Positions 1 through 28,363 of a stretch of 28,363 nucleotides of DNA are shown one piece after another. Position 1 is the first letter of the stretch. Every line of letters starts with the position of its first letter. The notes under the pieces were generated by a model. The model saw nothing but the letters and a program-made list of their open reading frames with translations, was not told where the DNA came from and did not search any database. The translations under genes and the position numbers were made by a program. This DNA comes from a virus: IMG/VR virus record IMGVR_UViG_3300023223_001795, positions 1 to 28,363 of that record, one strand, 5' to 3'.

Positions 1-933
1 GATTTAATTCACCCCTATTTGGGAAAAAAACGCGTTCAAGTTTTTGATTTTTCAATGTCAGAGACTTCCAGTAGAGGTCGAATAGCCACAATTTCTGTTA
101 CTTTTAGGGAATCTGGTGATATTAAATTCCCAGAATCTGTAGAGGATGAAGCCCAAAAAGTTGTAAGCAACGCAGATGTAGGAATTAATGAGTCAAAAGA
201 TTTTTTTGAAACGGCATATTCAGTTGCAAATCAGCCCGCTCACGTAGTTCAGGCAGCGGCTGATAATGTAGAATCGTTTGTTGATTCCACGGAAAAATCC
301 GTGGCAAAATTCACAAATACAGTCTCTGATTTGGCGTTCGCATTGAATGACATTCAGGCAAATATTGCAGAGCTTATTAGGCTACCTGATGAATTAGCGG
401 GCAGAATTGGTGATTCTCTTGATTTGCTCAGGAACTCTTTTGATGCAAAAACTAGCTCAAAAATATTAGGTGATTTGAATGGTTTTGGAAGTGAATTTGA
501 TGTGGTGGTTGGCGATACCCCATCGACTGACAAAATCAGAGATAATGAGGACGCTTTCATCAATTTAGTGCGTCAACAAGCTCTCTCAAATGATGCCAAA
601 GCTGCAATTGACAGTGAATTCACATCAGTTGATGACTCAGTTTTTCAGCGCGACAGAATTATTGAAAATATTGAATCACAATTGACCCTCATGAGTGATG
701 ATGACCTTTTTCAAACTTTCAGAGATTTGCAGGCCGCACTCGCAAAGGGTTTGCCAACTGAAAATTTGGGTGAACTCATCACTTTTACTCCAAAAGTCAC
801 AACCCCAGCTCTTGTAATTGCCTATAGACTTTTTGGGACAATCGACAAGGAGGCCGAAATTGTCAATCAAAATGGAATTGAGCATCCAGGATTTGTGCCA
901 GGAGGGGACCCTATAGAGGTTTCCAGTGGGTAA
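1..933 (+). CDS. Mu gp43/N-like DNA circularisation / tail protein, 5'-truncated
   Basis: The frame is open from base 1, so the gene begins outside the window; the visible part is 310 residues. The first residues read DLIHPYLGKKRVQV, followed by SSRGRIATISVTF, which resembles the conserved N-terminal core of the DNA-circularisation family (Mu gp43/N). That core has a His-Pro-x-x-Gly, then a Gly-Arg and a beta strand ending in a Thr-Phe pair. The rest is helical and acidic, as in family members. In Mu-type phages this protein sits between the tape measure and the hub and belongs to the tail-tip/baseplate region. It is followed, with an 8-bp overlap, by the hub gene, which fits the usual order. 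The TTG at position 19 is not a real start because homology continues upstream. The family name is historical; a structural role is more likely than DNA circularisation. Confidence 0.75.
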   Translation, partial: DLIHPYLGKKRVQVFDFSMSETSSRGRIATISVTFRESGDIKFPESVEDEAQKVVSNADVGINESKDFFETAYSVANQPAHVVQAAADNVESFVDSTEKSVAKFTNTVSDLAFALNDIQANIAELIRLPDELAGRIGDSLDLLRNSFDAKTSSKILGDLNGFGSEFDVVVGDTPSTDKIRDNEDAFINLVRQQALSNDAKAAIDSEFTSVDDSVFQRDRIIENIESQLTLMSDDDLFQTFRDLQAALAKGLPTENLGELITFTPKVTTPALVIAYRLFGTIDKEAEIVNQNGIEHPGFVPGGDPIEVSSG

Positions 934-2029
934 TAGATTCTCACCATCTGAAAAAGGTAGAAATATTGAAGAGGATGTGACTGTTTTCACTGATGGAAAC
1001 AAGGCATTCCATGGGTGGGAAAATCTCAAAATCACAAAAAACCTAGAATCAATTGCAAATACTTTTCAATTAGATATTGATGACCGATTTCAAGAAACCG
1101 GTGAACGCTGGCCACTCAAGCCAGGTGTTGGAATTCAAATTGAAATCAATAGAGAGAGAGTTATCACGGGTAGAATTGAGGAAATGAGACCATCTTTTGG
1201 AATTGACGGCAGGCGTCTTACACTAGCTGGGAGATCATTACCAGGAGATTTAGTAGATTGTTCTCATTTAGGGCCTTGTGAGTATAAAAATATTTCATTG
1301 GATCGATTAGCTGAGGAGCTTATTAAGCCCTTTGGATTGGAAGTTTTTCTATCAGTTGAGCCTAAAGTCATTGACAAATTTGCAATAAAACCAGGTGAAA
1401 GTGTCTTTGAGTCCTTAGATAGGGCAGCTAGGACACAGGGTTTTTTTTGGGTGAGCACTAGAGATGGAAACATTAGGCTCACTAGGCGTGCAAGGGCCCG
1501 GTCAGACAGTGAAATACATCAAAATGTCAATATGATTTCTGGCTCCGGAATATACGATAATTCTAAAAGACACAGTGAGTATATTGTCAGGGGACAAACC
1601 CAAGGAAGTGATGATTTTCCGGGTGAATTGGCTGGGACCGCTGAGGGGAGGGCAAAGGATTTAGGAATTGAAATTCATAGGCCCATTGTCATCATAGCCG
1701 AGGGGAATGTAGACACAGAGCAAGCTAAAACCAGAGCAGGCTGGGAGGCCAGTGTGCGCATTGGACAAGCCTTGGAATTGAATGTGGTTGTGCAAGGGTG
1801 GAGACAGGAGACCGAGTCTCTATGGGGAATTAACCAAGTAATTTTGGTGAAAAGTGAATTTTTAGGCGTGAATGGGGATTTTCTCTCAGCCGAAGTTGAG
1901 CACCGAAAAGGAAAAGACAGTCCCACTGAGACGCAAATAAGACTTGTCAGGCCTGATGCATATGAATCAAAACCAGAATTTCCAAAGGATGATGACCCTT
2001 TGGCATTTTTGGGGCCAGGATTTAACTGA
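926..2029 (+). CDS. Mu gp44/P-like baseplate hub protein
   Basis: A 367-residue protein with a GTG start (926) preceded by an AGAGG ribosome-binding site and overlapping the previous gene by 8 bp. The N-terminal half has the hub signature: FHGWENLKITKNLES, then a FQLDIDDRF strand, a polar turn with GERWPLKPGVGI, and VITGRIEE. This is the pattern of T4 gp27-like / Mu gpP hub domains, which form the trimeric ring at the tail tip that joins tube to spike. Length is close to the usual 350-380. The stop TGA (2027-2029) overlaps the ATG of the spike gene, so the two are likely translationally coupled. Confidence 0.88.
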   Translation: MGNRFSPSEKGRNIEEDVTVFTDGNKAFHGWENLKITKNLESIANTFQLDIDDRFQETGERWPLKPGVGIQIEINRERVITGRIEEMRPSFGIDGRRLTLAGRSLPGDLVDCSHLGPCEYKNISLDRLAEELIKPFGLEVFLSVEPKVIDKFAIKPGESVFESLDRAARTQGFFWVSTRDGNIRLTRRARARSDSEIHQNVNMISGSGIYDNSKRHSEYIVRGQTQGSDDFPGELAGTAEGRAKDLGIEIHRPIVIIAEGNVDTEQAKTRAGWEASVRIGQALELNVVVQGWRQETESLWGINQVILVKSEFLGVNGDFLSAEVEHRKGKDSPTETQIRLVRPDAYESKPEFPKDDDPLAFLGPGFN

Positions 2030-2727
2030 TGGAAATGAGAAAACTCAGAGATTTCATCACTCAAGTAGTGAAACCAATTCAAACCCGAATCATGATGGCA
2101 ATTGCTAGGGCCGTAGTTGAATCTGTGGATGATTCCATGGGAATCCAGATTGTCAAAATCAATGTTTTGAAGGGTGAGGCCAAGGAGGGTGTTGAGAGAC
2201 TTCAAAATTTTGGATTCACAGGAAATCCTCCTGATGGGTCAGAGGCAGCTTGTGTTTTTGTTTCAGGAAATAGGGACCATGGGTTGGTGGTGGGTGTTGA
2301 CCACAGAGCCTCGAGAAAAAAGGACCTAGCTAAAGGAGAATCTGCTCAATACTCAGTTGATGGGACCTTCATCCATATTAAATTAGGTGGAGAAATTGAA
2401 ATTAAAGGATCCACAAAATTGACAGTTGATATGCCTGACACAGTGTTCAAAGGAAATGTGCAAATTGATGAGGATTTGGTGGTTAAAAAGAATGCCACTA
2501 TAGAATGTAATTTATTTGTGACCAAAAACGCTGCAATAACCTTGATTATTTCTGCCTCAGGATTTTCTGGCCTTTCAGGAGCTCCGGTCTCAGCCACTGT
2601 GGATATCGCTACAACAGGGAATGTCATTGGTGGCGGTACAAACATGGCTAGTATAAAATCAACTTTTAATAGCCATACTCACAATGAAACTGGCACTGTG
2701 ACAGGTGCACCTAATAGCCCATTATGA
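2029..2727 (+). CDS. Mu gp45-like baseplate spike protein
   Basis: A 232-residue protein starting at the ATG that overlaps the hub stop codon. The N-terminal part (about residues 20-110) is an OB-fold-like region with GNRDHGLVVGVDHR, typical of the Mu gp45 family. The middle (about 105-200) consists of short alternating strands (IKLGGEIEIKG, FKGNVQIDEDL) expected for an intertwined trimeric beta-helix. The C-terminus carries SHTHNETG (His216 and His218), the HxH motif that binds a metal ion at the apex of several phage spikes. It probably forms the membrane-piercing tip mounted on the gp44-like hub. Confidence 0.9.
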   Translation: MEMRKLRDFITQVVKPIQTRIMMAIARAVVESVDDSMGIQIVKINVLKGEAKEGVERLQNFGFTGNPPDGSEAACVFVSGNRDHGLVVGVDHRASRKKDLAKGESAQYSVDGTFIHIKLGGEIEIKGSTKLTVDMPDTVFKGNVQIDEDLVVKKNATIECNLFVTKNAAITLIISASGFSGLSGAPVSATVDIATTGNVIGGGTNMASIKSTFNSHTHNETGTVTGAPNSPL

Positions 2728-2738
2728 GGTGAATGAGA

Positions 2739-3212
2739 ATGAATCAAGGATTAGGACTATTTTTAATTAGAGGTGGGGTCTGCCCAGACTTAGTGATTGA
2801 AAATGGTCAATTAAAATTTGACAATGGCCTTGAAACTGTCTCTTTGATTTCTATGTTCACTGACCAACGCGTAGAACCTGATGACCTCCCTGATGATGTG
2901 GATGACCCACGTGGTTGGTGGGGTGATCAATTCAGTGACCCAACGGATGACCAAATTGGTTCTACATTGTGGCTCCATGACAGGGGCACAATTTTGTCTG
3001 AGACTGCAAACAACATGGAAGACGCTGCTAGGGCTGCCTTTCAGTGGATGATAGATGATGGAATTGCAGACAATGTGACTTCAAATGCCACTTTGATTGA
3101 AGGTGAGAGAATTGATATAGCCGTTGACGTATTCAGGCCTAATGGTGATGATTTCCGTTTCAAATTTGTGTGGGACGGACAGGAAATGAGGAGGGTTGGA
3201 AATGCCGCTTAA
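2739..3212 (+). CDS. Mu gp46-like baseplate protein
   Basis: A 157-residue protein. Two in-frame ATGs exist at 2733 and 2739; the GAGGTG at 2726-2731 is only 1 nt from the first and 7 nt from the second, so 2739 is preferred. The segment DQRVEPDDLPDDVDDPRGWW followed by GDQF is highly characteristic of the GP46 family. The C-terminal part (DNVTSNATLIEGERIDIAVDV) matches the T4 gp25 / W-like lysozyme-related fold that links baseplate wedges to the sheath. Position between spike and baseplate J genes is the standard Mu order. The 3' end overlaps the next gene by 11 bp. Confidence 0.87.
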   Translation: MNQGLGLFLIRGGVCPDLVIENGQLKFDNGLETVSLISMFTDQRVEPDDLPDDVDDPRGWWGDQFSDPTDDQIGSTLWLHDRGTILSETANNMEDAARAAFQWMIDDGIADNVTSNATLIEGERIDIAVDVFRPNGDDFRFKFVWDGQEMRRVGNAA

Positions 3213-4302
3213 TAGGCCCACATTACAACAAATTATAGACCGGGTTGAGGGAGACATCAAAACTGGGTTGGGCTTGGCCACACTGCTTAGGAGGTCCTTT
3301 GAAAAGGTTATTTCCAGAGTGATAGCAGGGGTCTCTCATGTGCTGCACGGAGCCATTGAATTTATTTTCATTCAATTTTTTCCGGACACAGCTATTGGAG
3401 AATTTCTACTTAGGTGGGCTGTAATTTTTGGCATCCTACAAAAGGAGTCCACATTTGCAGAATTGAATATCACAGTGACTGGACTAGATGGCTCAACCGT
3501 CCCTCAGGGCACCATTTATCAACGTTCAGATGGTTTTGAATACTTAGTTAAAGATGACATTGATATTGGTGTGAGCGGCTCACAAACCGGCGTAGTTGTG
3601 GCCAAGGATGCTGGTACTGAGGGTAATATTGATGATGGGTCAACTATTTCTCTAACCTCATCTATAAGTGGTGTCGACTCAGATGCCACAGTGGACTCCA
3701 CTGCCATTGAGGGGGAACAGGAGGAAACCACAGAGGAGCTTAGGACCCGTCTCATTGAAAGGATTCAAGCTCCCCCTCAAGGAGGGGCTGCAAAGGATTA
3801 TATAGCTTTTGCCAAAACAGTGGCTGGAGTCACGCGCGCGTGGGTTCTCCCTGGACATCTGGGAGAGGGCACGGTGGGACTGACTTTTGTTGAGGACAAC
3901 GAGGTCCCAATTATCCCAGACCAACCAAAAGTGGATGAGGTCCAATTAGCAGTTGAGGCATTAAAGCCCATCACAGCTGACCTTTTTGTTTTTGCCCCAG
4001 GCACAGAAGTTGTGGATTTAACCATTGCAATTTTGCCAAATACACAGGCAGTGAGAGACGCGGTGACCACTGAAATCACTGATTTAATTTTTAGAGAGGC
4101 TCAGGTGAGAGGAGCTTTCAAACAAGTAGGTGAAACCTATGATGGCCGCATAGCCCTTTCCAAATTTGGAGAGGCAATTTCCACAGCCGATGGTGAGGAT
4201 GAGCATGAAATTATTTTTCCCACCATAGGAAATGACCCTCAACCTGATGTTGGTGGTCTTTTGGTGCCTGGAACACTGACTTTTCAGACTTTAATTCCTT
4301 GA
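3202..4302 (+). CDS. Mu gp47-like baseplate J protein (wedge)
   Basis: A 366-residue baseplate J/gp47 family protein. A TTG at 3196 is in frame, but the GAGGAGGG at 3188-3195 sits about 6 nt before the ATG at 3202, so 3202 is chosen. Family features: an early RPTLQQIIDRVEGDI helix, a beta domain with GSTVPQGTIYQRSDGFEYLV, a conserved TEELRTRLIERIQAPPQGG segment, and GVTRAWVLPGHLGEGTVGL. In the assembled baseplate it corresponds to the wedge protein related to T4 gp6. It overlaps gp46 upstream and is followed 9 bp later by the gp48-like gene. Confidence 0.9.
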   Translation: MPLNRPTLQQIIDRVEGDIKTGLGLATLLRRSFEKVISRVIAGVSHVLHGAIEFIFIQFFPDTAIGEFLLRWAVIFGILQKESTFAELNITVTGLDGSTVPQGTIYQRSDGFEYLVKDDIDIGVSGSQTGVVVAKDAGTEGNIDDGSTISLTSSISGVDSDATVDSTAIEGEQEETTEELRTRLIERIQAPPQGGAAKDYIAFAKTVAGVTRAWVLPGHLGEGTVGLTFVEDNEVPIIPDQPKVDEVQLAVEALKPITADLFVFAPGTEVVDLTIAILPNTQAVRDAVTTEITDLIFREAQVRGAFKQVGETYDGRIALSKFGEAISTADGEDEHEIIFPTIGNDPQPDVGGLLVPGTLTFQTLIP

Positions 4303-4311
4303 GGTGAATGA

Positions 4312-4959
4312 ATGGCCGGAGGGGCAAAATTAGAGAGATATAAGGAGCTTTGGAAAAAGCTATGGCCACGTGGAAAGGCATGGGATTTTGAGGAGCAGCC
4401 AGTTTTATCCAAATTATTGGACTCATCATCTATTGAATTTTGCAGAGTTGATGATTTCATAGATTTTTTATTGAGAGAGGCAGACCCCAGAATCACAAGT
4501 GCGTTATTGACAGACTGGGAGCGTCTATTAGGCCTACCAGATGAGTGCACTCCTGATGATCTTTCATTGGATGAGCGGAGAAATCAAATTGTCCAAAAAT
4601 ACACCAATGTTGGCGGACTCAATAAAACATTTTATGAGTTTATTGGTCAACAATTAGGATTTGAGATTTTTGTCAATGACTTCACGAATTTTAAGGCTGG
4701 TTTTGCAGTTGCTGGGGACCCAATATCAAACTTTTTTAATGAGATTTTTGTAGCTGGCAGTACAGCTGGGACATTTCTGACCAATGTGGGTTGGCGTTTC
4801 TATTTTAATGTTGATATGCCAATTACAGCGGCTGAAGTTTTTGAAGCAGGGGACGTTGCGGGTAGTCCTCTGAGATTATTTTCAAACCCGTTAATTGAGT
4901 GTACCATGCTAAAATTGAAGCCGGCACACTCGGCAATATTTTTCACTTTTAGAGTTTAA
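4312..4959 (+). CDS. Mu gp48-like baseplate protein (DUF2313/YmfQ family)
   Basis: A 215-residue protein, ATG at 4312 with GAGGTG 5 nt upstream. The N-terminus has the family hallmark LWPRGKAWD, followed by RLLGLPDEC and DERRNQIVQKYTNVGGLNKTF, which match the DUF2313 pattern (rough lengths 180-220). Members sit directly after baseplate J in Mu-type clusters and contribute to the wedge or to tail-fibre attachment (T4 gp7/gp53 region). The C-terminal 60 residues are beta-rich. This gene closes the conserved baseplate block; tail-fibre genes follow. Confidence 0.85.
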   Translation: MAGGAKLERYKELWKKLWPRGKAWDFEEQPVLSKLLDSSSIEFCRVDDFIDFLLREADPRITSALLTDWERLLGLPDECTPDDLSLDERRNQIVQKYTNVGGLNKTFYEFIGQQLGFEIFVNDFTNFKAGFAVAGDPISNFFNEIFVAGSTAGTFLTNVGWRFYFNVDMPITAAEVFEAGDVAGSPLRLFSNPLIECTMLKLKPAHSAIFFTFRV

Positions 4960-4978
4960 AAAAACTGAGGGGGCTTAA

Positions 4979-5533
4979 ATGCATAGAATTGATGCACCAG
5001 GAAATGATAATTTCACGTTCACAGAGGGAAATCCACAGCTAGGAGTGCCTGCCACTCAGGTCAGTGACGATTGGCTGAATGACGTTCAAGAGGAGATAGC
5101 ACTTTTTATTGAGAGTCAGGGTATCTCTTTGGTTAAAGGGACTCAAACTCAACTGACAGCTGCTATTCTTTTAGCTATTGGTGCAGGCGGAACCAATATA
5201 AAACTCGACCCACTTGCAAATATTACTGCTGATCAAGTCATAGCTGGATTGATTTTTGACAAAACAAAAACAAAAGGCGCGGTTATCTATTTTGATATTG
5301 ATCGGCGCACTACTACTCAAGATAAACAGGAAACCGGGATTTTGGTGGTGTCGCATGACACTAAAAACGACGTTTGGCGCATTGAATTATTGCAAAGTGG
5401 TTTAGATGACTCAGGATCGACATTTAATATTGTAGTCGGAACTGGTCAGGTCAGAGTGAGCACTAACGATTTGACTGGCGCAAGCTATGCTGCTGAATTA
5501 AGAATAACTGGAGTCATTAAATTTGCTCTGTAA
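4979..5533 (+). CDS. Short tail-fibre / fibre-base protein
   Basis: A 184-residue protein with ATG at 4979 and a GAGGGGG site about 6 nt upstream. The start MHRIDAPG, then FTEGNPQLGVPATQVSDDWL and NDVQEE, is a widespread N-terminal module of myophage tail fibres that docks the fibre on the baseplate. Residues 60-100 form a helical stretch ending in TQLTAAILLAIG, also typical. The C-terminal 100 residues (from about IKLDPLANI) are beta-rich with a DRRTTTQDKQETGILV segment. It lies directly after the gp48-like gene, the usual place for fibres. The exact fold of the C-terminal half is not recognised. Confidence 0.75.
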   Translation: MHRIDAPGNDNFTFTEGNPQLGVPATQVSDDWLNDVQEEIALFIESQGISLVKGTQTQLTAAILLAIGAGGTNIKLDPLANITADQVIAGLIFDKTKTKGAVIYFDIDRRTTTQDKQETGILVVSHDTKNDVWRIELLQSGLDDSGSTFNIVVGTGQVRVSTNDLTGASYAAELRITGVIKFAL

Positions 5534-5561
5534 AATTTACTTTTTGATAGGGAGTTGAGAA

Positions 5562-7685
5562 ATGAAAAAATTTAATAGAGAATTCGCCAAAATGGGGTGT
5601 TTGCTTTTGTGTGCGATTACCCTTATGGGTGCCAAAATTGGAGGGAATGATCTCACACTTGGCGACACTACCGTTTCAAACCCTAAAAACATATTCATGG
5701 GGGACGGTATTTTCAAATGGGACGGGGCAAAACTTCAATTTTCAAATAATGCAGGTGGAGATTTTTTCGATATTGGCTCTGGAAGTGGTGGCGGTGGCGG
5801 TGGTGTGGCAATTGGTGGTATTCAACTCCTAGTAAATGGTGATTTTGAAACGGATGACCCTCCGGCATCATGGTCCGTCACAGGTGGGACATTCGTTGCT
5901 GAAACTAGTGTGCCGCTTTTTGATGCACAATCGGGCAAATGGGACCCCTCAGCAAGTTCTCAGAATCTTGATAGTGATTTAGCAGTGACCCCAATAGGAC
6001 TCGCCAACAAATCCTGCTTTGCAGAAATTGTCTACTCTTGGAATGGGACTTTAACTGATCTCAGTTTTCAAGTGTTGGACGATTCATCAAATATATTAAC
6101 TGAAATTGATTTAGTCCCTGACACAGTGCCAAGGAAAGCACAGCTCGGTTTTAATTGCCCATCAGTTTCGTCACGTATTCGAATAAGATCAAGTGCCGAT
6201 ACTGCAGAGATTTTGGTTGATAATGCATTTCTAGGACAGCGGGTATCTGGTGCTATTTCTCAGGCATCTGTCTATGGAACTGCGACTATGGCCGGCGCCA
6301 CAAACTGTCTTTACACCAGAAGTTCTGCCACTTTTGGGGATTATTCAGCTGACTCAGATTGTAATACTTATAGTGTGACTGGAGCCCTGACTAATCCTGC
6401 AACTAAAGTGCCTCACATTTTAGCAAATAGTATGCCTCCAGGTGAATACACTATTTTAGCTCAATTCTCACATCGAATTACTAATGGAGGTACTATTGGG
6501 TCATGTAGAATAACTGATGAATTAGGAACTACATTCATTGAGGCATTGGTCAACAATGCTACAGCAACTGTGGCAAATCCATTACAATTATCAGGACGTA
6601 TACTTTTAAATTCAACCACCAATAAAGAATTTAAAATCCAATGCCGTTCAGCAATAGTGGCCTCTGAAATCGATAACACAGCTCCTGCAGGGGCGAATGC
6701 TGAGATAAAATGGATTATCAAACGAAGTCCATTAGAGGCAGAAAACACTATTAGTGTGGATGCTGCTAGTTTTTTAGTAGATGTGAATATCGGTGGTGGC
6801 ACCAATATTGTTGGCACAGGGGTAAGTGCAGCCTATATTGAGTTGACCAATGCTGGCCTAGACATGGTTGTGAATAGTAGTTCAACAATTTCACCCCAAA
6901 TCCCTTGCTCAACAACCAATCCATCAGACGGGTTAACGTGCTCAGCGGGCAGTGAATCTCTAGGAATTGTTTTTAATGCACCATCAGCAGGTAAATATCG
7001 GGTGTGTGGGGAATTTGCTGCACTGCTTAGTGGCACAACTCAAAGAACTACTTTGCAATGGATTGAGACCCCTAATAATGCTCAAACGATTTTACAAGAG
7101 GGTAATTCTAGAATTAACGCACAGGATGGGGTCAGTAATATAAACATATTTCCTTACCATTTGTGCGGTGTTTTCAATTTTACTGACGGCGGCCAAAAAA
7201 CTTTGAGGGTAATGAAGGAAAGTCCTGACGCTAATTTATTTGAGATTTTAGCGGATAGGGCCGTAGGTGATGGCCAAAGAGATGTCCATATAATAGTTGA
7301 ATCTTTGGACCGAGTGGTGCGTTCGGTGACTTTTCCAGAATTGGTTATCACCAAAGGTGCAAATCAATTAATGAATCTTGTCAGCGCCAAATTTGATGGG
7401 ACTTTGGGCACCCCTGCAGTTGTAGCGTCATCGGATTTTCCGACTGGGTGGTTGACACTTAATACCGATAATGGGTCTGGGGACTATACATTGAATATTG
7501 CTGCTGGGACGTTTATATCAACTCCAAATTGCCATTGCACTGCCGAGGCTACAGCTGCTAGGACATGCCAGGTGCACGCGAGCACGGCGCCATCAGCGAC
7601 TGTAATTAGGATTTTTGTCAATACCTCAGTCCCTGCAGGAGCGGATGAGATTTTTAGCATTTCATGCCATGGTCCTAAAGGATAA
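5562..7685 (+). CDS. Large modular tail-fibre / adhesin-like protein with N-terminal signal-like segment
   Basis: A 707-residue protein, ATG at 5562 with AGGGAG 9 nt upstream. Residues 1-25 look like a secretion signal: a basic start (MKKFNREFAK), a hydrophobic core (CLLLCAITLMG) and AK, which is unusual for a virion protein. Residues 64-70 read GGDFFDI, a motif shared with the 395-residue protein at 9836. A Gly/Ser hinge covers 72-82. A jelly-roll-like module then begins with LLVNGDFETDDPPASW, as in carbohydrate-binding modules. Two more beta modules follow (about 228-410 and 415-585) with paired Cys (KYRVCGEF, PYHLCGVF), then a C-terminal 120-residue domain with Cys at CHCTAEATAARTC. Position after a short fibre gene suggests host-receptor or polysaccharide binding. 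Virion attachment is an inference; a cell-surface protein made during infection is the alternative. Confidence 0.6.
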   Translation: MKKFNREFAKMGCLLLCAITLMGAKIGGNDLTLGDTTVSNPKNIFMGDGIFKWDGAKLQFSNNAGGDFFDIGSGSGGGGGGVAIGGIQLLVNGDFETDDPPASWSVTGGTFVAETSVPLFDAQSGKWDPSASSQNLDSDLAVTPIGLANKSCFAEIVYSWNGTLTDLSFQVLDDSSNILTEIDLVPDTVPRKAQLGFNCPSVSSRIRIRSSADTAEILVDNAFLGQRVSGAISQASVYGTATMAGATNCLYTRSSATFGDYSADSDCNTYSVTGALTNPATKVPHILANSMPPGEYTILAQFSHRITNGGTIGSCRITDELGTTFIEALVNNATATVANPLQLSGRILLNSTTNKEFKIQCRSAIVASEIDNTAPAGANAEIKWIIKRSPLEAENTISVDAASFLVDVNIGGGTNIVGTGVSAAYIELTNAGLDMVVNSSSTISPQIPCSTTNPSDGLTCSAGSESLGIVFNAPSAGKYRVCGEFAALLSGTTQRTTLQWIETPNNAQTILQEGNSRINAQDGVSNINIFPYHLCGVFNFTDGGQKTLRVMKESPDANLFEILADRAVGDGQRDVHIIVESLDRVVRSVTFPELVITKGANQLMNLVSAKFDGTLGTPAVVASSDFPTGWLTLNTDNGSGDYTLNIAAGTFISTPNCHCTAEATAARTCQVHASTAPSATVIRIFVNTSVPAGADEIFSISCHGPKG

Positions 7686-7714
7686 ATTTGGGTAATAATA
7701 ATGGGAGGTGAGAA

Positions 7715-8077
7715 ATGTCTGAAAAAGTGGACAAAACTCAGTGTGACCCAAAGAAAAAGTCCAAATTTTATTCATGGAGACCAAGTCTTAAGGATTTAAT
7801 TTCAATCGTTTGTGTGGCAGTTGCTGCCACCACTTTTGCACTGACCACTTTTTCGACAAAGGCGGCCCTTGAAAACACTAAAATAGAATTAAATGAACGT
7901 ATTAGTGTAGCCAAACTAGATTTAAATGAGCGCATTCGATTGGCCAAGGTAGATATTGAGACGGATGTCAATGAAAAACATCAACAAGTGCTTGAGTCTC
8001 AAAAAGACATCAAGGAATTATTGAAAAAAATGGACAATAGGTTGTGGGAAGTGCAGAAACAAACCAAGAAAAACTAA
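7715..8077 (+). CDS. Single-pass membrane protein with coiled coil
   Basis: A 120-residue protein with a strong GGGAGGTG site before the ATG. Residues 1-27 are basic, 28-48 form one membrane helix (ISIVCVAVAATTFALTTF), and residues 50-118 are charged and helical with heptad spacing. A near-repeat ELNERISVAKL / DLNERIRLAKV shows an internal duplication of about 11 residues. Topology (short basic N-terminus, one helix, long coiled coil) resembles inner-membrane spanins, but the gene precedes the holin candidate and no partner lipoprotein follows it directly. It opens the lysis/membrane gene group. Family not recognised. Confidence 0.6.
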   Translation: MSEKVDKTQCDPKKKSKFYSWRPSLKDLISIVCVAVAATTFALTTFSTKAALENTKIELNERISVAKLDLNERIRLAKVDIETDVNEKHQQVLESQKDIKELLKKMDNRLWEVQKQTKKN

Positions 8078-8096
8078 TTAGTAAAGGAGTATTGGC

Positions 8097-8402
8097 ATGA
8101 CACAGGATAAAAAAGCACTAGTTTTGAAAATTGAAAAAGGAGCCCTTGTTTTCAATGTTGACCCAAATAAAGATGGGGAGAGCGTCATCAAGGGTAAATT
8201 GGATTTGGGTGAGGCCGTTAGTGAAGCTTTCAAGAGAGAGGGAGCAATTGAGGGTGTTAAACTAGTTGATTTCAGATTTGAAGTGACCAAGCTGTATTTG
8301 AAGTTGGATACTGACAGAGATGGCGAGTCAGTGCTCGAGCTTGAAATTGATCTAGCTGAGGCATTCGATGAAATAAAGGATTTAATTGATAAAAAAGGAT
8401 GA
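8097..8402 (+). CDS. Small acidic protein with duplicated DGESV motif
   Basis: A 101-residue protein (AGGAG 8 nt upstream of ATG). It is a tandem of two similar halves: NVDPNKDGESVIKGKLDLGEA (about 20-40, with N at the edge) and KLDTDRDGESVLELEIDLAEA (about 70-90). Each has a D-x-[ND]-x-DG loop like the first half of an EF-hand or dockerin calcium loop, but the usual acidic residue at position 12 is absent. The stop overlaps the next start (ATGA at 8399), so it is coupled to the holin candidate. Function unknown; location suggests a lysis or virion role, and calcium binding is only a suggestion from the motif. Confidence 0.65.
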   Translation: MTQDKKALVLKIEKGALVFNVDPNKDGESVIKGKLDLGEAVSEAFKREGAIEGVKLVDFRFEVTKLYLKLDTDRDGESVLELEIDLAEAFDEIKDLIDKKG

Positions 8403-8611
8403 CTAAACACCCTTTAAAATCAAAACTTATCTGGGTCGGCTTACTTCAATTGTCAGCCGGCCTTTTTTCCTTTTTACAACCAAGTATACTGAAATGTGAG
8501 TTGGGAGAAAATATTGGACTCCCTGGTTGGTTGTTTCTAATATTGACAGGCGCCGCCACAATAGTATTCAGGCGAATGACAAAAACTGAGATCAAATTCA
8601 CAGGGAGATAA
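8399..8611 (+). CDS. Candidate holin (two membrane helices)
   Basis: A 70-residue protein whose start overlaps the previous stop. A short basic N-terminus (MTKHPLKSK) is followed by two hydrophobic segments, about residues 10-28 (LIWVGLLQLSAGLFSFL) and 42-56 (GWLFLILTGAATIVF), and a basic C-terminus (RRMTKTEIKFTGR). Size, two-helix topology and position 420 bp upstream of the endolysin gene fit a class II holin. No specific holin family is recognised, so the call rests on topology and neighbourhood. Confidence 0.6.
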   Translation: MTKHPLKSKLIWVGLLQLSAGLFSFLQPSILKCELGENIGLPGWLFLILTGAATIVFRRMTKTEIKFTGR

Positions 8612-8612
8612 A

Positions 8613-8819
8613 ATGAATATTCTAAGAGCATTGGCTAAAGTTCCAGAACTCATTTCCCTAATATTGTCAATTGGCAAGGCTATCAAAAGTGGGATTAGTG
8701 CCATAAAAATAGGCAAATTGGTCAAACGAATGGAGGGTGAAATTGAAAAAGCAACAGTCACAAAAAACACCACAGATTTGGAAAACATGTTTGTTAATCC
8801 TACTGGGCGCTCTAATTAG
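8613..8819 (+). CDS. Small amphipathic/membrane protein, candidate inner spanin component
   Basis: A 68-residue protein with GGGAG 7 nt before the ATG. Residues 10-35 are hydrophobic to amphipathic (VPELISLILSIGKAIKSG) and the rest is a charged helix ending in a polar tail. The last 77 bp overlap the next gene in another frame, an arrangement typical of Rz/Rz1 spanin pairs. It is shorter than most inner spanins (usually over 90 residues), so an accessory lysis role is also possible. Confidence 0.5.
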   Translation: MNILRALAKVPELISLILSIGKAIKSGISAIKIGKLVKRMEGEIEKATVTKNTTDLENMFVNPTGRSN

Positions 8820-9024
8820 TGGATGTTCCACAATGGGAGTCCCTCCAAATTGGAAACCTAAACTTTGGGTTGGTGATGCCAAAGTTCAGGGCCTTTCCAG
8901 AGCTCAAACAGGTGAAAAAATGCATTATGATGACGCTGCTTTTGACAGCATGTTTTGCATGTCCTCAGAGGACCTCTCCAAATTCCATGAGGTTTTTGTC
9001 CTTGGCTGTGAAAAGTGGAGATGA
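8743..9024 (+). CDS. Lipoprotein, candidate outer spanin
   Basis: A 93-residue lipoprotein read in a different frame from the preceding gene, which it overlaps by 77 bp. GGAGG at 8732-8736 touches a GTG at 8737 but lies 6 nt before the TTG at 8743, so TTG is the better start. The N-terminus is basic, then hydrophobic (CLLILLGALISGC): LISGC is a clear lipobox, so the mature protein starts with an acylated Cys and should sit in the outer membrane. The mature part has WKPKLWVGDAK and ends in MCSSEDLSKF-like residues plus GCEKWR, with three further Cys. Overlap with a small membrane protein and position before the endolysin suggest an outer spanin, though it is not Pro-rich like Rz1. Confidence 0.6.
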   Translation: MKKQQSQKTPQIWKTCLLILLGALISGCSTMGVPPNWKPKLWVGDAKVQGLSRAQTGEKMHYDDAAFDSMFCMSSEDLSKFHEVFVLGCEKWR

Positions 9025-9028
9025 AAAA

Positions 9029-9487
9029 ATGCAAATCTTAATCGATTATGCGATGAGGTTTAACAATACCCCTTATAGGTGGGGAGGGGATGACCCCATT
9101 GAAGGCTATGATTGTAGCGGGTTAGTTCAGGATATTTTAGCTAGCGTGGGCCAAGATCCACCAGGTGACCAAACTGCTCAGGGGTTATTTAATTTTTTTT
9201 CACAAAATGGCATAATTTTTGGGCCACACAAAACTATAAGTGACGCAGATGCGATTGGTGCAATAGCATTTTTCGGAAAAGGAAATGCCAGCATAAGTCA
9301 TGTGGGGTTTATTGTTAGTAATAGCCCTCTCAGGATGATTGAGGCCGGAGGTGGAGGGTCGCATACCCAGGACAAAAAGGACGCCGCCCGTCAAAACGCT
9401 TTTGTCAGAGTTCGGCCCGTTGGCTCACGCAAAGATATTATTGCTATAATCAGGCCTCACTATTTGATGATGCGCGGAAGGTATTGA
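9029..9487 (+). CDS. NlpC/P60-family endolysin
   Basis: A 152-residue cysteine peptidase-like enzyme expected to cut peptidoglycan peptides. The ATG at 9029 has GGAG 8 nt upstream; the frame extends further back but that stretch overlaps the lipoprotein gene and is not homologous. Family motifs: TPYRWGGDDPIEGYDCSG with nucleophile Cys29, and SHVGFIV with catalytic His91; a polar third residue is probably His112 in GGGSHT. There is no signal peptide, so release would rely on the holin candidate. Only the catalytic domain is present, which is the usual size for a single-domain phage lysin. Confidence 0.85.
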   Translation: MQILIDYAMRFNNTPYRWGGDDPIEGYDCSGLVQDILASVGQDPPGDQTAQGLFNFFSQNGIIFGPHKTISDADAIGAIAFFGKGNASISHVGFIVSNSPLRMIEAGGGGSHTQDKKDAARQNAFVRVRPVGSRKDIIAIIRPHYLMMRGRY

Positions 9488-9498
9488 GAGGCTAATTT

Positions 9499-9825
9499 GT
9501 GGCTGATATTGATAAACTCATTACAATTACTAAAAAAGCTACCCTCATAGCGGGTGAAACTAAAATAGTTGACAAAATACCACTTACAAAGTTCAAGGCT
9601 GTTGATTATTTGATAGCTCTTGAGAGTAATTCACTTTCAAAAGTTTTTAAAATATATGTACGCAAAAAAGGCAGCACAGTTAGTGATCAGTTGTTTGCAA
9701 AAAATGGTGATGCCATTGATATTGAGGCCAATCCAATCGTCAATGGCAGTGACTTTGAGCTTCAAATAATAAATAATGAAATCAATGGGCTTAACCTATC
9801 CTTTGTCAGGACTCTAATAATTTAG
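9499..9825 (+). CDS. Small beta-rich structural protein, unknown
   Basis: A 108-residue protein starting at GTG 9499 with only a weak GAGAG site upstream. The sequence alternates short strands (ATLIAGETKIVD, KVFKIYVRKKGS, FELQIINNEIN) and looks like one beta-sandwich domain, similar in style to small virion decoration or fibre-tip proteins. It stands between the endolysin and a long fibre-like gene, with 10 bp to the next gene. No family recognised. Confidence 0.6.
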   Translation: MADIDKLITITKKATLIAGETKIVDKIPLTKFKAVDYLIALESNSLSKVFKIYVRKKGSTVSDQLFAKNGDAIDIEANPIVNGSDFELQIINNEINGLNLSFVRTLII

Positions 9826-9835
9826 GAGTTTAAAA

Positions 9836-11023
9836 ATGAGACAACCATTTGGAGTAGAAAAAAGCATTAGGATTTTCAAAGAAAATTCCGACACTGATTT
9901 CTTTGATATTTTATTTGGCTCTGCTGCCCCGGGTGGGGATGGCGACGAGCAAGATGCAGCACCAATCGGATCGTTTTTTTCATTGAAAAGTGGAACAGCG
10001 TCTAAAGTTTTTCAAAAAATTAAAACTGCTGGGAATACAGGTGATTGGAGAGATATTGGCTCAACTATTCAGTTAGGGACATTTAGACCCGAAAAAATCC
10101 GAGTTGTCACTAGTGAGGCAGTAGGTAATGGCGTTAGGGATCTCACAGCTAGTCCTTTTACTGATGATGAAGCCCCACTTTTAGACGCATCTGATTTTGC
10201 AGTTGGTGAATTCATAATTGATGATTCAAATGGAGCTCCAGTTTTAAGAGAAGTGATAAACGTTTCAGCTCCAAACATCACACTGGCTTCACCTGACGCG
10301 AACCTAAACCCTCTTTTATCTGAAAACGACACATTCATAAGTCCTAATTATTTGCCTGACACTCCTGGTGACCAAGAGGGTCAAGCTATTGTGCAATTCA
10401 ACGGCACAATCATGGCAAAAGTGGGTGATGTAAACTGGAATTTTGCTGACGGGATTACTTTAAACGGAGCTATTGTTGATAGGAATGGCCCCGTTGTTGG
10501 GACTGACACCGTTCAAGTAGGTATGGAGAGGCTAGAGGGTGATTCAAAAGATGTCCACACAGCTCTTGGGATAGTGCGCGGTGCAATTAATTTTGGCTCT
10601 TTTGTAATTGGAATATTCACCGCAAACCTAACCTTAAAACCACTTCTCCAAAGAATTGAGGATCTATTTGGTCAACTACGTGGAGTTTCTGTCCCTGGGA
10701 TCACAGCATTAGCCACAGTTGATTCTGTGCTTGTTGATAATGTGAAAGCATGCAAATGGCTGATCCAAGCTTTTGAAGAAGCAAACCCATCGAGAGTAAA
10801 AAGTTCAGAGATATATGCAATGCACAATGGCACAGCGTCTGCTGATGCAGATGACGTGGATGATAATGAAAGTTCAATACTAAAATTCGTTCCTAGTTTC
10901 AATCTAACCCTGTCAGTCGATATTAATGGGGTCGGAGCTGCTCAAGTCATGAGATTGAGAGCCTCGAGTTCTACTGCTGGGGTCACCGTCACTGTTAGGC
11001 GAATTGAAGTGAGGGTAAGCTAA
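9836..11023 (+). CDS. Tail-fibre-like protein, 395 residues
   Basis: ATG at 9836 with AGGAG 8 nt upstream. Residues 20-25 (TDFFDI) followed by a Gly/Asp-rich hinge (APGGDGDEQ) resemble the N-terminal DFFDI-hinge of the 707-residue adhesin. Residues 45-75 (GSFFSLKSGTASKVFQKIKT, then GDWRDIGS) match a module commonly seen in phage fibre and appendage proteins. The rest is beta-rich with a helical segment near 240-310 and ends in a strand-rich domain. Likely an accessory virion appendage; family of the C-terminal half not recognised. Confidence 0.6.
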   Translation: MRQPFGVEKSIRIFKENSDTDFFDILFGSAAPGGDGDEQDAAPIGSFFSLKSGTASKVFQKIKTAGNTGDWRDIGSTIQLGTFRPEKIRVVTSEAVGNGVRDLTASPFTDDEAPLLDASDFAVGEFIIDDSNGAPVLREVINVSAPNITLASPDANLNPLLSENDTFISPNYLPDTPGDQEGQAIVQFNGTIMAKVGDVNWNFADGITLNGAIVDRNGPVVGTDTVQVGMERLEGDSKDVHTALGIVRGAINFGSFVIGIFTANLTLKPLLQRIEDLFGQLRGVSVPGITALATVDSVLVDNVKACKWLIQAFEEANPSRVKSSEIYAMHNGTASADADDVDDNESSILKFVPSFNLTLSVDINGVGAAQVMRLRASSSTAGVTVTVRRIEVRVS

Positions 11024-11034
11024 AAGGATAGCAA

Positions 11035-11595
11035 GTGGCCTTTGATAGAAACAAAGCCTGGGAGACTAGTGACGACGGCATCATTCTAGAGGATGGCACT
11101 TGGCTCACATCTGGAGCTGCAGATCCAACTCATGATGCGAATGTGGGTGATAGATATTGGAAAACAAATGGGACTACGTGGTTTTTTAATACTGCCTTAG
11201 AATGGGAAGAGGCCGTCACCCTTGGAACCGTTGGCACACCTACAAATTTTCAGCTTTCCTGGGCAATTCAAGATTTTCCATATTTAGAGGCCGATAGCTC
11301 GTCTTTTATTGTGAAAGCCAGATTTCAATTTGACGGAACTGATGAGACCCCTGCACCCACTACAATAGAATGTGTTGCAGCAATGGAGTCAGGAGAGGGG
11401 CAGGTTCGAGTTTTTGATTTGACCAATGGAAATGTAATAGCCACCTCAGCTCTATTTAGCAATACAGTAATTCAAGTAGTTGACTTAGGTGCTATAACTA
11501 ATTTACCTACAGCTGAGGCAGTTTTTGAAATGCAAGCTGCACACAATCCGTCAAATCCAGGAAAAGTTAGATTTAGCTCCGTGAGGTTTTTATGA
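11035..11595 (+). CDS. Fibre-like beta-rich protein, 186 residues
   Basis: GTG start at 11035 with AAGGA upstream. Residues 30-60 read DANVGDRYWKTNGTTWFF, a short strand-turn-strand module related in style to fibre hinge modules. The remaining 120 residues look like one beta-sandwich domain (VKARFQFDGTDE, ECVAAMESGEGQVRVFDL), similar to receptor-binding jelly rolls. The stop overlaps the next start (ATGA at 11592), so the two genes are probably coupled. No named family. Confidence 0.58.
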   Translation: MAFDRNKAWETSDDGIILEDGTWLTSGAADPTHDANVGDRYWKTNGTTWFFNTALEWEEAVTLGTVGTPTNFQLSWAIQDFPYLEADSSSFIVKARFQFDGTDETPAPTTIECVAAMESGEGQVRVFDLTNGNVIATSALFSNTVIQVVDLGAITNLPTAEAVFEMQAAHNPSNPGKVRFSSVRFL

Positions 11596-12044
11596 TTTTT
11601 GATTATCACGCCAGAGTAAGGTGTGACCCATTAATAGGTCAGTGGCACTATTTCATGAAAATCCAAACAGGAAATATTGATGAAAATCAAGGATGTGAAA
11701 CTCACACAGGAGAAACGGTTTCCCATTTTGCTATTGAATTAAAAGAGCTCAATGTCCCTACTTGTGTCATGAATAATCCCACCAATCTTGACATAAAAAC
11801 GAATGTGGGAGGCGCCATAGTTGATGATATTTATACAGTTACTGCAGACGGCACTGACAAAAAATATATAAAAATTTCCATAGCAAGGGATGACACAACA
11901 AAAGCTCTTGAAATTTTTGCTTTTGAAAAAACCACTGATGAATATGGGAATTTGCCAGCAGGGAAAACTCTTGAAAAAGATTTAAAGGAATTCTCAGTAA
12001 TTGCTGCAGGCACTGTTTTAGTTTTAGAACAGAATTGGATCTAA
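11592..12044 (+). CDS. Hypothetical protein, 150 residues, probable virion accessory
   Basis: ATG overlaps the preceding stop; GAGG lies 5 nt upstream. The N-terminus (MIFDYHARVRCDPLIGQW) contains the first of three Cys. The sequence has strands and a charged, helical C-terminal half with EFSVIAAGTVLVLEQNW at the end. It has no membrane segment or signal peptide. It lies in a run of fibre-like genes and is followed 3 bp later by a small coiled-coil gene. Function not recognised. Confidence 0.55.
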   Translation: MIFDYHARVRCDPLIGQWHYFMKIQTGNIDENQGCETHTGETVSHFAIELKELNVPTCVMNNPTNLDIKTNVGGAIVDDIYTVTADGTDKKYIKISIARDDTTKALEIFAFEKTTDEYGNLPAGKTLEKDLKEFSVIAAGTVLVLEQNWI

Positions 12045-12047
12045 AAA

Positions 12048-12230
12048 ATGGCAACACCAGTAAGTCAAAATTCAAGTTTAGCTGAGCAGGCAAAAACTGA
12101 AATAATAGCTGCGTCAAACCTCGCTCAATTGAAATCTGCGTGCCGGACTCTAGTTAGGGCTGTGAAGAGACTTGAAAGGAAAAATGAAAACCTGAGAGCT
12201 AGAATTAAGAGAATGAGGAGTAGAGAATAA
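12048..12230 (+). CDS. Small basic coiled-coil protein
   Basis: A 60-residue protein. The N-terminal 20 residues are polar; residues 25-60 form one strongly basic helix (VKRLERKNENLRARIKRMRSRE) with heptad-like leucines. Its stop codon directly abuts the next ATG at 12231, so they are cotranslated. Possible roles are a trimerisation or capping piece for neighbouring fibres; this is inference. Confidence 0.5.
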   Translation: MATPVSQNSSLAEQAKTEIIAASNLAQLKSACRTLVRAVKRLERKNENLRARIKRMRSRE

Positions 12231-12752
12231 ATGGGTGATTTTATCCGAAAAGTGGGTGAGCCATTAAAGCTCAATGCCACACTTGGGAGTGAGGATACTG
12301 ATAAATTTATCCAAGCTGAGCTCCGTGATGCAGTTGGTGCATTGTTGGCACCACCAACTCAAGCGGTACCTCACATATCAGAGGGCTTTCATTTAGACAT
12401 CACTCGATTAATGCCTGACATACAAAGTGTTTTTGTTAAGTATAGGGTTTTTAATGACGCTTCATTTACTGAACGCGCCTGTGAATTTCCTGTTAAAACT
12501 GATATTTTTAGAAGAGATGCAATTCAGGAGGCCATTGATAAATTGTTAGTAGAATCTAGAAAATCAGATTTCACATCAACCGTGTTGGATGAGGATGCTT
12601 TTTCAACTAAAATCATGGATGATGATGAGGTCCAATCCATGGTCTCTGATAAGGAGGACATGACAGCTCAAGTTAGTGATGATGATGCCTTAGAGTCCAC
12701 TGTAAGTGACCCTGATGCTCTTGAAACAAAAGTGGGGGACTGTAATGATTGA
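12231..12752 (+). CDS. Beta-domain protein with six Asp-periodic decapeptide repeats
   Basis: A 173-residue protein; GAGGAG lies about 10 nt before the ATG. Residues 1-110 look like an immunoglobulin-like beta sandwich (GEPLKLNATL, FHLDITRLMPDIQSVFVKYR). From residue 114 to the end the sequence repeats every ten residues with Asp at 120, 130, 140, 150, 160 and 170: for example STVLDEDAFS, TKIMDDDEVQ and TAQVSDDDAL. Each unit is a short alternating strand followed by an acidic turn, suggesting a beta-roll or trimeric beta-prism stalk, perhaps calcium-bound. The end overlaps the next gene by 8 bp. In this context it is probably a fibre or decoration protein. Confidence 0.62.
   Translation: MGDFIRKVGEPLKLNATLGSEDTDKFIQAELRDAVGALLAPPTQAVPHISEGFHLDITRLMPDIQSVFVKYRVFNDASFTERACEFPVKTDIFRRDAIQEAIDKLLVESRKSDFTSTVLDEDAFSTKIMDDDEVQSMVSDKEDMTAQVSDDDALESTVSDPDALETKVGDCND
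12570..12749 (+). repeat. Six degenerate 30-bp units coding decapeptide repeats
   Basis: Six in-frame 30-bp units encode residues 114-173 of the protein above. The repeats are conserved mainly at protein level (hydrophobic at positions 7 or so, Asp at a fixed position, then acidic), while the DNA is diverged apart from recurrent GATGATGA blocks. This argues for selection on a repeated fold and against recent slippage. Confidence 0.75.
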
Positions 12753-13089
12753 CGTTGTTCAAGGTGAAAAACAGAGATTTTTGATTGACCTAATTTCTAA
12801 AAAAACTGGGAAACCATTTGATCTCACTGGAAATGATGAGATTGAGGTGTGTTTCAAAGCTGGTACCACAATTCTCAAAAAATTGAGAACTGCGACTGAT
12901 GTGACTGTGATAGGGAGCCCTCTTTTAGGTCAAATTGAAGCTTTCATTTTAAAGGATGAATCACCAACTTTTGCACCGGCTGAGGATGGACTCACTGTGA
13001 CCACAGTTACTTTTCCAGGGGATGATGTAAAAATAGCTATTGAAATTGATGCTTTCAGAGTTGTTGAAAACCCTTGTAATCCAACGTAG
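12745..13089 (+). CDS. Small beta-rich protein, last gene of the rightward structural block
   Basis: A 114-residue protein. An in-frame upstream ATG exists at 12706, but the ATG at 12745 has GGGGGA 6 nt upstream and gives the sensible N-terminus MIDVVQGEKQRFLIDL; the upstream part would only read the repeat DNA in another frame. The protein resembles a beta-sandwich seen in phage capsid or fibre decorations (DEIEVCFKAGTTILKKL, DDVKIAIEIDAFRVV). It ends 2 bp from the end of the convergent minus-strand gene with no recognisable terminator between them. Confidence 0.58.
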   Translation: MIDVVQGEKQRFLIDLISKKTGKPFDLTGNDEIEVCFKAGTTILKKLRTATDVTVIGSPLLGQIEAFILKDESPTFAPAEDGLTVTTVTFPGDDVKIAIEIDAFRVVENPCNPT

Positions 13090-13091
13090 AA

Positions 13092-13904
13092 TTAAAGATT
13101 ATATTTTTGAATTAATAGAAGTTCCCACAATTTCCCAATCCAATGTGGGACCTTGTCATTTCCTGCATGTTTTTTAGAAAAATATCTATTAAAAGCAGCC
13201 CTTGGCTTTGTTTGAATCACCAGTTTTGTGAATTTTTTTGTTAGGAAAGTGGGTTGATAATCCTGGGCCTCCATGTTTCTCACAACGTTTTTCACAAGGG
13301 ATGAATTCAGACCATTTGACGGGGGATCCTCCCTTTTTAATCTCATTAAATCTAATTTCACATCACCTAGCTCAAATAGGTCTCCTAATACCCTGAGAGG
13401 CCAGTTAGTTTTGAGTCTACGGGCTCTACGGAAAAAAACGATGTGATGAGGTTGTATGAATTCCCAAGGCTTAAAATCACGCTCTACGTATTCTTTTTTA
13501 CAAATCCTGACACTGTGTTTCCTGACTGCACTCAGAGCATGGGTGGCATACCTTTCACCCATACAAATAAAAATTGCAGGGCATCCAAAAGTCATTTGGT
13601 CTCTATTGCATGATTGATTATTGATTATATCCCGGTAGAAAATCCCATTTTTCATCCTAGCCCAGTAAAAATCCTGGAACCCATTAACCTTTCGAGTGGT
13701 GAGTTTGTTGAGTTTTTTTAGGGCATAGGTTACAGCCCCTGTGTGATGGACTGTGTCACCAAAATTATCCTTAAAATGGCGTTCGTCTGAGATGTGGTGA
13801 TAGCGTATCCCATATAATGGCCGCCACCACCCTTTGAAAAGTTCAGAAATCACATGATCAAGTGCATAATGACCAACCTGAGCAGTCATGTCATCCTCAT
13901 TCAT
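13092..13904 (-). CDS. Unknown protein, 270 residues
   Basis: The ATG is at 13904 on the minus strand. The sequence is basic and rich in aromatic and His residues, without membrane segments. Notable stretches are HHISDERHFKDNFGDTVHHT (about 36-55), a region with Cys (QSCNRDQMTFGCPAIFICMG, about 97-116) and a C-terminal FNRYFSKKHAGNDKVP, which reads like a conserved terminal motif. It is the last gene of the leftward block and converges with the structural genes. I do not recognise the family; dense His/Arg/Trp content would suit an enzyme or nucleic-acid-binding protein, but this is not shown. Confidence 0.55.
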   Translation of the reverse strand: MNEDDMTAQVGHYALDHVISELFKGWWRPLYGIRYHHISDERHFKDNFGDTVHHTGAVTYALKKLNKLTTRKVNGFQDFYWARMKNGIFYRDIINNQSCNRDQMTFGCPAIFICMGERYATHALSAVRKHSVRICKKEYVERDFKPWEFIQPHHIVFFRRARRLKTNWPLRVLGDLFELGDVKLDLMRLKREDPPSNGLNSSLVKNVVRNMEAQDYQPTFLTKKFTKLVIQTKPRAAFNRYFSKKHAGNDKVPHWIGKLWELLLIQKYNL

Positions 13905-13926
13905 TTTTTGAGTTTAGCACAGAGGT

Positions 13927-14283
13927 CTAAGCAGATGCGGCCTGCTCTACTTGAGCTCCCTTTTCATATGCTTTGCATAAATCCTGCAAATGGGCAAATG
14001 AGCGTTTCCCTCTCATTGTGACAGCCATTGCCTCTTGTATGATCTTTTGTCCAAGAGCCTCTTGAGAATCACCGTGCAGGGGCCTCAGTGGATTGTCATG
14101 GTCTAATGGGTCTGGACCTTTGGTTTGGACTGGTGGTTTGATTTCAGCGGGTTTTTTTGTAGTCGTTTTTACTGCATTCTTTTTGTCGGCCTTCGCTTTT
14201 TTAGCTGCAGCCTTTTTATCAGCGGCTGCTTTTTTAGCTGCTGCTTTTTCAGCCTTTTTGTCATCATTATTTTTGTTTGACAT
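13927..14283 (-). CDS. Lys/Ala-rich histone-H1-like protein
   Basis: A 118-residue protein. Residues 8-45 are almost entirely Lys and Ala in KKAAADKKAAAKKAKADKK-type repeats, like the tails of bacterial histone H1-like (Hc1, AlgP-type) proteins. A Pro-rich linker (KPAEIKPPVQTKGPDPLD) follows, then a compact helical C-terminal part of about 50 residues (EALGQKIIQEAMAV, AHLQDLCKAYEKG). The tail should bind DNA or RNA non-specifically; the C-terminal domain may bind a partner. It stands 22 bp from the 270-residue gene and 11 bp from the lipoprotein-like gene, in the same direction. Confidence 0.6.
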   Translation of the reverse strand: MSNKNNDDKKAEKAAAKKAAADKKAAAKKAKADKKNAVKTTTKKPAEIKPPVQTKGPDPLDHDNPLRPLHGDSQEALGQKIIQEAMAVTMRGKRSFAHLQDLCKAYEKGAQVEQAASA

Positions 14284-14294
14284 ATTTTCTCCGA

Positions 14295-14549
14295 TTAAAG
14301 CTCTAATTCGAGTCTGTTTTTTTTATGGCCACAATAGCATTTCCAGTTATTTTTTTTGGAAAACTCATACCCGGCATCAGTACAGGCCAAAGTGCACTCT
14401 CTTTTGCCCCATTTCCTACTGGGCTCAACTTTAGAGTTGCATCCACATGAAAGGACCACAAAAATCAGTACTAAGGCAATGGCAAAAGCCCAAATTCCAT
14501 TAGAAATCTTAGAGACTGCTTGTCTAGTTTGACTCTGATTTGATTTCAT
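14295..14549 (-). CDS. Small Cys-rich membrane-anchored or lipoprotein-like protein
   Basis: An 84-residue protein whose ATG overlaps the end of the upstream gene by 26 bp. Residues 17-35 form one hydrophobic segment (ISNGIWAFAIALVLIFVVL) ending in SCGC, which may be a non-canonical lipobox. The outer part has four Cys (CTLAC and CYC) compatible with two disulfides. With a 16-residue basic/polar N-terminus it would face the periplasm. GGGGA lies about 9 nt upstream. No family recognised; could be an exclusion or lysis accessory protein. Confidence 0.5.
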   Translation of the reverse strand: MKSNQSQTRQAVSKISNGIWAFAIALVLIFVVLSCGCNSKVEPSRKWGKRECTLACTDAGYEFSKKNNWKCYCGHKKNRLELEL

Positions 14550-14793
14550 TGAGTTTTTCCCCTTTGAGTTTAGATTTTTTTAAAAAATCCATATATTCAG
14601 TATACTGACCGGATGTGATTCTCTGAAAATAGGTAATCACAACATCCCTTGAATCTATTCCATAATGGTCTGCCACTTTTTGACATGTGGCGCCAAGAGG
14701 GAAAACTTGGCAGTCAGTATCAACCGCCCACCCTCCCTCAATAGGTATGGCTTTGTGTCTAAATGCCTTGAAACAAAAATAAAAATAATTCAA
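14524..14793 (-). CDS. Hypothetical protein, 89 residues
   Basis: Read from TTG at 14793, which overlaps the upstream stop codon (TTGA), with a weak GGGGA about 9 nt upstream. Aromatic N-terminus (NYFYFCFKAF), then GGWAVDTDCQVFPLGATCQ, a helix-turn-helix-like stretch (KVADHYGIDSRDVVITYF) and a charged C-terminal helix. A DNA-binding role is possible from the middle region but weakly supported. Confidence 0.45.
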   Translation of the reverse strand: MNYFYFCFKAFRHKAIPIEGGWAVDTDCQVFPLGATCQKVADHYGIDSRDVVITYFQRITSGQYTEYMDFLKKSKLKGEKLNEIKSESN

Positions 14794-15044
14794 TGAGTTT
14801 CATCCCCGTTTGTTTCAGACTCCTCTGGTATAATCCCATCCTCATTCACATCCGAAAAATGCTCTCTTAAAATTTTGACCAAATACTGATTTTTTACAAA
14901 TCCCTGATGTTTACAAAATTTTACAATTCTATCTGAAAGCTCTCTCTCAATTGCTAAAACATGACTTGAGGTTTCATTATTAAAAGACCTTTTTTTTGGG
15001 CCTCTTCTAGGTGTTTCATCAATATTCTCAGTTGTATTTTCCAT
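14790..15044 (-). CDS. Small protein, possible DNA-binding
   Basis: An 84-residue protein starting at 15044 with a GGGAGGGA site upstream. A basic PRRGPKKRSFN stretch (about 12-22) is followed by two predicted helices (AIERELSDRIVKFCKHQG and QYLVKILREHF), an arrangement like ribbon-helix-helix or small HTH proteins, and an acidic tail. It lies 11 bp after the restored stop of the VRR-NUC gene. Evidence for function is weak. Confidence 0.45.
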   Translation of the reverse strand: MENTTENIDETPRRGPKKRSFNNETSSHVLAIERELSDRIVKFCKHQGFVKNQYLVKILREHFSDVNEDGIIPEESETNGDETH

Positions 15045-15055
15045 TCCATCCCTCC

Positions 15056-15471
15056 CTAAATCATTTCTCCCAATATTTCAATAACATCCTCTAGTGAGGA
15101 CGCCACGCCGGCTATACCACCACAGGCGCGGACATTGTCCAAAAACTGTTTTTGCTCAATCGCATGTTTCCAAGCCTTTTCAATCCCTGGTGTTGGCCTA
15201 AATCCCCTGGCTGTATACCGAAACCATTGTTTTTTGGCCTCTGGGGTTTTGACCTCAATTGCAAAAAAAAACCTTGTGGTCCAATCACACCCAAGATGTC
15301 AGAGACTCCCCTTATAGAATATCTTTTGAGGGTCCTCCACTTTTTCCTGGCAGTATCATAGGTGCCAGTGGTTTTCTGATGCCAACAAAAAATTTTTTTC
15401 ATCCAAAGCCAATCCAAAATACAGTTTTGGATGTCTCTCTCAGTGGATTTTCCAGTCAAATTAGTCATCAT
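15056..15471 (-). pseudogene. VRR-NUC nuclease with frame break at a homopolymer
   Basis: From ATG 15471 the first 69 residues give STERDIQNCILDWL, a helix, then RGVSDILGVIGPQGFF, the front half of a VRR-NUC PD-(D/E)xK nuclease (catalytic Asp58). The annotated frame then leaves the family: it continues with LQLRSKPQRP and ends at 15112. In the -1 frame after the T9 run the family resumes exactly: FAIEVKTPEAKKQ (Glu73 and Lys75), QFLDNVRACGGIAGVASSLED, ending at 15056. The joined product would be 138 residues, normal for the phage-type standalone nuclease, which acts on branched or structured DNA. Causes: a one-base deletion in sequence or assembly, a true mutation, or programmed slippage on U UUU UUU. 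Confidence 0.8.
15263..15271 (-). other. Homopolymer slip site in the VRR-NUC gene
   Basis: Nine A on the plus strand (nine U in the mRNA), directly where the nuclease frame breaks. Ten U, or a -1 slip, would restore the family sequence between FF and AIEVK. The run contains the slippery heptamer U UUU UUU. Confidence 0.8.
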
Positions 15472-15698
15472 GCTTTGAATTTATTTTGGTTTTCACCATC
15501 TTTTTCAAGGGCCTCGACTCTCTTATTGAGAGAATCTATCTCAGCTTTTAACCTATTGTTTCTATTGAGTAAAACCCCAAAAGTGCTTTGAATGTGGCGA
15601 AACATTTCTCTCCAATAGGCATTATGGCTAGACCAATGGCCCTGTTTTAAAAGAGTGGTGAATTTTTTGATGTGTTTATGTTCTGGTGTTTGGCTCAT
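15468..15698 (-). CDS. Small coiled-coil protein
   Basis: The preferred start is the ATG at 15698, which has AAGGA 7 nt upstream; an in-frame ATG at 15752 lacks a ribosome-binding site. The 76-residue product begins MSQTPEHKHIKKF, has Trp/Tyr-rich helical residues (GHWSSHNAYWREMFRHIQS), and ends in a coiled coil (LNRNNRLKAEIDSLNKRVEALEK, split across 45-67). The stop overlaps the start of the nuclease gene (ATGA), so they are coupled; it may be a nuclease partner. Confidence 0.55.
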   Translation of the reverse strand: MSQTPEHKHIKKFTTLLKQGHWSSHNAYWREMFRHIQSTFGVLLNRNNRLKAEIDSLNKRVEALEKDGENQNKFKA

Positions 15699-15779
15699 TC
15701 CAGTTTCCTTTGGGTTTCCATCCCTTAATAGTCCTTTTGTTGTATTGAACATTTTTCAGAAAATCAAGTGGGGTGGGTC

Positions 15780-15813
15780 AAAAAAAATAGCCCCTAACTC
15801 ATAATTAGGGGCT
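15780..15813 (-). terminator. Rho-independent terminator between minus-strand operons
   Basis: A 9-bp perfect stem (15789-15797 with 15805-15813, core CCCCTAA/TTAGGGG) with a 7-nt loop. On the minus strand it is followed by a run of seven T (plus-strand A run at 15781-15787). It separates the replication genes (15890-17088) from the downstream leftward genes, which then need readthrough or their own promoter. A short TTTATT on the other side could give weak function for the plus strand. Confidence 0.8.
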
Positions 15814-15889
15814 TTATTCCGTCAATACTTTGGCACTCACCAAATGGAATGGCTAAGTGTATAGCAATTAAAATGAAAATGGAAAAGAT

Positions 15890-16276
15890 CTATTTTCCGT
15901 CGGGACTGCCAGGTGGGTGGACTCCCAGGGTCTCCCATATTTTAGACATATGAGTCAAACCCTCATCATGGTTTTTAGGGTGTTTTTGGTTAAAATTGTC
16001 TGAATCCTCTTTTTTCTCCTTAGTCCAATCACTCTCCCTGATTTTAGCCCCGAGGCCTCTTAGCTCTTTTGGTGTGGGAGCAAACCTGAATGAATCTAGG
16101 GCCTCATTGACCAAATATTCAAATTTTTGTGGAGTATAGCCTTTGAAATTATTATAGATTCTCTCAAGTCTGTGGGCTCCATAGCATCCAGGCCACTCAC
16201 CTTTGGGTCCACCATTCTCTCCAGAGCCACACAATTTTGAAATAATTCTCTGAAAGTCAGGTTTCATCAGGGGCAT
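15890..16276 (-). CDS. Replication-module protein, 128 residues
   Basis: The ATG at 16276 overlaps the end of the initiator gene and has GAGGAC about 6 nt upstream. The N-terminal half (MKPDFQRIISKLCGSGENGG, then YGAHRLERIYNNFKGYTPQKFEYLVNEAL) is helical and resembles the helical domain found downstream of phage replication initiators. The C-terminal half is charged and probably disordered, with a Pro-rich end. The tight 10-bp overlap and shared terminator indicate a partner of the initiator, perhaps a helicase-loading accessory; there is no Walker motif, so it is not a DnaC-type ATPase. Confidence 0.55.
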   Translation of the reverse strand: MPLMKPDFQRIISKLCGSGENGGPKGEWPGCYGAHRLERIYNNFKGYTPQKFEYLVNEALDSFRFAPTPKELRGLGAKIRESDWTKEKKEDSDNFNQKHPKNHDEGLTHMSKIWETLGVHPPGSPDGK

Positions 16277-17088
16277 TTTTTGTCCTCTGGAATCAAGTGG
16301 AAAGGGTCCTGAGTCTTTTTCAGTTTTGTTGACATTTCTGGCTCAACTCCCTGTATATAGTCTTTCCAATGGCTTTGATTGATAAAAGTGCTCATATGCC
16401 AAGTGTGGGCGGGCTTCATGCTTTTTATATTGACCTCAGATTCATAGCTTTTGCAGGCCTCAATGAAATTTTGGAGCTGATTGGGTTTGATTTTTGCTTT
16501 GAAACACTCAAGTGAATACGTCCTTTTCCGGTGTCTGGGATAGGCAGCCCAAGCCAATTCAAATTCTTTTTCAGTGCAATTTATTGGTCGAGGTTTTGAA
16601 CTCTTTTTCTTTTCCTCTTCCTTTTCCTGTACCTTCTCCTTTACCTCTACCTGTACCTCTTCCTTTACCTGTGGGGTCTGTTGACCCTCACTCGACCCTC
16701 TACAGAGGGTCCCCCATGTGTTGATTAATACTCTACTTTCATCTGACAAACTACTGAGGTCAATACCCTCAACTAGAGAAGTCAATTTTTTCATAATTCC
16801 AAGGTGAGCTTTGTTTATTGGATTCAGATTTCCATATTGGAAAATAATAAATTGTGGAATGAGAAATTTGTCACCTCCAATATGACACACTCTCCCCCCT
16901 AATCTATCCAAATCCTCACGCACAATGTTATCCTTGAGATACGCAGAGACAATCACATCATCAAATTCAAAAAGTCCAACCGAGTCACACCGAGTGGTGG
17001 CATACAGCCATAATAATTTATGTTTTAGATCAAGTGAACGGAACCATTTTTGGTCCCAAATACCGGTATCAATAAAACGCTTGGACAC
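16267..17088 (-). CDS. Phage replication initiator / replisome organiser
   Basis: A 273-residue protein from GTG 17088 with AAGGA 5 nt upstream. Residues 1-110 form a winged-helix-like domain (DTGIWDQKWFRSLDLKHKLL, then TRCDSVGLFEFDD and GGDKFLIPQFIIFQYG), the pattern of phage replisome organisers. Residues 141-163 are a charged Lys/Glu/Val linker coded by DNA repeats. Residues 172-245 match the C-terminal helicase- or DNA-contacting domain (EFELAWAAYPRHRKR, then AHTWHMSTFINQSHWKDY). It should bind the origin and load the replicative helicase. As in lambda O-type genes, the origin may lie within the gene. It is the first gene of the leftward operon. Confidence 0.78.
   Translation of the reverse strand: MSKRFIDTGIWDQKWFRSLDLKHKLLWLYATTRCDSVGLFEFDDVIVSAYLKDNIVREDLDRLGGRVCHIGGDKFLIPQFIIFQYGNLNPINKAHLGIMKKLTSLVEGIDLSSLSDESRVLINTWGTLCRGSSEGQQTPQVKEEVQVEVKEKVQEKEEEKKKSSKPRPINCTEKEFELAWAAYPRHRKRTYSLECFKAKIKPNQLQNFIEACKSYESEVNIKSMKPAHTWHMSTFINQSHWKDYIQGVEPEMSTKLKKTQDPFHLIPEDKKCP
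16626..16670. repeat. Iteron-like direct repeats inside the initiator gene (candidate replication origin)
   Basis: Two 21-bp copies start at 16626 and 16650 (period 24 bp) and match at 19 of 21 positions; each has the core CCTGTACCT and ends CTTTACCT. More degenerate pyrimidine-rich units extend left to about 16602. They code the Lys/Glu/Val linker of the initiator. Known phage origins of the lambda type use iterons in the middle of the initiator gene, so this is a candidate ori; function is inferred. Confidence 0.55.
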
Positions 17089-17135
17089 AAATTTCCTTTT
17101 GATGAGTGAGTGAATTTCAATGTGATGGGTTTCAT
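17025..17135 (-). CDS. Possible 36-residue leader ORF overlapping the initiator start
   Basis: ATG at 17135 with a good AGGAG 5 nt upstream opens a 36-codon frame (MKPITLKFTHSSKG start) that runs past the GTG of the initiator in a different frame and stops at 17025. The protein has no recognisable features. It could set initiator translation through overlap, or be chance. Evidence is the ribosome-binding site only. Confidence 0.25.
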   Translation of the reverse strand: MKPITLKFTHSSKGNLCPSVLLIPVFGTKNGSVHLI

Positions 17136-17188
17136 TTCTCCTGTCTAGTGTGGTTTTTTTGATCTAAAGGACCACCTTATTTTCACCT

Positions 17189-17241
17189 ACCACATCATGA
17201 ATACATCAGATTGAGTGAAATGGTTTGCCACAAAATGTGGT
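17189..17241. promoter_or_regulatory. Divergent control region with CCACA inverted repeats
   Basis: The 199 bp between the leader ORF (17135) and the gene at 17335 hold no other credible ORF. ACCACAT at 17189-17195 is matched inverted by ATGTGGT at 17235-17241, and CCACA-AAA-TGTGG (17228-17240) is itself a perfect 13-bp inverted repeat. These look like operator sites for a repressor between divergent transcription units. The factor bound is unknown; the Xre protein at 18327 is one candidate. Confidence 0.4.
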
Positions 17242-17334
17242 GATTGAAAAACAGAAAATAAATTTTTTATCTACGTATATCCTAAGCAAGGAAACCATTG
17301 CCATGGGGCTCCCAGTGCGGTGTATACTATTTCT

Positions 17335-17523
17335 ATGGAATCACCTCCACCCAGGAAAAAAAAATTCACGCGAACTAAAAAAGTGGTTAAAATAGCGGAT
17401 TCACTGCAGAAACTTTCCAAAACTATCCACGGAATTAAGGAAATGGATTTAGATTTTGAAACCAAATTCTCATTAGCTGAATTGGCCATAGATGAGCAAA
17501 TAAAAACACTGCTAAAAAAATAA
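17335..17523 (+). CDS. Small basic protein, first rightward gene
   Basis: A 62-residue product (MESPPPRKKKF start) with a basic N-terminus and two predicted helices (VVKIADSLQKLSKTIHGIKEM and KFSLAELAIDEQIKTLLKK); no membrane segment. There is no Shine-Dalgarno. TATACT at 17323-17328 would place a transcription start near the ATG, so a leaderless message is possible. A GTG at 17320 is in frame but also lacks a site. Nucleic-acid binding is a guess from charge. Confidence 0.45.
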   Translation: MESPPPRKKKFTRTKKVVKIADSLQKLSKTIHGIKEMDLDFETKFSLAELAIDEQIKTLLKK

Positions 17524-17702
17524 TTTTGACAAACCGGAATAATTGAGAGACCTAAAAAGCATAGGAATGCTGGTGAGTGGGGATGATCTCCCACAACAAA
17601 TTCCCAATAGCTCCGTCCAGTGGCAGGCTATTTGAGCAGTCCGGGCAAATTATTGTCAGGTGGGGGAGTCACCAAAAGCCGGATTAAAAGTCCCATTGGA
17701 AT
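17524..17702 (+). ncRNA. Structured untranslated stretch, possible small RNA or 3' leader
   Basis: No credible ORF is present in this 179-bp stretch. It holds successive inverted repeats: AGCAT/ATGCT around a 4-nt loop (about 17558-17571), GTGGG/CCCAC (about 17576-17593), AATAGC/GCTATT (17606-17632) and a GGTG/CACC pair near 17660, and it ends directly before a terminator. A TTGACA at 17526 could be a -35 box but no good -10 follows. It may be a small RNA or the 3' untranslated part of the previous gene's message. Confidence 0.3.
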
Positions 17703-17722
17703 GGCCAGGAAACTGGCCTTTT
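17703..17722 (+). terminator. Rho-independent terminator (GAAA tetraloop)
   Basis: GGCCAG (17703-17708), GAAA loop, CTGGCC (17713-17718), then TTTTC and further T-rich sequence. A perfect 6-bp stem with a GNRA loop. It ends the unit to its left and insulates the gene at 17797. Confidence 0.7.
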
Positions 17723-17796
17723 CATTTTTCACTTCAAAAATTCAATGCTAGGATATTGTATATTTGAAACTCAAACTCTGAAAGGGAGGGCTGAAA

Positions 17797-18120
17797 ATGA
17801 ATAAAATCTGTATTTTACTCATTGCCTTGTTTGCCTTATCTGGCTACATGGCGATGACTGAAAGAATCCTCATCCTAGAAACCGGCGGTATTATCACTGA
17901 GATTTCTATGATGGGCCTTGATCTTATTGGGGAAATGGATTCCATTTCAACCAATGACTTCATTGGCCACCGAAAACAAAAAAGAAAAAATTTAACCATG
18001 GAGCTCACCTCTATAAAACTGGCAGAGCCAGTCCTATATGGCAGGTCGGGACATCCAATGAGCCTAAAACTCAATTCAAAGAGGCGGACTTTCAGCCCTG
18101 TTCTGAAATTTCCCACTTAA
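17797..18120 (+). CDS. Signal-peptide small protein, moron-like unit
   Basis: A 107-residue protein with a very strong GGGAGGG site before the ATG. Residues 1-19 form a typical export signal or membrane anchor (MNKICILLIALFALSGYMA); the rest is basic and polar with IGHRKQKRKNLTMEL in the middle. It is flanked by terminators at 17703-17722 and 18145-18175, so it is a single-gene unit with its own AT-rich promoter region (17725-17785). Terminator-gene-terminator cassettes in phages are often morons that modify the host, for example by superinfection exclusion. No family recognised; the opposite strand is also open, so coding is likely but unproven. Confidence 0.55.
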   Translation: MNKICILLIALFALSGYMAMTERILILETGGIITEISMMGLDLIGEMDSISTNDFIGHRKQKRKNLTMELTSIKLAEPVLYGRSGHPMSLKLNSKRRTFSPVLKFPT

Positions 18121-18144
18121 ATGTTTTATACATATTGACTTCCC

Positions 18145-18175
18145 AAAGGGCAGACTCGACATCTGCCCTTTTTTT
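18145..18175 (+). terminator. Rho-independent terminator
   Basis: AAAGGGCAGA (18145-18154), 7-nt loop, TCTGCCCTTT (18162-18171), with a T run over 18169-18175. A perfect 10-bp stem 24 bp after the moron-like gene. It is the strongest terminator in the window. Confidence 0.9.
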
Positions 18176-18177
18176 GT

Positions 18178-18253
18178 GTAGAATCTTGAATAATTCTACG
18201 CCATAGAATCGTCCAGGAGGTCAATGGGGATGAGACAATAAACACTCCCCATT
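18178..18253 (+). promoter_or_regulatory. Inverted repeats and a micro-ORF upstream of the early operon
   Basis: GTAGAAT/ATTCTAC (18178-18199 region) is a 7-bp inverted repeat with an 8-nt spacer; TAGAATC recurs at 18204. AATGGGGA (18223-18230) pairs with TCCCCATT (18246-18253). Between them a perfect AGGAGG (18215-18220) precedes a five-codon frame (18224-18241). The pairing would hide that start codon. This may be the operator and leader region for the early operon. Confidence 0.4.
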
Positions 18254-18326
18254 CTATAAAAATTTCCCACTTGATTTCTAATTCACCTCTATGCTAAGTC
18301 CTCATAGTCAATATTTTGGAGAGAAA

Positions 18327-18563
18327 ATGGAACCGATTTCACAGGTAGAATTAGCCATTGGCCGCGCAATACGCAGAGCCAGAATCAAAGCAAAAATATC
18401 ACAGTCACAATTAGCTCCACTCATTGGGCTCCCTCAATCAGGCCTTTCCAAGATTGAGTCTGGAAAACAATACATGTTATTTTCCACCGCTTTGCTTTTG
18501 AAAAGAGAAATCGGGTTCATATTAGGCAGGGTGAAATGGCCGCAAGTGGAGAATTTGAAATGA
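18327..18563 (+). CDS. Xre/Cro-type HTH regulator
   Basis: A 78-residue protein. The ATG at 18327 has GGAG 8 nt upstream; an in-frame ATG at 18291 adds 12 residues without a site. Residues 9-47 form an HTH_3 domain: IGRAIRRARIKAKISQSQLA, then LIGLPQSGLSKIESGKQ, with the usual Gln-Ser recognition helix and SKIESG. There is no C-terminal protease or dimerisation domain, so it is Cro-like or an antitoxin-type regulator. It is the first gene of the early operon and probably binds the inverted repeats upstream. Confidence 0.78.
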   Translation: MEPISQVELAIGRAIRRARIKAKISQSQLAPLIGLPQSGLSKIESGKQYMLFSTALLLKREIGFILGRVKWPQVENLK

Positions 18564-18991
18564 AAAGCAAAATCTATGTAGCCTCGAGTTGGAGAAATCC
18601 CAAACAACTTGAAATAGTGAGTCTCCTTAAGAGTGAGGGCTATGAGGTCTATGATTTTAGAAACCCTGCCAAGGGAGACAACGGATTTCATTGGTCTGAA
18701 ATTGACCCTAACTGGAAATCATGGACACCGGAGCAATACAATCAATACTTAGACCACCCTCTGGCTCAAAAAGGGTTTGCCACTGATTTTGCAGCTATGT
18801 GTTGGGCAGATATTTTTGTTGGCGTGATGCCGTTTGGTCGGAGTGCATCCTTAGAAATGGGATGGGCAGTGGGTCAGGAAAAGAGGACTATCCTACTATT
18901 GGAAACTGGTGAGCCTGAATTGATGGTGAAAATGATGGATTACATTTGTTGCAATGAAACTGATCTATTGAAATTTTTAAGTGGAGAGTGA
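18560..18991 (+). CDS. Nucleoside 2-deoxyribosyltransferase-like protein
   Basis: A 143-residue protein. The ATG at 18560 overlaps the preceding stop and has GGAG 9 nt upstream; an in-frame ATG at 18536 lies inside the regulator gene. Family pattern: KIYVASSWRN at the N-terminus (phosphate/sugar-binding loop), a VYDFRNP segment, ATDFAAMCWAD, then GRSASLEMGWAVG with the catalytic-type Glu99. The fold is Rossmann-like and members move a deoxyribose between bases or hydrolyse nucleotides; substrate cannot be told. In a phage it may salvage or remodel deoxynucleotides. Confidence 0.78.
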   Translation: MKSKIYVASSWRNPKQLEIVSLLKSEGYEVYDFRNPAKGDNGFHWSEIDPNWKSWTPEQYNQYLDHPLAQKGFATDFAAMCWADIFVGVMPFGRSASLEMGWAVGQEKRTILLLETGEPELMVKMMDYICCNETDLLKFLSGE

Positions 18992-18992
18992 A

Positions 18993-19334
18993 ATGAAAGT
19001 ATTCAAAAAAATCATGTGGATGGTTATATGGTCAATTATTTTTTTGGTGGCAGCTCTATTGGCTAATGTTTGGCAGGTGAAAAAATCCAAATCATCACTC
19101 ATTACTTTTGGCAATGAGGTCAATAAATCTAATTCATTACTGATTATCAAAAATAAGGACTTTAACCATTGTGTGGAAATCCCTAGAGAGGAAATATCAA
19201 AATACGTGACACCAGCAGTAGGGATATTCAAAATGTCAATGTGTTCAAAGTCGGCTGATGACCTAAAAAAACAACTTAAGGCCATGAAACCAAAGTCTCA
19301 GCCAATCTTTAGAGGTTGGCCAGCAAATGATTGA
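18993..19334 (+). CDS. Single-pass membrane protein, 113 residues
   Basis: ATG at 18993 with GGAGAG 6 nt upstream (a GTG at 18981 is in frame). Residues 5-30 hold one membrane helix (IMWMVIWSIIFLVAALLAN), the remainder is a polar domain with two Cys (HCVEIP and MCSKSAD). Topology suggests the domain faces the periplasm. Function unknown; membrane proteins in phage early operons often act in exclusion. Confidence 0.58.
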   Translation: MKVFKKIMWMVIWSIIFLVAALLANVWQVKKSKSSLITFGNEVNKSNSLLIIKNKDFNHCVEIPREEISKYVTPAVGIFKMSMCSKSADDLKKQLKAMKPKSQPIFRGWPAND

Positions 19335-19360
19335 TTTAGCTACAGCGAGGGCAAAAATAA

Positions 19361-19825
19361 ATGGCATATGCTGAAAAAACATCAGTTTCTAGCTCAAAAA
19401 GCAGAGCTGAAATAGAAAAACTCCTGACAAACTATGGGGCATCTGAGTTTGCATATGGATGGGGAAAGGACCACGCCATTATTGGATTTAAGATGGAGAA
19501 TCGAAAAGTAAAATATTTGCTACCATTGCCTGCAAAGGATTCCAATGAGGTGGTCTACACTAATCACGCATACCGTAAACAGAGGTCCAAAGAATCACAA
19601 GAAAAAGCATTTGAGCAATTAGCCAGGACAAAATGGAGAGCTCTTTTTATTGTTCTAAAGGCCAAATTTGTAGCAATTGAGGCAGGTATCACCTGTTTTG
19701 AGGATGAATTCATGGCCAATATACTTTTGCCCAATGGAAAAACTGTGGGGACATTAATGAAACCACAAATTGAAAGTGCGTATAACTCAGGGCAAATGCC
19801 TCCTCTTTTAGAGTGGAAACAATGA
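19361..19825 (+). CDS. Conserved phage early protein, 154 residues
   Basis: Starts MAYAEKTSVSSSKSRAEIEK, then a GASEFAYGWGKDHAIIGFKM segment, a KYLLPLPAKDS stretch, a basic helix with RTKWRALFIVLKAKFVAIE and an acidic ITCFEDEFMANILLPNG. From memory this arrangement recurs in many phage early regions, often near recombination or replication genes, with no assigned function. GAGGG lies about 10 nt upstream. The stop overlaps the next ATG. Confidence 0.68.
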   Translation: MAYAEKTSVSSSKSRAEIEKLLTNYGASEFAYGWGKDHAIIGFKMENRKVKYLLPLPAKDSNEVVYTNHAYRKQRSKESQEKAFEQLARTKWRALFIVLKAKFVAIEAGITCFEDEFMANILLPNGKTVGTLMKPQIESAYNSGQMPPLLEWKQ

Positions 19826-20031
19826 CGCACCTATATGGAAAACGCTCAGTGTCAGGATATTTGTGCCCTGAATTGAAAGATGATTTTAGACAGAAATGCA
19901 CAGCTATGAAAACATCCCAGGCTGCGGTTATAAGTGAATTGGTTATGATTTGGTGTGATGAGATGTGGAGTGATTGGATACCTAGACCAAGCAATAATCA
20001 GTATCAGCATTTTATAGGAGAGAGAGAATGA
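19822..20031 (+). CDS. Possible ribbon-helix-helix protein
   Basis: A 69-residue protein starting at the ATG that overlaps the previous stop (ATGA). SVSGYLCPELKDDFRQKCTA, then KTSQAAVISELVMIWCDEM, follows a CopG/Arc-like strand-helix-helix layout in which a short strand pairs in a dimer. The last 15 residues are polar. Candidate transcription regulator. Confidence 0.5.
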   Translation: MTHLYGKRSVSGYLCPELKDDFRQKCTAMKTSQAAVISELVMIWCDEMWSDWIPRPSNNQYQHFIGERE

Positions 20032-20234
20032 GTAAGCACTATTCTGAATGTGGCATGTGTGGTGGAAAAGAGTGGATGACTCTTGAGGGAAATCCTCTAG
20101 ATAAAATGCAAACCCTAGTGGCTCCGTGTCTTGGATGCTCATCAACAAAAAACCTCAATGAAATCCAAGACAGGAGAGGGATTAAATTAGTCAGAAATGA
20201 CCAACTAGATTGGGTGGAGGTGAAAACCCAATGA
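20028..20234 (+). CDS. Small zinc-ribbon-like protein
   Basis: A 68-residue protein with two Cys pairs, CGMC at about 8-11 and CLGC at about 34-37, separated by 22 residues, which fits a zinc ribbon. GGAGAG lies before the ATG and the start overlaps the previous stop. No family name. Confidence 0.58.
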   Translation: MSKHYSECGMCGGKEWMTLEGNPLDKMQTLVAPCLGCSSTKNLNEIQDRRGIKLVRNDQLDWVEVKTQ

Positions 20235-20575
20235 GCTATAAGCCTAAAGTCCATTTCCTCACACCAGGTGATGATAAAACACAATGCGGTTGGTCAGGCC
20301 CAAATATCTTATTTGATGAAAACCCAGAGAATGTGAATTGTCAGCGTTGCCACACCAATTTGAGAAAAATCGATGGGAAGTGGTGGCTTGACTGCACCTA
20401 TTATGATTCGTGCACTGGATGCTTTGAGTCAGAGGATGGCCAACCAATGGGCGGAGGATACCGTATGCACAAGAAACACCATTGCTATGTTGGCCATGGT
20501 TGTCTTGAATGTGGAGGCCATGGGGTGACCAAGAGAGTTGTCGGAGTCCCAATAGATGAAATGAGGCCTAAATGA
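20231..20575 (+). CDS. Cys-rich zinc-binding protein, 114 residues
   Basis: The ATG at 20231 overlaps the preceding stop and GGAGGTG lies about 10 nt upstream. Cys/His clusters: CQRC near residue 36, CTYYDSCTGC near 56-65, then HKKHHC and CLEC near 80-92, enough for two metal sites. GWSGPNI and PMGGGYRMHKKH are further features. Likely a small nucleic-acid- or protein-binding zinc protein. Confidence 0.58.
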   Translation: MSYKPKVHFLTPGDDKTQCGWSGPNILFDENPENVNCQRCHTNLRKIDGKWWLDCTYYDSCTGCFESEDGQPMGGGYRMHKKHHCYVGHGCLECGGHGVTKRVVGVPIDEMRPK

Positions 20576-21234
20576 TTAAGGAAAGACCTATTCTATTTAG
20601 CACTGAAATGGTGAAAGCGATTGTAGAGGGCAGGAAAACCCTAACTAGGAGAGTGATTAAGAATAAAGAGTATTTATCTATGTTAAATAGTGGGTTTACT
20701 CCAGATAATATAGAACACCCAGAAGAGGACACATATTGTCCATTCGGATTAAAAAAAGACAGATTATGGGTGAGAGAGACTTTCAAATATGAGTATTCAC
20801 ATGGGGTTGGTGAGAGTGGAGAGGAGCTTGAATCACTAAATATCTCCTATAAGGCCCCAGGTCCAAAATGGCCTGCCACATACCCAGGTGACGATATTGT
20901 AATACCAGATAGGTCAGGATATACACCCTCTATTTTTATGCCTTTATGGGCCAGTAGACTTAAACTTGAAATCATTAATGTGAGAGTTCAGAGACTCAAA
21001 GAAATTTCTGAAAGTGATGCCATAAAAGAGGGTATTGAGCCATTGCCATCAAAACGAGGCTTTTACAATCCGATGGGAGGTGGGCATGGGTCTGTGCATC
21101 TGGGTTATTATGAAACTGCCAAAAATGCCTTTGCAGACCTATGGGACAAGATCAATTTCAAACGAGGTTTTGGTTGGGAAAAAGACCCATGGGTGTGGGT
21201 CATTGAATTCAAGAGGGTAGAGGAGAACTCATGA
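20572..21234 (+). CDS. ASCH/PUA-like phage protein
   Basis: A 220-residue protein overlapping the previous gene by 4 bp. The N-terminus RPILFSTEMVKAIVEGRKT followed by LTRRV is the hallmark of the phage ASCH/PUA-like family, with RLWVRETF, the PSIFMPLWASRLKLEI stretch and a C-terminal DPWVWVIEFKRV. PUA-like domains bind RNA or modified bases. In phages these genes are common in early regions with unknown substrate. Length is normal for the family. Confidence 0.82.
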   Translation: MIKERPILFSTEMVKAIVEGRKTLTRRVIKNKEYLSMLNSGFTPDNIEHPEEDTYCPFGLKKDRLWVRETFKYEYSHGVGESGEELESLNISYKAPGPKWPATYPGDDIVIPDRSGYTPSIFMPLWASRLKLEIINVRVQRLKEISESDAIKEGIEPLPSKRGFYNPMGGGHGSVHLGYYETAKNAFADLWDKINFKRGFGWEKDPWVWVIEFKRVEENS

Positions 21235-21413
21235 AAAGTGACTTGATTTTCAGACGGCGGGCTATTTTATTTTTAGTTTTTGTCTCCATTGCACTAGGTT
21301 TGGCCGTCCATGATAGGTATTCGGCAGCACACTTACTGCTAGACGCTTTCATATTTGCATTGGCTGCAGGTATTGGATTAACCAGGGGAGACAATGAAAA
21401 ATCTAGTGATTGA
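21231..21413 (+). CDS. Small two-helix membrane protein
   Basis: A 60-residue protein, start overlapping the preceding stop. Hydrophobic segments at about 11-26 (ILFLVFVSIALGLAV) and 33-50 (AAHLLLDAFIFALAAGIGL), a basic FRRR before the first. No family recognised. Confidence 0.55.
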   Translation: MKSDLIFRRRAILFLVFVSIALGLAVHDRYSAAHLLLDAFIFALAAGIGLTRGDNEKSSD

Positions 21414-21549
21414 AAAACGGTATTTAGAGAGTGATTGGAAAAACCTCAAAAATCTAAGGAATAGAGCCAAGAGGGGAAAAATTCCAAGGTATAGGTTTCA
21501 CCAGGCCATAAAAGATGCAAAACGCAGAAAAATGAGAGGCCAAAAATGA
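21394..21549 (+). CDS. Small basic protein, 51 residues
   Basis: A frame shorter than usual cut-offs: ATG at 21394 with GGGGAG 4-5 nt upstream, overlapping the membrane gene by 20 bp, and a stop overlapping the next start (ATGA at 21546). Starts MKNLVIEKRYLESDW and continues as a helical, strongly basic chain ending MRGQK. The good site and the chained overlaps on both sides make it a real gene; nucleic-acid binding is likely from charge. Confidence 0.6.
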   Translation: MKNLVIEKRYLESDWKNLKNLRNRAKRGKIPRYRFHQAIKDAKRRKMRGQK

Positions 21550-22202
21550 ATAAATCAAAAATAGAGTGGTGTGACTACACATGGAACCCCATCACAGGAT
21601 GCCACTTTGGCTGTAATTACTGCTATGCGGAGAAAATAGCTTTGCGATTCACTGGCCATTTCAAATATGAATTCCACCCTAATAGGCTCCTGACACCACT
21701 GACCAAAAAGAAATCAAGTATAGTTTTTGTCGGCTCAATGGCAGATGTATTTGGAAATTGGGTTCCAGATGAAATCATTCAAGTGATTCTAGAGGTAGCC
21801 AGATTTGCAAGTCACCACACATTCCTATTTCTCACTAAAAACCCTAAAAGATTCAAGGAGTTCTATTTCTCAGAAAATTGTTGGATTGGGTTCTCAGCAT
21901 GTAATCAGGAGGATTATAACAAGAGATTCAAGGACAGCCTTGGTGGGGTGGGCCCCAGAAATAGATTTGTGTCATTGGAGCCCATTCAGGAAAAAATCAT
22001 TTTTGGAAACAAAGTTGACTGGGTAATAGTGGGCCAAGAGACAGGAAACCGGAAAGCCCGAATCAAAGCAGACCCAGAATGGACAGAATCCATTGTCAAT
22101 TGGTGTGCCTCTGAGGAGATTCCTTTATTTTTAAAAGACAATTTGAATCATCCAGATAAAATTCAGCATTTCCCTCATAAAATCAAAGAGTTGGTCTTAT
22201 GA
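21546..22202 (+). CDS. Phage Gp37/Gp68-like radical-SAM-type protein (DUF5131)
   Basis: A 218-residue protein. The N-terminus KIEWCDYTWNPITGCHFGCN, then YCYAE, has the C-x3-C-x2-C cluster (Cys19, Cys23, Cys26) that binds a 4Fe-4S centre in radical SAM enzymes. NPITGC and the later VGSMADVFGNW, FLFLTKNPKRF and VDWVIVGQETG are hallmarks of the Gp37/Gp68 family. The substrate is unknown; a DNA-, RNA- or nucleotide-modifying role has been suggested for the family. It sits between chained early genes. Confidence 0.85.
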   Translation: MNKSKIEWCDYTWNPITGCHFGCNYCYAEKIALRFTGHFKYEFHPNRLLTPLTKKKSSIVFVGSMADVFGNWVPDEIIQVILEVARFASHHTFLFLTKNPKRFKEFYFSENCWIGFSACNQEDYNKRFKDSLGGVGPRNRFVSLEPIQEKIIFGNKVDWVIVGQETGNRKARIKADPEWTESIVNWCASEEIPLFLKDNLNHPDKIQHFPHKIKELVL

Positions 22203-22516
22203 TCAAACCTATAAAAGAAATCACAGACAGATTTGAGAGATTCCTTAATGCAAATATAATGGGAGATTCATCTCAAAGAGAAATAAGAGACATTGTTTTT
22301 TTGGCATTTCACTACGGAGGCCAAAACGCCACTTTGACATTAACCGACAATGCCTTTGTGGGCCATAATTATTGGTGGAATCGATTTGAAGGTATCAGGG
22401 TCATGCTTAGACCGTTCAAAAAGCCCAAAAGGAAAAATGAAAAAGCTGAGACTACTGAACAGATTTTGCAAAAAATTATAGATCCATACTTATTGGGTCG
22501 GAATGCAGTCGGGTGA
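22199..22516 (+). CDS. Hypothetical early protein, 105 residues
   Basis: Start overlaps the previous stop. The N-terminal helix (IKEITDRFERFLNAN) is followed by a beta stretch (NATLTLTDNAFVGHNYWWNRF) and a basic KKPKRKNEKAE tail with a helical end. Not recognised. Confidence 0.52.
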   Translation: MIKPIKEITDRFERFLNANIMGDSSQREIRDIVFLAFHYGGQNATLTLTDNAFVGHNYWWNRFEGIRVMLRPFKKPKRKNEKAETTEQILQKIIDPYLLGRNAVG

Positions 22517-22521
22517 TTTGA

Positions 22522-22812
22522 ATGTTTCCTAAATCAAAAAGGATAGTTGATGATGCCTGCCTTGCAATATTCAGGGCCAAGCCTTGTGTGGCATGTAGAA
22601 AACACCCACCCTCTGACCCGGCTCATCTGACTACAGTAAAGGCTGGGGGGAATGACTCAATGAAAAACGTCATGAGCCTCTGCAGACAGCACCACACAGA
22701 GCAGCACACTATTGGTTGGGTCAAGATGTCCAAAAAGTATTATCGGGTTCGGTATGCCCTAAGGAGGATGGGGAGAGCTGAGATTGGAGTGGATGGTGTG
22801 AAAAATGCCTAA
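22522..22812 (+). CDS. HNH-type endonuclease-like protein
   Basis: A 96-residue protein. CVAC (Cys22, Cys25), SDPAHLTT with His35, GGNDSMKNVMSLC (Asn45 and Cys54) and HHTEQHTIG (His57, His58, His62) match the short HNH/DUF968-like family seen in phage recombination regions (lambda Rap/NinB neighbourhood). Two Cys pairs would bind structural zinc and the His-Asn-His set the metal for cleavage. It would process branched recombination intermediates or act in packaging; role inferred. Confidence 0.75.
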   Translation: MFPKSKRIVDDACLAIFRAKPCVACRKHPPSDPAHLTTVKAGGNDSMKNVMSLCRQHHTEQHTIGWVKMSKKYYRVRYALRRMGRAEIGVDGVKNA

Positions 22813-23008
22813 AAAACGAAAATATACACGTTTCAAATGTTGGCACAAAGGTTGTCAGGAAAGGTACACCCATCAAATCAAAACAAAATTTTTGATAGGT
22901 TTCATCACAAAACAAGTGGAATTCCGTGGATGCGTAATACATTTTAAAATTTATATGAATGAATGGGGTTTCCCAGAAATTATGAGAGGTCTAAAAAATG
23001 AGCGGTAA
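22805..23008 (+). CDS. Small basic protein, 67 residues
   Basis: Start overlaps the HNH gene by 8 bp. Very basic start (MPKKRKYTRFKCWHKGCQ), with CWHKGC resembling a metal or nucleic-acid-contact turn. Unknown function. Confidence 0.5.
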   Translation: MPKKRKYTRFKCWHKGCQERYTHQIKTKFLIGFITKQVEFRGCVIHFKIYMNEWGFPEIMRGLKNER

Positions 23009-23297
23009 AGGACAAGGATTATTGAAAAAGTATCAGGTTTCAAAAATATCAAATCCAAAAAAGGATTTGGATTGTATCGTTTTGGAATTTGATGACCCAA
23101 TAGCCCGTGAAGGTCTTAAAGCGTGGGCTCATGCAATGAATGATGCCGGATATGTGAAGTGCGCTCAACAGACACTAAAAAAAATTAGGCATTATGAGCC
23201 ATGCCTGCACTTGATAGTGTTCTCAAAACCACAAGATAATAAAATCTACTGCAATGATTGTCCTGCAGTAAGGGAATTTGGGAAGGGATTTCAATGA
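22998..23297 (+). CDS. Conserved phage protein, 99 residues
   Basis: Start overlaps the previous gene by 11 bp. The stretch KYQVSKISNPKKDLDCIVLE, then FDDPIAREGLKAWAHAMNDAGY, is a small alpha-beta domain that I recall in phage early regions (tyrosine-valine start, DCIVLEF, then an A-x-W-A helix). The C-terminus has CNDCP. Function unknown. Confidence 0.58.
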   Translation: MSGKGQGLLKKYQVSKISNPKKDLDCIVLEFDDPIAREGLKAWAHAMNDAGYVKCAQQTLKKIRHYEPCLHLIVFSKPQDNKIYCNDCPAVREFGKGFQ

Positions 23298-23494
23298 ATA
23301 ACAGAATGGCCAGACGGCTCCGAAAAGAGGCCCTAATCATCACAAGCAACAATAGTGTTTACAATAAATTGGGAGTTAATGTTTATAGGAGACTGAAAAG
23401 GTTCTATACTCAATCTAAGGCATATGCAAAAAAGAATTTAGCTAAAACTGGGAGGATGACAGTCCCCAAAAGCTATTTGATGAGACCGAGGTGA
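23294..23494 (+). CDS. Small basic protein, 66 residues
   Basis: The ATG at 23294 overlaps the previous stop and has GGGAAGGG about 6 nt upstream; an in-frame ATG at 23258 lies inside the neighbour. Strongly basic (RMARRLRKEAL, YRRLKRFYTQSKAYAKK), predicted helical. Possibly nucleic-acid binding; not recognised. Confidence 0.52.
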   Translation: MNNRMARRLRKEALIITSNNSVYNKLGVNVYRRLKRFYTQSKAYAKKNLAKTGRMTVPKSYLMRPR

Positions 23495-23498
23495 AATC

Positions 23499-23753
23499 AT
23501 GACAAGCGCACGGGATTTATTTGAAAGTGTGAAAAACAGACGCATCGAGTTCAAAAGTGGCCCCTTTAAAAACAATGTTGGGGCATTTAAGCCCTATGGA
23601 TTTGAGGGCAATATACTGAATGGTATGCATGACAATGGGGAGTCTACTAGTTGGGCAGCTCTATGGTTTGGTGAGACTAATTTTGAAAATTCTCATTGGA
23701 AATTCGCTAAACCACGGAGAAACCACCCTGAGGACTTGGTGGGTGCATCATGA
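23499..23753 (+). CDS. Hypothetical early protein, 84 residues
   Basis: GAGGTG about 7 nt before ATG. Compact alpha-beta sequence with FKSGPFKNNVGAF and STSWAALWFGETNF, ending in a basic segment. The stop overlaps the next start. Not recognised. Confidence 0.52.
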   Translation: MTSARDLFESVKNRRIEFKSGPFKNNVGAFKPYGFEGNILNGMHDNGESTSWAALWFGETNFENSHWKFAKPRRNHPEDLVGAS

Positions 23754-23968
23754 ATATAGCTAAAGGGTCATGGACATGCCCAATTGAAGTTTGTGGGCAT
23801 AAAAACGAAGCTCAAGTTGAACAGTCTCCAATATTTGGGTGGAATAGGAAAAAAACGGTTGAGTGCTCAAAATGTAAATTAGTAGTCCTAATACAGCCCA
23901 CTCTATATGCCACATTCCAGGTCTATGTGGACGTTGATGAGATTTCAAAGCCATTGACAAGGAACTGA
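23750..23968 (+). CDS. Small zinc-ribbon-like protein, 72 residues
   Basis: Start overlaps the previous stop. Cys10, Cys15 and His17 (CPIEVCGH) pair with CSKC near 39-42 for one zinc site, followed by a beta tail. Not recognised. Confidence 0.55.
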   Translation: MNIAKGSWTCPIEVCGHKNEAQVEQSPIFGWNRKKTVECSKCKLVVLIQPTLYATFQVYVDVDEISKPLTRN

Positions 23969-23970
23969 AT

Positions 23971-24234
23971 ATGAAAAATTACACTAAATTTGAGCTGAGT
24001 GATGAATTGGAAAATTCAAAGCCACCCACCAAGCCTGCAGCTCTGCCAAAGAGGAAATTTTACAGGCAGAAAACAAAAGGTCCATTTTTTGGCACATGCC
24101 AAAGATGTGACGGATGGTCATGGTTTCGGGAATATTGCAAACAATGCAGATTAATCGCTAATTTACAAAAATTGGGTGTGAAATTTAGACTTGAGGAAAA
24201 AGACAAAGGAATTCAAAATGACCCACAGTGCTGA
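23971..24234 (+). CDS. Small zinc-finger-like protein, 87 residues
   Basis: A basic Pro-rich segment (PPTKPAALPKRKFYRQK) is followed by CQRC and CKQC pairs 13 residues apart and a helical basic end. Zinc binding is likely. The start is 3 nt after the previous stop. Confidence 0.55.
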   Translation: MKNYTKFELSDELENSKPPTKPAALPKRKFYRQKTKGPFFGTCQRCDGWSWFREYCKQCRLIANLQKLGVKFRLEEKDKGIQNDPQC

Positions 24235-24436
24235 ATGGAAAGCAGGGTATGAGCAGGCCCGCTTTGATTTTATTGCAGTAGTGAAAATTGCACAAAAGGA
24301 CGTGGAGAATTCAAAACCCAAAAAACTCAATAAAATCAGAGCAAATCGATACGATGCTGTAGAGCAGACAATGGAGCAATGTTTACAACATATTAGGGAT
24401 TTAAAGACAGGAGCCCAAAATGGCAGCCAGAGCTAA
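24218..24436 (+). CDS. Small helical protein, 72 residues
   Basis: ATG at 24218 with AAGGA 7 nt upstream; an in-frame TTG at 24191 lies inside the neighbour. Helices EWKAGYEQARFDFIAVVKIA and DAVEQTMEQCLQHIRDL. Overlaps genes on both sides by 17 bp each. Not recognised. Confidence 0.52.
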   Translation: MTHSAEWKAGYEQARFDFIAVVKIAQKDVENSKPKKLNKIRANRYDAVEQTMEQCLQHIRDLKTGAQNGSQS

Positions 24437-24662
24437 GGACAAATGTGATTTATGTGACAATGAGTGGCCCATGGACTGCCTCTCAATGTTTGAATTTTCA
24501 CCACCACCCGGTACTAGTAGGAAAATCATCTGCCACGTATGTAGTGACAGGATTGTGAATAGCAGACTACAGGACTCACTTAAAAAAATAGTTAAAAGAG
24601 AAGTAGGGAAATTTTTAAGACAATCAACAAAAAACCGTGATTTAGGTGGCAGTAGTGTTTGA
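24420..24662 (+). CDS. Small zinc-finger-like protein, 80 residues
   Basis: CDLC (Cys9, Cys12) and CHVC pairs separated by about 25 residues, then a charged helix (LKKIVKREVGKFLRQ). AGGAG lies before the ATG. Resembles a small zinc protein of the early region; no family. Confidence 0.55.
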   Translation: MAARAKDKCDLCDNEWPMDCLSMFEFSPPPGTSRKIICHVCSDRIVNSRLQDSLKKIVKREVGKFLRQSTKNRDLGGSSV

Positions 24663-24813
24663 GTCTTTTATGCAAGGGACATGGGAAATCTGGGAGTCAG
24701 TGCTCCTGGCTATTGGAATCTATTCCATTGTCCTTATATCGATCTGGGCCTTTTTAAAAGGCGCATCAGAGTGCTCAAATCATCCAGACTATGACAATTT
24801 GGGGGATGAATAA
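24655..24813 (+). CDS. Small single-pass membrane protein, 52 residues
   Basis: GTG at 24655 with AGGTGG about 7 nt upstream, overlapping the previous gene by 8 bp; the stop overlaps the next ATG by 1 bp. Starts VFESFMQG (initiator Met), with a membrane segment SVLLAIGIYSIVLISIWAFL and an acidic tail. Continuous chained spacing supports it. Function unknown. Confidence 0.6.
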   Translation: MFESFMQGTWEIWESVLLAIGIYSIVLISIWAFLKGASECSNHPDYDNLGDE

Positions 24814-25007
24814 TGCCTGAAAAATTAACTATCAAAGACATATTTTTGAGAAAAATGAAAAAGCAATCAAGAGTTTACGCGATGCGTATTACTATTGAAA
24901 GAATTTTCTGTGTTGGAAATCGAAAAGCCATGCAAATGGCCTATATTGCAGGGTCCAGATATGGGTGGAATCAAAGGGATAAAATCAAATCACTGGGGTA
25001 TAAGTGA
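24813..25007 (+). CDS. Small basic protein, 64 residues
   Basis: The ATG overlaps the previous stop by 1 bp; GGGGGA lies 6-7 nt upstream. Basic helical residues (FLRKMKKQSRVYAMR) then a GNRKAMQMAYIAGSRYGW segment. Not recognised. Confidence 0.52.
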   Translation: MPEKLTIKDIFLRKMKKQSRVYAMRITIERIFCVGNRKAMQMAYIAGSRYGWNQRDKIKSLGYK

Positions 25008-25222
25008 GCCTAACAGAGTACAGCACTAATGAAATCAAGGATGAGCTTAGAAAAAGGGAATCAGATTTCCCCACTGATAGGGAGGTCGAAAACATGAGAA
25101 TCAGGAAAAGAGTGCCAAAAGCCCATCATTGCCAATTCTGTGATGGGAGTGGTCAAAATGTTATTAATTCTGGTGATTGCTATCTATGTAATGGCACAGG
25201 CGTCCCATCGGCATATCGATGA
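25004..25222 (+). CDS. DnaJ-type zinc-finger mini-protein
   Basis: A 72-residue protein from GTG 25004, overlapping the previous stop by 4 bp. Two CxxCxGxG units, CQFCDGSG and CYLCNGTG, form one zinc centre as in the Cys-rich domain of DnaJ. The N-terminal 35 residues are acidic and helical. There is no J-domain, so it is a stand-alone zinc module, perhaps a chaperone adaptor or a nucleic-acid-binding protein. Confidence 0.62.
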   Translation: MSLTEYSTNEIKDELRKRESDFPTDREVENMRIRKRVPKAHHCQFCDGSGQNVINSGDCYLCNGTGVPSAYR

Positions 25223-25356
25223 GCAAATCAATAGGGCAAAAAATCTATGATGATTTTTGCAGTTATTACTCAGTGAGAGGACTAGCTAGGAAATATAGGC
25301 GCCCATATTGGCAAATTGAGAATTTCATCAGGTGGTGGAGCAAAAAACGTAGTTAG
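25219..25356 (+). CDS. 45-residue HTH-like protein
   Basis: ATG at 25219 overlaps the previous stop (ATGA). The product (start MSKSIGQKIYDDF) has a helix-turn-helix-like layout, SVRGLARKY then PYWQIENFIRWW, similar to small phage homeodomain-like regulators. It is short and lacks its own ribosome-binding site but continues the chained operon. A 51-bp gap with AGTATACT follows. Confidence 0.5.
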   Translation: MSKSIGQKIYDDFCSYYSVRGLARKYRRPYWQIENFIRWWSKKRS

Positions 25357-25407
25357 ACATGACATGCAGTGATAGACTAATAAAGTATACTATTAATAGG
25401 AAATAAA

Positions 25408-25827
25408 ATGAAACCAGGAAATGAACTCGATGAACTTATAGCCTCAAAAGTGATGGGTGTTGATATATCAGTCTACAAGCTCCACTCATGGGAATTATAT
25501 AACAATGGAAAAGTATATAATTTTGCGTATGATCACGGGAACCATAATGGACCAAGATGTACTCGGTGTGATTACTACTATTGTCATCATTGTCAAAAGG
25601 GCCCTACAGAACCATGTAAAATAACTGTGTTTTCTTATTCTACAAATATTTCCAGTGCATGGAGACTTGTTGAAAAGCTTCAAAGCAAAGGTTTTGGCCT
25701 TGAGATAATGAAAAGTCCAAATTTGAAATATATGGTTTCTTTTCTTGAGTCTGCTCCGACAGTTGAGGGTGAGACAGCCCCTCATGCAATCTGCTTAGCA
25801 GTTTTGAAAGCCCTGGAAATAAAGTGA
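25408..25827 (+). CDS. Phage ABA-sandwich domain protein
   Basis: A 139-residue protein, AGGAAA 5-6 nt before the ATG. Residues 5-18 read NELDELIASKVMG; a CTRC/CHHC cluster (about 51-62) could hold zinc. Residues 75-139 match the phage ABA sandwich domain: FSYSTNISSAWRLVEKLQ, then MVSFLES, then TAPHAICLAVLKALE. It is a common early-region phage protein without assigned function. Confidence 0.78.
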   Translation: MKPGNELDELIASKVMGVDISVYKLHSWELYNNGKVYNFAYDHGNHNGPRCTRCDYYYCHHCQKGPTEPCKITVFSYSTNISSAWRLVEKLQSKGFGLEIMKSPNLKYMVSFLESAPTVEGETAPHAICLAVLKALEIK

Positions 25828-26111
25828 GCAAAAAACCAAAAATCAAATACTGTATGGATTGTAATGACCCCATTTATAAATATAATTCAAATAATGGTAT
25901 TTACTGCCTTGATTGTGGTTCTAGCAACGTCTATCCCGGTCCAAATCGTATTCTATGCCATAGATGCGATGGACTTAGGCCTGAAAATGAAATCAATAAA
26001 GAGGCTCAAATCCACCATAATGCACAATGGCCTGAATGTATTGATAGGAAAGCATGTCAGAGTAGGGTGAGGAAAAGAAAACGTGCAAAAATGATAGAAA
26101 AAACTGGGTGA
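25824..26111 (+). CDS. Zinc-ribbon protein, 95 residues
   Basis: GTG at 25824 overlaps the previous stop. CMDC, CLDC and CHRC pairs give two possible zinc sites, followed by a basic tail (VRKRKRAKM). Resembles a small DNA-binding ribbon protein; no family. Confidence 0.58.
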   Translation: MSKKPKIKYCMDCNDPIYKYNSNNGIYCLDCGSSNVYPGPNRILCHRCDGLRPENEINKEAQIHHNAQWPECIDRKACQSRVRKRKRAKMIEKTG

Positions 26112-26114
26112 TTT

Positions 26115-26615
26115 ATGAGCCACTATCTGAGGACCCATTGGACAAATATGGTGATGAGGATGAGTAGGAAAACTTTGGAGAATAGACAAATGGCTATAAA
26201 AAGAGAACCTCAACCTGTTTGTATTGAGCGCCCAGAAACGAAAACAATGGAGTGTCTCTATTGTGGTGTTTTTGAAAAAATAGAATTCCCATATCTCTCT
26301 AAAGAGTATTTCCAACAAAAAAAGGCAATTATAGAAAAACACTCACATACCGTCAAATCTGAGACAACAAATACTTTAGAAATGATGAGACGAGAAATTA
26401 AAGCGGGTATTGAGGGATTCATTGACGATCGAGCAAAAATATCTGCATTTTTATATAAAAAAGTGGATGAATTTCAACAAAGAGGATTATTGCAAAGGCC
26501 AGAATTAAATTTTGAAATAGAACGGGACAAGGAAAACCCTGATCAATTAAATTTTGTGCCAAGTGATGATGACACAAGAAAATTTTTTGAAACTATTTTT
26601 GTATTTAAGCCATGA
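26115..26615 (+). CDS. Zinc-finger-containing helical protein, 166 residues
   Basis: ATG 26115 with a weak GGGTGA upstream. Residues 46-49 are CLYC, and an IIEKHSH stretch further on could complete one C2H2-type site. Before this the N-terminus is basic and after it comes a helical body (EMMRREIKAGIEGFIDDRAK) and an acidic C-terminus ending in FFETIFVFKP. Not recognised. Confidence 0.55.
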   Translation: MSHYLRTHWTNMVMRMSRKTLENRQMAIKREPQPVCIERPETKTMECLYCGVFEKIEFPYLSKEYFQQKKAIIEKHSHTVKSETTNTLEMMRREIKAGIEGFIDDRAKISAFLYKKVDEFQQRGLLQRPELNFEIERDKENPDQLNFVPSDDDTRKFFETIFVFKP

Positions 26616-26652
26616 AATTGACCCATAGCCTCAACTGTGAAAGAATTTGGAC

Positions 26653-26964
26653 ATGGAAACGCTCTCTGAAATAGCCAGGGAGGCCATCCTTTGGACTCTC
26701 TCCCAACATAATTGGCATCGGTCACGGACTGCCCACACTTTGGGAATTTCAGTAAGGTGCCTGAGAAATAAAATCCATGAATATAAAGATGATGGTTGGC
26801 TCATCCCTGAAAGCCCTGACAAAAGAATATTAATAATTCCTAAGCCATTGAAATTAAAGCGTCAATTCTCATCTGAGCAGTTAATACAAAAAGACATTAT
26901 GGACAGACGCTATCCAAATACTGGGGGCTCATGGCCTCCTAGGGACAAATCTATTGTTATTTGA
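26653..26964 (+). CDS. Fis-type HTH regulator
   Basis: A 103-residue protein; TTG 26647 is in frame but ATG 26653 is a normal start. Residues 11-46 form the HTH_8 (Fis) domain: AILWTLSQHNWHRSRTAHTL, then GISVRCLRNKIHEY, matching the Asn-Trp-x-Arg and GIS-x-R-x-L-R-x-K signature. The C-terminus is basic and Pro-rich. With no AAA or receiver domain it is a stand-alone binder, a good candidate for activating late transcription or bending DNA. Confidence 0.8.
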   Translation: METLSEIAREAILWTLSQHNWHRSRTAHTLGISVRCLRNKIHEYKDDGWLIPESPDKRILIIPKPLKLKRQFSSEQLIQKDIMDRRYPNTGGSWPPRDKSIVI

Positions 26965-26975
26965 AAGGGCTAGAG

Positions 26976-27287
26976 ATGAAAATTCAAAAAAATCAAGATG
27001 TTGGGAATGGAGAGTTTTCATTTTATTGTCCTGGATGCGATTCTCCGCATACTTTTGGGGTGGACCACGGGGCAGTCAGGTGGTCTTTTAACGGGGACAT
27101 GGATGTCCCCACACTTTCACCATCATATAAAACTTGGGGAGAGACAAAATTCATTGAGGAGGACCCAGGATGGAAAAGGGAAAAATGGGTGTGTCATTCA
27201 TTTATTAAAAATGGAAATATTGACTTTTGCAGCGACACAACTCACGAATTGAGAAATAAAACCGTGCCATTACCAGATTTCCCTTAA
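26976..27287 (+). CDS. DUF6527-like phage protein
   Basis: A 103-residue protein; AGGG lies about 7 nt before the ATG at 26976, so the upstream TTG is not used. CPGC at about 18-21 and WSFNGDMDVPTLSPSY, then WVCHSFIKNGNIDFCSDTTH and LPDFP, match the small phage family DUF6527. The His/Cys at CHS and DTTH may bind a metal. Function unknown. Ends with a 4-bp overlap to the convergent minus-strand gene. Confidence 0.8.
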   Translation: MKIQKNQDVGNGEFSFYCPGCDSPHTFGVDHGAVRWSFNGDMDVPTLSPSYKTWGETKFIEEDPGWKREKWVCHSFIKNGNIDFCSDTTHELRNKTVPLPDFP

Positions 27288-27508
27288 TCACGGTTGAGTC
27301 TCTCTCTCCAATCTTTAGGCCATGAGTATTGATTCCTTGATTTATAGCGCATTATTGTGGCGTATCTTTGTTGTAATTGAGGTCTAGGCATTTTCAATTG
27401 TTTTTCAATCCAGTAGAAACCCTTACCCTTAGACAGCCAGTAAACCAGGTCATCCTCCATTTCTCGAGTCCATTTGCTTATTCCGGCTTTGTGGGGATTC
27501 CTTTTCAT
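27284..27508 (-). CDS. Myb/SANT- or GcrA-like HTH protein
   Basis: A 74-residue basic protein from ATG 27508. Residues 12-55 (KWTREMEDDLVYWLSKGKGF, then WIEKQLKMPRPQLQQRYATI) look like a SANT/Myb or GcrA-type helix-turn-helix, with the Trp-Thr-x-E start and spaced Trp residues. No ribosome-binding site is visible; the palindrome begins 2 nt upstream. It is divergent from csrA and shares its upstream region, so it may regulate itself and csrA. Confidence 0.6.
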   Translation of the reverse strand: MKRNPHKAGISKWTREMEDDLVYWLSKGKGFYWIEKQLKMPRPQLQQRYATIMRYKSRNQYSWPKDWRERLNRD

Positions 27509-27510
27509 AA

Positions 27511-27528
27511 TGTGCTATAAATAGCACA
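27511..27528. promoter_or_regulatory. 18-bp palindromic operator-like site
   Basis: TGTGCTAT-AA-ATAGCACA: two perfect 8-bp arms around AA, in the 94-bp gap between the divergent HTH gene and csrA. It lies directly upstream of the minus-strand start, where a bound dimer would block it. This is the clearest operator-like dyad in the window. Confidence 0.6.
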
Positions 27529-27602
27529 AGAAAACAGTGTGATACATCTAGTACGCTCAGAGGGCCTTGCAAATCCAATCAAAATAATGTTTCCTGAATT
27601 CC

Positions 27603-27839
27603 ATGGGTTATTTAGTTATAATGCGCAGAGTGGGCGAACGTCTCATTTTGACTGCAAAAACTGATTTTAAAGCGGGCCAAGAGATCGAAATAATGGTCTC
27701 TGATGCCTCTAACGGTAAAGCAGACCTGGCCATTAAGGCACCACAAGAGATAGGTATTAGCAGGAAAGGCACTCACATCCAGGAGGGTGACGTTGTCAAT
27801 AAACATCACGCTAGAATCGGACATACAAAAGCTAGGTGA
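27603..27839 (+). CDS. csrA: CsrA-family RNA-binding translational regulator
   Basis: A 78-residue protein aligned to CsrA along its first 60 residues: LVIMRRVGERLIL corresponds to LILTRRVGETLMI, and DLAIKAPQEIGISRKG to RIGVNAPKEVSVHREE. Arg54 matches the key RNA-contact Arg44 of E. coli CsrA, while the following Glu is Lys. There is an extra loop of about seven residues after RRVGERLIL and an 18-residue tail. CsrA dimers bind GGA motifs near ribosome-binding sites. No Shine-Dalgarno is visible, and the last 47 bp overlap the tail gene, whose AGGAGG lies inside csrA. Likely role: control of phage or host message translation. Confidence 0.83.
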   Translation: MGYLVIMRRVGERLILTAKTDFKAGQEIEIMVSDASNGKADLAIKAPQEIGISRKGTHIQEGDVVNKHHARIGHTKAR

Positions 27840-28363
27840 TTTCCTCACCAAACTCAAAACCAAAGCCACTGTAATAGCCACCAGACAAGCCCTCAATAAG
27901 ACTGTGAAGAGTTTCAGGACATTCTCTGCCAAAGAGCTCAAAAAACAACGTGACATCAAAGTAGGTGAGATCAAAAAGAAACACATTAGAACCACAAAGG
28001 CTAAGGGCAGCAAACTAGAGGATATGGAGGCAACGGTTAAGTTTGGGAAGAGGGATTTCTCTTTACTCAAGTTTGTGAGGGGATCGAAAGACCCACGGAA
28101 ACAAAAGGGTATAGCACCTAAGAGCCGTGCCAAGATCAAGGTACGTATCAAGCAGGGGAAATCAATTAAGATGAAGCGTGCCTTTATAGTTAAAGGGTTT
28201 GGGGGCAAAAACATCATAGTTAGACGCAAAGAGAATGAGCTGAGAGGCCCAAACAATCAAAAAGGTAGAGTGGTTCTAATGTGTTTCTTTTTGATCTCAC
28301 CTACTTTGATGTCACGTTGTTTTTTGAGCTCTTTGGCAGAGAATGTCCTGAAACTCTTCACAG
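27793..28363 (+). CDS. gpZ-like minor tail / tail-completion protein, 3'-incomplete
   Basis: Best start is TTG 27793, which has AGGAGG (27781-27786) 6 nt upstream; GTG 27787 directly abuts the site. The product (MSINITLESDIQKLGDFLTK) continues with ALNKTVKSFRTFSAKEL and a basic helix, fitting the minor tail protein Z family in which an N-terminal helix pair and a conserved ALN-x-T motif precede a basic domain. Reliable sequence ends near 28269: from 28270 the DNA is the inverse of 27902-27995, and the last 31 codons are an antisense artefact. In myophages gpZ-like genes lie between the capsid genes and the sheath. Confidence 0.68.
   Translation, partial: MSINITLESDIQKLGDFLTKLKTKATVIATRQALNKTVKSFRTFSAKELKKQRDIKVGEIKKKHIRTTKAKGSKLEDMEATVKFGKRDFSLLKFVRGSKDPRKQKGIAPKSRAKIKVRIKQGKSIKMKRAFIVKGFGGKNIIVRRKENELRGPNNQKGRVVLMCFFLISPTLMSRCFLSSLAENVLKLFT
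27902..27995 (+). repeat. Inverted repeat, left copy (94 bp)
   Basis: Perfect 94-bp inverted match to 28270-28363. It lies within the gpZ-like gene and is separated from its partner by 274 bp. Confidence 0.97.
28270..28363 (-). repeat. Inverted repeat, right copy at the sequence end (94 bp)
   Basis: The last 94 bases are the exact reverse complement of 27902-27995. A fold-back that ends exactly at the sequence edge and replaces the 3' end of an ordinary gene is most easily explained as an assembly or amplification chimera. Confidence 0.97.

Follow-up and report, generated by a model that had tools for sequence, protein, structure and literature searches.

A VRR-NUC nuclease gene split at a run of nine T in a metagenomic phage contig most likely reflects a miscount or unselected length variant rather than conserved programmed recoding

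Here, we analyze a window of 28,363 bases, i.e., the whole stretch of DNA under study, which equals the complete virus record. On the minus strand at 15056–15471, a standalone phage VRR-NUC nuclease is encoded in two parts that differ in reading frame and have a run of nine T between them (T9; 15263–15271, A9 on the plus strand). Read across this run, the gene encodes 138 residues. The zero-frame open reading frame (ORF) at 15112–15471 (minus strand) encodes 119 residues, of which the first ~69, including E11 and D58, are native and the following ~50 are out of frame. The rest of the domain, AIEVK...GEMI*, is in the −1 frame at 15056–15262 (minus strand) and carries E73, K75, and Q107 of the E-PD-ExK...Q active site. 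This frame has 68 stop-free codons past the shift in which these three residues and a GG motif are kept, and it is open for a further ~30 nt upstream of the T run. In the zero frame, the run is read as GGT TTT TTT TTG and contains the slippery heptamers T_TTT_TTT and T_TTT_TTG, both in phase. No homopolymer in the window is longer than this T9 run, and only one other is of equal length, a second A9 at 17356–17364, which lies in a small predicted ORF (17320–17523, plus strand) that is open across the run.

The window represents a tailed-phage contig with Mu-like baseplate genes and a replication initiation protein. Upstream of the nuclease gene on the minus strand, a gene for a 94-residue protein with a weak PHROG match to a sigma factor family (15468–15752; E = 0.003) overlaps the VRR-NUC start codon by 4 nt (ATGA). 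Downstream, a gene for an 84-residue, weakly Arc-like protein (14790–15044, minus strand; phrog_582, E = 0.0026) starts 11 nt past the stop of the −1 frame. With the −1 frame, the 4-nt overlap and the 11-nt gap give the spacing expected of an intact operon gene. A hairpin at 15789–15813 (minus strand) upstream of the 94-residue gene, with an 11-pair stem followed by a T tract, is terminator-like by consensus match only, and this putative terminator is a possible boundary of the minus-strand operon. The same minus-strand group includes a small ORF with a weak match to Rz-like spanins (14295–14549; E = 0.0017). Right after the tail-region genes and on the opposite strand, there is a 270-residue ORF without a PHROG match (13092–13904, minus strand), and phage-encoded CsrA-like and Fis-family HTH proteins are found at 27603–27839 and 26647–26964, respectively. 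The contig end contains a perfect 94-nt inverted repeat (27902–27995 versus 28270–28363) with its arms 274 nt apart; the right arm comprises the last 94 bases of the contig within a minor-tail-protein-Z-like gene, and the repeat is probably an assembly or amplification chimera.

The joined 138-residue reading matches PHROG 93 “endonuclease” over residues 9 to 137 (E = 3.3e-11). By contrast, the 119-residue zero-frame ORF alone has no family match in Pfam or PHROG, and the tail alone reaches only E = 7.6e-4 (phrog_824) and 1.9e-3 (phrog_93). The joined protein matches Pfam PF08774 (VRR_NUC) weakly (E = 0.011), and its 16.2 bits do not reach the curated cut-off of 23.8. A profile of six rows, i.e., the target sequence and five relatives, matches the VRR-NUC structure 4QBL (E = 8.2e-5). 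Because the Pfam score is below the cut-off, yet the matches to PHROG 93 and to the VRR-NUC structure are significant, we classify the predicted protein as a diverged VRR-NUC relative and not as a typical member by curated Pfam score. Residues E11, D58, E73, K75, and Q107 align with invariant columns, and the signature E...(P/S)D...ExK plus Q is complete solely when the two frames are joined; the roles of these residues in the VRR-NUC active site have been described for psNUC and stNUC (PMC4103454). Since E73, K75, and Q107 are all located past the T run, the annotated 119-residue product should be inactive. Compared to its relatives, the segment that links the ExK strand to the Q helix is longer by ~20 residues in the joined protein (residues ~79–102, within 15262–15056 on the minus strand); the dimer-blocking insertion of FAN1 sits elsewhere, between β1 and β2 (PMC4103454). 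Based on sequence, the gene is predicted to encode an ordinary standalone phage VRR-NUC, i.e., a Holliday-junction-resolvase-like nuclease, and represents a previously undescribed relative of a known family.

To place the frame switch, we moved it base by base and scored the resulting readings with a profile built from 14 relatives, excluding the target sequence. The unjoined zero frame scored 12.6 bits, while joined readings peaked at 74.9 to 76.1 bits with the switch placed at the beginning of the T run. Switch points upstream gave 59 to 72 bits, those downstream of the ExK strand ~52 bits, and those up to ~20 nt upstream of the run were just 3 to 8 bits below the peak. At the T run, a one-base shift outscored a two-base shortening by 3 to 4 bits. 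This run is the best-scoring placement, by about 3 bits or more, and homology does not force the exact position. These results (~75 to 76 versus 12.6 bits), together with the PHROG 93 match of the joined reading, confirm the claim of the earlier note that the halves of a VRR-NUC domain are in different frames, and its description of the downstream frame as intact to the stop at 15056, 11 nt before the gene starting at 15044, is equally borne out. Its statement that the switch falls “exactly” on the nine T was too strict; the run is the best placement, but upstream points are also allowed by homology.

The two nearest homologues found, L016 and L017 from IMG/VR, align without gaps across the junction (RGVSDIIGCIPKTGRFLAIEVK versus RGVSDILGVIGPQGFFFAIEVK); both have GRFLAIEVK within a single open frame and lack a T run. 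Among ten aligned phage and plasmid relatives, the run was absent in all six for which the junction DNA was inspected, and no more than two F occur at this position in the remaining four. Thus, none of the homologues examined has the T run, and the comparison of run length proposed in the earlier note gave no support for programming. These relatives are distant (the phage ones ~30% identical by tblastn), so that recent programming within the lineage is compatible with their lack of the run. No close relative of the gene or the phage was found in IMG/VR, GTDB contigs, phages, or plasmids, peptide-pattern searches included, and the frame break is, therefore, a singleton. The sole GTDB match was a chance match to a transporter-like ORF, the neighbor search with the replication gene returned a different phage without a VRR-NUC match, and the baseplate genes as queries found no kin in IMG/VR. 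A DNA pattern from GVSD to IEVK that was one base short had zero matches; because the in-frame pattern had only two, this zero is not informative. A Pfam scan of 398 genomes returned mostly FAN1-sized proteins.

We suggest that the consensus carries a one-base length change in the T run of an ordinary VRR-NUC gene. Either the run length would have been miscounted in the consensus, or the change would be a genuine length variant, recent in the phage population or carried by a minority of it. The T9 break is most likely one of these two and not a conserved programmed recoding signal; this assessment covers a miscount and the unselected part of the real-variant case, and it overlaps with the weight that we give to polymerase slippage below. 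In our judgement, a consensus miscount has a roughly even chance, a real recent variant that is possibly partly rescued by polymerase slippage is distinctly less probable, and programmed recoding is improbable; decay and phase variation make up the remaining share. The length change, we infer, is an error or an unselected variant. First, in a large survey, BLAST-validated frameshift genes that are singletons were expected to stem from sequencing errors and not from indel mutations (PMC3711429). Second, homopolymer errors were reported for 0.3 to 1% of genes in one Illumina metagenome assembly and for 2 to 3% in one made with 454 (PMC3277595). From these rates, we estimate ~0.1 to 0.8 affected genes for a 28-kb window of ~30 gene-lengths, and a single case in such a metagenome contig is, therefore, unremarkable. 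However, all other A/T runs of 8 to 9 nt within predicted genes are in open frames, two of them in homology-supported genes (baseplate hub and NlpC/P60-like), which argues against a contig with general homopolymer damage. Moreover, in many bacteria, it is precisely at a run length of nine that selection against slippage of the polymerase starts to show (PMC1088944). Of the two origins raised in the earlier note, a sequencing error or a programmed frameshift, the former still stands, with a real T9 as its alternative, while programming finds no support here: the homologues examined lack the run, a clear stimulator was not seen, and a stop close to the site is missing.

The strongest alternative, which we hold tentatively, is a real T9 that causes RNA polymerase to slip. 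Those transcripts that gain an additional U would then give the full nuclease and the rest the dead 119-residue product, representing incidental rescue with no evolved regulation. A run of at least nine A or T is present at the frame junction, at the peak of the placement score, and nine A or T support efficient slippage in vivo, as used in dnaX of Thermus thermophilus (PMC5009743, PMC1088944). Broken genes are also rescued in this way, e.g., tssM1 of Citrobacter with A11 at ~20% (PMC4256274), and the undecayed frame past the run is consistent with such rescue. However, the run is common to no relative examined. If T9 is real, some full-length enzyme would be expected without a dedicated signal, either via polymerase slippage or via a −1 slip on T_TTT_TTG, and unprogrammed polymerase slippage is no less plausible than ribosomal frameshifting.

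Programmed −1 ribosomal frameshifting at U_UUU_UUU or U_UUU_UUG, giving two products at a set ratio as for E/E+E' of phage P2, is unlikely. In its favor, each heptamer is in phase, the TTTTTTG shift site of P2 and related phages has no hairpin downstream (PMC3091744), and U_UU.U_UU.U is among the heptamers that shift at >0.1% in Escherichia coli without stimulators (PMC4066793). However, the most efficient bacterial motifs do not include U_UU.U_UU.G (PMC4066793), and none of the relatives examined conserves the run. The RNA downstream of the site folds weakly (z = −1.77, with 11 of 200 shuffled sequences folding at least as well), and no obvious Shine-Dalgarno-like stimulator was seen by eye upstream of the T run. 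Moreover, translation in the zero frame would continue for 50 codons beyond the T run instead of ending early in a short product; codon-resampled controls are open for a mean of 17 codons, and 6% of them reach 51. Slightly less probable still is a real and selected T9 at which slippage by the polymerase or the ribosome would set the ratio between full VRR-NUC and an inactive form. If so, the inactive form, still containing the first half of the fold, might restrain a junction-cutting enzyme that works as a dimer.

Phase variation by replication slippage, which would switch the nuclease between on and off states within the phage population, is very unlikely. Homopolymers as long as this one are prone to mutation, and bacteria are known to phase-vary through poly-A/T tracts (PMC3711429), but the one consensus contains a single allele, the run is absent from the relatives examined, and genes for replication or recombination nucleases are not usually phase-variable. 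Equally doubtful is a decaying pseudogene in the phage lineage, for which the one frameshift speaks, since the 68 stop-free codons with E73, K75, Q107, and the GG motif, and the intact spacing of stop and start to the neighboring genes, argue against all but very recent loss. The assertion that the gene is not decayed is, accordingly, upheld with regard to an old pseudogene, while an error or a recent indel is still compatible with the intact tail.

If the length change is an error, the case illustrates that the halves of a gene split at a homopolymer in a metagenomic phage should be read jointly prior to annotation; taken separately, neither half of this nuclease is well recognized, and the enzyme would be overlooked. 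If T9 is real and selected, it would represent a case of recoding in a phage resolvase-like nuclease.

The joined protein has the same E...PD-ExK...Q signature and single-domain size as psNUC, stNUC, and saNUC (PMC4103454; PDB 4QBL, 4QBO), except that the frame is split before the ExK strand. As in dnaX of T. thermophilus (nine) and tssM1 of Citrobacter rodentium (eleven), an A/T homopolymer lies in the coding region. In these two systems, slippage gives two products, and the transcripts and both products have been demonstrated, whereas the VRR-NUC case is known from one metagenomic consensus. The heptamer TTTTTTG of phage P2 E/E+E' is present in the same phase inside T9. However, the site in P2 is shared with its relatives and lies in a tail operon (PMC3091744), whereas T9 is unconserved and lies in a nuclease gene.
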